Shown one piece after another: positions 1 through 64,000 of a DNA stretch of 64,000 nt (position 1 is its first letter; every line of letters begins with the position of its first letter). The stretch lies in NCBI RefSeq assembly GCF_014201715.1, contig NZ_JACHFD010000001.1, positions 372,001-436,000 of the forward strand, in the 5' to 3' direction. Position numbers and translations under genes: made by a program. The notes beneath the pieces were generated by a model, which was not told the DNA's origin, ran no database searches, and saw nothing but the letters and a program-made list of their open reading frames with translations. The stretch is from Haloferula luteola. GTDB lineage: Bacteria > Verrucomicrobiota > Verrucomicrobiia > Verrucomicrobiales > Akkermansiaceae.

Positions 1-1
1 G

Positions 2-1090
2 TCAGAAGATAGCGGGGAAACCCAGGCCATGGACGGGAAACACGTCCAAATCGTTCGCCTGGAAGACATGCTCGTTCACGACACCGACTCCAGCAATCAG
101 CGCAAAGTTCGCGGATTCATCGGCGAAGAAGCCCTTCGCGCCAGCCTCGTCAACGCCATCGAGGGCAAACCGCGCCGCATGTGGATCTTTGCCGACAAAA
201 GTGACCTCACCAGCGTTGGCAACGAAGGCATCTGGGACGTCGTCGTCACCCAGCTCGCCACCCAGAACATCCTCGCTGAACGCGTTTCCCTCTCCGAAAC
301 CGAGGAAATCCCCGAAGATGTCGAATCCATCGCCATCATTGGTGCAGTCACCGAATTCTCTCCGGCCGAAATCTCCGTCCTCGAAAGCTACTGGCGCCGC
401 CCCCGTGCCTCCATCCTCGTCACCACCGGTTCGAAGGACGTGCCTCCCCGCCTGCGCGCCTTCCTCCGCACCAGCGGCGTCACCCCCCAATCCGACCGGG
501 TCTTGACCGTCAAAAGCAACACCACCCAGACCACCGTCACCGCCTCCTTCTCCAAAGGACTCGATTTCCTCCGCGACCTCGCCGAAAAATCCACCCTCTT
601 TGAAGGCTACACCCGTAGCCTTGAAGTTCGTGAAAATGCCGAAGACTTGCTGAATCAGAGGATCATGCCCTACTCCCTCCTTGATGCGGGCAGCCAATTC
701 TGGGGAGACCGCGACTTCGCTCCGCCAGCCCTTCCCGTTCAGGACCCTCAAGGCGAAACCTCCGGCCCTCACCTCGCTGCTGCCGTCGTCCGGGGCAATG
801 CCACCGACGACCGCTTCGCCGGGCAAGTTTCCCGCATGGTCGTCATCGGCAATACCGACTTCCTCGCCCCCGACAACCTGCGCCAAACCAACCTCGACTT
901 CTTCGCCTCCTGTGCCAACTGGCTCATCGGTCGCGAAGACCTCGCCGGCGAAGGCCCCGCCAACTTGCGCCTCTACAAACTGCCCCTGCTTCCTCCGCAA
1001 GTCACCTTCATCAACCGCATCAACCTGCTCCTGATGCCAGCCCTCATTCTCGTCATCGGAGCCTTCATCTGGTCTTCCCGCCGGAGCTAA
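2..1090 (+). CDS. GldG-like ABC-transport auxiliary protein, C-terminal part (5' end outside window)
   Basis: The frame is open from the left edge through an ATG at 29, so the gene starts upstream and only about 360 C-terminal residues are seen. The visible part has the layout of the GldG family (auxiliary component of gliding-type ABC transporters): an extracytoplasmic alpha/beta domain, a conserved 'VVIGNTDFL' strand, then a loop, and one C-terminal membrane segment (about residues 333-350 counted from the ATG) ending in basic 'SSRRS'. The next gene is a DUF4340 protein 9 bp downstream, the usual partner of GldG-like proteins. The permease and ATPase genes are expected just upstream. In non-gliding bacteria the substrate of this transporter type is unknown. 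Confidence 0.8.
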   Translation, partial: SEDSGETQAMDGKHVQIVRLEDMLVHDTDSSNQRKVRGFIGEEALRASLVNAIEGKPRRMWIFADKSDLTSVGNEGIWDVVVTQLATQNILAERVSLSETEEIPEDVESIAIIGAVTEFSPAEISVLESYWRRPRASILVTTGSKDVPPRLRAFLRTSGVTPQSDRVLTVKSNTTQTTVTASFSKGLDFLRDLAEKSTLFEGYTRSLEVRENAEDLLNQRIMPYSLLDAGSQFWGDRDFAPPALPVQDPQGETSGPHLAAAVVRGNATDDRFAGQVSRMVVIGNTDFLAPDNLRQTNLDFFASCANWLIGREDLAGEGPANLRLYKLPLLPPQVTFINRINLLLMPALILVIGAFIWSSRRS

Positions 1091-1099
1091 GACCCGCCC

Positions 1100-2989
1100 A
1101 TGCGATCCTACCTGGCCACCCTCTTCCTCCTCATCACCTCCCTCATCGCGGTCGGGATGGCCTCGATGTACTTTCGTGAAGGAGACCTCTCCCGCATCTT
1201 CGGCCAGCCCACCACCCCCATAGGCGAGCCGCTCTACCGCTTCAACCCCGAAGAAGTCACCGACATCTACCTCGCCGGAAATGGCGTCGGTGCCCACTGC
1301 CGCCACACCGAAGCCGATGGCTGGCAGATGATCGCTCCGTGGAAAGACCGCATGGACTCCCGCGCTGCCCAACGGCTCATGGCCTTCATGCTCGGAACCC
1401 GAGTCGAAGGTGGCATTCCCACTGACAAATTCGAAAGCTCCGCCATCGGCGTCGAAGACGGCAAAAGCGCCCTTCGCGGCAAAATCGAACTTCGCGTCTC
1501 CAACAAAGCCGACGATCCCCTCGCAAAATTCTGGATTGGCCACCGCACCCCTTGGTTCGGCACCGATTCAGAAAGCGGAGAAACGATCCCCACAGTCTTC
1601 GTGACGCCTCGTGACCGTAGTCGCAAAGACTACGTCTACGCCTGCACCGATCGCGAAAACATCCTCGAACTCTTAGGCGATGGATTTCGTCGCCTGCGCG
1701 ATCACCACCCCTTCCTCTTCCACCCCTACGTGATCGGCCAAGTCCGGATCAAATCCGACCAAGGCGAACTCCTCCTCACCCAGAAAGCCAAAGGCGAGTG
1801 GCACATCACCAAGCCTCTCGACCTCAATCCCGACTCCGAAAAAATCCTCTCCCTCCTTCAGGGCCTCTACGATCTCGAAGCCGTTCGCGTCCACAACCGG
1901 GACGAAATCACCCTCCCTTCCGAAAACAGCCAGGCCCATCGCCAGGTCGGCCTGCGCTTCCTCACCACCGGTGAAGAGGTCGTCCTCGATATCTACCCTC
2001 CCGAAACCGAAGTCTCCCAGACCGTCATGGCCACCGTCAGCGATCGGCCAAACACCGTCTTCGAACTGCCGCTCGTCAAACCTGCCAATCCCGACATCAA
2101 AGTCGCCCTCAACGAGCTCCCCCTCTCCGTCAACGCCCTCCGGGATCCCACCCTCACCTCCATCACCCCTGCGGGCATTCGGAGCATCCTCATCTCCCCG
2201 GCCTCGGGCGAAGACCTCCTCATCACCCGGCCCACTCCGACAGATCGATTCGGCCTCCGCGTCGACGACCGCCTTGAGGAACCCAACGAACAAGCTCTCT
2301 TCACCCTCCTCAAAACCGTCAGCGAAGCCAAAGTCTCTGAGTTCGTCTCCGACACCGCTACCGACCTCTCTCCCTATGGCCTGAACCAACCCTTCCTCGT
2401 CCTGCGATTCAGTGGCTTCGACAACTCCGTCATCGAACTTCGCTTTGGCGAAGCTCCTGACGGACAAATTCACGCCATGCGGGCAGGCACCACAACGGTG
2501 GTCAAAATCGACTCCTCACTTCTCCAAGTCATCCCCACTCAAATCTGGGAATGGCGCAGCCCGGAACTCTGGCGCATCTCCCAACCCGACGTTCTCGGGA
2601 TCGGTCGGCGCATCGGGGGGCAGCCCCCCCTGCAACTCCTCTACGACTTCGCCTCCGAACGATGGACCGTCGACGGCGGCGACCCAGCCCGCAGCGCAGA
2701 TCTCAACACCGGCCGCGCCGGTCAATTGCTCAAGCACCTCCTCGATCCCAAAGTCACCAACTGGCTCCCCCCTGGCCAAGTGGATCCCACCACCATCTTC
2801 GCCTCTCCGGATGTTTTCCTTGAGCTGCTCGTCAAAGACATCGACGACCAAGGCAAACTCCAAGGCGTCAAACGCATCCAGCTCGCGATCAAAGGACGCG
2901 TCGGCGCCACCAGCGCACGACCGGATACCTTCCTGATCAATGGCCCCTTCCTCGACCAACTCACGGTCGACCTCTTCTCCTTCGATTGA
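1100..2989 (+). CDS. DUF4340 domain-containing membrane-anchored protein
   Basis: 629 aa. One N-terminal membrane anchor (about residues 4-22), then a long extracytoplasmic region. The repeated pattern of beta-strand pairs with 'YPLYRF...EVTDIYL', 'WHITKPLD' and 'YGLNQPFLVLRFSG'-like blocks is typical of DUF4340, which usually occurs in two copies per protein. The gene begins 9 bp after the GldG-like gene on the same strand, so the two are probably co-transcribed. DUF4340 proteins accompany GldA/GldF/GldG-type ABC transporters in many bacteria; their biochemical role is not established. The ATG at 1100 gives a proper signal-anchor. Confidence 0.85.
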   Translation: MRSYLATLFLLITSLIAVGMASMYFREGDLSRIFGQPTTPIGEPLYRFNPEEVTDIYLAGNGVGAHCRHTEADGWQMIAPWKDRMDSRAAQRLMAFMLGTRVEGGIPTDKFESSAIGVEDGKSALRGKIELRVSNKADDPLAKFWIGHRTPWFGTDSESGETIPTVFVTPRDRSRKDYVYACTDRENILELLGDGFRRLRDHHPFLFHPYVIGQVRIKSDQGELLLTQKAKGEWHITKPLDLNPDSEKILSLLQGLYDLEAVRVHNRDEITLPSENSQAHRQVGLRFLTTGEEVVLDIYPPETEVSQTVMATVSDRPNTVFELPLVKPANPDIKVALNELPLSVNALRDPTLTSITPAGIRSILISPASGEDLLITRPTPTDRFGLRVDDRLEEPNEQALFTLLKTVSEAKVSEFVSDTATDLSPYGLNQPFLVLRFSGFDNSVIELRFGEAPDGQIHAMRAGTTTVVKIDSSLLQVIPTQIWEWRSPELWRISQPDVLGIGRRIGGQPPLQLLYDFASERWTVDGGDPARSADLNTGRAGQLLKHLLDPKVTNWLPPGQVDPTTIFASPDVFLELLVKDIDDQGKLQGVKRIQLAIKGRVGATSARPDTFLINGPFLDQLTVDLFSFD

Positions 2990-3053
2990 TCTCCCGCCGC
3001 CCTCCAGCGGGCGACGGTCCAAAATCAATCCTCTGGCGGGCCAGCGTGGGGAA

Positions 3054-3770
3054 TCAAGCGCCCGTCGCCTTCTTCACCCGATCCAGCACCTCGGCATACG
3101 CCTCCATCACGTTGCCCAGATCACGGCGGAACCGATCCTTGTCCATCTTCTCCCCCGTCTTCAAATCCCACAGCCGGCAGCCGTCAGGGCTAATTTCATC
3201 GGCCAGCACGATTTGCGAAGGATCCTCAGCAAGCCGCCCAAACTCCAACTTGAAGTCAACCAACTTCAATCCGCACTCTCCGAAAAACCGGATCAGAATC
3301 TCGTTCACTTTCAGCGCCGCTTCCCGCAGAAACGCCAGATCCGCCTCAGAGGCCAGATCCAACTCGCGAATGTAATCGTCATTCACCAGGGGATCGCCCA
3401 GTTCATCGCTTTTGATCGAAAACTCCACGATCGGACGGGAAAACTCGCGACCTTCCTCCACGCCCGTGCGCTTGCAAAAGCTGCCCGCTGCCAAATTCCG
3501 GACAATCACCTCGACCATCAAAATCTCCACCTTGCGCACCTCGACATTCGTCTCGTCGATCTGCCGCACAAAATGGGTCGGCACTCCCTCCTTTTCCAAC
3601 ATGCCGTAAATCAGCGTGCTGATGGCGTTGTTCAGGCGACCCTTGTCTTCGAAGCTCGCCTTCTTTTCACCATTGAAAGCCGTCGCGTCATTCTTGAACT
3701 CCATCCGGAGCACATTCGGATCGCTGGTCGCCCACAAGCGCTTGGCCTTGCCTTCGTAAAGAGGAGTCAT
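3054..3770 (-). CDS. purC: Phosphoribosylaminoimidazole-succinocarboxamide synthase
   Basis: 238 aa, the normal length for bacterial SAICAR synthetase. It joins CAIR with aspartate using ATP, in purine biosynthesis. The start matches the family: 'YEGKAKRLW' is the glycine-rich ATP loop, followed by 'KNDATAFNGEKK' and later 'VEVIVRNLAAGSF', 'LVNDDYI' and 'LVDFKLEFG', all signature blocks. It is convergent with the DUF4340 gene (64 bp between the stops) and stands 40 bp after the next - strand gene's stop, so it may be read through from the beta-helix protein gene. No other pur genes are in the window. Confidence 0.97.
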   Translation of the reverse strand: MTPLYEGKAKRLWATSDPNVLRMEFKNDATAFNGEKKASFEDKGRLNNAISTLIYGMLEKEGVPTHFVRQIDETNVEVRKVEILMVEVIVRNLAAGSFCKRTGVEEGREFSRPIVEFSIKSDELGDPLVNDDYIRELDLASEADLAFLREAALKVNEILIRFFGECGLKLVDFKLEFGRLAEDPSQIVLADEISPDGCRLWDLKTGEKMDKDRFRRDLGNVMEAYAEVLDRVKKATGA

Positions 3771-3810
3771 GCAGCCTACGTACGGAGCCCCCGCGATCCG
3801 GTCAAGCGCG

Positions 3811-5922
3811 TCAGTTGCCAGCAGTGAAACGAACGTTGTCGTTCAAGTTCCGTCCCTCGTTCGAGCGAAGCTGGTTGGACTCATAAGTGTCCGCCCGCAA
3901 CCCCTGTTCCAGAATCAATCCACTGCCTTCGTTGTTCTCGATCGTGTTGCCTTCCACGATCACACTCATCGCCGCAAAACGCACCAGCAGACCTCCGAGC
4001 TGATTCCCGCGGCATGCATTGTCTGCGACCTTCCCCGCGGCCCCGGCATTCAGCAACAGACCATACTCACGATTTCCCCGTAGCTGGTTGCCCACCACTT
4101 CCAGATCATCTGCCACGGAGTCCACTAAAATCCCGTTCCGGGTATTCTCGCGCGCCACCGACTTCAGAATCCGCGCGGAAGCTCCGTCCCAAATCTCGAA
4201 CCCATGCGCGAAGTTCCCCATCGAGCGGCACTCCAGAGCCTCCATCCTGCTGCCCTTTCCTCGCGCGGCAAAACCATCCCATCCATTGTTCTCAAAGAGA
4301 CACTTGGAAGCCTTCGCCAGCCCGCCATCGATCACCTCCAGGCCATTTCCCGAAGCATCGCGGAAAGCACAGCCGCTGAACTCCACCTCCCCACCGCGCA
4401 CCTGCACGCCAGGAAATCGCAGCTCAGCAACATCGAAACCCGTGGAGCGAAAACTCAACCCACGGATCACCGTGCCCGTCGCTCCCGGCCCAAACGTCAA
4501 AGTCGGAGCATCCGTCGCATGCGATTCCAGCACCGTCTCCTCCAAGCCCGCGCCCTCCAGCTCTACTGGCAGGTCGATCACCACCCCCGCTTCAAACGTG
4601 CCCGCCGCGAGCACGATTCGATCCTTCGCCCGCGCACCCTTCAAGGCATCGCCCAGCGTCGCCACCTCCCCCGGCACATGAATCGTCCGCGTATACGAAG
4701 CCACCCGGTCATACAGCTCCCGAATTTCCGCATCGTCCGGTGCCAATGCCACCGCTTCACGCATCCACTCCAAGACCAAGGGATCAAACTTTCCGGCATC
4801 CCGCAGCCGAGCTGAATTCGCCAGCTCCTTCGCCCGTTCGTGATCGATCCGCGCCTGCTCTCGGCCCGCCGCGATTTCCTTCGCCAACACCGAAATCATC
4901 TCGTCCTCCGGAACCCGATTCGCCAACTCCGCCACTCCCGCTTCGGCCGCCTCCCAATCTTTCTTTTCCACCGCGGCCCGCACTTGCGTGCTCAACTGAC
5001 TGCGGACCGCCTCCCGCCGTGCTGCCACGATCTGGCCTTTCAAAGCATGCACCTCAGCATCCTCGGGATAGCGCTCCAGAACCTTATCGGCAGCCTCCAA
5101 GGCTTCATCCAGACGGCCCGCTTCAAACGCCGCCTGGGAGGCACCCGACCAGTAGCCAACAAACTGCTCCTGCTCTTCGCGCCGTCCCGCTTCGATGCTC
5201 GCCCGCCCCACCCGAGCCTGCTCGGACTCTGGCACCAATTCCTCCATCCGCAAATACACCTGGGTTGCCTCCTCCCATCGGCGATTCGCTACCAGATTCG
5301 CTCCCAGCCTCTCCAGAGTCAGCATGTCCCGCGTCACCTCCAAACGTCGCTGCTCTTCCTGCTTGAAGTAAAGCCACCCACCGCCCGCGCCCCCAATCAC
5401 CAAAAACAAAAATGCCCAGGCGAAAAACCGTCCACCCGACCCAGATTTCACCACCTCTCGCTCCGCCACCGCATCCTCGTCGACCTCCGAAGACGGCACC
5501 ACCGCGGCACCATGCGATTCAGAAAAAGTCTCTTCCTCCTCCGCAGCACGAGGAGGAGTGGGGACCGTCGCACTCACAGGCGACGAGATCGTTTGAGATT
5601 TCACCACCTTCGGCGGACTTGGCTCATCAAGAAAACCCTCACGCTTCGACTTCACCACCGTTCCCGTGACCGCACCCGGCACCAGAGCCATCATGCCAGC
5701 CATCTTCTCCTGGCGCCGCCGCTCCGCATCCTCCCGCAGAGCCGCCAACGCCTTGTCAAAACTCACCAACTCCGCCTGAAATTGATCGCCCAACTTCTCA
5801 GTGGGGGCCATCCGCACCATCTCTGCCAGACGCTCCCGAGCTTCCGCCAGACGCTTCACCGCCTCCTCCGAAGTCTCCTCCGCCGGAATCCCCAATGTCG
5901 CTCGTGCCTCTTCCAGGGTCAT
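3811..5922 (-). CDS. Membrane-anchored protein: J-like N-terminus, TPR-like stalk, right-handed beta-helix
   Basis: 703 aa. Visible order: residues 1-75, a helical segment opening 'MTLEEARATLGIPAEETS', reminiscent of a J domain but without the HPD motif; 75-163, Pro/Ser/Glu-rich linker; 166-186, a single membrane segment; about 190-410, Ala/Glu-rich helices resembling TPR/Sel1-type repeats; about 415-700, a right-handed parallel beta-helix (NosD/pectate-lyase-like), with rungs such as 'NGLEVIDGG', 'HGFEIWDGA', 'NGILVDSVA' and 'YGLLLNAGA'. The beta-helix probably lies outside the cytoplasmic membrane and may bind polysaccharide. No catalytic residues are evident, so no enzymatic function is proposed. 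Confidence 0.75.
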   Translation of the reverse strand: MTLEEARATLGIPAEETSEEAVKRLAEARERLAEMVRMAPTEKLGDQFQAELVSFDKALAALREDAERRRQEKMAGMMALVPGAVTGTVVKSKREGFLDEPSPPKVVKSQTISSPVSATVPTPPRAAEEEETFSESHGAAVVPSSEVDEDAVAEREVVKSGSGGRFFAWAFLFLVIGGAGGGWLYFKQEEQRRLEVTRDMLTLERLGANLVANRRWEEATQVYLRMEELVPESEQARVGRASIEAGRREEQEQFVGYWSGASQAAFEAGRLDEALEAADKVLERYPEDAEVHALKGQIVAARREAVRSQLSTQVRAAVEKKDWEAAEAGVAELANRVPEDEMISVLAKEIAAGREQARIDHERAKELANSARLRDAGKFDPLVLEWMREAVALAPDDAEIRELYDRVASYTRTIHVPGEVATLGDALKGARAKDRIVLAAGTFEAGVVIDLPVELEGAGLEETVLESHATDAPTLTFGPGATGTVIRGLSFRSTGFDVAELRFPGVQVRGGEVEFSGCAFRDASGNGLEVIDGGLAKASKCLFENNGWDGFAARGKGSRMEALECRSMGNFAHGFEIWDGASARILKSVARENTRNGILVDSVADDLEVVGNQLRGNREYGLLLNAGAAGKVADNACRGNQLGGLLVRFAAMSVIVEGNTIENNEGSGLILEQGLRADTYESNQLRSNEGRNLNDNVRFTAGN

Positions 5923-5989
5923 GAATGCAGTCGCTTTAGCACCCGCATCCGGGTTCGGGAAGCGTCCATTGGGATAAGAGCCTCATCTT

Positions 5990-7951
5990 TCAGGCAGATA
6001 GCGCAACCGGATCCCCGTCGCCCTGCCGCTCTCGTGTCGCCGATTCCACCGCTTCCGCACCCAGGCGCGCCATGAACTCCTCGTAGTGGACCAACTCCAT
6101 TCGCCCGTCGTGGTGCTCCAAAATGGCCGTGAGACTTTCCACCCAATCTCCCGAATTCAAATACCGGATCCCTCCCACCTCACGATCCTCCGGCGTGTGG
6201 ATGTGACCGCAAATGATCCCGTCACAGCCACGACGCCGCGCATACTCCTGCAACTGCAATTCGTAGTTGTCCACGAAGCTCACCGCCGACTTCACCTTCG
6301 CCTTCACCTTCTTACTCAGTGAAAAGTACTCCTTGCCGCGCCATGCCCGCCAACGGTTGTACCAACGATTGATCACCAACATCGAATCGTAGCCCAACGC
6401 CCCCACCACCGCCAACCACTTGTGGCGGGTGGAAACACTATCGAAACCATCCCCGTGCACCACCAGATAGCGTTTGCCATCGGCTCCCAAGTGAATGTGC
6501 TCCTTCACAAAGCGAATCGACCCGAACGCCAGAGGAAGGAATCGATCGAGAATGTCGTCGTGATTTCCCCGACAATAAATCACCTCCGTGTTCTCCTTCT
6601 CGGTTTTCTTCAAAACCTTCCGCACGAAGCGGCTGTGACGCTTCCGCCACTTAGCACCGCGGCGCAATGCCCACCCGTCCACAATATCCCCATTCAGCAC
6701 GAGCTTCTCACAGCGCAGGTGCTCAATGAAGTCCGTCACCTCGTGCACCTTGCTCTCCACCGTACCCAGGTGGATATCCGAGAGGAAAACCGTCCGCACG
6801 CTCATCTTTCCCACCTTGCGGCGTTCCTTCAGGCCCAACGGACGCAGCTCATCACCGCGAGCAATCCGCTCCAGCTCACCCTCGAAGGTCTCCACCACAC
6901 GGTCCCACCCCAAGCCCTCCACCGACAGCCTCGCCGTTCCTCGCATGTCTCCCTGCCAATGTTGCAAAGTTTCCACCGCCAAGGCCCGGAACTGATCATC
7001 GTCGCCCTTTTTCGCCTTCAAACCGTTGGCCCCGTGGTCGATGTAGCGCGCGGACGCCGCATAGTCATAGCTCACGGTCACCAAACCCGAAGCCATTCCC
7101 TCTAGCAGCACATTCCCAAAAGTCTCCGTCTCGCTCGGAAACAACAAAATGTCGGCCGAGGCATAGTGCGCAGCCAGCTCATCGCCGCTCTTCACCCCCA
7201 CCCAGTGCACAAACGGATACTTGGAACTCAAGGCCTCTTTCACCGGCCCATCTCCCACGCAAACACACTGCAAATCCGGCACCCGCTCACGCATCTTGCG
7301 AAAACAATCCATCGCCAGAGGAAGATTCTTCTCCGGAGCCACCCGTCCCACCACCAGCGCGACCGGCGATCCTTCGCGGGCACCCCAGGCCGTCCGTAAG
7401 CTCCCATCCCGGCGTTCAGGATGAAACAACTCCGTGTCCACCCCCCTCCCCAACAAGGCCACATTTTCGAACCCCTCCGCACGCAGCGCCTCCACCACAT
7501 CCGGCGTCGGTGCCAAAGTCACCGCCGCTTTCCGGTGAACCCGCTTCAACCAAGCCATCGTCGCAGGCTGCAGGCTGCCCAAACGATACTGCTCCATGTA
7601 CTGATGGAAATTCGTGTGGAAACCCGTCGCCACCGGAATTCCCAATGAATTGGCCGCCTTGATGGCTGAAACCCCCAAGGGACTCTCCGTCGCCACATAA
7701 ATCGCATCCGGCCGCCGCTTCATCCACCGCTTCCGCAGCTTGAAAGGTCCCGGCAGGCCCACTCGCACTTCCTTATAGCCCGGCAGCGTGATCGCCGCGA
7801 CCGGCGTTTGCCCGGCCTCTTGCGTTTCCCCGCTGCAAATGACGTGCACCAAATGTCCCTTCGAGCGCAGGCCGCTCGCCAGACGTCCCAACGTCATGGC
7901 CACTCCATTGATATCCGGAACGTACGTGTCGGTGATGATGTCCACTCTCAT
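5990..7951 (-). CDS. Fusion: family 4 glycosyltransferase + LpxH-like metallophosphoesterase
   Basis: 653 aa from the ATG at 7951; upstream in-frame codons do not look like a glycosyltransferase start. Residues 1-about 375 are a GT-B glycosyltransferase: N-terminal '[17 protein letters not shown]', '[14 protein letters not shown]' and the donor-site '[19 protein letters not shown]'. Residues 383-653 are a calcineurin-like phosphoesterase of the UDP-2,3-diacylglucosamine pyrophosphatase type: 'LSDIHLG', 'NGDIVDG', 'RGNHDD', 'VVHGDGFD' and 'GHIHTPE', giving the full dimetal site. The two activities are normally encoded separately. Likely role: glycolipid or lipid A-related envelope synthesis. 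Met383 sits exactly at the phosphoesterase domain start and is preceded by a ribosome-binding-like AAGGTGG, so a separate shorter product is possible. Confidence 0.85.
6802..6817 (-). promoter_or_regulatory. Possible internal ribosome-binding site and start codon inside the fusion gene
   Basis: On the - strand AAGGTGGGAAAG immediately precedes an in-frame ATG (6805-6803) that opens the phosphoesterase domain ('[14 protein letters not shown]'). The purine-rich stretch and its distance would suit translation initiation. It could equally be incidental lysine/valine/glycine coding sequence, so this is an inference only. Confidence 0.35.
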
Positions 7952-8125
7952 CGATTCAAGACGGCTCAAATTCCGCCCGCAGAACCCCATACCCGGCCCC
8001 CGCACCCATCCTGCAAAAAATCCAGTGTCGATTCCGACACATCCCTCGCCGCCTCCTGCGGCTCTCCTGTCACCTCAGACCACTTCGCGCTTCGCACTCG
8101 CCTGATCCTTCCTACACTCCCACCC

Positions 8126-9211
8126 ATGTCTTCGAGCTTCGGCCACGTTTTCCGCATCCACACCTTCGGCGAATCCCACGGTGGAGGCGTCGGCGTCATC
8201 ATTGACGGATGCCCTCCCCGCATCCCCCTCACCGAAAGCGACGTCCAACACGAGCTCGATCGCCGCCGCCCTGGCCAGTCCGACATCGTCACCCCGCGGA
8301 AAGAATCCGACACCGCTGTCATTCTTTCCGGCACCCACGATGGCCTCACCCTCGGCACGCCCATCGCCATCGTCGTCAAAAACGAAGACCAACGGCCCGG
8401 CTCCTACGACGAAATGGCCGTCAAATACCGCCCCTCCCACGCGGATTACACCTACGATGCCAAATACGGCACCCGTGCTCCCTCAGGTGGGGGACGCGCC
8501 TCCGCTCGCGAAACCATTGGTCGTGTGGCCGGTGCCGCTGTCGCCCGCCAAGTCCTCGCCACCCTTGCTCCCGGCCTGGAGATCCTCGCATGGGTCAAAT
8601 CCATCCATGACCTCGAAGCCCAGGTCGACCCCGCCACCGTCACCCATGAGCAAATTGAATCCAACATCGTCCGCACCGGTGACCCCGTGGCTGCCGAGAA
8701 AATGATCCAACGCATCAAGGACATCCGGGCCGAAGGAAACTCCATCGGAGGGGTCGTCGAATGCGTCATCCGCGGCTGCCCTCCTGGCCTTGGAGAACCT
8801 GTCTTCGACAAACTCGAAGCCGAACTGGCCCGGGCGATGATGTCGCTCCCCGCTACCAAAGGATTTGAGATCGGTTCTGGATTCGCAGGCGCCCGCATGA
8901 CCGGCCGCGAACACAATGATCCCTTTCGCATGGTCGATGGCAAAGTGCGGACCACCAGCAACCGCTCAGGCGGTATTCAAGGTGGCATCTCCAATGGCGA
9001 AGACATCATTTTCCGCGTCGCCTTCAAACCGACCGCCACCATCATGACCTCTCAGGAAACCGTCACCTCCACCGGCGAAAACACCGAACTCAAAGGCAAA
9101 GGTCGGCATGACGCTTGCGTGCTTCCGCGTGCCGTTCCCATGGTCGACAACATGGCGGCCCTCGTCCTCTGCGACCACCTCCTTCGCCAACGCGGTCAGT
9201 GCGGTCAGTGA
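8126..9211 (+). CDS. aroC: Chorismate synthase
   Basis: 361 aa from the ATG at 8126, matching the family length; the open frame reaches further upstream but that part has no homology signal. The enzyme converts 5-enolpyruvylshikimate-3-phosphate to chorismate and needs reduced FMN. Signatures: '[19 protein letters not shown]' at the N-terminus, '[17 protein letters not shown]', '[19 protein letters not shown]' and 'KPTATI'. pheA, which uses chorismate, lies 8 kb away on the same strand. A 9-bp tandem duplication (GCGGTCAGT twice, 9192-9209) lengthens the C-terminus by three residues just before the stop. Confidence 0.97.
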
Positions 9212-9325
9212 GACGTTAGAAGCGCGACCCTTGGGCAGAGCAGTCGCACTTCTGGCGATTCGCACTTGGCTGAAGTCATCCACTTCAGGTGATACCGAAC
9301 TCGGCGATGAAGCGTATCTCTGCCC

Positions 9326-10990
9326 ATGTTACGCGGTCTTTTTGGGGTCATCCTCGGGGCCCTCTCCTTGCAAGGACATGGAGAGGAGGCCTCCTTCGTT
9401 GCGGAAGCCGATCTACTTCAGGAACAACACCAATCCTACCCAGACCGGATCGACAAGGTCGAGGTCAGCAAGGATGAGGTGATCATTGAAGGACGTGCCG
9501 GTCCCCTCCCAGCGGGTTTGCGGCTTGCCGACATCCCGCTTGATCGATTGCTAACGTCTCCCGATCGATTTGAGACGACCCTGCCACTCACCACGGATGA
9601 TCACGGCATTTTCCGTGTCGTCGTGCCCCGGCATCGATGGCGCCACGAGATGCCTTACGACCGAATTTATTCAAGCTGGAGGGTGGTCGAAGAAAAAGGA
9701 GGAGTCCTCACTCCGCGCTCCCACGCTCGCTATCCTGAAGTCGTCCCCTGCCGATCTCCAGACCTACCTCCTGCCCTGATTCGCAGCAAAAAAGGCCTGG
9801 GCGGGTGGCATCGTGGAAGGCTGGACAATGAACTTGAGGAACTCGGAATCTCCGCCGTTACCGTCAATCTCCTTGTCCATAGCCTCGTGGCCGATGGCCC
9901 GGGCGCAGACAGCTTGGAGTTCCCTTGGATGGGCCGGACCTACTACCTCCGCCGGAGCACGATCGAGGACTACGACGCGACATTCCAGGAAGCCGCTCGA
10001 CATCAGGTCATGGTTTCCCTGATCCTGCTGGTCGGCAATCCGGCCCGCGACGCTTCTCCGGTTTTGAAAATTTTGGGACATCCCCAAGCCACCGCGGAAG
10101 GGATCTTCGCCATGCCTCAGCTTACCCAAGAGGATGCGTTCACTCTCTACAGCGGGCTCCTCCATTTCATGGCCGAGCGGTGGTCACGCCCCGAGGGAAC
10201 CTATGGAAGAGTTCACCATTGGATCATCCACAACGAAGTGGATGCCGGCCGCGAGTGGACCAATGCAGGGCCCCTTTCTGCTGCTTCCTACCTTGATCTC
10301 TACCTGCGGTCCCTGCGACTCAGCGATCTCACACTCCGTCAATTTGACCCTCATGCCCGCGCCTTTGTGAGTCTCACCCACCACTGGGCGAATCCGGGGA
10401 AGCCGGAGTGGTATGGATCGAAGCTGCTCTTGGAGATGCTCGGCGAACGAACCGCCGTGGAAGGAGACTTCCCCTGGGCACTCGGCTATCATCCCTACCC
10501 CCAAAATTTGTTCCAGCCGCGCACTTGGGAAGACCATCAAGCGACCTTCCGCTTTTCCAGCGAGAAGGTGACTCCCAAAAATCTCGAAGTTCTCACAGAG
10601 TGGATGAAGCAACCCGCCATGCAATATCGTGGTGAAACCCGAGAGATCCATCTGACCGAGAACGGATTTCACTCGCCAGACTATTCTCCGCAAGCACTCC
10701 GCGACCAAGCCGCTGGCATGGCTTTCGCATGGAAAAAAATCATGGCTCTCCCCGAAATCCGCATGTGGCACTACCACAATTGGATCGATAACCGAGGCGA
10801 GGGAGGCCTCAGGATCGGATTGCGAAAATTCCCCGACGAACCGGGCGCAGCGCTCCAGCCCAAGCCCATTTGGTACCTTTATCGAGACCTCGCAACGGCT
10901 CGCGAGGCCGAAGCCTGCGAGCCCTATACGCCCACCACCGGACCCCTCCATGAGGCCTCGGTGATTCACACCGTGCCTCATGAAAATTGA
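9326..10990 (+). CDS. DUF5722 family protein, glycoside-hydrolase-like TIM barrel
   Basis: 554 aa. A short hydrophobic N-terminus (residues 1-19) looks like a signal peptide. The body resembles DUF5722 proteins, which have a clan-A glycosidase fold. Two glutamates sit in the expected contexts: 'HNEVDAG' (Glu304, acid/base position) and 'LTENGFHS' (Glu445, nucleophile position). 'GYHPYPQN' and 'WHYHNWIDN' are further conserved-looking substrate-site segments. The substrate is unknown. Its + strand lacks the strong C excess of surrounding genes, which hints at a different history. The stop codon directly abuts that of the following convergent gene. Confidence 0.75.
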   Translation: MLRGLFGVILGALSLQGHGEEASFVAEADLLQEQHQSYPDRIDKVEVSKDEVIIEGRAGPLPAGLRLADIPLDRLLTSPDRFETTLPLTTDDHGIFRVVVPRHRWRHEMPYDRIYSSWRVVEEKGGVLTPRSHARYPEVVPCRSPDLPPALIRSKKGLGGWHRGRLDNELEELGISAVTVNLLVHSLVADGPGADSLEFPWMGRTYYLRRSTIEDYDATFQEAARHQVMVSLILLVGNPARDASPVLKILGHPQATAEGIFAMPQLTQEDAFTLYSGLLHFMAERWSRPEGTYGRVHHWIIHNEVDAGREWTNAGPLSAASYLDLYLRSLRLSDLTLRQFDPHARAFVSLTHHWANPGKPEWYGSKLLLEMLGERTAVEGDFPWALGYHPYPQNLFQPRTWEDHQATFRFSSEKVTPKNLEVLTEWMKQPAMQYRGETREIHLTENGFHSPDYSPQALRDQAAGMAFAWKKIMALPEIRMWHYHNWIDNRGEGGLRIGLRKFPDEPGAALQPKPIWYLYRDLATAREAEACEPYTPTTGPLHEASVIHTVPHEN

Positions 10991-11335
10991 TCACCCTTGG
11001 GAGTTGGGAAAGGGAGTCGGAGTGGGTCCTTCTGCCTCCATGGCTTGCGCCATGCGCTCGTTCCGAATGGCTTCGTAGGCTCGCGCGGCGCCAATCAGGG
11101 CGAGGACGTAAGGAGCTGCCCCGGCAATTCCCCTTAAGGTCAATCCGGCAGTGCGGAATAAAGGAAGCGAACGTGCCGCGTAGCCTGCTCCGAAGGCAAT
11201 CGCCAAAGCTTGAGCAGGATGGCGGCGCGTCGCGTCCTTCAACTCGTCGCAGTAACCACGCACCTTGCGAGCTCCTTCACCCGCTTTCTCTTCCATCCAC
11301 TGTTCAGGATGGGTTTTGGGATCGATATCGCTCAT
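10991..11335 (-). CDS. Small membrane protein, unknown function
   Basis: 114 aa from the ATG at 11335 ('MSDIDPKTHPEQW'). The N-terminus is charged and helical; residues about 40-85 are hydrophobic and Ala/Gly-rich ('AIAFGAGYAARSLPLF', 'APYVLALIGAARAY'); the tail is charged. I do not recognise a family. It starts 5 bp after the stop of the upstream - strand gene, so the two are probably translated together. Both open with 'MSD.D' and both have a helical region followed by a short Ala/Gly-rich membrane stretch, loosely like ElaB/YqjD-type proteins, though that is only a resemblance. Confidence 0.6.
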   Translation of the reverse strand: MSDIDPKTHPEQWMEEKAGEGARKVRGYCDELKDATRRHPAQALAIAFGAGYAARSLPLFRTAGLTLRGIAGAAPYVLALIGAARAYEAIRNERMAQAMEAEGPTPTPFPNSQG

Positions 11336-11340
11336 GCCAA

Positions 11341-11694
11341 TCAAGAAGCACGGAGTTTCGAAATGCCATCCTGAACGAGGTGCACCGGGCGGCTGTGGCG
11401 CATCGTGTCGAACGCATCATTGAGCCCACGTGAAGCCCATGGGCGCAGCGAATCATCCACGATTTGCCCCAAAGTCGGATGCCGTCGCGGCGATGCCACC
11501 AACCAACCAATGGCAAAACCAGCGACCGCCGCGACGGCAATCTCGGGCCAAGTAAGTTTCTGAAGCCGTTCACAGGCGCAGTCCGTCGCTTTCTTGAGCT
11601 TGTTCGGCTCATCGACATGACGCGGTGGAATCACCGGATATTCGGCGCGAGGATTTTCGGGAGAGGTTCCCTGAGTTGGATCAAAATCGGACAT
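11341..11694 (-). CDS. Small membrane protein, weakly YqjD/DUF883-like
   Basis: 117 aa from the ATG at 11694 ('MSDFDPTQGTSPENPRAEY'). An acidic, proline-rich N-terminus is followed by 'KKATDCACERLQKLTW' and one membrane segment ('EIAVAAVAGFAIGWLVAS', about residues 49-66) next to 'PRRHP'. The arrangement of an amphipathic helix followed by a glycine-containing membrane segment recalls YqjD/ElaB ribosome-associated inner membrane proteins. The first in-frame ATG lies at 11832, but that extension looks non-coding. It is the upstream member of a two-gene unit. Confidence 0.55.
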   Translation of the reverse strand: MSDFDPTQGTSPENPRAEYPVIPPRHVDEPNKLKKATDCACERLQKLTWPEIAVAAVAGFAIGWLVASPRRHPTLGQIVDDSLRPWASRGLNDAFDTMRHSRPVHLVQDGISKLRAS

Positions 11695-12170
11695 AACTCC
11701 TGCTGTCTCGCAATCCCTGCGCCAATCCCACAAACCCCAAGAAACCAGCGATTTCAGGTCTTTATCTCGACTCGCGCCTCCCCCTTCATCATGCAAAGGG
11801 CAAGATGCTTCGTCGCGAAATGCATTTTGCAAACTGACGAATTCTCAGGGGCTCCCTTGGCCCGTCATCCACGCCATCACGGCTCAAGAATCGACCACCA
11901 CCATCCTCAGCCATCTCAAATCAGAGGCATCATCCTCGCGGGCGTCTCGAGAATCGGAGGACGTTCCCGACCCTCCCGAATCCGGATCGAGCGGTTACCG
12001 GAGTGCCACCACGGGGGCCATTGCCCATTCGGAGGCGAATGCCGATGCCTCCCCTGTCTTTTCCTGGGTCGCAGGCGATTTGGGCCTCGGAGTCCTTGTG
12101 CTCCTTCCTTCAACCCGGGTCATTTCAGCATTGGACGTTCGAACTTTGTTGCTCTAAAGCCTGCCCCGCC
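11695..12170. other. 476-bp divergent region without a supported gene
   Basis: The region lies between the - strand small membrane protein pair and lysS (+), so promoters for both are expected here. One + strand frame (roughly 11826-12159, ending with a TAA) stays open and reads as a low-complexity Ser/Glu region followed by a hydrophobic stretch, but it has no ATG, GTG or TTG in a sensible place. I cannot support it as a gene; it may be a remnant. No tRNA, clear riboswitch or terminator was seen. Confidence 0.5.
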
Positions 12171-13649
12171 ATGTCCGAAGACACCGCCTCCACCCACCAA
12201 TCGACCGAAGCCGAATTGATCGCCGTCCGCCGCGAGAAATTGGCCAAGCTGCGCGATCTCGGTGTCGATCCCTTCGGCACGGCCTTCGAAACAACCCACA
12301 CTCCGGTAGGCCTGCGGGAAAACTTCGCCGAAGGACTTCAGGTCAAAGTTGCCGGCCGGATCAATGGCCTCCGCAACATGGGCCGATCCTGTTTCTTCCA
12401 CCTCGGAGACATTCACGGACAGATCCAGGGCTTCATTGCGATCAAAGAACTCTCCGAAGACCAAAAGGCGGTCTTTGACTGCCTGGATCGTGGAGACTGG
12501 ATCGGCATTGAGGGCGAAACTTTCGTCACCCGGACCGGTGAACCCACCATAAAAGTCTCCGGCTTCACCGTTCTTTCGAAGTCGCTACGTCCGATGCCTG
12601 ATAAGTGGCACGGCGTCGCCGACCGCGAACTCATTTACCGCAAGCGCCACCTCGACCTCATGTCGAACGAAGCGAGCGCCGCGATCTTCGTGACCCGCAG
12701 CCGAATGGTCGCGGAAATTCGCCAATTCTTCCACGATCGCGGCTACCTGGAGGTCGAAACACCGATGTTGCAAAGCGTCGCAGGAGGAGCGGCGGCTCGT
12801 CCATTTGAGACCTATCACAATGCCCTCGGCATGCCCCTCACCATGCGGATTGCTCCTGAGCTATTCCTCAAGCGGCTTCTTGTCGGTGGCTTTACCAAGG
12901 TCTTCGAACTCAATCGCAATTTCCGGAACGAAGGCATCTCCCGACGCCATAACCCGGAGTTCACGATGCTTGAGGCCTATCAGGCTTTTGCTGATTTTGA
13001 AATCATGGCCGAATTGGTGGAAAGCCTCGTCTGCCATCTGGCCGAGACGTTCTGCGGCGGGCTCGAAATCGAACATAAGGACGAGGACGGAAATGTCGTT
13101 CGCACCATTGACCTCACTCGCCCCTGGAAGCGCGCCAACTACCATGACCTCGTTAAAGATGTGGCAGGTGACGATTTCTTCGACATCACTCCCGAAGCTC
13201 GCCGTGCAAAGTGTGACGAACTCGGTGTCCAGATCTCCCCAGAAATGGAAGACTATGAGGTGATCCAGCAAGTCTTCGAAAAGAAGGTCGAAGAACACAC
13301 CTTCAATCCCTGCTTCGTCACCCGCGTGCCCAGCGAATTGGTGCCACTCGCCAAGCTCACCCCCGGCGGCAAGACCGTCGAAGTGTATGAACTGATCATC
13401 AACGGTCAGGAAATCAGCCCCGGATACTCCGAGCTGAACGACCCTGATGTGCAACGAGATCGCTTGGAGCACCAAGCGGGCGGCGAAGAAGAACAAAAAG
13501 TCGACTACGACTTCATCGAGACTCTCGAACACGGCATGCCACCCGCCGGCGGCATTGGCATCGGTATCGACCGCCTCATCATGATGCTGACCGGTGCTCC
13601 GACCATCCGCGATGTCGTGCTCTTCCCCCTTCTCAAAAAGAAGGACTGA
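12171..13649 (+). CDS. lysS: Lysyl-tRNA synthetase, class II
   Basis: 492 aa from the ATG at 12171 ('MSEDTASTHQSTEAELIAV'); length fits LysS (about 490-510). It charges tRNA-Lys. An OB-fold anticodon-binding domain occupies about residues 55-160 ('VKVAGRINGLRNMG', 'FFHLGDIHGQIQ'). The class II catalytic core follows: motif 1 around 'REVETPML'-like 'YLEVETPMLQ', motif 2 'FELNRNFRNEGISRRHNPEFTM' region, and motif 3 'GGIGIGIDRLIMML'. A 9-bp hairpin follows the stop. Base skew is milder than in neighbouring + genes, as is common for highly expressed genes. Confidence 0.97.
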   Translation: MSEDTASTHQSTEAELIAVRREKLAKLRDLGVDPFGTAFETTHTPVGLRENFAEGLQVKVAGRINGLRNMGRSCFFHLGDIHGQIQGFIAIKELSEDQKAVFDCLDRGDWIGIEGETFVTRTGEPTIKVSGFTVLSKSLRPMPDKWHGVADRELIYRKRHLDLMSNEASAAIFVTRSRMVAEIRQFFHDRGYLEVETPMLQSVAGGAAARPFETYHNALGMPLTMRIAPELFLKRLLVGGFTKVFELNRNFRNEGISRRHNPEFTMLEAYQAFADFEIMAELVESLVCHLAETFCGGLEIEHKDEDGNVVRTIDLTRPWKRANYHDLVKDVAGDDFFDITPEARRAKCDELGVQISPEMEDYEVIQQVFEKKVEEHTFNPCFVTRVPSELVPLAKLTPGGKTVEVYELIINGQEISPGYSELNDPDVQRDRLEHQAGGEEEQKVDYDFIETLEHGMPPAGGIGIGIDRLIMMLTGAPTIRDVVLFPLLKKKD

Positions 13650-13692
13650 CATCGACTGTCTTTCCACCGGTCGAACCGACTCGACTCAAATC

Positions 13693-13729
13693 AGCCAAGG
13701 TAGCGGCCCTCGAGTGCGGCACCTTGGCT
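13693..13729. terminator. Hairpin between convergent genes, probable bidirectional terminator
   Basis: AGCCAAGGT (13693-13701) pairs perfectly with ACCTTGGCT (13721-13729) and the loop can pair further. It lies 44 bp after the lysS stop and between lysS and the convergent membrane protein gene. There is no long T-run on either side, so efficiency is uncertain. Confidence 0.5.
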
Positions 13730-13799
13730 CGGCTTTCTAGCAGGAGTGCCCGCGTTGTTGGCGTCACCCGGCATCTATCATCCGTCGACAGCCGCCTCT

Positions 13800-14342
13800 T
13801 CAAACCTCTCGCGGTCCAAATTCGCGCTCCAAAGTCTCTCGCCGAAGGCGATTCTCCTCCGCAAGCACCGACAATTCGTGCTCAAAACGCTGGTGCCTCC
13901 GACGCTCCAGAATCCGCCCCAGGAGGTTCGCCATCACCAAACAGCTCACCAGCATCCCCACTGCCACCCAGCGAACCCAATCCCAATCGGGCAGGCCGGT
14001 CAGCATCAGCACCGAAAGGGTCGTCAACGAACGCATGAATTGACGCCATAAGTCCTCTTCATCCGTGAAGAGACGCACGCCCACGATGGGCAATGCCACA
14101 AGGAGCAGAAGGATCGGGATCGTATTATAAGGTTCAATACCTGGAATGGCATGGAGCCAATTCACGAAAAAGTCTGGTAAAATCTCGAAGGGCAACAGCT
14201 TCCTGAACGCTTCGGACAGCCACAACACCCCCACCACCAGGCCAACAGCCAGCGCCACACAACTGACAAACGCGAATCCACGCTTCACGGCGGAGCCAAT
14301 GCCGGCGCCAAGCATTTCCTCTATGTCCCATCCCTGTTGCAT
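13800..14342 (-). CDS. Multi-pass membrane protein, unknown function
   Basis: 180 aa with about three to four membrane segments (around residues 22-45, 75-90, 104-116 and 122-142), including 'VSCVALAVGLVVGVLWL', 'IPILLLLVALPIVGV' and 'WVAVGMLVSCLVMANLL'. The C-terminal 35 residues form a charged helix ('RRRHQRFEHELSVLAEENR') that could be a coiled coil in the cytoplasm. I do not recognise the family. It stands alone between the convergent lysS and the end of folE2. Confidence 0.6.
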   Translation of the reverse strand: MQQGWDIEEMLGAGIGSAVKRGFAFVSCVALAVGLVVGVLWLSEAFRKLLPFEILPDFFVNWLHAIPGIEPYNTIPILLLLVALPIVGVRLFTDEEDLWRQFMRSLTTLSVLMLTGLPDWDWVRWVAVGMLVSCLVMANLLGRILERRRHQRFEHELSVLAEENRLRRETLEREFGPREV

Positions 14343-14397
14343 GTCCGAGCCATCTCACCATGAAGAGAGACGTCTCGAACCGCAAGAAATCAGTCGA

Positions 14398-15183
14398 TCA
14401 TGAACGAGGTTTCTCAATCACCGCGTAGGCCTGATGATTGTGAATCGACTCAAAATTCTCAGCCTCCACACGATACCAAACAATATCGTCATGAGCATTG
14501 GAGCGTGAAGCGACGTTGCGCACCAGGTCCTCCACGAAGACCGGATTGTCATAGGCTCGCTCAGTGACAAACTTCTCATCGGGTCGCTTCAGCAAGCTAT
14601 ACAACTCGCAGCTGGCCGACCGTTCGACGAGAGCGATCAGATCCTCGACCCACACAGGCTCCCGAAAACGGACCGAATAGGTGACGATCCCCCGCTGATT
14701 GTGAGCTCCGCGCTCGCTGATCTGCTTCGAGCACGGACACAACGTGGCCACGGGCACCTGAATGGTAACGACGAAGTCGACATCGCCATCTCGTTCCGCC
14801 TCCACTTCGAATTTGACGCCATAGTCCATCAAGCCCGGCTTGCCGGTAACCGGGGCAGGCTTGGACAAAAAGAAGGGAAACTCGAACTCCACATGAGCCT
14901 TCCGAGCATCGAGCCGCCTCAACAACTCCGCAGGCAGCGAAGCCATGGAGCGCACATCCAGGCAGCCTCCATGAGCATTCAGAGCCTCGACGAAGCGGCT
15001 CATGTGCGTGCCTTTGTAGTGCTCGGGAAGATCGACCGCGAGGGCGACCGTCGCCACCGAACGCTGGGTCGAGCCGTCCTTATCACGCACTTCGACGGGA
15101 AAGCGCAGTCCTTTCACACCGACTCGGTCGATGGGCAGATTGCGGTCATCCCGCTCATTCTGAGTATCCTTGAGTTCCTTCAT
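14398..15183 (-). CDS. folE2: GTP cyclohydrolase IB (FolE2)
   Basis: 261 aa from the ATG at 15183; an adjacent GTG at 15186 would add one residue. It makes 7,8-dihydroneopterin triphosphate from GTP for folate and possibly queuosine precursors (queE is in this window). Signatures: 'DRVGVKGLRFPVEV' near the N-terminus and 'TLCPCSKQISERGAHNQRG', with the catalytic-type Cys149 and a following His161. Type IB enzymes work with metals other than zinc and replace FolE under zinc limitation in many bacteria. It follows rpmG and rpsR, but an intrinsic terminator ends only 7 bp before the start codon, and no Shine-Dalgarno sequence fits between them. Confidence 0.95.
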   Translation of the reverse strand: MKELKDTQNERDDRNLPIDRVGVKGLRFPVEVRDKDGSTQRSVATVALAVDLPEHYKGTHMSRFVEALNAHGGCLDVRSMASLPAELLRRLDARKAHVEFEFPFFLSKPAPVTGKPGLMDYGVKFEVEAERDGDVDFVVTIQVPVATLCPCSKQISERGAHNQRGIVTYSVRFREPVWVEDLIALVERSASCELYSLLKRPDEKFVTERAYDNPVFVEDLVRNVASRSNAHDDIVWYRVEAENFESIHNHQAYAVIEKPRS

Positions 15184-15190
15184 CACGGCG

Positions 15191-15222
15191 AAAAAAAACC
15201 CGTACGCGCGAACGCGGACGGG
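15191..15222 (-). terminator. Strong intrinsic terminator between rpsR and folE2
   Basis: Read on the - strand: CCCGTCCGCG, TTCG loop, CGCGTACGGG, then eight T. The stem has ten positions with one mismatch and a stable UUCG-type tetraloop. It lies 31 bp after the rpsR stop and its T-run ends 7 bp before the folE2 ATG. Its position makes it a candidate attenuator of folE2, or else folE2 has a leaderless or very short leader transcript. Confidence 0.85.
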
Positions 15223-15253
15223 CCTGGATTCGATGGTTTCCCGGACGCGCAGG

Positions 15254-15496
15254 TCAGCGCATCAGGTTCACGGCACGGGCGCGCTTGATCTCGCGGGTGA
15301 TCTTGCGGTGCAGCTTGGCCGACACGCCAGTGACCCGGCGCGGAAGAATCTTCCCGGTGTCCGAGGTGAACTTCGCGAGCAGCTCGGGGTGGGTGTAGTT
15401 CACATTTTCCGTCGGGATATCCAGACGGCGGCGGGGCATGGTGCGGTTCGCCTTACGGAAGGCGATCCGACGTTCGACGGTCTTCGGTTCGGACAT
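15254..15496 (-). CDS. rpsR: 30S ribosomal protein S18, cysteine-free form
   Basis: 80 aa, standard length. S18 sits on the 30S platform and pairs with S6. Recognised by '[19 protein letters not shown]', '[19 protein letters not shown]'. It has no cysteine, so it is a zinc-independent (C-minus) form. It follows rpmG by 6 bp in the same direction, and the start codon is well separated from rpmG's stop. S6 and L9, the usual neighbours of rpsR, are absent, consistent with an accessory-type copy or a rearranged locus. Confidence 0.97.
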
Positions 15497-15502
15497 GATG
15501 GA

Positions 15503-15676
15503 TTAGCGAAGTTCGCGGTGAATGGTGCGACGCTGAAGAGCCGGATTGAATTTCACCTTCTCGAGGCGGCCGGGCGTGCGGAGGCTCTTCTTGTTGCGAG
15601 TCGTCACATAGCGCGACGGGGATTTGCCCTCGGCGCGGGCCTCGGTGCACTCAAGGATAATGATATCGCGTGGCAT
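15503..15676 (-). CDS. rpmG: 50S ribosomal protein L33, zinc-free form
   Basis: 57 aa. The product begins 'MPRDIIILECTEARAEGK' and continues with 'SRYVTTRNKKSLRTPGRLE', a clear L33. Zinc-binding L33 carries two CxxC pairs; here only one cysteine (residue 10) remains, so it cannot form that site. It lies 54 bp downstream of the DksA-like gene and 6 bp upstream of rpsR, all on the - strand. L33-S18 pairs of this kind are often zinc-regulated second copies in other phyla. Confidence 0.95.
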   Translation of the reverse strand: MPRDIIILECTEARAEGKSPSRYVTTRNKKSLRTPGRLEKVKFNPALQRRTIHRELR

Positions 15677-15730
15677 GAATGAAAGGGGTGGGAAACTCAG
15701 GTCGAATGACGCAGGGGCGCGGAGACTAAA

Positions 15731-16315
15731 TCAATCATTGTCACCGTCAAGAGAAACCGAATCAGAATCGTCGTCATCATCGGAAAGTCGGCCATTGCTG
15801 AAGCCCACTTCACTCTTCGGGCGGTAACGCTGATTGCCATACTCCTTCTCCCACTGGGCCTGGCACTGCACCGTCAGGCGGGCAAAGGGAATCGCCTCAA
15901 GGCGAGCTTGCGGGATTTTTTCCCCGGACATTTCGCACACGCCATAGACGCCGCGCTCGATCCGGCGCAGAGCCTGCTCGATTTCATAAAGGGCATCCTG
16001 CTCTTTCGCCAGCACACTGAGCGCGAAATCACGGTCGTAGGCATCGCTCCCGGCATCACCCTGGTGCATCCCACTGCCAGAAGCCTCACTGCCTTCTGGG
16101 CCATTGCGGATCTCACCGGCCACGCCTGACATCGCGTCCACCAACTCGTCGCGAAGATCGAGAAGGCGCTGGCGCTGCTTGACGACAAAGGAGCTGAGTT
16201 TCGTCGCTTCGGAACCGTTCGCATCAGCGACGGCTTGGGTTTCGGCGTCCGGGGCCGAGGTCTCTTTCGCGGCCTTTGGGGCCGTCGCCTTCTTTGCAGC
16301 TTTTTTGGCAGCCAT
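15731..16315 (-). CDS. DksA/TraR family RNA polymerase-binding protein with degenerate zinc finger
   Basis: 194 aa from the ATG at 16315. Residues 1-35 are a Lys/Ala-rich tail ('MAAKKAAKKATAPKAAK'). A helical coiled-coil follows (40-120) with 'DAYDRDFALSVLAKEQD'. Then comes the DksA finger region ('RGVYGVCEMSGEKIPQARLE'). Of the four expected zinc cysteines, Cys127 and Cys151 remain, while the positions 130 and 148 are Ser and Thr, so a normal zinc site is unlikely. The C-terminus is a run of acidic residues. DksA proteins tune transcription initiation with ppGpp. It is the first gene of the - strand cluster with rpmG, rpsR and folE2. Confidence 0.88.
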   Translation of the reverse strand: MAAKKAAKKATAPKAAKETSAPDAETQAVADANGSEATKLSSFVVKQRQRLLDLRDELVDAMSGVAGEIRNGPEGSEASGSGMHQGDAGSDAYDRDFALSVLAKEQDALYEIEQALRRIERGVYGVCEMSGEKIPQARLEAIPFARLTVQCQAQWEKEYGNQRYRPKSEVGFSNGRLSDDDDDSDSVSLDGDND

Positions 16316-16500
16316 TGTTCGAGGGTCTGTTCGCAAAGTGCCTGAACAGGAGGAGCCCACCACAGGCCCTCCGACGAGGGGCGCGGTCGATTAGCGTCGG
16401 ACCCGATTCACTTCAAGCGGAAAGTTTTGTGCCTTCCCTTCTCCGTCCCGGTTCGGGACGCTTGAACTGCCGCTCCGGACCACTAAGCTGCCCGCCCGTC

Positions 16501-17223
16501 ATGGAACTGACCTCGATCATCGAAGCCCTACTCACTGCCTCCGACGAGGCCCTGCCCGCCGAGGAAATCGCCCGGCTGATCCGGGCTCGTGTCGCCGAGG
16601 CCGAGGACGTGCGTGCTCGGCAGATCGAGGAAGGGGAACAGCCGCCCGAACTGCCGGATTGGCTCACTCCCCTCGCGACCCTGTCCGGCGAGCAAGTGGT
16701 CGCCGCGATTGGCGAGCTGAACCGCCACTACCGCGATACCCATCGCGCCTTCACCCTCTCGGAACGGGCCAAGGGCTGGCGAATCTTTACCCGCGGCGAC
16801 TATGGCGAGTTCGTGCGCCAGCTTTTCCCCGGACGTCGCCCTGAGCGGCTGAGCGCCCCTGCCATGGAGACTCTGGCCATCATCGCCTATCGCCAGCCCA
16901 TCACCAAAGCGGCCATTGAAGCCGTGCGTGGCGTTTCCTGCGATGGCATGCTGCAAAAGCTCCTCGACCGGGAACTGGTCCGGATCGGGGGCCGTGCAGA
17001 GCTACCCGGACGTCCCCTCCTCTACGAAACTACGGAACTTTTCTTCGAACACTTCGGCATTCGATCGATCGACGACCTCCCCAATGCCGGAGAGTTGCGG
17101 AAAGTGAAGCTTCCGGAGCCCAGCGACGCCACCCCTGCCCCAGGCCCAGAAGAACAACTCGCCCTCAAAGCCGCCGGTGCCGATGCCGCCCCGACGGAAG
17201 ACGCCTCCCAGATATCCAAGTGA
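16501..17223 (+). CDS. scpB: Segregation and condensation protein B
   Basis: 240 aa from the ATG at 16501 ('MELTSIIEALLTASDEALP'). ScpB is the dimeric winged-helix partner of ScpA and SMC in chromosome condensation. Signatures: the N-terminal 'IEALLTASDEAL', 'FTLSERAKGWRIFTR', 'LSAPAMETLAIIAYRQPIT' and 'VRGVSCDGMLQKLLDRELV'. The C-terminal 40 residues are low-complexity Ala/Pro/Glu. A 4-bp overlap with pheA (GTGA) shows translational coupling. scpA is not in the window. Confidence 0.95.
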   Translation: MELTSIIEALLTASDEALPAEEIARLIRARVAEAEDVRARQIEEGEQPPELPDWLTPLATLSGEQVVAAIGELNRHYRDTHRAFTLSERAKGWRIFTRGDYGEFVRQLFPGRRPERLSAPAMETLAIIAYRQPITKAAIEAVRGVSCDGMLQKLLDRELVRIGGRAELPGRPLLYETTELFFEHFGIRSIDDLPNAGELRKVKLPEPSDATPAPGPEEQLALKAAGADAAPTEDASQISK

Positions 17224-18290
17224 ACCTCGACGACATCCGCAGCGACATCGATCGCATCGACCGCCAATTGCTTCAACTGCTCTCCGACCGTGCTGACCTC
17301 GTCCACGAAGTGGGAGTCGTCAAAAAGCGCGACGGCCTTCAGATCTACGCCCCGGAGCGTGAGCAGGCCCTTCTCCGCAAGCTGGTGGCCATGAACACCG
17401 GCCGATTGCCAGAGAAGTCGATCCTCGCCATTTATCGGGAGATCATGTCCGCGGCACTGGCCCTCGAAGACGACCTTAAAATCGCCTATCTCGGTCCCGA
17501 AGGCACTTGGACCCACCAAGCGGCCATCAAAAAGTTCGGCCATTCCGTTGCCTATTCCGCCCAGCCCAACTTCTCCGAGGTCTTCGATCAGGTCAGCCGA
17601 CGCAAAGCAGACTATGGCGTCGTCCCCATCGAAAACTCCACCGAAGGTGCCGTTTCGCACACCCTTGATTTGTTCGTCGATTCTCAGCTCCAAATCTGCG
17701 CGCAGATTCTCATGCGCATCGAGAATGGCCTGATGGCTTCGATTCCTCGCGAACAGATTCGCACGCTCTACTCACACCCTCAGGTGTTCGGCCAATGTCG
17801 GAACTGGATTCTTCGCCATTTTCCTGAGGCCGACCTGGTCGAAGTCTCATCCACCACTCGCGCCGCGGAAATCGCCCGCGAGAAAGCCAGCGAAGGCGCC
17901 GCGGCTCTGGGCGGCCCTCTCGCTGCCGAGCTCAATGGCCTCACCCTGCTTGAAGAGTGCATCCAGGACCGAGCGACCAACACCACCCGCTTCTTGGTCA
18001 TTGGAGAAAAGACCTGCCCTCCCACGGGAAACGATCGCACCTCGCTGCTATTCGCCATTCACGACCGCCCCGGCTCATTGGTCAGAGCCCTTCAAGCCTT
18101 TGAGCACTTCGACATCAACATGTCGAAAATCGAAAGCCGCCCCTCGAAACGCAAAGACTGGGAATACATCTTCTACGTCGACCTAGCCGGCCATTGCGAA
18201 GATCCCCAACTTCGCGAATCCCTCGAAGCTCTCGAGAAACATTGCTCTCTGGTCAAGATCCTCGGATCCTACCCGGACACAGGCGAATAG
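17220..18290 (+). CDS. pheA: Bifunctional chorismate mutase / prephenate dehydratase
   Basis: 356 aa with a GTG start overlapping the scpB stop. It converts chorismate to prephenate and then phenylpyruvate for phenylalanine synthesis. Residues 1-80: AroQ-type chorismate mutase ('RSDIDRIDRQLLQLLSDRA', 'YAPEREQALLRKL'). About 85-270: prephenate dehydratase ('IAYLGPEGTWTHQAA', 'VPIENSTEGAVSHTLD', 'TNTTRFLVIGE'). About 275-355: ACT domain for phenylalanine feedback ('TSLLFAIHDRPGSLVRAL', 'KIESRPSK'). The architecture is the standard fused P-protein. Confidence 0.97.
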   Translation: MNLDDIRSDIDRIDRQLLQLLSDRADLVHEVGVVKKRDGLQIYAPEREQALLRKLVAMNTGRLPEKSILAIYREIMSAALALEDDLKIAYLGPEGTWTHQAAIKKFGHSVAYSAQPNFSEVFDQVSRRKADYGVVPIENSTEGAVSHTLDLFVDSQLQICAQILMRIENGLMASIPREQIRTLYSHPQVFGQCRNWILRHFPEADLVEVSSTTRAAEIAREKASEGAAALGGPLAAELNGLTLLEECIQDRATNTTRFLVIGEKTCPPTGNDRTSLLFAIHDRPGSLVRALQAFEHFDINMSKIESRPSKRKDWEYIFYVDLAGHCEDPQLRESLEALEKHCSLVKILGSYPDTGE

Positions 18291-18580
18291 ACCTCCGGGT
18301 CTGATCATCCCTATCGCCCGAACGGGAGCCTCCTTCAAGGGAGCACCAGATACCACCGACCCATAAAGAGTGCGGTGGACCTGCCGGGAGATGACCTGAG
18401 CCGCCCCTCCGACTGCAGGCTGCATGGACTCGGCTCGATCCCCCATGCCTGGACCTCGCGCCATTTGAGCGAATCGACGCATCCAAGTTGACCGATCGCA
18501 GATCCAGCGGAGGGTCACGCCCCTCGGCAGAGAACCACTCTCTCCGAATACAAACCTCCGCGCGACCGTCTCAAGGCCTC
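18291..18580. other. 290-bp gap after pheA
   Basis: No supportable gene on either strand. A small hairpin (AGACC-TCCG-GGTCT, 18289-18302) overlaps the end of pheA; it has no T-run and is a weak terminator candidate. The remainder presumably holds the promoter of the secreted protein gene at 18581. Confidence 0.4.
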
Positions 18581-19432
18581 ATGCAATCTCCTCTCCAGCC
18601 CTTTCTCTTCCTCGCACTCCTGCCTGCCGCCCACGCCGATGCCATCGCCGGAGCCTGGGAAGGATTTCCGACACAAGACAATACCGACGCCTGGAGCCTT
18701 TACGCCTATGACGACGACGCCGTTGCTCCCCCCCTATGGTCGGGAACCGCTTCAGACATCAATCCCTATGCCTACTCCTTCTTTCTAGGCGGCGATGGCG
18801 TCTGGTTCTTCGCCGATGCCCAAACCGCGCAAGGAGCCTTCGTGGGTGACTACGGAGCCCAGAAAATCGAAGGCATCGACGTCGCGATTTCCATCGATCC
18901 AGCCGAAATCGACTCGCTGGATATCGCCGTCTACGCGTCGGGCCCCATCGGATCGGCCTACTACTATTCCCTTGCGAGTTTCGGCGAGGAATTTGAAGAC
19001 GGACCTAACTGGTATTTCCCTCACTTCTCTTTCTCCGACGAGTGGTTCTACTTCCAAGACGGCGAATTTGTCGCCTTCCAACCGGGTGATGGGTTCCTCG
19101 CCTCCATCTCTGAAGTCGGTCTCCGGGTCTTTCCCGTAAATGGAGTCGGCGAGGATGCCTACGTCGGTGTCGATGATTTCATCCTTACCCCAACCGTGGA
19201 CGCCCCTCTGCTCACGACAGCTGTCGACCAGAGCCAGTTCTCCCTCACCTTCGAATTGAACCCCGGAGTCGCGGCGACCCTCCAGACAGCAGATTCCACC
19301 TTCCAGTGGTCCACCGTCACAGGCCAAACGAACCTGACCGGATCGCAATCCTTCACGACGCCCATTGAAGAGACACCTCACTTCTTCCGCGTCGCCACGG
19401 AGGAAAAGCTCACTCCCGTCAGCAGCTCTTGA
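18581..19432 (+). CDS. Secreted protein of unknown function
   Basis: 283 aa from the ATG at 18581. A signal peptide is clear ('MQSPLQPFLFLALLPAAHA', residues 1-19). The mature protein is rich in Trp, Tyr, Phe, Asp and Gly, consistent with an extracellular beta-sandwich ('YAYSFFLGGDGVWFF', 'NWYFPHFSFSDEWFYF'). The C-terminal part ('TTAVDQSQFSLTFELNPG' to 'SFTTPIEETPHFFRVA') resembles the tail domain found in many verrucomicrobial secreted proteins ('...tpieetphfFRv'). No enzymatic motif is apparent. Confidence 0.65.
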   Translation: MQSPLQPFLFLALLPAAHADAIAGAWEGFPTQDNTDAWSLYAYDDDAVAPPLWSGTASDINPYAYSFFLGGDGVWFFADAQTAQGAFVGDYGAQKIEGIDVAISIDPAEIDSLDIAVYASGPIGSAYYYSLASFGEEFEDGPNWYFPHFSFSDEWFYFQDGEFVAFQPGDGFLASISEVGLRVFPVNGVGEDAYVGVDDFILTPTVDAPLLTTAVDQSQFSLTFELNPGVAATLQTADSTFQWSTVTGQTNLTGSQSFTTPIEETPHFFRVATEEKLTPVSSS

Positions 19433-19508
19433 AATACCCACCCGCTCAAATCGAGGGCGTGGAACCTGAATCGCGAGGGAGGAGCCTCGATGCCGTTGAA
19501 ATTCGGCA

Positions 19509-21461
19509 TCACAAGATCGCCATGAATTGGAGAGGCTCCATCACCAACTTCTCGGTCGCCACGATAGGCTGACCCGCCACCAGATCGGTAAATGTCTTTC
19601 GCAATCCGAGCTGCCGCAGCCGAGTCGCAGGAATCTCCTCCGGGTGATCATTGAAATTCGCCAAACACAAAATGCTCTGCCCCTCGTGCACCCGGAAATA
19701 TCCGAACACGTGGCGATTTCCCAAATCGACAAACTCCGTGCGCGTCGCATGGAAGGCCTGATTGTTTTTTCGGATCCGGCAAAGCATGAGCAGGCCGTTG
19801 AAAATCCTGCCTTCTACCGTCTCGGGGTCGCGACGGAGTTCTGCTACCTCCCAATCAAATGGCGGCCGGTGCAACCAACGCTCGTCCCCCGCCTTCTCGA
19901 TATCGTTCTCGTAGCTGTAGTCATTTTGGAGACCGATTTCATCCCCCAGGTAAACCAGCGGAATCCCTCCCATCGTGAAAATGATTCCGTAGAGCAAAAG
20001 CATCCGTCGGATCGCGAAATCCTCCTGATGCGCATCCTTCTCGAAACGCGCCTTCTCCAAACCACACAACGAAGCCGTCGTTCCACAAATTCGAGCATCG
20101 CCCGTCTGCGGATTGTGCTGGAACAATCGCCCCCGTGAAAAACTGGCTTCATGCTCGCCGATAAAAAAGCGATTCAAAAACCAACGGTGGTCGTGCGGAT
20201 TGATCCCCAACTCCCAAAGATCACGATCTTCGAACCCCCACCCGATGTCGTCGTGACAGCGCAGATAATTCACCCACGAGCACCCCTCCGGGAGCTCGAA
20301 GCGCTTCGGCAAAGCGTGCAACATCATGCTGCAATCTCGCGAAGCCAACGAGTTCCACAGCAGCACCATCAACGGTGGATCATACGACAAATGGCACTCC
20401 TCCTCCGACACATACTTCTTGATGTCGTCGGGAGCAACGATTGCCTCCGACTTGAAGACCAACGCCGGAGCGGCAATCCTGGCCACAGAATTGAAGGCTT
20501 GGATCAGGAGGTGAGCCTCCTCGAGATTTTCGCAATTCGTCCCCTTCTCCTTCCAAAGAAATGGCACCGCATCCATCCTCAACATCTCCACCCCCGCATT
20601 GGCCAGGTAGAGCATCTCCCCCGCCATCGCGTTGAACACTTCGGGATTTCGGTAATTCAGGTCCCACTGGAAATTATTGAACGTCGTCCACACCCATTTC
20701 CCCAATGAAGTGCGATACGTGAACGAACCCGGATGCGCGTCCGGAAAAATGGGCCGAAGCGTCTTCTCATACTCATCCGGTTCCGTCCGATCCGGGAACA
20801 TCCAGTAGTACGCTTGGTAATCCTCGTCGCCCGCTTGCGCCCGCTTCGCCCACTCGTGCTCGTCCGACGTGTGATTGAAAACAAAATCGAGCACCAAACT
20901 GATTCCATGATGCCGGAGCTCCGACGACAACTGCCGCAGATCGTCCATGGACCCCAGCGCCTCGTCCACCTCGCGGTAGCTGCTGATCGCATACCCCCCG
21001 TCGTCGTCGCCGGCCGGGCTCTTGAAGAGCGGCATCAGGTGCAGGTAGGTCACCCCCAGCTCCTTCAAATACCCCACCTTGTCCCGCAGACCTTCCAAAT
21101 CGCCCGCAAACAAGTCCACATAGGCCATCGCTCCCACCACCTGATTGGATTGATACCAGGTGGCATGACCCTCACGCGTCGCATCGAGGCTCTTCAATTC
21201 CCCCGGCCGGGCCAACCACGCCTCCGCACAGGTCCGAAGAATCTGCTCAACATGGAAAAAGAAATCGTAGCTCGGCCCATACACCCGCCACAGCAAATCA
21301 AACAACACCGGGAAATGCCTCTCTAGCCGATCTTCAAACGCTGCCCACTCGGCAGATTCGATGTCGTTCGGAAAACTCTTCCGCAAGCGCGGCAGAAGTC
21401 GGTTCAGAGAAAGTCGGCTTTCGTGGATCGTCGGAGGCGGTGAGGGAAGATGCATGCTCAT
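19509..21461 (-). CDS. Amylosucrase-like GH13 enzyme
   Basis: 650 aa from the ATG at 21461 (a second ATG is at 21455); amylosucrases are about 630-650 aa. The enzyme would transfer glucose from sucrose to an alpha-1,4-glucan. Residues about 20-100 form the helical N-domain; the barrel follows, with 'FNHTSDEHEWAKRA', 'LRMDAVPFLWKEKGTNC' (nucleophile Asp297), 'FKSEAIV' (acid/base Glu339) and 'CHDDIGWGF' (Asp404). 'YLGDEIGLQNDYSY' and the C-terminal beta domain complete it. The 'HDDIGW' block favours amylosucrase over trehalose synthase. No sucrose transporter or fructokinase lies nearby. Confidence 0.85.
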   Translation of the reverse strand: MSMHLPSPPPTIHESRLSLNRLLPRLRKSFPNDIESAEWAAFEDRLERHFPVLFDLLWRVYGPSYDFFFHVEQILRTCAEAWLARPGELKSLDATREGHATWYQSNQVVGAMAYVDLFAGDLEGLRDKVGYLKELGVTYLHLMPLFKSPAGDDDGGYAISSYREVDEALGSMDDLRQLSSELRHHGISLVLDFVFNHTSDEHEWAKRAQAGDEDYQAYYWMFPDRTEPDEYEKTLRPIFPDAHPGSFTYRTSLGKWVWTTFNNFQWDLNYRNPEVFNAMAGEMLYLANAGVEMLRMDAVPFLWKEKGTNCENLEEAHLLIQAFNSVARIAAPALVFKSEAIVAPDDIKKYVSEEECHLSYDPPLMVLLWNSLASRDCSMMLHALPKRFELPEGCSWVNYLRCHDDIGWGFEDRDLWELGINPHDHRWFLNRFFIGEHEASFSRGRLFQHNPQTGDARICGTTASLCGLEKARFEKDAHQEDFAIRRMLLLYGIIFTMGGIPLVYLGDEIGLQNDYSYENDIEKAGDERWLHRPPFDWEVAELRRDPETVEGRIFNGLLMLCRIRKNNQAFHATRTEFVDLGNRHVFGYFRVHEGQSILCLANFNDHPEEIPATRLRQLGLRKTFTDLVAGQPIVATEKLVMEPLQFMAIL

Positions 21462-21552
21462 GGGGAGGAAGGATTCCTTTCTGCCATGGCAACATCCATG
21501 CCACACGCGTTAGGTCAAAGAACTTCCTCACACCAGGGGATGCGGAACCCAC

Positions 21553-22419
21553 TCAAACTCCGTTTCCAGGCGACCAATCTTCCCCTCCCACCAACCGGAT
21601 CCCCTCCTCAGAAACCTCGATCTTTCGCTTCTTGTAGAGGGCTCCCACCGTCTGCTTGAAAGTCTTCTTGCTCACTCCCAACTCGGCGTGAATCTCCTCC
21701 GCCGGGCTGCGATCGTGCAGCGGACTCGATCCCCCGCACTCGCTCAAATAAATCAGCAGTCGCTGCTCAAAATCCTCAATCCGTTCCCGCCCTTCCGGCT
21801 GCATCACCAGATCCAGTTTCCCATCCGGCCGCACGAGCTTCACCCACGCATCCCAGCGCTCCCCAGGGAGCAACCGCTGAAACACCTCGTTAGAAAAAAT
21901 CAACCCGCCGAACTTCCCGTCGACCACCGCCTTGAAACCCAACTCGGTCCGCGCGTAGATCAATGCCTCCACCTTATCGCCCGCCACGTAGGGTGGACGC
22001 GATGAATCAAGATAACGCCCCAATCGCTGCGAGGCGACAATGCGCCGACTTTCTTCGTCGACCGCCACTCGAACCACCAGCACCTGCCCCACGCGCGGGC
22101 GCGTCCGTTGCTCACCAAACGGCAGCAGCAGATCCTTGGGCAGACCCCAATCCAAAAACGCACCAAATGCCGTCGTCGCCACCACTCGCAGAGCTGCGAA
22201 CTCTCCCGGCAATGCCCTCGGCTTGCGCATCGTCGCGACCGGACGATCCTCCGAATCGGTATAAAGAAACACCCGTAAGCTCTCCCCCACCTCCCACACG
22301 GCAGGCATCTCCGCCCGCGGCAGCAGCACCTCTCCCAAGGGACTACCCGCTTCCAAGGCGAGCCCGAACTTTCGCTCTCGCAGCACCTTCAACTCAGACC
22401 ATTCTCCCAGTCGCGCCAT
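21553..22419 (-). CDS. CvfB-type S1 RNA-binding protein
   Basis: 288 aa. The layout matches the CvfB/YitL family: three S1-like OB folds (the 'VVATTAFGAFLDWGLPKDLLLP' block in the second is typical) and a C-terminal winged helix ('SPAEEIHAELGVSKKTFKQ', 'ALYKKRKIEVSEEGIRLV'). Members bind RNA and influence virulence or stress gene expression in Firmicutes; the role here is not known. The gene starts 6 bp after the stop of the upstream exonuclease gene, so they are likely an operon. Confidence 0.88.
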   Translation of the reverse strand: MARLGEWSELKVLRERKFGLALEAGSPLGEVLLPRAEMPAVWEVGESLRVFLYTDSEDRPVATMRKPRALPGEFAALRVVATTAFGAFLDWGLPKDLLLPFGEQRTRPRVGQVLVVRVAVDEESRRIVASQRLGRYLDSSRPPYVAGDKVEALIYARTELGFKAVVDGKFGGLIFSNEVFQRLLPGERWDAWVKLVRPDGKLDLVMQPEGRERIEDFEQRLLIYLSECGGSSPLHDRSPAEEIHAELGVSKKTFKQTVGALYKKRKIEVSEEGIRLVGGEDWSPGNGV

Positions 22420-22425
22420 GATTCC

Positions 22426-22995
22426 TCACTTCCAGTCGACCGCGACTTCCTGCAACTGGCCACCGCGGTCGTGGTACTTCAGATGGCCGTTCTCCACGGC
22501 AAATTCGTGCACACATTTCGTCACCTTGACGTCGTAGGCGCAGTATTCGGCAATCTTCATCAACGGCTCCTTACTCCCCGTTTTCTTATATTCCTGCCAC
22601 CACCGCAAGGCATCCAGACCATCGGCCGTTTTCCCTTCGCCGCCCAACGACCCCTTCGCCGCGGCATCCAGCTTCAATCGGAACCCGAGCAACTCCTGCA
22701 AGGCCAGCATCATGTCGAGATTCACCGTCTGGTTCGGAAGATCGTAAATCGTATACCCCTGCAGCACCGGATAATCGAACTCAACGTGGTTCCATCCCAC
22801 CACCAAATCCGCCCGCACCAACTCGTCCACCAGCGCATTCACCTCCGATTCGCCATAAATTCGGTACTCTCCCGATCCCGTGCTGTAAGTCACCCCTACC
22901 GAAATGCCCATCTTGTCCTTGTGAGCGGAGCCCCCCACATCATTGAAGCTGCGTTGGGTCTCCAGGTCGAAATACACGATGTTCTTGGCGGACAC
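22426..22995 (-). CDS. Predicted DEDD-type 3'-5' exonuclease (RNase H-like fold)
   Basis: 189 aa with a GTG start at 22995. Metal-binding acidic residues occur in the expected order: 'YFDLETQ' (motif I, Asp/Glu), 'GWNHVEFDYPVL' (motif II) and 'YCAYDVKVT' (motif III), which resembles the YprB/RNase H_2 family of stand-alone exonuclease domains. The protein is complete without a helicase domain. It lies 6 bp upstream of the CvfB-like gene, suggesting a shared role in nucleic-acid handling. Substrate unknown. Confidence 0.75.
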   Translation of the reverse strand: MSAKNIVYFDLETQRSFNDVGGSAHKDKMGISVGVTYSTGSGEYRIYGESEVNALVDELVRADLVVGWNHVEFDYPVLQGYTIYDLPNQTVNLDMMLALQELLGFRLKLDAAAKGSLGGEGKTADGLDALRWWQEYKKTGSKEPLMKIAEYCAYDVKVTKCVHEFAVENGHLKYHDRGGQLQEVAVDWK

Positions 22996-23040
22996 GCGCC
23001 GACCCTAACCCCGCCTCGACGCCTGAGAAGCGCCAAGTTT

Positions 23041-23059
23041 GCCGGGATGGCATCCCGGC
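23041..23059. promoter_or_regulatory. 8-bp inverted repeat in the divergent exonuclease/ecsC-like promoter region
   Basis: GCCGGGAT-GGC-ATCCCGGC forms a perfect 8-bp hairpin or operator in the 91-bp gap between the divergent exonuclease and EcsC-like genes. A TATGAAT stretch preceded by TGG (23068-23077 region), 15-20 bp before the EcsC-like start, could be an extended -10 box. Function unproven. Confidence 0.3.
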
Positions 23060-23086
23060 CATCCCGTGGTATGAATTCCCCATCTC

Positions 23087-23707
23087 ATGTCCGAATCCCC
23101 TCCAGACAAGACCGCTCACGCCGTCACCCAAGCCATTCTCGGCTTCCTCGGCCAGGTGCCCGAGAGCCAACGTGAACTTGCAGCCTCACCCGCAGATGCC
23201 GCCCGCGCCATCGCCAATGCCGCGGCTTCACGAGCCGCCACCACGGCAGGCGTTCTTGCCCTCCCTCCCGGCCCCCTCGCCTGGGCCACCATTCTCCCCG
23301 AAATCATCGCGGTTTGGAAAATCCAGGCCCAGATGGTCTCCGATATCGCCGCCGTCTTCGGCAAACGCGCCCAACTCTCCCAAGAACAAATGCTCTATTG
23401 CCTGTTCCGGCACACCGCCGCACAGGCCGTGCGCGACCTCGTCGTCCGCGTCGGCGAACGCTATCTCATCAAGAAAGCCAGCTACAAAACACTTGAGAGC
23501 GCGGCCCGAAAAGTCGGCCTCAAGATCACCCAGCGCGCCGTGGGCAAAGGCATTTCACGCCTCATCCCCCTCCTCAGCGCCGTCGGGGTGGGTGGCTACG
23601 CATGGTATGACACCGCTCGGGTCGCCAAAACCGCCATCGATCTCTTCCAAAGCCCCATCGATCACGAACTGCCCGCGCCAGAGCCTCCGGTATCTCTACC
23701 TAACTGA
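23087..23707 (+). CDS. EcsC family protein
   Basis: 206 aa. Recognised by the EcsC-family segment 'ATTAGVLALPPGPLAWATI' followed by 'WKIQAQMVSDIAAVFGK'. The two hydrophobic stretches (about residues 52-75 and 165-185, 'LIPLLSAVGVGGYAWYD') suggest membrane association. The molecular role of these proteins is not known. Its 3' end overlaps the end of the large ATPase gene on the other strand by 46 bp. Given the neighbourhood it may work with the ATPase-flotillin module. Confidence 0.8.
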   Translation: MSESPPDKTAHAVTQAILGFLGQVPESQRELAASPADAARAIANAAASRAATTAGVLALPPGPLAWATILPEIIAVWKIQAQMVSDIAAVFGKRAQLSQEQMLYCLFRHTAAQAVRDLVVRVGERYLIKKASYKTLESAARKVGLKITQRAVGKGISRLIPLLSAVGVGGYAWYDTARVAKTAIDLFQSPIDHELPAPEPPVSLPN

Positions 23708-26700
23708 CGGATCTCCGGCTGCACATCCAGCGGCGAACGGCTCTTTTCCACCTTCTCAATCGTCCCCTCCTCGTCCTGCACCGGCACCACTTTGATATCC
23801 ACCTCCACCGGCACCGCGCGCAATCCCGCGATGATCTCCTGCAACCGCTGCACCGTCTCTTCTCCCAAGGTCTGGGGCTTCGCATAATGGGCCCCTGCTG
23901 CTGCAATCCCCTGATGAATGGCAGATAAGCCGTCGTTGAACTGCGTCAGCTGCGCCACCACCCGAGCCACCGGATCGGTCTCCCCCGCTCCGCCGAGCAA
24001 CTTATGGCGCACAAAATCTTTTTTGATCTGCTCCCACCGGACTTCCTGCGCCCCCTGGAGCCGACCTTCCAGCTCATAAAACTTCAGCAAATTCGCCTCG
24101 GCTGCCTTGGTGAGGTTCTGGGACTCGCTGCGATAGTGATCGTCGACCCGCTGCTGCACCTCCTCAGCCGTCATCAATGGCAACACCTTCTCGGCGATCC
24201 GATTCATGTTGCGGTAAGAGCCCTGCAGCTTGAACGAAGGTTCCGTTCGATAGGCATCTTCCTGCGCGGCACTCCGGATATACTCCAGATTCACCCGCAA
24301 AATCGTATCCCTCACGGCCAGCAAATGGCGAGTGACTGTGACCATTTCATCGATCTCCGCCGGCGTGTAGTTTCCCTCGAAATCCGCTCCGTCCCTGCTC
24401 CCCGTCTCCGCCATCCGAATCACCGTCAGCACATCCTTCTGTGAGCGACTCGCCAGCCGCGACAAAGCCGCATTGGAGGTCAGAGCATTCTCAATGTAGC
24501 TCGATTTGAACGCCGCTTCATGACCACCCAGAATATCCCCGAGATTGTAGGTATCCGCTCGGTTCGCCAACATGTCTGGGATCTGGAACTTTCCACCGCT
24601 CTCCGTGTAGGGGTTGCCAGCCATCACCACCGCCACCTTCCGTCCCCGCAAATCATAGGTTCGGGCACGCCCTTTCCAAACCCCCTCGATCTTCCTTTGG
24701 GCATCGCAAAGGCTGATGAACTTCTGCAAGAACTCCGGATTCGTGTGCTGAATGTCGTCCACATACAACATCACGTTGTCGCCCATCTCCAATGCCAAAT
24801 TGAGCCGAATGACCTCCTCTCGAGCCGCCGCGTTAGGGGCCTCCGTGGGGTCCAGCGACAACACATGGTGCCCCAGCGCCGGACCATTGATCTTCACAAA
24901 AGTCAGCCCGAGACGATCGGCCACGTACTCCATCAAAGTCGTCTTTCCGTAACCCGGCGGAGAAATCAGCAGGAGCATGCCCATCCGGTCTGTCCGGGTA
25001 TCAACTCCTGCCGTTCCCAACTGCTTGGCCAAATTGTCGCCAATCAGAGGCAGATACACCTCGTCGATCAACCGGTTCCGCACAAACGCACTCATCACCT
25101 TCGGCTTGAACTCGTCCAACCGCATCCCACTCCGCTTCTCGTGGATCATCCGCTGCTTCATGGCCGACAACTCACGAAACGCCACCGCAACCGTCGCCTC
25201 GTGCCGCGAAAGGCGATCCAAAAACTCGCTATAGTGCACCGCCAAACGCCCACCTTCGATTCTCGCATGACCTGAACGCAGACCGTCGACCTCCACCGTC
25301 AACACGATCGTCTGAACCGACCTTTGCTCAAATCCGCCTCGGGCCAAATGGGCGGATGCCTCATCAATGACGGCATCCCGCAAGGCAACTGGCGTGCTTT
25401 CCAACACCCCCTCGCTGCTCGCCTGGAAACCGCTCAGCCAATCTCGCACCACCTCGAATCGACCTTCCGGAGGAAGCCCCGCCATCGCATCCGCAAACGC
25501 TCCTTCGGCCCGCTTTGCCACCAAAGCATGCTCAAATCCCCGCACCAACTCTGCGGCAGAAGCCGATACCACAAACCCGCCCCCATGCGACAACTCCGCA
25601 ACCAAATAGTCGACCACCTGGCTCTGATGTTCCGTCACTGAGGCTAACTCCGCGAACCAACCACTCTCTTCCAGCCACCGCCCCAGGCCCCTCTGCAACT
25701 TCCCTCGCCACCTCTCAATGTCCCCCCCTTCCCGGAACCACATCCGACGTTTCCCGTAGCTCGCCAACTGCCCCGCCAACATCAACTTGGCAGAATCCTC
25801 CCAACAATCCCAAAACAAGATTCCCGCGGCGCGCGCCCGCGGACCGAAGCGCAGCAAGCCCGCCTCCTCATGCACCGGCAACAGCGCTTCCAACAACTTG
25901 GCGGCATCCTCATCGTGCACCCCTTTGGTGTATCCCTCCGCATATCGCGGCTGCATGAACGCCTGAACCTCCTGCAACAGATCCTCCCGATCGACCCGAC
26001 CCGACCGAAGAAACTGCCACGCCAAATACTCCACCCGTGCCACTTCTGGCCCCTCGCTCGGCACCTCCAAATCCCAAGCCTCACGCGTCGCCAAAAATGC
26101 AGGATCCTCGATTCGCTCGAAATACTTCGTCCCAGCCAAATGGAACGCCATGCCATCCTCAAACGGAACAATCGTCGGCTCAAGCGGCTGCGTATTCACG
26201 CTAAAGGCATGCTTCCCGAAGCGCAGCACATTCTGCCCGTCGACGAACAAATCCTTTTTGTCCTTCAGCTGCCTCACGCCATCCTCGCGCAAAGTCTTTA
26301 GACGCGTTTGCAGATCGTCCGCCTTCACCGGATCGCCCAATCCGCTCAGCTGCGCCACGATATCCCGCACCTTTTCGATCATCGGGTCCGTCGCAAAATA
26401 ACTGTGGACCTCCTCGATCTCCTTGAATCCCGCCAATCGATTGCGAATCCCATTGAGAATTCGCTCCGCGCTCTTGAAGAGAGCTCCAGCCCGCTTTTGG
26501 CGGGCCTCCATCAACTGCGTCCGGCGCCCTTCAAAAGCATCGTAAATCTCCTCCCGGCGCGCAGCCAACTGCAGGATGTATTCATCGAACTCCGAAAATC
26601 GCCCTTCCAACTCTTCCACCTGGACCATCAACCGCGTCAGCGATTCGTCACAGCGTTCCGGCGTGTCACACAGATCGAGATAGTTCGCCAGCGCTTGCGA

Positions 26701-28785
26701 AAGCAGCTTCATCTGAGCTGAAAACTGCGCCTCACCCTCACCCCGCGCCAACTCCTTGCGCCGATTCCGCAGCCCCCCACGCGTTCCATTCAGCTTCGCG
26801 TAGAGTGCCGAAATCCGCTCGATGATCGCGGTCGTCTGCGTGGCATCCGCAATCTTCAGTCCGCCGACGATTTCAATCAGCATCTCCAACTCTCCTGCCG
26901 AGCGATCCAGTGCTGCACCCACCTCGTCGGCTTCCGTCACCTTGCCAATTCGATCCAGGCCCATTTCTTGGACCTCGATCGCCTCTGCATAGGAACGCAG
27001 CGAATCCTCTCCCAGCAGAAAATCCACCGTCCTTTGTGATGTCGCCGCCGTCGCCGCCACCACCTCCTTCTCCAGATCCTCCACCACCTGCGGATCGGTG
27101 TAACGCACCTCACCCAAAGCCATGATCTCGCCCCGCAGCTTGCGAAGGGTCGACAGATGTTCCACCAGCGCCTTCAACTCCGCACCCGGAGCCGTTTCCG
27201 CCGCGCGCACCGCGACTCCGACCGCCGCGCGCACCCCAGCGGTCCGCTCCGTCGCCGTTTCGCGCAATCTCTGCACCTTTTCAAACTCACCGATAGCCGA
27301 CTCCGCGGCCTTTTTGATCTCCCGCAGAGGACCTGCCAGAGACCCGCATTCCTCACGGTCCAACCAAAAGTAGGTATCCAGAAGATCTCCCGCCCGCTTT
27401 GCCAAATCGAGATACAGTCCCGAAAACGAATCATCCTTTTGCAGCAGCGTCAGCAATTCCCGGGACTCCGCCATCCCCCGTACCAGCTCGGCATTGCCGA
27501 TCTTGAACAAATACGAAGAAGGATCCGCCGCACAGGCCGCTGCCGCCTCGTCATCCAAATACGGCGTTTGCCAGATTTGCAGGGAATGATGCTTCTGCGG
27601 CTGGCCATCGGTCCGGAACAACACCAATTCCCCATCGCCAAATAGCGAGAACCCGGAACACAAGATCGGGGTGTCCACCCCCTGCTGAATCCGGTTGTAA
27701 GAAAGGAGCACGTACTCCCCGTTCGGCCGATTGTAGAACGAGAACAGCACGTCTTCACCATTCGAAGAGGCCACCCGGCGTTCGAAGCGCATGTCAACTA
27801 GACCGTGGTCGAACGTCTTCAACTCGCCACTCTGCAACAGGTAGCCATTGGCAAAAACGATCCCGTGATCGTCCGGAAGCAGCACGCACGAATCTCCAAT
27901 CGCGTCCAGCCGGTGCACCGTTCTCGTCTTCTCGTTGAAGACCAAATAACGATGCAGGGACTCCCGGTAAGGAAGCACTTTCAACAGAATCAACGACCCT
28001 ACACAGGCGTAGAAAATTTCCGCATCATCGAGCGTCTGATCGCTCTCTGTGACGGGCTCGGCGTAGATCCCTTCCCCCGACTCCGTATTGTCCTCCACCT
28101 TCACCGTGAGGTCACCCCCGACGGTCTCGATGAACACTCGGTCCTCGATCGAAATGTGCGGGTGCAATCCCGACCGGTGCATGCCTCGATGCGCCCGTGT
28201 CCATTCGAACTCATGCTGTTTCGGATAGACATACTCATGGTCGAATCGACTGCCCACGTATTCCAGTCCGTCCGCCGTCATCCGCCACTTGAAAACCTTG
28301 ATGTCACTCAACGTCTTCCCGGCCCGCATCGCCAAAAACAGATGCGGACCAATCACCAGGAATTTCTGAAATACCGTTTCCCGGTAATACTTGTAAAGAT
28401 CGGTGAAATCCGCCGTGAACCGCGGATCATCGAGCACCTCAGTAACCGGTATCGCCGTGAATGCCTTGGTCTCCGGGTTGAAATCGTAAACCGAGAAGAC
28501 GTCCTGCACCTCCGTCGTCTGCTTCAGTCCGAACTGAATATTGTAGCCGAACAGAAAGCGATGCTTCCCCACCGTCACCAAATCACGGGCCACACAATTG
28601 TGCTCCGTCGCGATCCTCTCCGTTCCTAACAAGGCCGTCTGCACCCCGCCAAAAACAGCGAGTCGCTCGGTATTCAAACGGTCCAGAGAAGCACGCAGCG
28701 CACTCCCGTGTTTCTCCAAGCGGGCGCGAATCACCTCATAGGCTCCGCCCTCAAGTTGATCGGGTATTGAGTTCTCCTCAGCCAT
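23662..28785 (-). CDS. Giant AAA+ ATPase of the DUF3686 ('DNA repair ATPase') family
   Basis: 1707 aa. Residues about 1-440 are beta-rich with repeated Tyr/Phe strands, matching the DUF3686 N-terminal region. About 450-800 is long coiled coil ('RLRETATERTAGVRAAVGV', 'LTRLMVQVEELEGRFSEF'). About 870-1190 is a second mixed domain. The AAA+ module follows: Walker A 'SPPGYGKTTLMEYVAD' (about 1272-1287), Walker B 'VMLYVDDIQHT' (about 1343), sensor-like 'VVMAGNPYTESGG'. The family is often named 'DNA repair ATPase' in databases, but I know of no direct evidence for that role. The flotillin and YqiJ-like genes follow upstream on the same strand, 232 bp away, suggesting membrane remodelling or stress. 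Confidence 0.85.
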   Translation of the reverse strand: MAEENSIPDQLEGGAYEVIRARLEKHGSALRASLDRLNTERLAVFGGVQTALLGTERIATEHNCVARDLVTVGKHRFLFGYNIQFGLKQTTEVQDVFSVYDFNPETKAFTAIPVTEVLDDPRFTADFTDLYKYYRETVFQKFLVIGPHLFLAMRAGKTLSDIKVFKWRMTADGLEYVGSRFDHEYVYPKQHEFEWTRAHRGMHRSGLHPHISIEDRVFIETVGGDLTVKVEDNTESGEGIYAEPVTESDQTLDDAEIFYACVGSLILLKVLPYRESLHRYLVFNEKTRTVHRLDAIGDSCVLLPDDHGIVFANGYLLQSGELKTFDHGLVDMRFERRVASSNGEDVLFSFYNRPNGEYVLLSYNRIQQGVDTPILCSGFSLFGDGELVLFRTDGQPQKHHSLQIWQTPYLDDEAAAACAADPSSYLFKIGNAELVRGMAESRELLTLLQKDDSFSGLYLDLAKRAGDLLDTYFWLDREECGSLAGPLREIKKAAESAIGEFEKVQRLRETATERTAGVRAAVGVAVRAAETAPGAELKALVEHLSTLRKLRGEIMALGEVRYTDPQVVEDLEKEVVAATAATSQRTVDFLLGEDSLRSYAEAIEVQEMGLDRIGKVTEADEVGAALDRSAGELEMLIEIVGGLKIADATQTTAIIERISALYAKLNGTRGGLRNRRKELARGEGEAQFSAQMKLLSQALANYLDLCDTPERCDESLTRLMVQVEELEGRFSEFDEYILQLAARREEIYDAFEGRRTQLMEARQKRAGALFKSAERILNGIRNRLAGFKEIEEVHSYFATDPMIEKVRDIVAQLSGLGDPVKADDLQTRLKTLREDGVRQLKDKKDLFVDGQNVLRFGKHAFSVNTQPLEPTIVPFEDGMAFHLAGTKYFERIEDPAFLATREAWDLEVPSEGPEVARVEYLAWQFLRSGRVDREDLLQEVQAFMQPRYAEGYTKGVHDEDAAKLLEALLPVHEEAGLLRFGPRARAAGILFWDCWEDSAKLMLAGQLASYGKRRMWFREGGDIERWRGKLQRGLGRWLEESGWFAELASVTEHQSQVVDYLVAELSHGGGFVVSASAAELVRGFEHALVAKRAEGAFADAMAGLPPEGRFEVVRDWLSGFQASSEGVLESTPVALRDAVIDEASAHLARGGFEQRSVQTIVLTVEVDGLRSGHARIEGGRLAVHYSEFLDRLSRHEATVAVAFRELSAMKQRMIHEKRSGMRLDEFKPKVMSAFVRNRLIDEVYLPLIGDNLAKQLGTAGVDTRTDRMGMLLLISPPGYGKTTLMEYVADRLGLTFVKINGPALGHHVLSLDPTEAPNAAAREEVIRLNLALEMGDNVMLYVDDIQHTNPEFLQKFISLCDAQRKIEGVWKGRARTYDLRGRKVAVVMAGNPYTESGGKFQIPDMLANRADTYNLGDILGGHEAAFKSSYIENALTSNAALSRLASRSQKDVLTVIRMAETGSRDGADFEGNYTPAEIDEMVTVTRHLLAVRDTILRVNLEYIRSAAQEDAYRTEPSFKLQGSYRNMNRIAEKVLPLMTAEEVQQRVDDHYRSESQNLTKAAEANLLKFYELEGRLQGAQEVRWEQIKKDFVRHKLLGGAGETDPVARVVAQLTQFNDGLSAIHQGIAAAGAHYAKPQTLGEETVQRLQEIIAGLRAVPVEVDIKVVPVQDEEGTIEKVEKSRSPLDVQPEIRQLGRDTGGSGAGSS

Positions 28786-29017
28786 GGGAATCGAGAATCA
28801 GGAATCAAACGTCGCTAAAAAACGACAAACTAGCATTTCGAAAATAGGACAGGCCCCACCGATCTCCCCCACGACGGATCGAGTGAATCCCTGCGAATTC
28901 CCTCAACTCTGGAGGCCACCGCCGATTTCAACGGGCAGCTGTGCAGAGAGTCTCGACAACCACAAGATCGCTCGGACCTCGCCACCGGTGGCACGACACC
29001 CCCTGCCATGATTGGGC

Positions 29018-31099
29018 TCATTTCAAGAGATCAGACGCCTGCGTCTCGGCGAGGTCGAAACGATCGGCGGCACCCAGGAAACGAAGCAACTTGCGGCGGG
29101 TTTCGCCACTGGCATCCACCAATAACTTGCCCAGAACCGCGCCCACGGTGAGGTCCTTCACATCTTCGGCCGTCACCCCGAACTGTCCCGCCCACTCGCG
29201 AAGCTGAGAACGGAAATAGTCGGGATCGCCATTGAAGAACGTCTCTTTCACATCGCGCAGCGTCTCGCTGTTCTCGACCAATCGATCCACTGCCTTGCCA
29301 CGAGCAATCGCTGAACTGATCTGATCGAAGAACTTGTTCTCGCCACCGATGATCTCGATTTTCGCCGACTTCATCGCCTCGCCCAACACCATAGCCTGAG
29401 CTTCCGCGATGTCCTTCTGGATGTGAATCTGCGCCAATTCGATCGCCTTGTCCTTCTCTAGATTCAGCTTGAACTCCTCGTGAGCCTGGCCGGCTTCCTC
29501 GAACAACTTCATCGCTTCCGCCTTCTTGTGGATTCCGTCGGCTTCGGCTTCCAGCTTCAGGCGCTGCACCTCGGCTTCAGCAGAACCCTGCTTTTGAGTC
29601 GCATCCGCCTTCGCCAGCATGACCTCCGCCTCGCCGATTCCCACCGCTGCCGATTCCTTGGTGGTCGCCTCTGCAAGGAGCTTTTTGGCCACCGCCTCTT
29701 TCTCGCTTGCCGCCTGTTCGGCCTCGGCGATCACGATCCGCTCTTCCGCCTTCAGCTCGGCAGCCTTGCGCGCGGCTTCGGCAGCCTTGACCTCCTCGTA
29801 AACCCGCTGATCGGCGGCCAACTCGGCGGCCTGCTTCACCGCCTCCGCCTCCTTCACCCGGCGAATCACCTCCTCCTGCGCCACCGCCTCGGCCAAGGTC
29901 ACCTTGACCTGCTTTTCCCGATCGGCACCAGCAAACGCTTCGGTGTCCTTGATCCGCTCTTGCTCGATGACCACGAGCTTCTCCACCGCCACGCGCTCCT
30001 TGATCACATCCTGAATCGCCTTCCGCTCGACTTCGACTGCCTTTTCCTTGTCGATATCCTTGAGAGTCGTCAGCCGCTCGCGCTCGATCGACTCGAGTTG
30101 CTGGTCTCGCTTCACTCGCTCCACTTCGACCGCATCCGTGCGCTCTTTATTGCGTTGGGCAACCAAGACCTGGCGTTGCTTGTTCTCCTCCGCGACCTGG
30201 ATTTCTTCCTCCGCGGCGATCCGGGCACGCTCGGATTTCTGGCGTTCCTCTTCACGAACTTTGGCCGTCTCGGCCTCTTCGCGAGCTCGTACGCTGTCGA
30301 CCTCCCGTTGCTGCTTCGCCTCCGTTTCCGCTAGCTGGCGTTCAAGTTCCAGAATCGCTTCCCGGGCCTCCACATCCTGTTGCTTGATCACCTTTTCTTT
30401 GTCCCGCTGAATGTGGTTCGCCAGCTTCGCTTGGGTCGCCGTCAGCTCGGTGATCTTCTTGATCCCCTCAGCATCGAGAATGTTGTCGGGATCCAGTGAC
30501 TCAATCGGCGTCTGTTCCAGGAAATCAATGGCGGCGTCATCAAGCACGAATCCATTCAAATCCGTGCCGATCACCTTCAAGATTTCGTCCCGGAAGGTAT
30601 CGCGATCTTCATAGAGCTGCGTGAATTCGAAGCGCTTGCCGACCGTCTTCAATGCCTCGGAGAATTTAGCATCGAACAACTCACGAATCGCATCCTGCGA
30701 GCTTGCTCGCTCGCAACCCACCGATTGCGCCACACGCAGCACATCTTCATCCGCGTGATTCACCCGAACGAAGAAGGCGACCTTGATATCCGCCCGCATG
30801 TTATCTTTGCAAATCAATCCATTGCGCCCCGTCCGATCGATCTCAATCCGCTTCAGGGAAATATCCATCGTTTCGAGCCGGTGAAAGACCGGGAAAACCA
30901 ACATCCCGTTGAAATTCACCATCGTCCCACCAAATCCGGTACGAATCAAAGCGGTGCCCTTCTTCACCTTTCGGTAAAGCATCGCATACACTCCGCTCAC
31001 CATCACCACCAAGCCGATCGCAATGGCGAGACACAGCGCGACGATTCCCAGCCACGGGGGAAGCTCAATCAGGGCAAAAAATGTCGAATTCAATTTCAT
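29018..31099 (-). CDS. Flotillin-like SPFH/Band-7 protein
   Basis: 693 aa. An N-terminal membrane anchor (residues 14-40, 'PPWLGIVALCLAIAIGLVV') is followed by the SPFH domain (about 45-215, 'GTALIRTGFGGTMVNFNGM' at its start). A very long Ala/Glu/Lys/Arg coiled coil runs from about 225 to 600, including the flotillin-type 'EAEVQRLKLEAEADGI' repeats. The C-terminal 90 residues are globular. It resembles E. coli YqiK more than eukaryotic flotillin because the anchor is N-terminal. Its start overlaps the stop of the YqiJ-like gene by 4 bp (ATGA), so the pair is translationally coupled. Confidence 0.9.
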   Translation of the reverse strand: MKLNSTFFALIELPPWLGIVALCLAIAIGLVVMVSGVYAMLYRKVKKGTALIRTGFGGTMVNFNGMLVFPVFHRLETMDISLKRIEIDRTGRNGLICKDNMRADIKVAFFVRVNHADEDVLRVAQSVGCERASSQDAIRELFDAKFSEALKTVGKRFEFTQLYEDRDTFRDEILKVIGTDLNGFVLDDAAIDFLEQTPIESLDPDNILDAEGIKKITELTATQAKLANHIQRDKEKVIKQQDVEAREAILELERQLAETEAKQQREVDSVRAREEAETAKVREEERQKSERARIAAEEEIQVAEENKQRQVLVAQRNKERTDAVEVERVKRDQQLESIERERLTTLKDIDKEKAVEVERKAIQDVIKERVAVEKLVVIEQERIKDTEAFAGADREKQVKVTLAEAVAQEEVIRRVKEAEAVKQAAELAADQRVYEEVKAAEAARKAAELKAEERIVIAEAEQAASEKEAVAKKLLAEATTKESAAVGIGEAEVMLAKADATQKQGSAEAEVQRLKLEAEADGIHKKAEAMKLFEEAGQAHEEFKLNLEKDKAIELAQIHIQKDIAEAQAMVLGEAMKSAKIEIIGGENKFFDQISSAIARGKAVDRLVENSETLRDVKETFFNGDPDYFRSQLREWAGQFGVTAEDVKDLTVGAVLGKLLVDASGETRRKLLRFLGAADRFDLAETQASDLLK

Positions 31100-31755
31100 G
31101 GGTTTTCAGGATCAGGTTGAACCAAGTAAGTGCCTCGGACCGGATCATGGTCCCGCACCACCACGCGTGTTCCGCGCGGAAGAGAAAGTTGTCCCGGTGC
31201 CAGCCGGGCATTGATCAGTAGTGGAGCCTCCGAATTCTGAACCTCCACTTGCCCGGAGTGCTCGTCACACTCACGGCTACGCACAAAGCCAATGCGACCA
31301 ATCACCGGCGCCGCCAGGCCCTCGGCTCCTCGAAGATTCGCAAACATCGGGCTCAAAAGGCGCGAGGTCAGCTTTGTCAGCGCCAACGCCGGCACCAAAC
31401 AGGCGAGCGCAATCCACCATGAGTCCGCGGCTCCCGGCACCTCCTCTTTCAAGGAATGGACCACCATCACCGCTCCCCATTCATAGACCAAAAGAAAGCT
31501 CAGTAGTGCCGCCACGGGAACCTGATCGCCGTGAAAGTAGCGGAACAAATAGCGCACCGTCCCTCCCAGCCATTCCCCACCGTCGCCCGAATCAAAGCCA
31601 CCTTCCCCGCCGTCAAAACTGAGGAAATCGAAATCCAGTGAGCCCAGCAGGCAACTCACCCAAAAAATCCCCATCGGAATCAGCATCAAGGTCAGGGGAA
31701 TCACCCCCGGACGCATTGCCAAATGCCAGATTTCCACAAACATGACGGTCGTCAT
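31096..31755 (-). CDS. YqiJ/NfeD-like membrane protein with C-terminal OB fold
   Basis: 219 aa. Three hydrophobic segments (about residues 15-40, 75-95, 110-130) are followed by a C-terminal soluble domain of about 70 aa ('VIGRIGFVRSRECDEHSGQ', 'LPRGTRVVVRDHDPVRGTY') with the NfeD-type OB-fold pattern. Such proteins are encoded next to flotillins (YqiJ-YqiK, YuaF-FloT) and act with them at the membrane. The overlap with the flotillin gene supports a complex. Confidence 0.85.
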   Translation of the reverse strand: MTTVMFVEIWHLAMRPGVIPLTLMLIPMGIFWVSCLLGSLDFDFLSFDGGEGGFDSGDGGEWLGGTVRYLFRYFHGDQVPVAALLSFLLVYEWGAVMVVHSLKEEVPGAADSWWIALACLVPALALTKLTSRLLSPMFANLRGAEGLAAPVIGRIGFVRSRECDEHSGQVEVQNSEAPLLINARLAPGQLSLPRGTRVVVRDHDPVRGTYLVQPDPENP

Positions 31756-31864
31756 CCCATCCCACCGAGCTGGAGATGACCACTACAAATCCTATCAGTC
31801 CTTCCAATCCTGACCCCTAAGCCACCGCCTCAAGCTCCCTACCCAGAAGCCCCTAAGGATACGG

Positions 31865-33490
31865 TTAGAGGTTTCTGAGAGAACGCGCCGCATCACTTCG
31901 GGATGCGAAGAACGCCGGTAGCCATGCAGCCATCGCACAGAGCAAAAAGGCCACCAGGCCAATCACCACCACCTCACTCGGATTCACGTGAGCCGGCAAG
32001 GTGGTAAAGCCCGTCAAATCGGCCCGGAACGGATCAAATCCGATGCCTCTGAGTACCATCTGAAGCTGCTCCCGCACTTGGATCACAAGCAACCCCACGG
32101 CGATCCCGATCACCGCTCCAAATGCGCCCAAAACCATCCCCTGATAGACAAAGACCCGAATGATCTGCCCGGGAGCCGCGCCCAGCGCCTTCATCACCCC
32201 AATCTCGCGGCGCTTTTGAATCGTCACCGTGAACATCACAGCCGTCATCGAAAAGGCCGAAACCAAAACGATAAAAGAAAGCACGAAATACATCATGATC
32301 CGCTGCTGCTCGATCAGCACTGAGAAATTCTTCATCACCTCGACATCCATCCACGGCTGAAGATACCAGCCGGGCTCCTGAATCCCATCCGCCAATCGCT
32401 GCGACACCTCGCGGGCTTGATACGGATCGTTCAATCGGATGCCGATCCCTTGAACTTGATCCCCCAACCCCGCCAACTCCTGCGCCAAGTGCAGCGGCAT
32501 GAACACATCCGGGGTCATCGCCATTTGTGAAGTCGCATACACGCCCACCACCACGGCCTCCTTGGGCAGCACGAATTGCTCGATGTTTTTCAGAGCCGCC
32601 GCATCCATTTTCTCAACGTCGGTCGTCTTCAGCTCATCGAGAATCTTCAAAAACTGCGCGGGTGAATCTGCACCGAGCTTCTGCACCCGATTCGCTTCAT
32701 CGTTGTCGGCCGCATCGAGCAAAGTCAGGGCATTGTAAACCACCTCCTCCTCTGCCTCCCGCGGACCCGAGTTCAGCATCTCCACCAAGGGTTCTGAAAT
32801 CGCATTCCAATCATCGGTGCTCAGCTGAGAACCTTCAGCGGTCACCTTCCATGAGGCATCCACCCTTGTCCGAATCTCTTCCAACTGTTGGGCATACGCC
32901 TCACGCAATGGAGGCTCCTTGGTCTTGCCAAACACCCGCTCCACCTCCTCCAGATTCCTCATGGTCAACAAGTTGATTGAGTCCCCCACCCCAATTCCAA
33001 ACTGCCCGGCAATGCGCGACGAAATCACCACCCGGTCGTCGATTCCCATGTCGGCCGAACTCTCCGGATAGGCATCGAGATCCAACATCGCCTTGAGCCC
33101 CTGAACCGCCGCTTCGCTCTCCGTATCAATCCCCTGAAATGTCCCGTAGAGACGCCGACCTTCGACGTCCATCATCATCGAATCCTGCACCACTGGCCCC
33201 GCTTCCGCCACTCCGTCGAACTGCTCGACCTCCTTCGCCATCGTCCGCCAATCGGCCAATCCCTGATACAAACCACCGGGCGCATATTCGAGCCGGATGT
33301 GGGGGATGAACCCGAGAAACCGGTTCTTCACCTCCCGCTCCATCCCGGAATACACCGACATCACCACCACCAGCGCCAGCACGCCCAACATCACACCGAT
33401 CACTGAAATCATCGCCACGACGGAAAGCATCGCCCGGCGCGGATTGAGGTAGCGCCAAGCGAGCATGAAACTGAACGAGCGTCGGGCCAT
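31865..33490 (-). CDS. LolC/LolE-like ABC transporter permease with a large periplasmic insert
   Basis: 541 aa, against roughly 400-415 for LolC/E. N-terminal 'FMLAWRYLNPRRAMLSVVAMI' and 'VIGVMLGVLALVVVMSVYSGM' form the first transmembrane segment (about 20-45), a large periplasmic MacB-type domain follows, and three C-terminal segments ('VLSFIVLVSAFSMTAVMFTV', 'VIGIAVGLLVIQV', 'VVVIGLVAFLLCAMAAWLPA') complete an FtsX-type permease. The extra length is a helical, acidic stretch at about residues 185-315. Its likely role is lipoprotein release from the inner membrane. The LolD ATPase is not adjacent. Confidence 0.88.
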   Translation of the reverse strand: MARRSFSFMLAWRYLNPRRAMLSVVAMISVIGVMLGVLALVVVMSVYSGMEREVKNRFLGFIPHIRLEYAPGGLYQGLADWRTMAKEVEQFDGVAEAGPVVQDSMMMDVEGRRLYGTFQGIDTESEAAVQGLKAMLDLDAYPESSADMGIDDRVVISSRIAGQFGIGVGDSINLLTMRNLEEVERVFGKTKEPPLREAYAQQLEEIRTRVDASWKVTAEGSQLSTDDWNAISEPLVEMLNSGPREAEEEVVYNALTLLDAADNDEANRVQKLGADSPAQFLKILDELKTTDVEKMDAAALKNIEQFVLPKEAVVVGVYATSQMAMTPDVFMPLHLAQELAGLGDQVQGIGIRLNDPYQAREVSQRLADGIQEPGWYLQPWMDVEVMKNFSVLIEQQRIMMYFVLSFIVLVSAFSMTAVMFTVTIQKRREIGVMKALGAAPGQIIRVFVYQGMVLGAFGAVIGIAVGLLVIQVREQLQMVLRGIGFDPFRADLTGFTTLPAHVNPSEVVVIGLVAFLLCAMAAWLPAFFASRSDAARSLRNL

Positions 33491-33529
33491 GCCCTCCCCT
33501 AGCCGCCCACCGGGACGGGCGCAAGTGCT

Positions 33530-34696
33530 TCACCCCAACTCCATCGCGACCGCCTTCAAATAGTGAGCTTCTGCGAAAGCCGCCGGGTGGTCCGGAGCAT
33601 GCCCTGCCGACCAAAGCTCCCGGCTTTCGCGCCCACTCCGCCGAACCTCCTCGCGAATCATGCCCAAAAACTCTCCCGCTCGCACGTGGGCCGAACAGGA
33701 CGCCGCCACCAAGACCCCCCCCGGTTTCAGACAGCGAATCGCTTGGGCATTGAGCGCGCGATAAGCTTTCAGAGCTCCCGCCTTGTCCCGCTCCCGTTTC
33801 GCCAGCGATGGTGGATCCGTTACAATCAAATCCCAGCGCTCCTGAGTCTCGCCCATCCAACGAAAAGCATCCGCCTGCACCCCAGTTCGAGGCACCGAGG
33901 AGAGCTCCGGGTTCAGTGCGAAATTCCGGTCAGCACTCTCCAACGCGTGGGCGCTGATATCGACATCCGTCACTCTGGATGCTCCCCCACGAGCTGCATG
34001 CACCGAGAATCCCCCGGAAAAACTGAACATATTCAATACATCGCGTCCTTTCGCCAGCTCACCGACGCGCGCTCGATTCTCCCTCTGATCCAAAAAGAAG
34101 CCGGTCTTCTGACCGTGCCGGACAGCCGCCTCGAAATGCAACCCCATCTCCTGAAAAACGACCACCTCGGGCCCGGTCTCTCCCACGAACCCTTCTTCGA
34201 TGCCCGACAAGTTCCGCGCGACTCGCCGGATCAGGAAAGTGGGCTGAAACACCTCACGCAGCACCCCTTCCATCTCGTCCCAACGAGAAATCCACGCCGC
34301 ACTGTAGAGCTTCACCACCAAGGTATCGCCATAGCGATCCACCACCAACCCAGGAAATCCCTCACTGTCCCCATTGATGCAGCGATAGCCATTGGTCTCG
34401 CCTGAAAAAAGCACCTCCCTCCGTGCCCGGCACTCTGCTGCCCGGGAAAGCCACCAGGACCGATCCAAACGAACCGGCTCCCCTCGATGCGCGATCCGCA
34501 AAGGTATCGGCGAATCCGGGTCCCAGAAACCCACCGCCAGAAACCGATCCTGGCGATCATAGACCACCGCCAATTCGCCTGCCTCACCCGACCGGTTGGT
34601 CGATTTCACCGAATCGGAAAACACCCACGGGTGCCCCGCTCGCACCGTCGCCTCCGCACGAGGAAAAAGCCGAACTTTCAGGGTGCTCTTCGCCAT
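33530..34696 (-). CDS. RlmI-like 23S rRNA cytosine methyltransferase family protein
   Basis: 388 aa from the ATG at 34696. An N-terminal PUA domain ('LFPRAEATVRAGHPWVFSD') is followed by an EEHEE-type middle part and a Rossmann methyltransferase: 'TGFFLDQRENRARVGEL', 'DVLNMFSFSGGFSVHAARGG' (SAM binding), 'VTDVDISAHALESADRN', 'LIVTDPPSLAKRERDK' (motif IV) and 'VLVAASCSAHVRAGEFL'. RlmI makes m5C1962 in 23S rRNA; related family members may differ in target. It sits 39 bp upstream of the LolC-like gene on the same strand. Confidence 0.88.
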   Translation of the reverse strand: MAKSTLKVRLFPRAEATVRAGHPWVFSDSVKSTNRSGEAGELAVVYDRQDRFLAVGFWDPDSPIPLRIAHRGEPVRLDRSWWLSRAAECRARREVLFSGETNGYRCINGDSEGFPGLVVDRYGDTLVVKLYSAAWISRWDEMEGVLREVFQPTFLIRRVARNLSGIEEGFVGETGPEVVVFQEMGLHFEAAVRHGQKTGFFLDQRENRARVGELAKGRDVLNMFSFSGGFSVHAARGGASRVTDVDISAHALESADRNFALNPELSSVPRTGVQADAFRWMGETQERWDLIVTDPPSLAKRERDKAGALKAYRALNAQAIRCLKPGGVLVAASCSAHVRAGEFLGMIREEVRRSGRESRELWSAGHAPDHPAAFAEAHYLKAVAMELG

Positions 34697-34792
34697 CGGA
34701 CAGAAGCCTGCCGCCCGCTGCATCGACCGGCAACCTTTCGTTCGCCAGAAGGTTCAACCTCGGCGAGCGTTTCCGCCTCCCGCCTCCCAGTC

Positions 34793-36373
34793 ATGCGCCG
34801 ATTTCTTTTTCCCGCTCTCGCGATCGTCTCACCCGCCTCCGCCTTGCAAATCCGGGAATACCTTGCCGCTTCTCACGATCGTTTCCTCAATTTCCCCTCG
34901 TCTCCCACCCCCAACCCCTCGTTCATCCATGCCGGCACCGACCTCACAGGAGTCGGCTGGTTCGCGACCAATAGCAACGTCCAGTTCGCCCTCGTCGGTC
35001 GCCAGCACGTGGTCACCGCCACCCATTACGCAGCTTCGTTTGGAATCGGCCAAAACATCCGCTTTTTGACTCCAGACGGAACCATCATCCAGCGCAGCAT
35101 CGCCGCGAAAACAATCATCACGGATGATGGAGAATCCAGCGATCTCACTCTCATGCGCCTCGCCAGCCCCGTAGAGGCATCGACCGGAATCACTCCTCTC
35201 ACCTACCTCAATCTCTCCAGCAACAACAGCTATCGCAACCTGCAAGCAGGAGTCCTTGGCATCACTGCACGCGGCGGCCAAGCCACCTTGGCCAGCGTCG
35301 ATCCCTTCAGCCGCACTCTCAACTATGGGGAAACCGTCGGCGACCTCCAAACCCGATACGTCCACTTCACCTACACCTTGGATTCAGGGGGGGAAAACGA
35401 TTGCTACTTCCAGGGTGGCGATTCCGGTAGCCCCACCTTCGTCGATGTCAACGGAGCGCCTGCCATCGTCGGGGTCCACAGCTACATCGCCACCACCGTC
35501 AATGCGGACTCCGAGGCGACTGCCTATCAAAATTACGACATCTTCGTGCCTGCCTATGTGTCAGAACTCGATGCGGTGATGGCTGCCGACGGCTACCGCA
35601 TGCGTCCCGCATCCTTCACACCGACCACACTCTCGATTGCCAGCACAACGCCATCCGCACCGCGCCAGGGGCATCCCCTCATTTGGCCTCTCACCTTTTC
35701 CCAGGCAGGCTCAGGAACCACAGGAAACATCGAGCTGGAGGTCCCCATCGACGCGACATCGCCCGATACCATTTCCTCCACCACCGCGATCTCCTCTACG
35801 ACCGCCGACTCCCGGATCCTCCGCCAGGCGACCCTGAGCAGCGGAACCACCGGAGAGGCCCAACTCGAATGGGCGACCGCGCCCTTCGTCGACACCCTTG
35901 AAATCGAAGTTCACCTCCGTTCCGACACCGCGTCGGAAACCACATCCTCTCTTCAACTCACTCTACTTCCGTCGTACCTCGCCTGGGCCTCCACGCTCGA
36001 AAACGCCGAGGAATCCGACGATCCCGATCAGGATGGCCTCTCCAACCTTCTTGAATATGCGCTTGGCTCCAACCCGCTCGACCCTTCGCCCCTTCTTTCC
36101 AATGGGTCGAATTCCCGCCCGATTCTGGAACAAACCCCAGACGGACTGCGCTTTTCCTTCCCCCAACGCACGGATGCCGCCGAGCGCGCCCTCACCTACC
36201 AAGTGGAAATCTCCGAGGACCTCCAGCAATGGACCACCACCCTTCCGGATGGAACGGTCGACACCACATCATCTCTCGAACCCGACCTCGATGGCTTCGC
36301 ATCGCGCACGCTCGAATTCCCTCTTTCCTTGGTAAGTCGCTACCTTCGCTTGCGTATTGAACTCAACGAGTGA
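34793..36373 (+). CDS. Secreted trypsin-like serine protease with beta-sandwich and Ca-binding tail
   Basis: 526 aa from the ATG at 34793 ('MRRFLFPALAIVSPASA' signal peptide). A chymotrypsin-fold protease spans about residues 45-275, with a complete triad: His78 in 'VTATHYA', Asp117 in 'SSDLTLMRL' and Ser211 in 'GGDSGSP'. A beta-rich middle domain follows. Near residue 405 'ESDDPDQDGLSNLLEYALG' is the thrombospondin-type-3-like Ca-binding plus LEYALG tail seen in secreted proteins of Verrucomicrobiota and relatives. A larger upstream reading frame is not needed. It is probably exported to the periplasm or outside. Confidence 0.85.
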   Translation: MRRFLFPALAIVSPASALQIREYLAASHDRFLNFPSSPTPNPSFIHAGTDLTGVGWFATNSNVQFALVGRQHVVTATHYAASFGIGQNIRFLTPDGTIIQRSIAAKTIITDDGESSDLTLMRLASPVEASTGITPLTYLNLSSNNSYRNLQAGVLGITARGGQATLASVDPFSRTLNYGETVGDLQTRYVHFTYTLDSGGENDCYFQGGDSGSPTFVDVNGAPAIVGVHSYIATTVNADSEATAYQNYDIFVPAYVSELDAVMAADGYRMRPASFTPTTLSIASTTPSAPRQGHPLIWPLTFSQAGSGTTGNIELEVPIDATSPDTISSTTAISSTTADSRILRQATLSSGTTGEAQLEWATAPFVDTLEIEVHLRSDTASETTSSLQLTLLPSYLAWASTLENAEESDDPDQDGLSNLLEYALGSNPLDPSPLLSNGSNSRPILEQTPDGLRFSFPQRTDAAERALTYQVEISEDLQQWTTTLPDGTVDTTSSLEPDLDGFASRTLEFPLSLVSRYLRLRIELNE

Positions 36374-36486
36374 AGCCCGTCCCGATGACAGAATAATCGC
36401 CGCAAATGCCTCATGGCAGAAAACGCGGAGGTTGCGCAACACGGTGATGAGTTTCATGGTGAACCCGCATCAAGCACAGCATTCCA

Positions 36487-36939
36487 ATGAACCGAATTTT
36501 GATCCTATTCCTTGCCTCGCTCGGCATCGCGGCCGCGCAAGACGACGCCAAAGCCAAGCTGATGGAAGCCGGCCAAAAGGCCTTCCCAACCTGCATGGCG
36601 TGCCACGGCCAAGACGGCAAGGGCCTCCCCATCGGTGATAAAAAAATGGCCCCGTCCCTTGCGGGCTCGAAAATCGCCAACGGCAAACCCGAAATTCTCG
36701 CTGCCGTCATTCTCAAGGGCATCGCCAAGGAAACTCAGGACTACATGGGGATCATGGCTCCTCTTGAAGCTGCCTTCGCTTCCGACGAGCAACTCGCCGG
36801 CATCATGACCTACATTCGCAACTCCTTCGGCAATGAAGCCAGCGTGGTGACTCCCGAAGAAGCGAAAGCATTCCGCACCCAATGGGCGGAACAGAAACAA
36901 CCGATGACCCGGGCCAAAATCGAAGAACTCGAGAAATAA
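36487..36939 (+). CDS. Small periplasmic c-type cytochrome
   Basis: 150 aa. A signal peptide (residues 1-18) precedes a single haem-binding motif 'CMACH' (Cys36, Cys39, His40). 'DKKMAPSLAGSKIANGK' and 'MGIMAPLEAAFASDEQL' resemble cytochrome c oxidase-linked or sulfite-type monohaem cytochromes, with a methionine in 'YMGIMAP' as probable axial ligand. The C-terminal 30 residues are a charged helix. A strong terminator follows. It probably carries electrons in the periplasm. Confidence 0.9.
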   Translation: MNRILILFLASLGIAAAQDDAKAKLMEAGQKAFPTCMACHGQDGKGLPIGDKKMAPSLAGSKIANGKPEILAAVILKGIAKETQDYMGIMAPLEAAFASDEQLAGIMTYIRNSFGNEASVVTPEEAKAFRTQWAEQKQPMTRAKIEELEK

Positions 36940-36959
36940 CCCGAGAGCCTTCCTTTCCA

Positions 36960-37011
36960 GCCGGACTTCGACCGCAGCAGAACCCGCGCGGGCAGAAGTC
37001 CGGCATTTTTT
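36960..37011 (+). terminator. Intrinsic terminator after the cytochrome c gene
   Basis: GCCGGACTTC (36960-36969) pairs perfectly with GAAGTCCGGC (36995-37004), followed by A and six T. It lies 21 bp after the cytochrome stop. Confidence 0.85.
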
Positions 37012-37019
37012 GTGAAATG

Positions 37020-37050
37020 AAAAAGCCACGGCCCCTTGAGGTGCCGTGGC
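37020..37050 (-). terminator. Intrinsic terminator after mscL
   Basis: On the - strand GCCACGGC pairs with GCCGTGGC (37025-37032 with 37043-37050) and is followed by five T (37020-37024 as A on the + strand). It lies 26 bp after the mscL stop, back-to-back with the + strand terminator. Confidence 0.85.
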
Positions 37051-37075
37051 CATTGCTGGCGAAATGGAGATGGTC

Positions 37076-37477
37076 TCAGCTCTGAGCCTTCAGGAGATCG
37101 CGGATCTCCATCAGCAACTTCTCCTGTGCCGTCGGTGCGGCAGGTGCCGCCACGGGCTTCTCCGCCTCTTTCTTCAAGCCTGCGATCACTTTCTTCACCA
37201 CGATGAACACCACAAAGGCGACGATCGTGAACGAGAGAAAGTCCTGAAGAAATTGACCCACTTTGATGGCCACCTCTGGAACGTCTCCGTTCGCTTCCTT
37301 GATCGTCCACTTGATGTTGGAGAAATTGATTCCGGCCAATAACATGCCCAGCGGAGGCATGATCACATTGTCCACCAATGACTTCACCACCGCCGAAAAT
37401 CCGGCTCCAAGGATGAAGCCCACGGCCATGTCCACCAAGTTGCCTTTGAAGGCGAATTCTTTGAATTCTTTAAGCAT
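37076..37477 (-). CDS. mscL: Large-conductance mechanosensitive channel
   Basis: 133 aa, the usual size. MscL is a pentameric pore that opens under membrane tension during hypo-osmotic shock. Recognised by 'LKEFKEFAFKGNLVDMAVG', 'GAGFSAVVKSLVDNVIMPP' (TM1) and the second segment 'FTIVAFVVFIVVKKVIAGL'. The cytoplasmic C-terminal helix follows with 'EKLLMEIRDLLKAQ'. It starts 36 bp after the cinA stop (cinA lies upstream on the - strand). Confidence 0.97.
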   Translation of the reverse strand: MLKEFKEFAFKGNLVDMAVGFILGAGFSAVVKSLVDNVIMPPLGMLLAGINFSNIKWTIKEANGDVPEVAIKVGQFLQDFLSFTIVAFVVFIVVKKVIAGLKKEAEKPVAAPAAPTAQEKLLMEIRDLLKAQS

Positions 37478-37513
37478 ATCGTTCTGAGGAGGTTGCGATG
37501 AAACCTGACGGGA

Positions 37514-38779
37514 TTAGGGGCTGTCTGCAATGAGATTTGATTCTTCATGCTTCGCCACCGCCTGACGGATCAAATCGAGCGCACTCTGACTCACCATCCG
37601 TTTGAATCCTCGGCGGTCTCGCGGATGCATCTGGCGAACCACTCTCGGGGCTTTCCCTTGTTCCGCAACGCCCAGAAACACCGTCCCCACCGGCTTTTCT
37701 TCACTCCCACCCTCGGGACCCGCGATTCCGGTCACCGCCACCGCCAAATCGGCACCGGATGCCTTCAATGCCCCTTCCGCCATGGCCGCCGCCACCGCCT
37801 CGCTCACCGCGCCGTGCTCAGCCAGCACTTCAGCGGGAACTCCCAGCTCAGCCATCTTCGCTTCGTTGGCATAAGTCACCCATCCATGGGTCAACACCGC
37901 ACTCGCACCGGGGACGTCCGTCACCCGGCTGGCGATCAACCCACCCGTGCAACTCTCCGCGGTAGCGAGCTTCAATCCTGCAACTCGCATCGCTTTCACC
38001 ACCACCTCCTCCAAGGATTCTCCGGCCTCCGAAAAACACTGTTGCGAGAAGCTCTGCATCACCCGAGCCCGCCCGACATCGATCGCCTCTTGGGAACCAA
38101 TCAAACGCACATCCACCTCTCCCAGCCGCGCACAATATCCGACTTCCAAGCCTTCTATCTGGGCCAAATCCGTGTCGACCTCCTGGTGCAAATCACTCTC
38201 GCCCACCCCGGCAAAGGTCATTTGCCGCATCTCGGATCGAAAACCACCGCCCGACAGTGCCCGCAATTTGGGCACCACCTCGGCCGCCCACATCGGATAC
38301 AGCTCCCGCGGTGGCCCCGGCAGGAGAAATACAGCACAATTCGCCGCCTGGTTGAGCCGAGGAGGAATGTAGATCCCCGGCGCCGTGCCATGTGGATTGG
38401 GGAGCACCTCTGCCCCCACGGGAACCTGAGCCTGCTTGCGATTGTCCGGAGCCATCGGACGACCCCGCTGCGCGAAAAACGCCTCCAGCGATCGCAACGC
38501 CGCCTCATCTTCGATCAACTCGATCCCCGCCACTCCGGCGGCGGCCTCTCGAGTGATGTCGTCACTCGTCGGACCCAACCCTCCCGTGACCAAAACCACA
38601 TCGGCCCGGCGAACCGCCTCATCGAGCGCTCCATGAATGGCCTCGCCATCGGGCACCGTCACCAAGCGGGAAACTCGCAAACCCAGCTTGAAGAGCTCCT
38701 GGCCCATCCATTGGCCATGAGTATTCAGCCGGGTGCCCAACAGCAACTCGCTGCCCGTATTGAGAATCTCGATGTTCAC
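37514..38779 (-). CDS. cinA: CinA family competence/damage-inducible protein (NMN amidohydrolase / MoaB-like domain)
   Basis: 421 aa from the GTG at 38779, which follows AGGGA at ribosome-binding distance and places 'VNIEILNTGSELLLGTRLNT' at the N-terminus as in the family; an upstream GTG at 38815 would add 12 residues. Residues 1-about 170 are the MoCF/MoaB-like domain ('VVLVTGGLGPTSDDITREA'). The C-terminal domain ('LKLATAESCTGGLIASRVTD', 'GIAGPEGGSEEKPVGTVFLG') is the CinA NMN deamidase module, which recycles nicotinamide mononucleotide. The rsfS gene lies upstream, with 39 bp between rsfS stop and this start. Confidence 0.93.
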   Translation of the reverse strand: MNIEILNTGSELLLGTRLNTHGQWMGQELFKLGLRVSRLVTVPDGEAIHGALDEAVRRADVVLVTGGLGPTSDDITREAAAGVAGIELIEDEAALRSLEAFFAQRGRPMAPDNRKQAQVPVGAEVLPNPHGTAPGIYIPPRLNQAANCAVFLLPGPPRELYPMWAAEVVPKLRALSGGGFRSEMRQMTFAGVGESDLHQEVDTDLAQIEGLEVGYCARLGEVDVRLIGSQEAIDVGRARVMQSFSQQCFSEAGESLEEVVVKAMRVAGLKLATAESCTGGLIASRVTDVPGASAVLTHGWVTYANEAKMAELGVPAEVLAEHGAVSEAVAAAMAEGALKASGADLAVAVTGIAGPEGGSEEKPVGTVFLGVAEQGKAPRVVRQMHPRDRRGFKRMVSQSALDLIRQAVAKHEESNLIADSP

Positions 38780-38818
38780 GACGGTTTCCCTACGCCAACC
38801 GTCGCCAATGTCCACCCG

Positions 38819-39175
38819 TCACTCCCAGTCCACTGACTTCGCGTCTCCCCAGAGACTCTCCAGACCATAGTAGTCCCGCATCTCCTCATGCATCACGTGA
38901 ACCATCACGTCGATGTAGTCGAGCACCACCCAGCGGGTATCGGCCTTTCCTTCGGCATTCACCGGCATGGCTCCCGTCCAATCTTTCACATGCCCGCGGA
39001 CGTCCCGCAGGATCGCCCGCAAATGCGGCATCGAGCCTCCGGAGCACACCACCATGAAATCGGTCAGTGTCGAGAGACCGCGCAGGTCCCATACCCGAAT
39101 GTTCTCGGCTTGGATTTCTGCGGCGGCCTTCGCACAGGCGATGGCCAAATCTTTTCCTTTCGCTTGCTGGGTCAT
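38819..39175 (-). CDS. rsfS: Ribosome silencing factor (RsfS/Iojap)
   Basis: 118 aa. RsfS binds L14 and blocks subunit joining during starvation. Typical blocks: 'DLRGLSTLTDFMVVCSGGS', 'VVLDYIDVMVHVMHEEMRDY' and 'YGLESLWGDAK'. It stands in the - strand series tRNA-His, rnc, rsfS, cinA. In other bacteria rsfS is next to nadD; here it is near cinA instead. Confidence 0.95.
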   Translation of the reverse strand: MTQQAKGKDLAIACAKAAAEIQAENIRVWDLRGLSTLTDFMVVCSGGSMPHLRAILRDVRGHVKDWTGAMPVNAEGKADTRWVVLDYIDVMVHVMHEEMRDYYGLESLWGDAKSVDWE

Positions 39176-39232
39176 GTCGTTCGGGGTGCGGTCAGCATCA
39201 TGCGTCGCACGTGTTCCGTTGTGTGAAAATTC

Positions 39233-39928
39233 TCACGCCTCTTTCTTCTCCCACAGGCGATTGCGGAGAGCCTCGGCTGCGGCGCGCGCCTCGGCTTCTT
39301 TCTTACTCTTGCCACGGCCTTGGGCCAGTTCCTTTCCGCACCACGTCACTCGCGCCTGAAAAACTTTGCGGTGATCCGGGCCAGTTTCGCCCAAAATCTC
39401 GTATTCTGGAGCTTCGGGACGCAAGGCCTGCAGGCATTCCTGCAATTCGCCCTTGGGATTCTTTTCCTCAGGACTCCCTGCCAGAGATTCGATCTCCTTC
39501 TGAAACAAGCGAAGAACCAAATCGCGTGCCGCCGTGAACCCCCCATCCATGTAAACCGCGCCGATCAGTGCCTCAAACGCATCAGCCAAGGTCGAAGTGC
39601 GACGGCGCCCACCTGTTGCCTCTTCGCCCTTTCCGAGCAGCACGAATGAGCCCAGGTCGATCGTCAGTGCGAACCGAGCCAGCGCCCGGCGCGAGACCAA
39701 GCGTGAGCGCAATTTGGTGAGAATCCCCTCCGGAAAATCAGGAAACATCCGGAAAAGATCTTCCGTCAGAATCAGTTGCAACACCGCATCTCCTAGAAAT
39801 TCAAGCCGCTGATTGTCGAAATGCGGCCGGCGGGATTCATACGCCAAACTCGGGTGAGTCATGGCCTCCGCCAATAGGAAGGAGTTCCGGAATTTGTATC
39901 CGAGTCGGCTCTCGAGGTTCTGCTCCAT
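39233..39928 (-). CDS. rnc: Ribonuclease III
   Basis: 231 aa from the ATG at 39928 ('MEQNLESRLGYKFRNSFLL'). RNase III cuts double-stranded RNA during rRNA maturation. The catalytic signature 'NQRLEFLGDAVLQLILTE' and 'ADAFEALIGAVYMDGGF' are intact; a double-stranded RNA-binding domain occupies the last 70 residues ('NPKGELQECLQAL', 'GKSKKEAEARAAAEALRN'). It lies 63 bp downstream of tRNA-His. Confidence 0.96.
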   Translation of the reverse strand: MEQNLESRLGYKFRNSFLLAEAMTHPSLAYESRRPHFDNQRLEFLGDAVLQLILTEDLFRMFPDFPEGILTKLRSRLVSRRALARFALTIDLGSFVLLGKGEEATGGRRRTSTLADAFEALIGAVYMDGGFTAARDLVLRLFQKEIESLAGSPEEKNPKGELQECLQALRPEAPEYEILGETGPDHRKVFQARVTWCGKELAQGRGKSKKEAEARAAAEALRNRLWEKKEA

Positions 39929-39991
39929 GGTCAAGTACTGCCCTTCGCCTCTTCCTCCCGGAGCTTCACGAGCTCCCGATGAAAAAGGTGG

Positions 39992-40065
39992 GGTGACCGA
40001 CGGGGCTCGAACCCGCGACAACCGGAACCACAATCCGGGGCTCTACCAACTGAGCTACGGTCACC
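39992..40065 (-). tRNA. tRNA-His (anticodon GTG)
   Basis: On the - strand a full cloverleaf: acceptor arms GTGACCG/CGGTCAC preceded by the extra 5' G at position -1 that is diagnostic of tRNA-His, D arm 'GCTCAGTTGGTAGAGC', anticodon stem CCGGA/TCCGG with loop TTGTGGT (GTG), and T arm 'GCGGGTTCGAGCCCCGT'-like. CCA is not encoded. Coding sequence order downstream is rnc. Confidence 0.97.
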
Positions 40066-40153
40066 GTTACTTTGCGGCGGGCGGAGACCTAAGTTGCCAA
40101 ACGACATTTGGGAAGAGAAAAAACAGAAGATTTCATCAACTTTTTCGAAATCC

Positions 40154-40450
40154 ATGGAAGAAGCTCATCAACACCCCATCACCGCGGAACTCGATCTCCA
40201 CACCTTCCGCCCATCGGAAATCGGAGAACTCCTGCCCGAATACTTTCATGAATGCCAACTCCGTGGCATGCGGTCCGTCCGGGTGATCCACGGCAAAGGC
40301 ACGGGAACCCTGCGTGAAGGCGTCCACACCCTGCTCCGCCGCCTCCCCAGCGTGGAATCCTTTCACTATCCCGCCAGCGTCGGAAGCTGGGGGGCGACCC
40401 AGGTCATCCTGCACGCGCCATCAGCCACAGCAGATCCGACAAACGATTGA
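40154..40450 (+). CDS. Smr domain protein
   Basis: 98 aa from the ATG at 40154; an in-frame TTG at 40094, which follows GGAG, would add 20 residues. The Smr (small MutS-related) domain is clear: 'ELDLHTFRPSEIGELLPEY' and 'RSVRVIHGKGTGTLREGV', followed by 'FHYPASVGSWGATQVIL'. Stand-alone Smr proteins are thought to be endonucleases acting on nucleic acids or ribosomes. The 3' end overlaps that of the opposing adenosyltransferase gene by 47 bp. Confidence 0.88.
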   Translation: MEEAHQHPITAELDLHTFRPSEIGELLPEYFHECQLRGMRSVRVIHGKGTGTLREGVHTLLRRLPSVESFHYPASVGSWGATQVILHAPSATADPTND

Positions 40451-40928
40451 AATACAGCCGAACACTCACCGAAATCGGACCTTCTGATTCGTGCAGCTCC
40501 CATGTCCTCCGCTCGGCTCGCCGGGCGATCGAACGGGCAAAATCCAGTCCCGCCCGCGCCAATGTACCGTCCGCACCTGGCCGCGCCCACCCGGTAAAAC
40601 GAATGTCGCGATCCTCAAAGTTCTCAGCCTCGGACTCCAACCACTCCACATCGCCCGCCTCCACCCGATCGAATCCCTTCTCTCGATAACGTTCGACGTC
40701 CTCCGGCAAACAGGCCAGCTCACCCATCAACCCTACCAACTTGGCCTGAACACGATCCACAATCCCTTCGACCTCCTCGGAAAGCCCCGCTGCACGGGCC
40801 CATCCCAGCGCTGAATTCAATTCATCCAGCGTTCCTAGTACTTCGGCCCGCAGGCTGCTTTTCTGCATCCGGCGCCCGAACAACAGGTCGGTCTCACCCT
40901 CATCACCTCGCTTCGTCACGATCTTCAC
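40404..40928 (-). CDS. Cob(I)yrinic acid a,c-diamide adenosyltransferase, PduO type
   Basis: 174 aa. The enzyme transfers the adenosyl group from ATP to cobalt, making adenosylcobalamin. The N-terminal 'TKRGDEGETDLLFGRRMQK' and 'VLGTLDELNSALGWARA', and the later 'SIARRAERRTWELHE' and 'YFNRLSDLLWLMARA', are characteristic of PduO-type ATR proteins. No other cobalamin genes are here. The start at 40928 leaves 68 bp to the divergent queE. Confidence 0.93.
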   Translation of the reverse strand: MKIVTKRGDEGETDLLFGRRMQKSSLRAEVLGTLDELNSALGWARAAGLSEEVEGIVDRVQAKLVGLMGELACLPEDVERYREKGFDRVEAGDVEWLESEAENFEDRDIRFTGWARPGADGTLARAGLDFARSIARRAERRTWELHESEGPISVSVRLYFNRLSDLLWLMARAG

Positions 40929-40996
40929 GGCCCCGAGCTAAACCTCGCATTCCCGCCTTTCACAACCCGCATTCCATCATCCATCCTGCCTTCCCC

Positions 40997-41734
40997 ATGA
41001 AGCTTGCTCGCCTCGACAACTGCCCGGAAATCTTTCACACCCTTCAGGGTGAAGGAGTTTCCGTCGGCAAGGCCGCGGTCTTCGTCCGCACTTCCCGCTG
41101 CAACCTCCATTGCCGATGGTGCGACACCGACTACACTTGGAATTTCAAGGGCACCCCTTGGGAGCACGACCGCGGCATCAAGCACGACAAGGCTGCCTGC
41201 ACCTTCGAGATCTCCCCCGCATCCCTCGTCGAACGACTCGCCACCTACCCCTGCCGCCATATCGTCCTCACCGGCGGAGAACCTCTCCTCCAACAAGAAG
41301 AATTGCTGGAAGCCATTCGGTCCCTCCGCCAGCTCGATCCAGAGTGGACCTTTGAAGTCGAAACCAATGGCACCCGCATCCCTGATCCCGCCTTCGAAGC
41401 CGTGATTTCCCAATTCAACGTCTCCCCCAAACTCGCCCATTCCGGGATGGACGCAGCCTTACGGATCGTTCCCGCAGCGCTCACCCACTTCGCTCGCAAT
41501 CCCAAAGCGTGGTTCAAATTCGTCGCCTCATCCAACGCCGACATCGAAGAAATCGAAGCCCTCGCCCAAGCCCACCAAATCCCTGCCTCGCGCATTGTTC
41601 TCATGCCCGAAGGGCGCACTTCACAGGATCTCGATCGCCATTCCGCCGAGCTTGCCGCCCGCGTACTTGAAAAGGGCTGGCGATTCAGCGATCGTCTCCA
41701 CGTTCGCCTGTGGGGCGATCGACGCGGCGTCTGA
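40997..41734 (+). CDS. queE: 7-carboxy-7-deazaguanine synthase
   Basis: 245 aa. A radical-SAM enzyme of queuosine (7-deazaguanine) synthesis. The iron-sulfur cluster motif is 'CNLHCRWCDTDY' (Cys35, Cys39, Cys42). 'IFHTLQGEGVSVGKAAVFV' at the N-terminus and 'VLTGGEPLLQQEELLEAI' are family hallmarks. The reduced radical-SAM barrel length is right. queC and queD are not in the window; folE2 here could supply the common dihydroneopterin precursor. Confidence 0.95.
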   Translation: MKLARLDNCPEIFHTLQGEGVSVGKAAVFVRTSRCNLHCRWCDTDYTWNFKGTPWEHDRGIKHDKAACTFEISPASLVERLATYPCRHIVLTGGEPLLQQEELLEAIRSLRQLDPEWTFEVETNGTRIPDPAFEAVISQFNVSPKLAHSGMDAALRIVPAALTHFARNPKAWFKFVASSNADIEEIEALAQAHQIPASRIVLMPEGRTSQDLDRHSAELAARVLEKGWRFSDRLHVRLWGDRRGV

Positions 41735-41827
41735 CGACGGAATTCGGAAGGATTTCAGGTCCATTCCGCAAATCTTCGAAGATCCCCGCAACTTCCACCC
41801 CATCGTCGAGGTTTTCCCAACGAGACC

Positions 41828-42217
41828 ATGAAACACGAATCGCCTGATCCCCTTGAAAACGATCCTCTCTGGGATCTCCTGCGGCAGTCGCCTGCCCGCC
41901 AGGCGGGGCCACGATTGGTGGATGATACATTGCGCGCAGCTCGCCTCGCAGGGCAGGACGATCCTTGGTGGAAAAAAATCGTCATTCCCGTTTCCCTCGG
42001 CACCTTTGCTTCCGCAGCCACGGCCCTCATCGTCGGCATGCTGGTTCTCCGCAATCCATCGCCGCAAGCGTCTCAGAACCTGGCAGATCGCACTCCGCAG
42101 GCCTACGAAAGCTTTGAGTTCCTCGATGAATATGCCCGCTCCGAAGCGATCGAGATCGTTGCTGAAAATCCAGCAGATTATACCGACGCCGAGCTGGTCA
42201 GTTTGATCGCTTTCTGA
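41828..42217 (+). CDS. Small single-pass membrane protein, anti-sigma-factor-like
   Basis: 129 aa. An acidic cytoplasmic N-terminus of about 50 residues ('PLWDLLRQSPARQAGPRLV') is followed by a single membrane segment ('IVIPVSLGTFASAATALIVGMLVL', about 50-74, with positions by eye) and a 55-residue C-terminal part rich in Glu/Asp. This resembles the short anti-sigma-like proteins common in Verrucomicrobiota, but there is no sigma factor gene beside it, so the assignment is tentative. It lies 13 bp upstream of the gph-like gene. Confidence 0.6.
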   Translation: MKHESPDPLENDPLWDLLRQSPARQAGPRLVDDTLRAARLAGQDDPWWKKIVIPVSLGTFASAATALIVGMLVLRNPSPQASQNLADRTPQAYESFEFLDEYARSEAIEIVAENPADYTDAELVSLIAF

Positions 42218-42230
42218 TTCGACGGGCTCC

Positions 42231-42896
42231 GTGACGGAAGCCCTCATCTTCGACCTCGACGGAACCCTCGTCGAATCCCTATCCGGCATTGCCGTGGCCC
42301 TCAACGCCGCGCTCAAAGAATCCGGACTCCCCAGCCATTCAGAAGCTGCCGTGCGCGGATTCATCGGAAATGGCTCGCTGGAACTCGCCCGGAAGGCCCT
42401 TCCCGATGACAGTCCCATCAACGCGGAAGCCCTCGAGGCAGCCTTCCGCCGGCACTACGCGGAAAGTTGGGCCACCGGCACCCATTTCTACCCGGGCATC
42501 CTCGAAATGCTCCAATCCGTTCGCCACCTCCGGCTCGCCCTCCTTTCCAACAAGCCCGATCCCTTCACCCAAGAGATCGCAAGCCGATTGTTTCCCGAAT
42601 CCACCTTCGACCTCGTGCTCGGTCACTCCACGCGCTTTCCACGCAAGCCCTCTCCGGATTCCACTCTCGCCATCCTGAATGCCTGGGGAGTCCCCCCGCA
42701 CAACGCTCGCTTCGTCGGTGATTCCTCCATCGATCGAGCCACCGCATCCGCCGCAGGTGTCCCCTTCATTGGGGTCACTTGGGGCTACCATCACGATGCC
42801 GATCTCGGCCCCATCACGATCGACACCGCGGCGCAACTGCCATCGATTCTCGACGATGCAAGCGATTCTTCCCATGCCGCGATTTTCTCAAGTTAG
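42231..42896 (+). CDS. HAD-family phosphoglycolate phosphatase-like hydrolase
   Basis: 221 aa with a GTG start at 42231. HAD motif I is 'ALIFDLDGTLVES', motif II is 'LALLSNKPDPFT', and motif III/IV 'FPRKPSPDSTLAIL' and 'ARFVGDSSIDRATASAAG' complete it. The cap domain after residue 20 is of the phosphoglycolate phosphatase type. Substrate is likely a small phosphorylated metabolite such as phosphoglycolate. It follows the small membrane protein gene by 13 bp. Confidence 0.88.
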   Translation: MTEALIFDLDGTLVESLSGIAVALNAALKESGLPSHSEAAVRGFIGNGSLELARKALPDDSPINAEALEAAFRRHYAESWATGTHFYPGILEMLQSVRHLRLALLSNKPDPFTQEIASRLFPESTFDLVLGHSTRFPRKPSPDSTLAILNAWGVPPHNARFVGDSSIDRATASAAGVPFIGVTWGYHHDADLGPITIDTAAQLPSILDDASDSSHAAIFSS

Positions 42897-42992
42897 GCAT
42901 GGCGTACTCGAAGAATCTGTCACATTGTCAAAGGTGGATAAGGCGGATGAAACCGCCGTCCCATTCACCTGAAACCAAACCAAATCAAAGCG

Positions 42993-43580
42993 ATGCAAAC
43001 TGAAAACGTGAACCTGCCCATTACGGTCACCGTTCGTCACGAAACCGTCACCGATTCGCTGCGGGAGTATGCGCACAAAAAGATCGAAGGACTCCACCTC
43101 GACTACCCGCGCATCATCGAAGCCAAAGCAATCCTCGACGTTCAGAAAAACCGCCACATCGCCGAAATCATTCTATTCTGCGCCAACCACATCGTCATCG
43201 AAGCCCACACCGAAGGAGGTGACATGTACGCCGCCATCGACGAGACGATCGACAAAATCGCCCGGCGCATGCGCAAGCAAAAGACCCGCCTCATGAAGAA
43301 GCGGAGACCTCATCGCAATGAGTCCATTCGCTACATCGACGAGAGCTACTTTGATGAGTCCGCCCTCGATCACCCTGCCGAATCCGAGCACGACCCGGAA
43401 CCCTTCATCGTCCATCGCGAACGCTACGGCATCCGCGAAATGTACAAGGAAGATGCCGTGATGGAGCTTGAGCTCACCGATCGTCCATTCGTGCTCTACA
43501 AGAGCGCCCGCCGCGGTTGCCTCACCATCCTTTGGCGCCGAGGTGACGGCGAATACGCCTCCTTCGATGTGAAGGACTGA
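42993..43580 (+). CDS. hpf: Ribosome hibernation promoting factor, long form
   Basis: 195 aa. Residues about 8-110 form the S30AE (RaiA/HPF) fold ('ITVTVRHETVTDSLREYAHKK' start, 'AAIDETIDKIARRMRKQKT'), which sits in the decoding centre. The C-terminal about 60 residues ('IVHRERYGIREMYKEDAVMEL', 'VLYKSARRGCLTILWRRGDG') form the dimerisation domain that drives 100S ribosomes. An acidic linker joins them. A strong terminator follows 24 bp after the stop. Confidence 0.92.
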   Translation: MQTENVNLPITVTVRHETVTDSLREYAHKKIEGLHLDYPRIIEAKAILDVQKNRHIAEIILFCANHIVIEAHTEGGDMYAAIDETIDKIARRMRKQKTRLMKKRRPHRNESIRYIDESYFDESALDHPAESEHDPEPFIVHRERYGIREMYKEDAVMELELTDRPFVLYKSARRGCLTILWRRGDGEYASFDVKD

Positions 43581-43604
43581 GATTCCCCGATTCTCTGAGC
43601 CCAC

Positions 43605-43640
43605 TGCCGACTTCCCCATTGGGGGAGTCGGCATTTTTTT
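43605..43640 (+). terminator. Intrinsic terminator after hpf
   Basis: TGCCGACT...AGTCGGCA (43605-43612 with 43626-43633) with a pairing CCCC/GGGG-rich extension, followed by seven T. This ends the hpf transcript before the Rrf2 regulator promoter. Confidence 0.9.
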
Positions 43641-43665
43641 GCCCTAAAATCCCAAATTTCTAATT

Positions 43666-43695
43666 TATACTTGCAGGTAGGGTTTTAATCCCTAC
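43666..43695 (+). promoter_or_regulatory. Rrf2 gene promoter with overlapping inverted-repeat operator
   Basis: A -10-like TATACT (43666-43671) stands just before the near-perfect inverted repeat GTAGGGTTTTAATCCCTAC (43677-43695; six-base arms plus two inner pairs, one mismatch). The repeat lies where transcription would begin, 19 bp before the Rrf2 ATG, as expected for an autorepressor site. No good -35 box is visible. Assignment to Rrf2 binding is inferred from position and symmetry. Confidence 0.6.
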
Positions 43696-43714
43696 AAATC
43701 CGTCCAGATTTCGC

Positions 43715-44290
43715 ATGCACCTTTCCAAGAAAGCCGAATACGCGCTCCGTGCCATGATTCACCTCGGCATTGCCTCCGAACTGGGTTTGGCCAACGTCGC
43801 GGGAGTTGACCTCGCTGAGGCCAATCGGCTGCCTTTGAAATTTGTCGAGCGCATCCTTCAGGAACTCCGAGATGCGGGCTTGGTCGAAGCCAAGCGGGGC
43901 AAGTCCGGGGGGTACTCTCTCGGCTGCTCTGCTGATGCCATCCGCATTGGCGATTTGGTGCGACTGATGGATGGTCGCCTCGCCCCCATTTGCTGCGCCA
44001 GCGAGGGTGCGTATCAACGCTGCACCTGCCCCGACGAAGATCATTGCGGCCTGCGCATGTTGATGATCGACGTTCGCAATGCCATCGCCAGCATCCTGGA
44101 CCGCTACACGCTTTCCCAAGTCGTCGAAGTCACCCTGCGGAAAATGCGCCGCGATGGCGTCGCCCCCCCCTTCGCCAACCTTGCTTCCATCACCGAGATT
44201 CAGGTCCCTCAACGCCGCCGCGCCGACCCAGCAGACGGCTTCCTCGCAGGACTTTCTCAACTCGCCACCCACCATGAAACCGAAGACTGA
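43715..44290 (+). CDS. Rrf2 family transcriptional regulator (sulfur-type, cysteine-rich)
   Basis: 191 aa. N-terminal winged helix ('MHLSKKAEYALRAMIHLG', 'AKRGKSGGYSLG') of the Rrf2 family. A conserved cluster of cysteines (Cys93, 94, 103, 105, 111 in 'PICCASEGAYQRCTCPDED') could hold an iron-sulfur cluster or sense sulfur. It heads the sulfate-uptake gene set and overlaps the next gene's start by 17 bp. By analogy with CymR and related Rrf2 proteins it is likely to repress this operon when sulfur is plentiful. Confidence 0.9.
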   Translation: MHLSKKAEYALRAMIHLGIASELGLANVAGVDLAEANRLPLKFVERILQELRDAGLVEAKRGKSGGYSLGCSADAIRIGDLVRLMDGRLAPICCASEGAYQRCTCPDEDHCGLRMLMIDVRNAIASILDRYTLSQVVEVTLRKMRRDGVAPPFANLASITEIQVPQRRRADPADGFLAGLSQLATHHETED

Positions 44291-44462
44291 TGCGTCCCCA
44301 AGCACCACCCTTCCCGCCGATTCCTGGCTGGAAGTGGTGCGGGAAAAGGTTTCCCGACTCCAGTTCGGCTCCGTTCAGGTGACCGTCCATGATGGACGTG
44401 TCACTCAAGTCGAAAGCATCGAACGCACCCGCTTTCCTCAACCGGGAAGATCTCAGGGCTAA
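44274..44462 (+). CDS. YezD/DUF2292-like small protein
   Basis: 62 aa. The pattern 'WLEVVREKVSRLQFGSVQVTV' followed by 'DGRVTQVESIERTRF' matches the YezD/DUF2292 family of small proteins associated with sulfur metabolism genes. The start overlaps the end of the Rrf2 gene by 17 bp. The molecular role is not known. Confidence 0.8.
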   Translation: MKPKTDASPSTTLPADSWLEVVREKVSRLQFGSVQVTVHDGRVTQVESIERTRFPQPGRSQG

Positions 44463-44569
44463 CGACCCTTTGTTTGCTCGAATCTCACGCTATCCGCACG
44501 AGCGGAAGCTCTCATCACCTTCTGCGAACGCCCACCGGACCACCGGAGACGGACGCTCTGCAGAATATC

Positions 44570-45841
44570 ATGAAACTCCCTGACCGTTCCGGTCCTCCAT
44601 TTCCCAATCCACGGGCACTCCATCGCCCTCTCCGGCGGAATCTCACTCCCGCCACCCGCCTCACCACTCAAGTCGTACTCACGCAGCTTCGGCTTCCCAA
44701 AGCTGTCGCCATCCTCCTTCTCGGCGGGACCTCGACGCTTCAAGCCTACGATTTCCTCGGTTCCCCGACGACCGAAGAAACAGCAGAATTCAATCGATTT
44801 TGGCGGGGCTGGATTCTCTACCAAAATGGAGAGAATTCCATTCTCCAAGAGTTCAAGCTCCGGGGGCGCTACCAAGGACAATACTACGATGTTGACGCCC
44901 GCCAGGGATCGGACAGCGATTGGGAAGACCGACGCTCCCGATGGGGCTTCGACGCTCTCCTTTTCGATTCCCGACTTGAGGCGAGGTTCGACGTCCAGAG
45001 CAATGATGGATTCCGCGACCTCTACGACGGCCTCGTCGATGCCTACCTCCGCTGGCACGCCAGTGAATCCCTTACCGTGACCCTAGGCCGCACAAAACCC
45101 TTCATCGGCTACTACGACTGGCTGCAATCCTCCAACAGCCAACCCACATTCGAGCGCTCCCAGATCTTCAATCAACTTCAAGTCGACCGGGCGACCGGCT
45201 TCACCATCGAAAGCACCTACCACGACTGGAGCTGGCAAGCAGGAGTCTTCTCCAATTCTGTCGACCCTGACCGCAATTCCTTCACCAGCGCCTTTGGGGA
45301 ATTCAATGCTTCATGGAGCCTTTCCCTCGGACTCGGATATGACTTCTCCGAATCGACGAGGCTCGATCGGGCTGAACTTCACCTGAACGCCCTCCACAAC
45401 GAACGAGATGCCGACAGCAATCTCCTCACCCGCTATCAAGACATCGTCTCGGCCACATGGTGGGTTCAAAATGGGCGCTGGAGTGCGGTCGCCGAAGGAT
45501 ACTGGGCGACAGGCGGCGAAGGCTCGGACGGCGATGTGCTTGGGGCATTCCTGCAAGGAACCTACGACCTGATTCCCAAACGACTTCAGTTGGTAGGCCG
45601 CTACTCTTTTGCTCTCGGCGACGGCATTGCCAGCGTGCGCGGTCAGCGTCGCTACGAGGCTACCGTTTCCGCAGCCACCGGGGACACCTACCAAGCCGTC
45701 TACCTGGGTGCCCAGTACTTCATCCACGGCGACAAACTCAAGCTGATGGGAGGAGGAGAATTCGCCTCCCTCCAGGGGGGGGCCACAGGCCGCGACGTCT
45801 CCGGCTTCACCTGGCTCTCAGGCCTTCGCTTTTCATTCTAA
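44570..45841 (+). CDS. OprO/OprP-like outer membrane porin
   Basis: 423 aa from the ATG at 44570. The first about 60 residues are basic and hydrophobic ('LPKAVAILLLGGTSTLQA') and act as a signal peptide, unusually long. The rest is a beta-barrel with repeated alternating hydrophobic strands and the Porin_O_P-like segments 'LEARFDVQSNDGFRDLYDG', 'TVTLGRTKPFIGYYDW' and a terminal Phe ('LSGLRFSF'). Located in the sulfate operon, it probably admits sulfate or other anions through the outer membrane. Confidence 0.8.
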   Translation: MKLPDRSGPPFPNPRALHRPLRRNLTPATRLTTQVVLTQLRLPKAVAILLLGGTSTLQAYDFLGSPTTEETAEFNRFWRGWILYQNGENSILQEFKLRGRYQGQYYDVDARQGSDSDWEDRRSRWGFDALLFDSRLEARFDVQSNDGFRDLYDGLVDAYLRWHASESLTVTLGRTKPFIGYYDWLQSSNSQPTFERSQIFNQLQVDRATGFTIESTYHDWSWQAGVFSNSVDPDRNSFTSAFGEFNASWSLSLGLGYDFSESTRLDRAELHLNALHNERDADSNLLTRYQDIVSATWWVQNGRWSAVAEGYWATGGEGSDGDVLGAFLQGTYDLIPKRLQLVGRYSFALGDGIASVRGQRRYEATVSAATGDTYQAVYLGAQYFIHGDKLKLMGGGEFASLQGGATGRDVSGFTWLSGLRFSF

Positions 45842-45860
45842 CACTAATCCATCTACCACC

Positions 45861-46613
45861 ATGCAACCTCAAGTTCTCAACAACGAGCTACAGCCATCCG
45901 ACGCCATCACCGTCGGTGAGCTTGCCGCCGCCTTCGGCTGGTCGATTCGATTCATTGAAGGTCTCGTCCGCGGTGAAAGACTCCCCGCCGAAGAGATCGA
46001 CGGACAACTTCGATTTCATCGCGACGAAGTCGTCGACTGGCTGCAGCAGAAAATCCATATTCTCGACTCTGCCCATGTCTCCGAATTGGAGAACCGGATC
46101 GAAAGTGAGCTTCTCGACAATGGAACGTTCCGAACCCATCGCAGCGATCGCCTAGCCTCACGGCTGCCTCTTCGCGGAATCGCCCTCGATCTCGAAATCG
46201 AATCGAAGACAGAAGTTCTCCGGGCCCTCGTTGAGATCGCGGCAGGAACCGGACATCTCCACGACCGTGACCACCTGCTCGCATCCCTCATCGATCGCGA
46301 AGAGTTATGCAGCACGGCTCTGCCCGGTGGTGTGGCCATTTGCCATCCTCGACGACCCATTTCCTCATCTCTCGACCGGCAAATCCTCTGTGCCCTGAGA
46401 ACGGCCCACCCGATCGAATTCGGTGCCGAAAACGGTGAAGATACTCAGCTCTTCTTCCTCCACTGCGCCCCTGACGATCGCTCCCACCTCCATGGCCTCG
46501 CCCGACTTGCGAGAGTTCTCCATCACGGAGGAACCGCGGCCTTCCTCGCCGCAAACGACCCCGAGCATTTCAAAGAAACCCTTTCCTACCTCGAAGCCGG
46601 CCTCAGCCGCTGA
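45861..46613 (+). CDS. HTH domain fused to a PTS EIIA-Ntr-like domain
   Basis: 250 aa. Residues about 15-65 form a DNA-binding excisionase/MerR-like helix-turn-helix ('[20 protein letters not shown]', '[15 protein letters not shown]'). Residues about 85-245 are a fructose/nitrogen-type EIIA domain ('[20 protein letters not shown]', '[11 protein letters not shown]' with His162 at the phosphorylation site position, '[16 protein letters not shown]'). EIIA-Ntr proteins respond to phosphorylation by EI-Ntr/NPr. Placement between porin and sulfate-binding protein genes suggests a phosphorylation-sensing regulator of sulfate uptake. No function has been shown. Confidence 0.82.
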
Positions 46614-46633
46614 ACTTTTGCCCATTTCACCTC

Positions 46634-47653
46634 ATGAAACCAAAGACCATTCTCCTCCTGCTCGCCACCCCCGTCGTGTTTCTCGGACTCGCGGCGTGCG
46701 ATGCTTCCAAGGACTCAGGACCAAAAGTTCACTTGCTCAATGTGTCCTATGATCCCACTCGAGAACTCTACGAGGATTACAACACCCTGTTTGCCCAACA
46801 CTGGAAGGAGCAGACCGGCGAAACCGTCGAAATCGAAGCCTCTCACGGAGGCTCCGGCAAACAAGCACGCGCCATCATGGATGGCTTGGAGGGAGACGTG
46901 GCCACCCTCGCTTTGGCCTATGACACCGACGCCATCGCCGCCGAAACTGGAATCCTCCCTGAGAACTGGCAGTCCCGCCTTCCTCACAACAGCAGCCCTT
47001 ACACCTCGACCATCGTTCTGGTGGTTCGCAAAGGGAATCCAAAAGGAATTCGAGATTGGCCAGATCTGATCCAGCCTGGCATTCAGGTCGTCACGCCCAA
47101 TCCCAAGACATCAGGGGGTGCCCGCTGGAACTATCTCGCCGCCTGGGCCTACGCCAAAAGGGCCGGTGATGGTAGTGACGGCTCTGCCCGCGACTTCCTG
47201 CGCGCGCTCTTCAAGAACGTTCCGGTTCTCGATACCGGTGCCCGTGGAGCCACCACCACCTTTGCCCAGCGGAAAATTGGCGACGTCTTCCTTTCATGGG
47301 AGAACGAAGCCTTCCTCATCGAGAAGGAATTCCCCGGAGAGACCGAAATCGTCGTTCCCTCCATCAGCATCCTCGCTGAGCCAGCCGTGGCGGTGCTCGA
47401 CAAGAACGCGGAAAAGCACGGCACCTCCCAAGTGGCCCAAGCCTATCTTGAGTATCTCTACTCACCCCAAGCACAAGACCTCATCGGAAAGCACTACTAC
47501 CGTCCCCGTAGCGAGGAGACTGCCGCCAAGTATGCGGACGTTTTCCCGAAGCTGAACCTGGTCACCATCGACGAAGAATTTGGCGGCTGGAAAGCAGCAC
47601 AAGCCACTCATTTTGCCGATGGCGGCGTCTTCGATCAAATCTACACACCCTAA
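46634..47653 (+). CDS. sbp: Sulfate ABC transporter substrate-binding lipoprotein
   Basis: 339 aa. A lipoprotein signal with lipobox 'LAAC' (Cys22) precedes the binding protein. '[17 protein letters not shown]', '[20 protein letters not shown]', '[20 protein letters not shown]' and '[20 protein letters not shown]' are sulfate/thiosulfate-binding protein signatures. It would bind sulfate (or thiosulfate) and deliver it to CysTWA. It follows the HTH-EIIA gene by 20 bp and is followed by a hairpin before cysT. Confidence 0.95.
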
Positions 47654-47659
47654 CCCCTC

Positions 47660-47686
47660 GGGCGGGGACTCACAAGGTTCCCGCCC
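47660..47686 (+). promoter_or_regulatory. Intra-operon hairpin between sbp and cysT
   Basis: GGGCGGG (47660-47666) pairs with CCCGCCC (47680-47686) around a 13-nt loop. There is no T-run. Hairpins here commonly stabilise the binding-protein part of the mRNA so it is made in excess of the membrane subunits. Confidence 0.45.
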
Positions 47687-47704
47687 TCTCCACCCACCAT
47701 CACC

Positions 47705-48529
47705 ATGGCCCTCATTGCACGACGCATTCTTCCCGGGTATGGGCTCACATTGGGCATCACCCTGGCATTTCTCTCCTCGATTGTTCTGGTGCCCCTCGCC
47801 GCTCTCTTCCTGAAAGCGGCTGGCTTGGGTCCTTCGGATTGGGCCAGGATCCTCACCTCTCCACGCACCCTCGCCGCGTTCCGACTCACCTTTGGCGCCA
47901 GTGCGGCGGCCGCCGGGGTATCGACGGTCTTCGGCCTTCTCATCGCCTGGGTGCTCGTTCGCTACCGGTTTCCTGGTCGGCGGATCCTCGATGCCATGGT
48001 CGATTTACCGTTCGCACTTCCGACTGCCGTTGCGGGAATCACTCTCGCCCAACTCTATGGCCCCCGAGGTTGGATGGGCCAAGTTCTGCAAGCCCTCGGA
48101 ATTCAAGGGGCCTATAGCCCCTTCGGGGTCTTCATTGCCCTAACTTTTATCAGCTTTCCCTTTGTTGTTCGCACCGTCCAACCGGTTCTGGAAGATCTCC
48201 AACCCGATGCAGAAGAAGCTGCGGCGACTCTCGGTGCAAACCGCCTGGTCACCTTTCGACGAATCCTCCTCCCCACCCTCTTTCCAGCCCTGCTAACCGG
48301 CTTCACCTTGGCCTTCGCCCGGGCCATCGGAGAGTATGGCTCGGTGGTCTTCATCTCAGGAAATCTTCCCTTCAAAACGGAGATCCTGCCGCTGCTGATC
48401 ATCGGACAACTGGAGCAATTTCACTACTCCGCCGCCGCCGTGATCGCCGCTTCCATGTTGTTGGTTTCCTTCACCCTCCTCTTCCTTATCAACCTTCTCC
48501 AAAGGCGCCTCGTCGCGCGCTCCCACTGA
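47705..48529 (+). CDS. cysT: Sulfate ABC transporter permease CysT
   Basis: 274 aa, six membrane segments. The permease loop 'EEAAATLGANRLVTFRRILLP' and 'LPFALPTAVAGITLAQLYG', 'GEYGSVVFISGNLPFKTEI' are typical of the CysT/CysU subunit of the sulfate importer. Located between sbp and cysW with 3 bp to cysW. Confidence 0.95.
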   Translation: MALIARRILPGYGLTLGITLAFLSSIVLVPLAALFLKAAGLGPSDWARILTSPRTLAAFRLTFGASAAAAGVSTVFGLLIAWVLVRYRFPGRRILDAMVDLPFALPTAVAGITLAQLYGPRGWMGQVLQALGIQGAYSPFGVFIALTFISFPFVVRTVQPVLEDLQPDAEEAAATLGANRLVTFRRILLPTLFPALLTGFTLAFARAIGEYGSVVFISGNLPFKTEILPLLIIGQLEQFHYSAAAVIAASMLLVSFTLLFLINLLQRRLVARSH

Positions 48530-48532
48530 GCC

Positions 48533-49372
48533 ATGTCCCTCCGTCCCGTCACCTCCGAATCCTTGCCGGTTCGCATCGTTCTCATTGCCTGCGCGGTGGG
48601 GTTTCTCGGGCTCTTCCTTCTTGTCCCCCTGGGCCTCGTATTTGTCGAAGCCTTGCGGCGGGGAGGTTCCGTGTTTCTTGCCGCTCTGACCGATCGTCAT
48701 GCGCTCTCCGCGATTCGTCTCACCCTCTTCGCAGCCGCCATCGCGGTTCCCTTGAATACCTTGTTCGGAATCGCCGCCGCTTGGTTGATCACCAAATTCC
48801 GCTTCAAAGGTCGCACATGGCTCCTGGCACTCATCGACCTCCCCTTTGCCGTATCACCAGTCATCGCGGGTCTCGTATGGGCACTGATTTTCGGGGCCCA
48901 AGGATGGCTGGGGCCTTGGCTGGCAGAACACGACATCCGGATCATTTTTGCCGTCCCAGGCATTGTTCTCGCCACCCTCTTCGTCACCTTTCCATTCGTG
49001 GCACGAGAACTCATTCCTGTCATGGAAATGCAGGGAACCGATGAGGAAGAAGCCGCCCTGACTCTCGGCGCCGGTGGCTGGCAAATCTTTCGACGGGTCA
49101 CCCTGCCCAACATCCGCTGGGGCCTGCTCTATGGAGTTCTCCTCTGCAATGCTCGCGCCATGGGAGAATTTGGCGCGGTCTCGGTCGTCTCAGGCCACAT
49201 CCGTGGCAAGACCAACACCCTCCCGCTGCACATCGAGGTCCTCTACAACGAGTACCAATTCAGTGCCGCATTCGCCGCCGCCACTTTGTTAGCCCTCCTC
49301 GCCCTTCTCACCCTTGGGCTCAAGTCCCTTCTTGAGCTGCGCCTCGGGTCCCACTCTTCGATCCGCCACTGA
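48533..49372 (+). CDS. cysW: Sulfate ABC transporter permease CysW
   Basis: 279 aa with six membrane segments. '[20 protein letters not shown]', the EAA loop '[21 protein letters not shown]' and '[20 protein letters not shown]' are CysW signatures. It pairs with CysT in the transporter core. 2 bp separate its stop from the cysA start. Confidence 0.95.
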
Positions 49373-49374
49373 CC

Positions 49375-50367
49375 ATGTCCATCTCCATCCAACATCTCAC
49401 CAAATCGTTTGGAAGCTACCGGGCACTTGACGACGTCTCGCTCGACGTTCCCGAAGGTTCGCTCACCGCACTACTGGGACCGTCCGGCTCCGGAAAGACC
49501 ACATTGCTGCGCATCCTCGCTGGCCTCGAATTTGCCGATCCCGGCGGCGCACGCATTCTATTCGATGGCGTGGATGTCGCCCAAATTCCCGCGGGCGACC
49601 GCGGCATTGGCTTCGTCTTCCAGCACTACGCACTCTTCCGACACATGAGTGTCGCCGAAAACATCGGCTTCGGATTGTCCGTTCTCCCCGCTTCCCAACG
49701 ACCACCCCGCAAGGAAATCCGCGAGCGCGCCCTTGACCTCCTGAAACGAGTCAAGCTGGATGGACTTCAAGATCGGCGCCCCTCCGAACTCTCCGGAGGA
49801 CAACGCCAACGCGTCGCCCTTGCCCGGGCGCTTGCCGTCCAACCCAAGGTTCTTCTCCTGGACGAACCCTTTGGGGCGCTCGACGCCCAAGTTCGCAAAG
49901 ACCTGCGTCGCTGGCTCCGCCAATTTCACGACGAGATCGGCCTCACCACCTTGTTCGTGACTCACGACCAGGAAGAAGCCCTCGAACTTGCCGACCAAGT
50001 CGTCGTCATGCGCCATGCTCGCATCGAACAATCCGGTGCCCCTCAGGAAATCTATGACCAACCTCGTACTTCCTTTGTCTACGAGTTTCTCGGTGAGGTA
50101 AACAAGCTGCCTGGCGACCGCTACATTCGCCCGCACGAAATCGAACTCAAATTCGCGGCGGATGAAGGAGTCGACCTCACCGGGCGAGTCCACCGTTTGT
50201 TCGTTGCGGGCCCCATAGCCCGCATGGGAATTTTGCCAGACTCCCCTGCGTTCCAGGAAATCGAAGTCTGGGCACCCCGGGAGCAAGTTCGTGAAATGGC
50301 TCTGACCGATGGCGATCTTGTCGGTCTGCGCTTTCCTACCTTTCCTCGCCTTCCCCTCAAGAGCTGA
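49375..50367 (+). CDS. cysA: Sulfate ABC transporter ATP-binding protein
   Basis: 330 aa. ABC ATPase motifs: Walker A '[16 protein letters not shown]', signature '[16 protein letters not shown]', Walker B '[12 protein letters not shown]', H-loop '[15 protein letters not shown]'. A C-terminal TOBE-like part ('[13 protein letters not shown]') supports CysA. It energises the CysTW permease. Confidence 0.96.
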
Positions 50368-50434
50368 AAGTCGGCGCTTGTCTCCGGCCACCGGCCCTCC
50401 AGCATCCCCCCCCACCGGATCACCGGCTTCCATT

Positions 50435-51238
50435 GTGTCCCTACTCCTGCTCTGCGTTTTCCTAGGCGTCACTCATTTGGTGTCGACTCTTTCCTACGGG
50501 GTCCGGATCGCCGGAGCTCGGACCGGAAAAATCGCATTCTGTCTGTCGCTCTTCAATCTTCTGGTGCTGGTCTCGCGCAGTGCCAACACCCTCCTCACCC
50601 CCAGTCTTTCCAAGCGAGTCGAATCCCAACTCAACGGATCAGGAACTCACCTCCTCGGCGACTTCCACGCTCTCATCACTTCCGCCACCATCGCCACCGT
50701 CATCGGACTCGCCGCCATCCCTTCTTTCCAGCGCTACGTCACCTCGATTGTCGGAGCCTTTGATCGATTCCCTTCGCTCGGTCGCCTCACCATGCACGCC
50801 TGCAGCCCGGCCGGCTGGACTTCGCTAGGACAAGCCTGGACCCTCCCATCGAAAAAGAACCTCATCTTCCTCCAACCGACGCTTCGCCTCCCCTGGAACG
50901 TCTTCTTTCTGAACTTCGCCGGCAGTGCCCTCCTGACCACGGGTGTCCTCAGTTCCCTCTACGCCGGAGTCTACGCGCCAGAACTCCGCATGACCACCGG
51001 CCAGCTCTCTGCTGTGGTCAACTTCGCCGGAACCATCCTCCTTTTCGCCTTCGTCGATCCCTACCTGTCTTACGTCACCGATTCGGCGGCCGCGGATCAT
51101 CGAAACAGCGATACCCTCTTGCGTTCCGCGGTCTTCGGCATGGCTCTCAGTCGACTTCTCGGAACCCTGCTTTCCCACCTTCTCCTGGTCCCTGGTGCCC
51201 AACTCATCGCTTCGATCGCCCGTCTCATTCCGGGCTAA
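50435..51238 (+). CDS. Amj-like alternate lipid II flippase family protein
   Basis: 267 aa from the GTG at 50435, which places 'SLLLLCVFLGVTHLVSTLSY' at the N-terminus; the reading frame is open to 50309 but that part overlaps cysA and is non-hydrophobic. Multiple membrane segments and 'GVRIAGARTGKIAFCLSLFN', 'LVSRSANTLLTPSLSK' match Amj, which substitutes for the MurJ lipid II flippase in Bacillus subtilis. It follows cysA by 67 bp, on the same strand, and its 3' end overlaps addA's by 14 bp. Start site uncertain. Confidence 0.8.
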   Translation: MSLLLLCVFLGVTHLVSTLSYGVRIAGARTGKIAFCLSLFNLLVLVSRSANTLLTPSLSKRVESQLNGSGTHLLGDFHALITSATIATVIGLAAIPSFQRYVTSIVGAFDRFPSLGRLTMHACSPAGWTSLGQAWTLPSKKNLIFLQPTLRLPWNVFFLNFAGSALLTTGVLSSLYAGVYAPELRMTTGQLSAVVNFAGTILLFAFVDPYLSYVTDSAAADHRNSDTLLRSAVFGMALSRLLGTLLSHLLLVPGAQLIASIARLIPG

Positions 51239-54200
51239 GGCGAATCCAACTTCGAAGCTTCGTGCTCAACAGCAAACAGTCCAACTGCGCCTCGGGATAG
51301 ATCGCAGCCATCACCCGTCGATACGCGTTCATGGGTCCCGCATAGCGCTCACGGAGTTCTTCAGCGGAAGTCACTCCATCGGTTTTAAAATCGATGATCT
51401 CCACCCGCCGCCCCCCATCGTGAACGTGCAAGCGATCGATCACTCCACTGAGCCACCGACCATCCAAAATCGCTTCAATCGGCTGTTCGCGAAACAACTC
51501 CACCGAACTTCCACCGCGACGAAAAACTTTTCGAACCTCCGGATCCTCAAGCAAATCCTTCACCCAATTCCCGGCAGGACCCTCGAAGGCCTTCGGCTCC
51601 TCTTCATCCAGCCAACCGATTTGCTCCAAAGCCGCATGCACCTCCTGCCCGAACCTCATCCCTGAGGAGGATTTCGGCGCAGCGATCGCATCGGCAGGCA
51701 ACGTCTCTCCACTGGGCTTGATCCGCGATCGTAGAGGCTTGGGCGCCTGCAGTATCACAGGGACAGTGTCGTCCTTTCTCTCCACGACCGGCACCTCCGC
51801 AAGCCAATCGTCATCTCCAAACTCCGCCATCACTCCGGCTTCGCCACCGTCCACGCCACAGGCGGACCGAACCCATTCCGCAGGCGAAGCCCAAGCCTCG
51901 GCTTGGCGGGACGAAGGCACCTTGGGCAACAAAACATACAGTCCGCGTTTTGCTCGCGTGAGCGCCACATACAGCAAACATAGCGCCTCGTATTGCTGGG
52001 CTTCTCCCCAGCGGGCTTCTGCATCCTGCAGTTCGGGAACCCGCTGCCGCACCCATTGCGCCGGAGGTTGCAACAGCCAATCCGGTCCTTCCGCCATCTC
52101 GAACTTACCCGCATTCGGCACCTGCTCGTCGCTGATCTCCGGAAGAATCACCACGTCAAACCCCAAACCTTTGGACTTGTGCATCGTCATCACCTGCACC
52201 GCTGCGGCCCCAGGCTCCTGAGCCACCTCCAACTTCTCAATGGTCTGCAATGCTTCCCGCGCACTGCCCCCCCCGGCGGCATCGAAGCCCTCCAATGCGC
52301 GGACCACATCCATCGCCCGACCATACCCGAACTCGGAGATCGTGTCTCTGAGCGGCACCACCAAACCTTCCAGCATCCCCCCAAAGCCTAGCAACTCCAC
52401 CTCGCGGCAAAGGCCCTCCCATCGCGCCTGCCAAAATCCCCCATACCGTTCCTCCAACGCCTCATTCAAGGGCGACATCGACACCACTCCCCGCTCCATT
52501 CCATCCGCTGGATTGGCCAACCACGCCATCAATGACCGCAGGGCAACCCCCACGACGTGATCCTCGGTCGGTCGCCTCCTGCCTTCCTCAATCACCTGAT
52601 ATCCGGCCTCTCTTAGCCGGTCAGCCAACTCCACCACCTGATCATTCTTCCTTACCAGCACTCCACAACTCAGCGCCCGCCGGCCCACTCCGATCTCTTC
52701 CAACAACTCGATCACCCGGGCATAGCGAGCGTCTTCCTCCCGACTTTCGATGACCTCCACTCTCACGAAGCCTGTCAGCTCAGGATCCGCGGGCTCATGC
52801 GTTTCCCACCCCTCGCTCCATCGATCCGCCACCGAAGCTCCGAAGTTCCTCCGAAGCCCGACATCGTCCGCTCCCACTCGATTCACGAAGTCCAAAACCG
52901 CTCCACAGGATCGCCGCGACACCGGCATCGACTCCGGCACCAGTTGGAAGTGGTTGCGCACCGTTTCGAACAAGCTCACATCCCCACCTCGCCACCCGTA
53001 GATCGCCTGTTTGGCATCCCCGACGACAAACATTGAGGAATCTTCATCACTGGCCGCTTCTTCGATCCAGGGCCTCAACCCGGTCCACTGCGGGCCGCTC
53101 GTATCCTGAAATTCGTCCAGCAGCCAATGGTCATAGCGGGCATCCAACCGGAAATCGACAGCTTCTCTGCGCAACCGACTCGCTTCGCTCTTCAGCCACT
53201 CGCCCATCAGCACCTTCACATCGTCAAAGCCAAGCCACCCCCGCCGCCGCAACTGTCGTTCACAGGCCGCATCGAAAGCCGAAACCAACTCCAACACGGC
53301 CCGCGTGCGCTCCACTGCCGCCGCCAATTCACAGCCCACCAATAGCTTCATCAGATGGCGCAACCGATCTTCGAACACCGGGCCAGGCACCACCTCCTTG
53401 TAGTGTTTCAGCACCAACCGCTCCCGACCGTCCCACGCCATCATCCCTTTCGAGAACCCTGAAGCTCCACTCAAGGAACCACTCCCGATGGTGTGCGTTT
53501 CAAAGGCAGTGAGGGCTCTCTCCATCGCCTCGTCCTGACCTTTGCGCGTCCACTCAATCTCCTTGGATGCCGACCTCAGGCCCGCCACCGCCTTCGCCTT
53601 CGACGATTCCCAAATCTCCACCTCCGGCAAATCTCCGAAGGCGCGTGATAATCCCTCCTGCAATACCTCTCCATGTTCACGCCACTTCTCCTGCCAGCTC
53701 TGGAAGAAACCTAACAATAAATCCACGACGGCCTTTTGCTCCCGGCCCATGGTCGCCCGGCGAAAGGCGGCGAGGAACTCCTCCGACTGCTCATCCCATC
53801 GAGAATCACTCACCCATTCCCCGAGCACGGCATCCAGCTTTGCCCGCCGCTGTGGACCCTCTAGCAGCTCGAAGCTTCCTCCTGTCACCCCCAGCTCATA
53901 CTGGAATCCCCGTACCACTCGGGTGAAAAAGCTATCCATCGTCCCCAAGGCCAAACGAGGCAGAGCACGAACCACTTTCTCTAAAACCTCCATGGCATCG
54001 AAGGGGCCTCCCAAAGCCGCTTCAATCTTCCTCCGTTCTGCCGCGTCCAACGCTGCTTTCGCGAGTTTCTCCAAAACCGCATCCGCGAACTCTCCGGCAG
54101 CCTTACGGGTGAATGTGAGCGCCACGATCCGTTCTGGATCGATCCCGCCCCGCCCCACCAAGCCAATCACTCGATTGCTCAGCTGATAGGTCTTCCCCGA

Positions 54201-54245
54201 ACCCGCCGAGGCTCGAATCATCAAGTTTTTACGCAGGATATCCAT
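51225..54245 (-). CDS. AddA-like UvrD-family helicase/nuclease
   Basis: 1006 aa from the ATG at 54245; one at 54257 is also possible. UvrD/Rep helicase motifs in order: 'RASAGSGKTYQLSNRV' (Walker A), 'LTFTRKAAGEFADAV' (Ia), 'WLLDEFQDTSGPQW' (II), 'VVGDAKQAIYGWRGGD' (III), 'VMTMHKSKGLGFDVVILPE' (V), 'LYVALTRAKRGLYVLL' (VI). The C-terminal nuclease domain has 'SGVIDRLHVHDGGRRVEIID' leading into 'DFKTDG', the PD-(D/E)XK site. It starts 17 bp before the end of the AddB-like gene, so the pair forms an AddAB-type complex repairing DNA ends. Confidence 0.9.
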   Translation of the reverse strand: MDILRKNLMIRASAGSGKTYQLSNRVIGLVGRGGIDPERIVALTFTRKAAGEFADAVLEKLAKAALDAAERRKIEAALGGPFDAMEVLEKVVRALPRLALGTMDSFFTRVVRGFQYELGVTGGSFELLEGPQRRAKLDAVLGEWVSDSRWDEQSEEFLAAFRRATMGREQKAVVDLLLGFFQSWQEKWREHGEVLQEGLSRAFGDLPEVEIWESSKAKAVAGLRSASKEIEWTRKGQDEAMERALTAFETHTIGSGSLSGASGFSKGMMAWDGRERLVLKHYKEVVPGPVFEDRLRHLMKLLVGCELAAAVERTRAVLELVSAFDAACERQLRRRGWLGFDDVKVLMGEWLKSEASRLRREAVDFRLDARYDHWLLDEFQDTSGPQWTGLRPWIEEAASDEDSSMFVVGDAKQAIYGWRGGDVSLFETVRNHFQLVPESMPVSRRSCGAVLDFVNRVGADDVGLRRNFGASVADRWSEGWETHEPADPELTGFVRVEVIESREEDARYARVIELLEEIGVGRRALSCGVLVRKNDQVVELADRLREAGYQVIEEGRRRPTEDHVVGVALRSLMAWLANPADGMERGVVSMSPLNEALEERYGGFWQARWEGLCREVELLGFGGMLEGLVVPLRDTISEFGYGRAMDVVRALEGFDAAGGGSAREALQTIEKLEVAQEPGAAAVQVMTMHKSKGLGFDVVILPEISDEQVPNAGKFEMAEGPDWLLQPPAQWVRQRVPELQDAEARWGEAQQYEALCLLYVALTRAKRGLYVLLPKVPSSRQAEAWASPAEWVRSACGVDGGEAGVMAEFGDDDWLAEVPVVERKDDTVPVILQAPKPLRSRIKPSGETLPADAIAAPKSSSGMRFGQEVHAALEQIGWLDEEEPKAFEGPAGNWVKDLLEDPEVRKVFRRGGSSVELFREQPIEAILDGRWLSGVIDRLHVHDGGRRVEIIDFKTDGVTSAEELRERYAGPMNAYRRVMAAIYPEAQLDCLLLSTKLRSWIRLSPE

Positions 54246-56949
54246 CTCTCCAATCATTCGGGTTCATCACCAGATCCTCCAGCGGGCGGCCCACCGCCAA
54301 CGCTTCAAAGTCATCATACTTGGTTTTCTTCGCCGGCGGCCAAAACACCCCCGCCTTCACCTGCTCCAAAACCCACGTCGCACAGGCAACAGCCGATTCC
54401 CGCTGTTCCTCATCAAAGGGCCCCCACCAACTCCCGTCGCATTCGCCCTCGCTGGCTCCGAGCACAAAGTAGCCCATCGCGCTCACTTCTCCCAACGCCA
54501 CCGCATACAACGGCACCTGAAGATCCCGCCAAAGATGCTCCGAAGGATTCTTTGACTGCCCCGAGAACATCGATACCCGGGTGGCCTTCACTCCCTCCAG
54601 GTGCTCGGGAATGCGCAATGCTGCCGTCACTTTCGACACGTGGGATGTCCTGACTTCACGCCCCTGAAGCTTTGCAAAGGTCTTGTAGTCGAGCACCCGA
54701 ATTTCGTCCCCGCGCCGGTCGATTCGGTCGATAGTGCCGCGAACCGTCACCCCCGCCAACTCGAATTCAAATTTCTTCTCCACCGCCTCGACCCGCCATC
54801 CTTCCGCATGCTGCGCCCCTTGCCACCGGGCAAACCAGCCAAGTCGTTGCTTCAAGCTTTCCGCCTGCATCCGGGCCGCCAATGGCACCCGATCTCCGAA
54901 GCGCTCCGCGAGTTTCGTCGTCACTTGTTCATTGAAATAAGCCTGCAGCGCCTCCCGCTTGTTCAACTCCCGCGCCTCCGGATCCAGCCCCCATGCTTCC
55001 AAGATTTCATGCGCCACATTGCCGAAGTCGCGAGCGTTCCACTCCACCCGCTCAGGTTCCGAACGACTCATCCCTAATCCATGTTTCAGATAGAATCGAA
55101 ATGGGCAGGCAAGATAGTCCTTGAAGGCAGAAACGGACAAACTTTGGCGACCCTCCTTGACCCTCACCTCGCGGCGTTCGGGCCGCCAACGCCAGTCGAC
55201 CTCAAAAGCCACTCCGGCATCGGGCGGCTCCACCCCCTGAAACAACCCTTTTACCCGCCTCGCCAATTCTTCCCCTTCCGCCGCCAGCAACAACCGGGAC
55301 GGCAACAGCGCATCCCCATCTCCGCCCGATTTCGCCAACAAGAGGTCCACCCTGCCGGACTCCCGACGTGCCTCCATCACGGCCCGCAGAACAAAGGCAT
55401 CGCGCGCCCCTCGCTGCGCCTCACTTCCCAATTCCAGAGATTCTCGCACTCCTTCCGACAACCACGGATTCGCACCAGACGGTGAGGGCACCCTGCCTTC
55501 ATTCAGCCCCGCCATCACCAAATGTTCCCCATCGGCATGGAGCAGCTCAAACCAACCCAGCACATCCACGACCCGACCTTCCGGAACCTGCGCCACTTGA
55601 CCCGTCAACTCTCCTAAAACCAAATCCAACCAATAACTCGTGGGCCGATGACTGCGCTCCGCCACGACCGAGATTCCATCGACGGCCTCCCGCAAGCCTC
55701 CCCACTCACCCGCCGCATCGACCCGATCCATCAGATTCGCCATCGCTTCAGGAAACGATAACCGCAAGAACCCCCCGCGCCATTGGAGCAGTCGGCTCAA
55801 AGTCTCCTCGGCCAATTCCGCCAACCCGGCGCTCCGTGCATCCATCGCGGCCACCCGCTTGACGTCCACCTCATCCCGCACCAACCAAGCATCCCGCAAC
55901 CGCGAAAGCGCCTCCACTCTCTGCGCACGCTGTCCCCCCACCAGAGCCGAAGTCGCCGCAAACCCGAGCAAATCGATGGCCTCCGCCGCCTCCGGCTTCA
56001 GCACAAATCGCCGCCAGGATTTCAGCCACGCCCGTGCCCCGGAGCCCGTCACAGCGCCAGGATGATGAACTTGCCATCCCGCGACCTGAAACGCGCGCAC
56101 CAATTCGCTCGCCGTCTCCTCGTCGGCGCAGCCGAGAGTCAACGCGTCCGATTTCGTCCTCGCCGCTGCCACCTGCTCCACCGCCCGCTGGGCCTGATGC
56201 CTCGCGTGAGCCGTCAAATGGACGCCCCCCACCTCGGGCCAATCCAACGTCTGCTTTGCCCACGCCTCCGGCAACGGCCGCCCCCAAGCATCGAAGAGCG
56301 CAGCCTCACTCTCCGGGGCCGCCAGCAGACAGGTCACCTCCGCCACTTCCATCCGCTGCACAAGCGCCTCCGGAAAATCCCAGACACCGGCAAAAATCCA
56401 TTTTCCCGAAAACTTTGGCGCCTCCGCCAAAGCCCGATTCGCACCGGTCCCGCCCCACTGCCGCAGCACCTCATCGCGCCGCCGCGACAACTCCGCCAAA
56501 GCTCTCCAGCGTTCCGCCTCGATCGAACTCTCCATCCATTTCGCCGCCTGAGGAATCGCCAACGTGTTCTCCCGCAGCGAGCGCTCCAAATCCACCAAAG
56601 AGCGAGCCAATGAAAGTCCCCACCCTGGAGCTTCCCCTTCATGAGGAGGCTCCCGAAACACCGCCTCAAACGGAGTCCAGTCGTCCACCCCTTCCAGCGC
56701 TTCAACCCACGCCGCCACCTCGACCCCGCGACTCACCGCCCCTTCCGGAACCAGCAATTGCCCCGGAGTGACCACTCTCGGCGCAAGGCATGCCCCCTTT
56801 TCCGCCAACGCCTCCCGCACTCGTCGTCCAGCCTGCGCCGTCGGCACCACCACTTGCCAATGAGGCAACTCTTCTCTCCGCGCCCACAACCACTCCACCA
56901 CCCGCCCCAGCAATGGCCGGTCCCAGCCCAGAAACACCCGTCGATCCAT
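54229..56949 (-). CDS. AddB-like PD-(D/E)XK nuclease, helicase-inactive subunit
   Basis: 906 aa. The N-terminal helicase-like part lacks a Walker A ('VVVPTAQAGRRVREALAEKG' in its place), as in AddB. The C-terminal nuclease domain has 'SVSAFKDYLACPFRFYLKHG', 'DFGNVAHEILEAWG' and 'RGTIDRIDRRGDEIRVLDYK', the PDDEXK signature 'GTIDRID..VLDYKT'. I see no four-cysteine iron-sulfur site as found in Bacillus AddB. It is upstream of the AddA-like gene on the - strand. Confidence 0.85.
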   Translation of the reverse strand: MDRRVFLGWDRPLLGRVVEWLWARREELPHWQVVVPTAQAGRRVREALAEKGACLAPRVVTPGQLLVPEGAVSRGVEVAAWVEALEGVDDWTPFEAVFREPPHEGEAPGWGLSLARSLVDLERSLRENTLAIPQAAKWMESSIEAERWRALAELSRRRDEVLRQWGGTGANRALAEAPKFSGKWIFAGVWDFPEALVQRMEVAEVTCLLAAPESEAALFDAWGRPLPEAWAKQTLDWPEVGGVHLTAHARHQAQRAVEQVAAARTKSDALTLGCADEETASELVRAFQVAGWQVHHPGAVTGSGARAWLKSWRRFVLKPEAAEAIDLLGFAATSALVGGQRAQRVEALSRLRDAWLVRDEVDVKRVAAMDARSAGLAELAEETLSRLLQWRGGFLRLSFPEAMANLMDRVDAAGEWGGLREAVDGISVVAERSHRPTSYWLDLVLGELTGQVAQVPEGRVVDVLGWFELLHADGEHLVMAGLNEGRVPSPSGANPWLSEGVRESLELGSEAQRGARDAFVLRAVMEARRESGRVDLLLAKSGGDGDALLPSRLLLAAEGEELARRVKGLFQGVEPPDAGVAFEVDWRWRPERREVRVKEGRQSLSVSAFKDYLACPFRFYLKHGLGMSRSEPERVEWNARDFGNVAHEILEAWGLDPEARELNKREALQAYFNEQVTTKLAERFGDRVPLAARMQAESLKQRLGWFARWQGAQHAEGWRVEAVEKKFEFELAGVTVRGTIDRIDRRGDEIRVLDYKTFAKLQGREVRTSHVSKVTAALRIPEHLEGVKATRVSMFSGQSKNPSEHLWRDLQVPLYAVALGEVSAMGYFVLGASEGECDGSWWGPFDEEQRESAVACATWVLEQVKAGVFWPPAKKTKYDDFEALAVGRPLEDLVMNPNDWRDGYPA

Positions 56950-57035
56950 CGCTCCCTTCTTGCCTCTCCTGCCCTTCTCACGAAAGCAAAACTCCTTGAA
57001 ATCTTGGACGCTCCTTCCCCGTTGCCTAAGTGCCC

Positions 57036-59120
57036 ATGACGTCTCGCATCCTCCTCGCCCTGCTGACCTTCAGCCTCATGCTTGGCGCCCGTGCCGAGCG
57101 TCCGAACATCGTCCTCATGCTTTGCGACGATCTTGGCTACGGCGACCTCGGCACCTTTTTCCAAAATTCCCGGGCCCGGAAGGCTCAGCGCGACGAGCCC
57201 TGGCTCCTCACTCCAGGCATCGATGCCATGGCCGCCTCTGGGATTCGGCTGCCGGGACTCTATTGCCCTGCCCCCGTTTGCGCCCCATCCCGTGCCTCCC
57301 TCCTCACGGGCGTCCACCAAGGTCACGCCCCAATCCGCGACAACCAATTCGACAAAGCCCTCCCCGACCACATCACTCTGGCAAGCATGCTCCGTCAGGC
57401 CGGCTACGCCACCGCGGCCGTGGGCAAATGGGGACTCCAGGGAAAGTCGGGCCCCCAACTGGGCGATTGGCCCGCCTACCCCACCCGCCGGGGCTTCGAC
57501 TTCTTCATGGGCTACGTCCGCCACCAAGATGGTCACGAACACTACCCCAAAGAAGGCCTCTATGGTGGCCCAAAGGAAGTTTGGGAAAACGACGCCGAGA
57601 TCTCCGCCACCCTCGACCGCTGCTACACCACCGACCTTTTCACCGCCCGCGCGAAATCCTGGATGGCCCAGACTCACCAATCGGCTCCCAACCAACCGTT
57701 CTTTCTCTATCTGGCCTTCGACACCCCCCACGCCGTGCTCGAACTCCCAACTGGCCCCTATCCCCCCGGCTCCGGATTGCACGGTGGACTCCAGTGGCTC
57801 GGCCAACCGGGTCACATGATCAACACCGCGCAGGGCACTCCCGATCACTACCTCGAACCGGACCTGGCCAACGCCACCTGGGATCACGACTCCAATCCCA
57901 ACACCCCTGAAGAACCCTGGCCAGACGCCTATCGCCGCTACGCCGCCTCCGTTCGCCGGATCGACCGAGCCGTCACCGATCTCCTCCAGACGCTCGATGA
58001 CCTCGGCATCGGCAACAACACCCTTGTCGTATTCACCACCGACAATGGCCCCTCCCAGGAATCCTATCTCAAAGGCCAGCCCTATGAAGCCGACTTCTTC
58101 AACTCCTTTGGCCCCTTTGACGGCATCAAACGGGATTGCCTTGAAGGCGGACTTCGAGTGGGAGGCATCGCCCGCTGGCTCGGAAAGATTCCTCCGAACC
58201 TTACCGACACCGCTCCCTGCCAATTCCACGATTGGATGCCCACCTTTGCCGACGCCGCAGGCATTCCCTCACCGGCCCGCAGCGATGGTGTTTCCCTGCT
58301 CCCCCGCCTCACCGGCCACGGCACCCCTCAGCCTTCCACCATCTACTCCGAATACCACGTCGACAGCCGCACTCCTGCCTACCCTGAGTTTGCCGCCTCC
58401 CGCAGAGGCCAGAAACGGGGACACATGCAAATGATCCGGATCGGGAATCACGTCGGCCTGCGCTATCGCATCCAATCCCACAACGATCCCTTCGAAATCT
58501 ACGACATCCTCCATGATCCCGGACAGCGCCACGACCTTTCCTCCCAGCTTCCCGAGCTTCAGCAGGAAATGCACGATGCCGTTCTGCGCCTGCGCCGCCC
58601 CAACCCATCGGCACCTCGACCCTACGATGACGTTCCCATTCCTGCGCTCGAGCTCCACGCTCAGCCCGGTCTTTCTCGCTCTCTCTTCCCAGGAAAGTTC
58701 CCTTGGGTCCCCGACTTTTCCCCTCTCACCCCCAGTCACTCAGGCACCTCAGAGATCCCCCAAGCCGAACCCACAGAGAACGACCTCGGAATTCTCCACA
58801 CCGGCTTCCTCCATGCCCCCGAATCCGGAGAATACGCTTTCCGCCTCCGTTCCGACTCCGGGGCGCTTCTTCGACTTCACCGCATGATTCTCCTCGAAAA
58901 CGCCGGCAACCCCTCCAAGGCCGCCTCCACTTCATCGAAAGTCCACCTCGCCGCTGGCGACCACCCGCTCCAACTCTCCAGCATTCACCGCGCCGGCGTC
59001 GCTCCTCAGCTCTCCCTGGAATGGAAGCCGCCAGGAACGAAAGCCTTCGTCGCCATCCCGGCAGACGCCTTTGGACACACACCTCACTTGCCTTTTCCCG
59101 CCCCTCACAAGCGAGAATAG
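57036..59120 (+). CDS. Secreted formylglycine-dependent sulfatase with PA14-like C-terminal domain
   Basis: 694 aa from the ATG at 57036; a GTG at 57030 is also possible. A signal peptide (residues 1-20) is followed by the sulfatase core: metal-binding 'LMLCDDLGYGDLG' (Asp31, Asp32), the C-x-P-S-R signature 'CAPSRASLLTG' with Cys82 converted to formylglycine, and 'FTTDNGPSQESY'. Residues about 560-690 form a PA14-like beta domain ('LGILHTGFLHAPESGEYAF', 'GDHPLQLSSIHRAG'), likely binding polysaccharide. No sulfatase-maturase gene is nearby. Substrate unknown, probably a sulfated glycan. Confidence 0.9.
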   Translation: MTSRILLALLTFSLMLGARAERPNIVLMLCDDLGYGDLGTFFQNSRARKAQRDEPWLLTPGIDAMAASGIRLPGLYCPAPVCAPSRASLLTGVHQGHAPIRDNQFDKALPDHITLASMLRQAGYATAAVGKWGLQGKSGPQLGDWPAYPTRRGFDFFMGYVRHQDGHEHYPKEGLYGGPKEVWENDAEISATLDRCYTTDLFTARAKSWMAQTHQSAPNQPFFLYLAFDTPHAVLELPTGPYPPGSGLHGGLQWLGQPGHMINTAQGTPDHYLEPDLANATWDHDSNPNTPEEPWPDAYRRYAASVRRIDRAVTDLLQTLDDLGIGNNTLVVFTTDNGPSQESYLKGQPYEADFFNSFGPFDGIKRDCLEGGLRVGGIARWLGKIPPNLTDTAPCQFHDWMPTFADAAGIPSPARSDGVSLLPRLTGHGTPQPSTIYSEYHVDSRTPAYPEFAASRRGQKRGHMQMIRIGNHVGLRYRIQSHNDPFEIYDILHDPGQRHDLSSQLPELQQEMHDAVLRLRRPNPSAPRPYDDVPIPALELHAQPGLSRSLFPGKFPWVPDFSPLTPSHSGTSEIPQAEPTENDLGILHTGFLHAPESGEYAFRLRSDSGALLRLHRMILLENAGNPSKAASTSSKVHLAAGDHPLQLSSIHRAGVAPQLSLEWKPPGTKAFVAIPADAFGHTPHLPFPAPHKRE

Positions 59121-60127
59121 ACCTCCAAGACCTTACGCGTCATGGCCTCCAACGTCACCTCACGGGCCACCAGCGCGTATGGTTTCTCCATCAACGCTTT
59201 CACCTCCTCGGGCTTTTCCATGGCCCACTGGAGCCCCCGCACCAACTCATCAATCGAGTGCGTTTCCATCAACGCTCCTTCCGGCAGGAACTCCGGGGCA
59301 AATCCGACCTTCGTCGAAAGGCATGGCACCTTCATATGGAGAGCCTCCGCCAAGGTGTAGGGCCCTCCCTCGTTGCGCGATGCCACAATGAACAAATCGG
59401 CACACCCCATCAGTCCCACGGCATCGTCGCGATGTCCCGCCATCCACACCCTCTCGGCCAGTCCATGCTTGGCAATGATGGCCTCCAACTCCCCACGCTG
59501 CAGCCCTTCACCCACCAACCACAACTTGAATCCAGGCACCTTCGCCATCGCCTCCAACAGCAAATCCATGCCCTTCGCCGGCACCAGCCGTCCCACCGTG
59601 CAAAACACCGGCCATTCACCACCCAACCAAGGCGGATTCGTCGCCGCCGCCGCCTCTTGAGTTCCAACAGGAGGGGGCTCGATGGAATTCCAAATCACCG
59701 TAGCCGGAATCCCACCCAACGAATCCCGCACCTGCCCGGAGGCCGTGATCACCGCATCGTAGTCCTGAAACGGCTTCGCCGTACTCTTGATATTCTGGAC
59801 CGTGGCCACCCGCTTCATCCCTTTCAGACCACCACGAATCGACCGCACCATCTGCCCCGCCTTATTCGCATGCGCATGCACGATCTCCGCTCCGGTGCCG
59901 AGAATCCGGCGCTTCAACGCCGCCAGATTGAGCGGATTCAAGCGCCCGCCCGACATCGGATGCGCCACAAACGTCACCTTCGGAGAGAAATGCGGATGCA
60001 TCGTCTCATCCGCCACCGCGCTCACCTGATGCCCCAGCTCCGCCTGTCGACCGGCCAATTCGATGACATTCTTCTCCAAACCACCCTTTTCCCCGACGCT
60101 GGCCAGCACATGACAAATCCGCAACAC
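59105..60127 (-). CDS. Family 4 glycosyltransferase
   Basis: 340 aa from the GTG at 60127, which follows GAAGG and puts 'LRICHVLASVGEKGGLEKNV' at the N-terminus; the open frame continues to 60226. Rossmann-type GT-B fold: 'VIWNSIEPP', 'CTVGRLVPAKGMDLLLEAM', 'DLFIVASRNEGGPYTLAEAL' with the donor-binding acidic residues. Probably adds a sugar to an envelope polysaccharide or lipid. It overlaps the sulfatase's 3' end by 16 bp and is divergent from the next glycosyltransferase. Confidence 0.8.
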   Translation of the reverse strand: MLRICHVLASVGEKGGLEKNVIELAGRQAELGHQVSAVADETMHPHFSPKVTFVAHPMSGGRLNPLNLAALKRRILGTGAEIVHAHANKAGQMVRSIRGGLKGMKRVATVQNIKSTAKPFQDYDAVITASGQVRDSLGGIPATVIWNSIEPPPVGTQEAAAATNPPWLGGEWPVFCTVGRLVPAKGMDLLLEAMAKVPGFKLWLVGEGLQRGELEAIIAKHGLAERVWMAGHRDDAVGLMGCADLFIVASRNEGGPYTLAEALHMKVPCLSTKVGFAPEFLPEGALMETHSIDELVRGLQWAMEKPEEVKALMEKPYALVAREVTLEAMTRKVLEVYSRL

Positions 60128-60218
60128 GGCGCCGACCTTCAGGGCTGACGCTCTGGGATTCAAGCCCGCGCCCCTCTCCACTTGAAACTTCAAACCTGAC
60201 ACGGGAAACTCCTCCCCG

Positions 60219-61238
60219 ATGCGCATCGTTCACGCCTGCAACCTCCAGTTCGACAAAGACGGTGCCCACCTTTGGAACCAGGATCAAAAAATCCACCACG
60301 GACTCATCCGCCTCGGGCATTTCGTCTACTCCTTCTCCCTCAACGACCGCGCCCGCATGCTATCCGTCACCGGAAGCAAAAACTTTGGCAAAGGAAAAGC
60401 CAACAAGGCGCTCATTGAAACCTGCCTCAACGTCCACCCGGACCTCCTCATCCTCGGCCACGCCCAGTGGATCACACCAGAAACCCTTCGCGAAATCCGC
60501 CGGATCCTTCCCCAAATCCGCATCGCCCTATGGTATGTCGATCCACTTTGGGACGAAGAACCTACACGCCACTTGCGTGAGCGAACTCCATGGCTCGACG
60601 CCCTCTTCTGCTCCACCGGAGGCCCCCTGCTCAAGTCCTTCGCCACCTCCCACTGTCCGGCCTATTTCATTCCCAGCGCCGTCGACCCCGGAATCGAATG
60701 CCATCGCGCCTTCGAAACTCCGGACGATCAAATGCTCCACGATGTCCTCTTTTTTGGTCGCGATAAAGGACAGCCCGAGCGTCGGGCATTCCTCGCGGAA
60801 CTCCGCGACCTGCTTCCCGAGCTCAACCTCGGCTACTATGGATGCCTCGATCAACCCCTCATCATGGGATGGGAGAAAGAACAAATCATCCGGCGCTCCA
60901 AAATGGCGCTCAACCTCAGTCGCCGCAGCGACGTCGAACTCTACTCCTCTTCCCGCATCGCGGAACTCATGGGCAACGGCATCCTCACCCTCACCCCTCG
61001 AGGTGCCGGCCTCGAACAACTCTACGCCGAAAACGAAATCGCCTACTTCGACCATCTCGACGACCTCGTTTCCCGAATCCGCCACTTCGTCCAACACCCC
61101 GACGAACGTCGCGCCACCGCCCAACGAGGCTGGCAACGCAATCACCGTGACTACTCCGGCACCGAAATCGCCCGTACCATCGTCGAAAAAACCCTGAACT
61201 CCCCCGTGGCGGCCCCCATCACAGCTCCACGGGCCTAG
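60219..61238 (+). CDS. CgeB-like glycosyltransferase
   Basis: 339 aa. The N-terminal 'MRIVHACNLQFDKDGAHLW' and 'LLILGHAQWITPETLREIR', the mid-sequence 'LWYVDPLWDEEPTRHLRER', and 'RSKMALNLSRRSDVELYSSS' with 'AELMGNGILTLTPRGAGL' resemble the CgeB/spore-maturation type glycosyltransferase family (GT-B). The donor is unknown. Forms a divergent pair with the preceding GT, suggesting a small glycan-assembly locus. Confidence 0.78.
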   Translation: MRIVHACNLQFDKDGAHLWNQDQKIHHGLIRLGHFVYSFSLNDRARMLSVTGSKNFGKGKANKALIETCLNVHPDLLILGHAQWITPETLREIRRILPQIRIALWYVDPLWDEEPTRHLRERTPWLDALFCSTGGPLLKSFATSHCPAYFIPSAVDPGIECHRAFETPDDQMLHDVLFFGRDKGQPERRAFLAELRDLLPELNLGYYGCLDQPLIMGWEKEQIIRRSKMALNLSRRSDVELYSSSRIAELMGNGILTLTPRGAGLEQLYAENEIAYFDHLDDLVSRIRHFVQHPDERRATAQRGWQRNHRDYSGTEIARTIVEKTLNSPVAAPITAPRA

Positions 61239-61322
61239 ATTCCGATCTTCGACAATCGGGAAAGAGGCAGGCCCTCGATCGGACTTCCAACCGGCCGATG
61301 AGGAATCCCGCTACCCCCTCGC

Positions 61323-61790
61323 TCAACCTTCCGGCACCGGCTCCAACTCCTCCGGCGCCGTCCAAATGCGATACCGCACCTCACAGCCTTCCGGTACATA
61401 GAGCACCACAGGCAACTGGCTCTGATACGGAAACCATACCGGATCTCCACCCAAAGTCACAAAAGTCTCCACCTTCGGAGCACCTTCAGGGGGAGCCATT
61501 CGAGTCCCAATCATCGGGCCTAGTTCGGGGAGAATCCAATAATCGTAGCCCCAACCCTCAACGGTCCGGGATTCCAGAGAGCCTCCATAAAAATGCCGGT
61601 TCACCCCGTCGGTCATCACCAGCTTCCCCACCACCACCTCCACGCGCAAACGCCCCGCATCCTCACGCTCGGGCAACCGCAGCACCCATCGCGACATCCC
61701 CTCCTCCGCCTTGGGAAAAGCCTCCAGTGGCTCCGCTGCCGTGGCACACGCAGCAGCACCCATCCATCCCAAAGTCATGAGGGTTTTCAT
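61323..61790 (-). CDS. Ecotin-like periplasmic serine protease inhibitor
   Basis: 155 aa from the ATG at 61790 (signal peptide about residues 1-19). Ecotin signature blocks are clear: 'AFPKAEEGMSRWVLRLPE', 'LRVEVVVGKLVMTDG', 'SRTVEGWGYDYWI' and 'LPVVLYVPEGCEVRYRIW'. The reactive-site loop reads 'MIGTRMAPPEG': the P1 position is Arg97 instead of the Met of E. coli ecotin. The disulfide cysteines that brace the loop in E. coli (Cys50 and Cys87 there) are replaced by non-cysteines here. It would inhibit trypsin-like proteases. Confidence 0.88.
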   Translation of the reverse strand: MKTLMTLGWMGAAACATAAEPLEAFPKAEEGMSRWVLRLPEREDAGRLRVEVVVGKLVMTDGVNRHFYGGSLESRTVEGWGYDYWILPELGPMIGTRMAPPEGAPKVETFVTLGGDPVWFPYQSQLPVVLYVPEGCEVRYRIWTAPEELEPVPEG

Positions 61791-61838
61791 GGTCGCCAAA
61801 CTCGCACGGTTGTTCCCTTCGTCCAGAGAACCGTTGTG

Positions 61839-63353
61839 TCATAAAAACTCAACCGCCTTGTCCACTCGCTCGTATCCCACCCCCCGGGCATCACACAACA
61901 AATTGGCAGAAATCCGGCCACTTTCGTAGATCGTAGGAAGCCCGCTTCCCGGATGGGTTCCCCCTCCCACCAGATACACATTCTCAAGCCCCGCCATGCG
62001 GTTATGCGGCCTGAAATAGAGCATTTGATCCAGCGTGTGAGCGAGATTGAAGGTCGCCCCCATGAACACATCCATCCCATCTCGCCACCCATCCGGCGTG
62101 ATGATCCTTTCTTCGACAATGTGGGATCGCAAATCATGCATCCCAGTGCGCGCTTCAATCCGGCTCAAAATCCTCTCCCGGTACTCCTCCTGCAGCGTCT
62201 CCCAGTCGGTCCCATGGCGCGTATTGATCGTCGGAACCAGCACGTAGAGCTGCGATTGACCCGGGGGTGCCACTCGTGGATCCGTCACCGAAGAATTTCG
62301 CAAATACATCGACATGTCATCCGAGACCACCCGCTCACCTTGAATCTCGGAAACATTTCGCCGGTAGTCATCGGCAAACAGAATGTGATGGTGCGGCTCT
62401 TCCGAGTACAGCGTGTCGAGCCCCAAATAGAGCATGAACGTGGAACAGGAGAACTTCTTTTGTTCCATCGCAGCCCCACTCACCGAGCGACCATTCCAGA
62501 GCTCCGTGACAGCATGGGCGTAGTCCGCATTGACGATCACCTCGTCCGCCTCCAATCGCTCGCCATCTTCGAGCAGCACCCCCGCAGCGCGATCTCCAGA
62601 GAAAACCAACTCGCGAATCGGCGCGCTCAACCGCAGGGAGCCACCGTGCTCACGGAACACCTCCGCCATCGCTTCTGAGATCCGGCACAGCCCACCCTGC
62701 ACATGGTGGATGCCGTAGCGATACTCCAGAAACGACAAGATACTGAACAAGGCCGGGCATTTCCACGGCGACATGCCCAGATACTTCGATTGAAACGTGA
62801 AAGCCAACTTCAACCGATCATCCTGGAAATACCGGTCGAGCACATCACACACCGATTCCCGGGTCGCCACATAAGGAAGGGCCTTGAGAAGATTCACATG
62901 AAAGTAGGCACCCAGCCGATGGTAAGGACGCTGCAGACAGGGGAAAATCGTCCGCAGCTTCCCCTCGTGATCCTCCATGAACCGCCGGTAACCTTGAGCA
63001 TCGCCGGGGAACGCCGCCTCAATGTTCGCCGCCATCCGCTCCACCTCTGAGGTGGTTTCCAACGAAACCTCGCCCCAACTCAGGCGGGTCATTGGATCCA
63101 AGGCCACAAAATCCAAGTAGTCTTCCGCCTTCCGGCCCGCCTCCTCAAAAACTTCATCCAGCGTGAACTTCTGGTGCAGAAACGTCGGCCCCGTATCGAA
63201 GGAGAAGTCCCCTAGCCGAAGCTCCGCATTTCGCCCCCCCACCCGATCCCGCTTCTCCACCATCGTGACGTCCAAACCCCGCCGAGCCAGAATCATTCCC
63301 GCCGTCAGCCCCCCCGGACCGGCACCTACGATGACTACCTTCTTTGTGCGCAT
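61839..63353 (-). CDS. Phytoene desaturase-like carotenoid FAD oxidoreductase
   Basis: 504 aa. The N-terminal dinucleotide fold 'KVVIVGAGPGGLTAGMILAR' and 'EKRDRVGGRNAELRLGDF' bind FAD. 'DTGPTFLHQKFTLDEVF' and the C-terminal 'VYLVGGGTHPGSGLPTIYES' are typical of CrtI/CrtN-type desaturases. It would insert double bonds into a C30 or C40 carotenoid precursor; squalene/dehydrosqualene substrates are also possible. No phytoene synthase is nearby. Confidence 0.85.
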   Translation of the reverse strand: MRTKKVVIVGAGPGGLTAGMILARRGLDVTMVEKRDRVGGRNAELRLGDFSFDTGPTFLHQKFTLDEVFEEAGRKAEDYLDFVALDPMTRLSWGEVSLETTSEVERMAANIEAAFPGDAQGYRRFMEDHEGKLRTIFPCLQRPYHRLGAYFHVNLLKALPYVATRESVCDVLDRYFQDDRLKLAFTFQSKYLGMSPWKCPALFSILSFLEYRYGIHHVQGGLCRISEAMAEVFREHGGSLRLSAPIRELVFSGDRAAGVLLEDGERLEADEVIVNADYAHAVTELWNGRSVSGAAMEQKKFSCSTFMLYLGLDTLYSEEPHHHILFADDYRRNVSEIQGERVVSDDMSMYLRNSSVTDPRVAPPGQSQLYVLVPTINTRHGTDWETLQEEYRERILSRIEARTGMHDLRSHIVEERIITPDGWRDGMDVFMGATFNLAHTLDQMLYFRPHNRMAGLENVYLVGGGTHPGSGLPTIYESGRISANLLCDARGVGYERVDKAVEFL

Positions 63354-63424
63354 GCTTGAAAATCGTTCTCCATCGATAGCCCAAGTCCCTTGCGACGCTA
63401 ACGGAAATCTGCGATGGCCCCCCC

Positions 63425-64000
63425 ATGATCACGCGCTTTGCCCCCAGCCCCACCGGCCTGCTCCACTTGGGGCATGCCTATGCGGCATGGGTGGCTGCCG
63501 AATGGGCCCGTCGCGCCGGGGGCCAGTTTCTTCTCCGCTTCGAAGACATCGACCACACCCGCGTACGGGAAAACTTCTACACGGCGGCATCCGAAGATCT
63601 CGCCTGGCTCGGCTTCGCCCCGGATGCCCCGCCGATTCGCCAACTCGATCGCAGCGACGCTTACGATCAGGCTCTCGCCCGACTCCGGGAACTTCGCGTT
63701 GTCTATCCCTGCTTCTGCACCCGCAAAGAAATCGAGGCCGAAATCGCCTCCATGTCCACCGCACCCCAAGGCCCCGAAGGCCCCCTCTACCCGGGAACTT
63801 GCCGCCAGCTCTCACCCGACGACCAGCAACGCTTCCTCGCCGCCGGCCGCGAGCCCACCTGGAGAATCGACGCCCACCGCGCAGCCGCAAAAGTCGGTCG
63901 TCTGCATTTTCACGACGGATTGCATGGGGAAATGCAGGTGGATCCCTCCCTTCTCGGCGATGCCGTATTGGCACGCCGGGACATCGGCACTTCTTATCAC
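63425..64000 (+). CDS. gluQ: Glutamyl-Q tRNA(Asp) synthetase, N-terminal part (runs off right edge)
   Basis: 192 codons are visible from the ATG at 63425, with no stop before the edge. The sequence opens 'MITRFAPSPTGLLHLGHAY' (class I HIGH-type motif) and continues 'FLLRFEDIDHTRVRENF'. A zinc-site pattern 'YPCFCTRKEIEAE' with a following 'YPGTCRQL' is retained and the missing anticodon domain marks GluQRS rather than GltX, although only the first part is seen. GluQRS attaches glutamate to queuosine in tRNA-Asp and queE is also in this window. Confidence 0.88.
   Translation, partial: MITRFAPSPTGLLHLGHAYAAWVAAEWARRAGGQFLLRFEDIDHTRVRENFYTAASEDLAWLGFAPDAPPIRQLDRSDAYDQALARLRELRVVYPCFCTRKEIEAEIASMSTAPQGPEGPLYPGTCRQLSPDDQQRFLAAGREPTWRIDAHRAAAKVGRLHFHDGLHGEMQVDPSLLGDAVLARRDIGTSYH

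Follow-up and report, generated by a model that had tools for sequence, protein, structure and literature searches.

The question raised by this locus is whether a giant AAA+ ATPase, homologs of which are labeled "DNA repair ATPase" in other records, works instead at the membrane with the flotillin and the YqiJ-like protein encoded next to it. The window, meaning the whole 64,000-nucleotide stretch of Haloferula luteola DNA that was analyzed (contig NZ_JACHFD010000001.1), was originally predicted to contain four open reading frames at this site, the two convergent ones overlapping by 46 bp at their 3′ ends. All four reading frames and the overlap, which joins the EcsC-like and ATPase genes, were found, and the ATPase was indeed located downstream of a coupled YqiJ-like/flotillin pair on the same strand. 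The features are as follows, in window coordinates.

31096 to 31755, minus strand: DUF1449-type membrane protein resembling YqiJ/NfeD2, 219 aa; its gene comes first in the module
29018 to 31099, minus strand: flotillin (SPFH), 693 aa, with a transmembrane segment at residues 19 to 37, an SPFH domain, a long coiled coil, and a C-terminal region
29027 to 29602, minus strand: C-terminal part of the flotillin, residues about 500 to 691, candidate docking region for the ATPase
23662 to 28785, minus strand: giant AAA+ ATPase (DUF3686, DUF7902, and AAA+), 1,707 aa
27562 to 28644, minus strand: predicted beta-propeller of the ATPase, residues about 48 to 408 (AlphaFold, VIA-align)
24061 to 25098, minus strand: AAA+ domain of the ATPase, residues about 1230 to 1575, predicted MoxR-like fold (VIA-align)
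23087 to 23707, plus strand: EcsC-like protein, 206 aa, convergent neighbor, judged to lie outside the module

Identity of the module proteins

The YqiJ-like and flotillin genes overlap by 4 bp, and the flotillin gene is separated from the ATPase gene by 232 bp, a gap that leaves room for separate transcription. A promoter and terminator scan of positions 23000 to 34000 returned a site count no higher than that in shuffled sequence. Searched as single sequences, neither the flotillin nor the YqiJ-like protein gave a significant Pfam match. Family profiles of the two proteins matched E. coli YqiK (E 1.9e-74) and E. coli YqiJ (E 4.6e-15), respectively, and YqiJ_N was matched by 17 of the 47 members of the YqiJ-like family, which also matched YuaF (2k14) weakly (E 0.04). 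The YqiJ-like protein has two strong hydrophobic segments (residues 18 to 36 and 81 to 99), and the flotillin has one transmembrane segment, followed by an SPFH domain and coiled coil homologous to those of YqiK; searching the PDB by sequence with this flotillin or its profile yielded only weak matches. SPFH2 flotillins with an NfeD2 partner have been defined as a class (PMC2636767). Consistent with the original proposal of a flotillin paired with an NfeD-type partner, the SPFH domain protein and a YqiJ/YuaF-like gene are found in the same operon. Finally, the ATPase matched DUF3686 in Pfam at residues 30 to 473 (E 5.9e-183), then DUF7902, and then AAA from residue 1271.

Gene order and co-occurrence

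Gene order was determined around 123 nonredundant ATPase loci drawn from the phylum sample, plasmid records, and a GTDB genome scan, with genes called by a simple open reading frame caller and labeled from profiles. The order count was limited to 99 loci, those for which 4.5 kb or more of upstream sequence was available. At 88 of the 99 loci, the ATPase was preceded on its own strand by YqiJ and then flotillin, and a flotillin was near the ATPase at 94. The exceptions were loci with an upstream flotillin and no YqiJ (L037, L132, and L134), loci with the flotillin further away (L070 and L095), one locus with the pair upstream but on the opposite strand (L135), and five loci with no nearby flotillin (L072, L074, L075, L088, and L099). 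The conserved order spans about ten phyla, and the loci come, by record titles, from Verrucomicrobiota, Kiritimatiellota, Planctomycetota, Bacteroidota, Desulfobacterota, Myxococcota, Chitinispirillaceae, Halanaerobiales, Actinomycetota, Deinococcota, and Pseudomonadota, loci that are not independent because Verrucomicrobiota is heavily represented in the sample. Conservation of the order had been named as the check on a membrane module, and random order around DUF3686 ATPases had been named as grounds for abandoning it; the order was almost invariant. We conclude that the order YqiJ-like protein, flotillin, ATPase is conserved far beyond chance.

The proteins also co-occur. The ATPase was present in 34 of the 388 sampled genomes of Verrucomicrobiota, and a module-type flotillin, defined by a score of at least 490 bits where the next best flotillins reach at most 226 bits, was present in 33 of the 34 ATPase-positive genomes versus 0 of the 354 ATPase-negative ones (Fisher p 4e-47, uncorrected for phylogeny). 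In three genomes from three families (G086, G129, and G285), both proteins are encoded, but on different contigs, and the 4 to 9 kb preceding the ATPase gene contains no flotillin; the YqiJ gene still adjoins the unlinked flotillin in G129 and G285. Moreover, the three proteins give concordant trees (r 0.81 to 0.86 versus a null maximum of 0.28), a concordance to which shared species history contributes. In the genus and family of H. luteola, the ATPase and the module-type flotillin come and go jointly, and G328, G216, and G255 have neither. That the trio stays together despite unlinked genes points to one working machine. One ATPase-positive genome that is 91% complete, G192, gave no flotillin match, and this genome and the few loci without a nearby flotillin were counted against such a machine.

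The ATPase

Among 78 diverse homologs, the Walker A motif GYGKT (residues 1278 to 1282), the two Walker B aspartates D1343 and D1344, the sensor N1391, and the arginines R1409 and R1525 are invariant, and thus selection maintains the protein as an ATPase motor. AlphaFold models, for which the alignments left out the plasmid loci, reached a mean pLDDT of 87.3 for the propeller-bearing model and 83.5 for the other, and placed a beta-propeller at residues ~48 to 408, coiled coils at ~484 to 846, a helical middle, and the AAA+ domain at ~1230 to 1575. In VIA-align comparisons, the propeller aligned best with a WD40 propeller (Z 9.8, rmsd 4.7 over 203 residues) and with other propellers at a Z of about 8. 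The AAA+ domain aligned with CbbQ2 (Z 14.2, rmsd 4.0 over 249 residues), NorQ (Z 14.0), dynein (Z 12.8), and ClpA (Z 12.2), such that its predicted fold appears nearest to those of the MoxR-type proteins NorQ and CbbQ, with dynein and ClpA close. No transmembrane segment was found in the ATPase, which is therefore considered soluble, and no protease or peptidase family was found by a Pfam and NCBIfam scan. A DNA search of E. coli with a Proteus homolog did not find the ATPase, and a literature search returned no paper naming DUF3686.

MoxR-class ATPases are usually accompanied by a VWA partner, and there is precedent for MoxR proteins as remodelers (PMC13036017). No VWA partner was recognized among the recurrent neighbors in a census that used no VWA profile, and this was also counted against the machine.

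A flotillin C-terminal region specific to the module

The C-terminal ~190 residues form a conserved region in ATPase-linked flotillins, as determined from 38 diverse module flotillins. The match to E. coli YqiK covers only the first 446 positions, and the matches to five ATPase-free flotillins of the phylum sample are confined to profile positions 4 to 453. Two further flotillins, from G128 and G119, come from ATPase-free PspA-YqiJ-flotillin operons; like YqiK, they align with the module flotillin no further than the SPFH domain and the initial part of the coiled coil, and a C-terminal subprofile (500 to 693) matched none of the three (E 4, negative bits). By comparison, in G086, G129, and G285, where the flotillin is unlinked, it does have the C-terminal part. 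The cage of human flotillin narrows at one end, which is made by the C-terminal parts (PMC11260169). Judged by this distribution, the C-terminal region is plausibly a docking site for the ATPase.

Other neighbors of the module

The commonest extra neighbors of the module are PspA and CesT/Tir, and regulators also recur. PspA is encoded upstream at 27 of the 99 loci and is frequently accompanied there by CesT/Tir. Sixteen loci carry a CesT/Tir gene. The H. luteola locus has neither, and the H. luteola genome has no PspA above the cutoff and no member of A4, a divergent PspA-like family of its relatives; it does encode a weak PspA/Snf7-like coiled coil (L156) beside transporter-like genes. In most genomes A4 is encoded apart from the module, and all nine A4 members matched PspA_IM30 in Pfam, the first one weakly. 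Strong A4 scores (at least 375 bits) were found in 10 of the 388 genomes, all of them ATPase positive (Fisher 7e-12, uncorrected), and two further genomes gave marginal matches of at most 25 bits. The A4 distribution lends support to a proposal by Ravi et al., in which short operons draw on a PspA gene located elsewhere in the genome. A need for such a PspA in every genome did not hold for G320, which belongs to the same genus, consists of a single contig, and has the ATPase, flotillin, and YqiJ but gave no PspA match. Because neither H. luteola nor G320 has a PspA by these measures, we conclude that PspA is a frequent but not an obligate partner.

Phage-repressor-like regulators adjoin the module in two lineages. 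LexA-like self-cleavage was considered for the Bacteroidota regulator and rejected; the position apparently aligned with the S24 serine is mostly Glu, and cleavage is therefore unlikely.

The EcsC-like protein had been included in the predicted membrane module, and this part of the prediction did not survive. The gene is real, as homologs 44 to 61% identical are present in 10 other genomes of the family and its codon-position GC resembles that of its neighbors. Pfam supports the EcsC label weakly (22.9 bits versus a cutoff of 30.4), and PADLOC supports it better, with a match to PDC-S29 (E 4.7e-11). EcsC was found beside the ATPase at 1 of the 123 loci, and the syntenic sites in G278 and G320, which share with H. 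luteola a downstream RNase H-like gene, have no EcsC beside the ATPase. Furthermore, EcsC homologs sit elsewhere in genomes of the family, some of which have no detected ATPase (G328 and G255). We conclude that EcsC is a chance neighbor.

A proposed membrane machine and its alternatives

The reading that we favor, and consider rather probable, is that a membrane-anchored flotillin/YqiJ cage docks a dedicated, nonproteolytic AAA+ remodeling ATPase. The three minus-strand genes between 23662 and 31755 would constitute one functional unit. In the manner of known SPFH-NfeD pairs, flotillin and the YqiJ-like protein would probably assemble into a ring or cage at the inner membrane, on its cytoplasmic side, and the soluble ATPase would probably dock on that cage, plausibly via the flotillin C-terminal region. 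The beta-propeller and long coiled coils may serve as adaptor and spacer, and the MoxR-like AAA+ ring may drive the ATP-dependent remodeling, assembly, or release of membrane-associated proteins or PspA-type polymers. We infer the oligomeric cage, the physical docking contact, the remodeling activity, and a role in envelope stress or with membrane complexes. Related arrangements have been described: the QmcA-YbbJ cage consists of 26 heterodimers (as cited in PMC13086221), AAA+ proteases are held in HflKC cages (as described in PMC11260169), and in B. subtilis an SPFH protein brings PspA to the membrane (PMC8581546). Counted against this reading are the 232-bp gap before the ATPase gene, with its room for separate transcription, and the presence in E. 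coli of YqiJ-YqiK without the ATPase, which means that the pair can work alone. A further version of the proposal, which we offer tentatively as possible, is that ATPase-linked flotillins are a distinct class defined by a C-terminal docking domain and a dedicated nonproteolytic MoxR-like motor, such that the SPFH cage would have its own ATP-driven remodeling engine and PspA-type polymers would be optional clients.

One alternative would make the polymer the point of the system: the ATPase would act on PspA/ESCRT-III-like polymers as Vps4 acts on ESCRT-III, flotillin and YqiJ would only recruit it to the membrane, and the short operon would depend on a PspA encoded elsewhere. Ravi et al. suggested this activity (PMC11237479), and both the upstream PspA genes and the restriction of strong A4 scores to ATPase-positive genomes, mostly at unlinked positions, agree with it. 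However, G320 has the trio with no PspA match, the H. luteola genome offers just the weak coiled coil, and ATPase-free PspA-YqiJ-flotillin operons exist (L190 and L191), from which it follows that PspA does not need the ATPase. We regard this alternative as unlikely.

A cage-bound remodeler is also to be weighed against two readings that place the ATPase away from membrane remodeling. Were it the DNA repair enzyme of its annotation, the flotillin neighbor would be incidental. The Pfam description of DUF3686 and the record annotations say as much, the AAA+ domain is also similar in fold to RuvB and MCM, and the long coiled coils recall SMC-type proteins. Yet no DNA-binding family was found in the ATPase with Pfam, linkage and co-occurrence involve membrane proteins, and full alignment gave the protein remodelers CbbQ and NorQ as the best-scoring AAA+ matches. 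No repair family was identified among the recurrent neighbors, which bears out the earlier view that the context does not support the label, and we consider a repair function extremely improbable. The module could instead be an anti-phage or conflict system, as its patchy distribution, its occurrence on some plasmids, the adjacent phage-repressor-like regulators, and the PADLOC candidate match of the neighboring EcsC might indicate. Against this, EcsC is unlinked from the module at other loci, PADLOC gave the ATPase weak partial matches and the flotillin and YqiJ none, the ATPase was absent from all 50,697 phage records, and the gene order is unusually stable for a defense island. A defense role is therefore very unlikely.

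Deletion of bacterial flotillins has had little effect in many cases (PMC13086221). If the favored machine is correct, a dedicated flotillin-bound ATPase would provide an assayable activity and a defined region for mutation, and a misleading "DNA repair ATPase" label would be corrected for a family found in many phyla.

Comparison with known systems

The proposed machine resembles several known systems in part. The QmcA-YbbJ cage likewise combines an SPFH protein with an NfeD-type partner on the cytoplasmic side, but the solved cage has no ATPase and belongs to another SPFH subfamily. HflK/HflC-FtsH joins an SPFH protein to an AAA+ motor; FtsH, however, is a membrane-bound protease, whereas the DUF3686 ATPase has no transmembrane segment and no protease match. 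The MoxR ATPases NorQ, CbbQ, and RavA appear to provide the closest AAA+ fold (Z about 14) but are small and typically accompanied by VWA, whereas the DUF3686 ATPase carries more than 1,200 extra residues and is found with flotillin. E. coli YqiJ-YqiK is the same pair in the same order, homologous over the SPFH domain and first coiled-coil part; it differs in having no ATPase and a YqiK without the C-terminal region.

The closest relatives are the operons of CesT/Tir-PspA, band-7/flotillin, YqiJ, and AAA+ predicted by Ravi et al. (2024; PMC11237479), who explicitly call a short form without PspA widespread. The same three genes are present, and the ATPase corresponds by description, as an AAA+ protein with a beta-propeller and coiled coils; the CesT/Tir-PspA part is missing from the H. 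luteola locus. The available passages of that paper report neither order statistics nor unlinked co-occurrence, and they give no flotillin C-terminal signature and no AAA+ class. Added here are the order counts, the test of random order, the flotillin C-terminal signature, the tentative MoxR-like assignment, the lineage-specific regulators, and a mostly unlinked PspA-like family limited to ATPase-positive genomes. We conclude that the operon type is already known by prediction and that the H. luteola locus is a new member of its short form.

Regulatory genes beside the module

Genes for helix-turn-helix (HTH) regulators adjoin the module of YqiJ-like, flotillin and giant DUF3686 ATPase genes in two settings. 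In every locus having a CesT/Tir gene (16/16), a divergent HTH regulator gene adjoins it, and most of these regulators carry a C-terminal S24-like domain in which Glu mostly occupies the catalytic Ser position. At ten loci, a phage CII-like (CP76) HTH regulator gene lies no more than about 500 bp from the module start, oriented either in the same direction as PspA or divergently from YqiJ.

Loci with genes for regulators or a GxxExxY family protein
HTH regulator and CesT/Tir: L031, L104, L105, L108, L113, L115, L124-L126, L128-L130, L133, L136, L144, L153
CII-like (CP76) regulator: L044, L047, L055, L059, L066, L068, L078, L079, L094, L114
GxxExxY family: L050, L053, L054, L056, L058, L080, L082, L084, L106, L043

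Other neighbors and related operons

Ten loci carry, close to the ATPase gene, a member of the GxxExxY family (TIGR04256) that encodes about 124 aa; in several of these it sits exactly between flotillin and ATPase. The corresponding interval in the window is just a 232-bp gap. Upstream of YqiJ by 109 bp, the window encodes a LolC/E-type permease, homologues of which are close to the module at five same-genus loci. Elsewhere in the window genome, a weak PspA/Snf7-like coiled-coil protein is encoded, and the genes directly downstream specify a membrane protein and one that is substrate-binding-like.

31865-33490 (window), same strand as YqiJ, LolC/E-type permease
4634-5464 (L156, G000:C22), weakly PspA/Snf7-like protein
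4323-7535 (L190), PspA-YqiJ-short flotillin operon without ATPase
4510-7783 (L191), PspA-YqiJ-short flotillin operon without ATPase

The two ATPase-free operons offer a natural control for comparison with the ATPase-linked form. On plasmid pQBR103 (L033, 3986-17190), a single gene run comprises YjfI-PspA-rhomboid-DUF2491-DUF350-DUF1190-glutathionylspermidine synthase together with YqiJ-flotillin-ATPase, combining two operon groups that Ravi et al. (PMC11237479) give separately.
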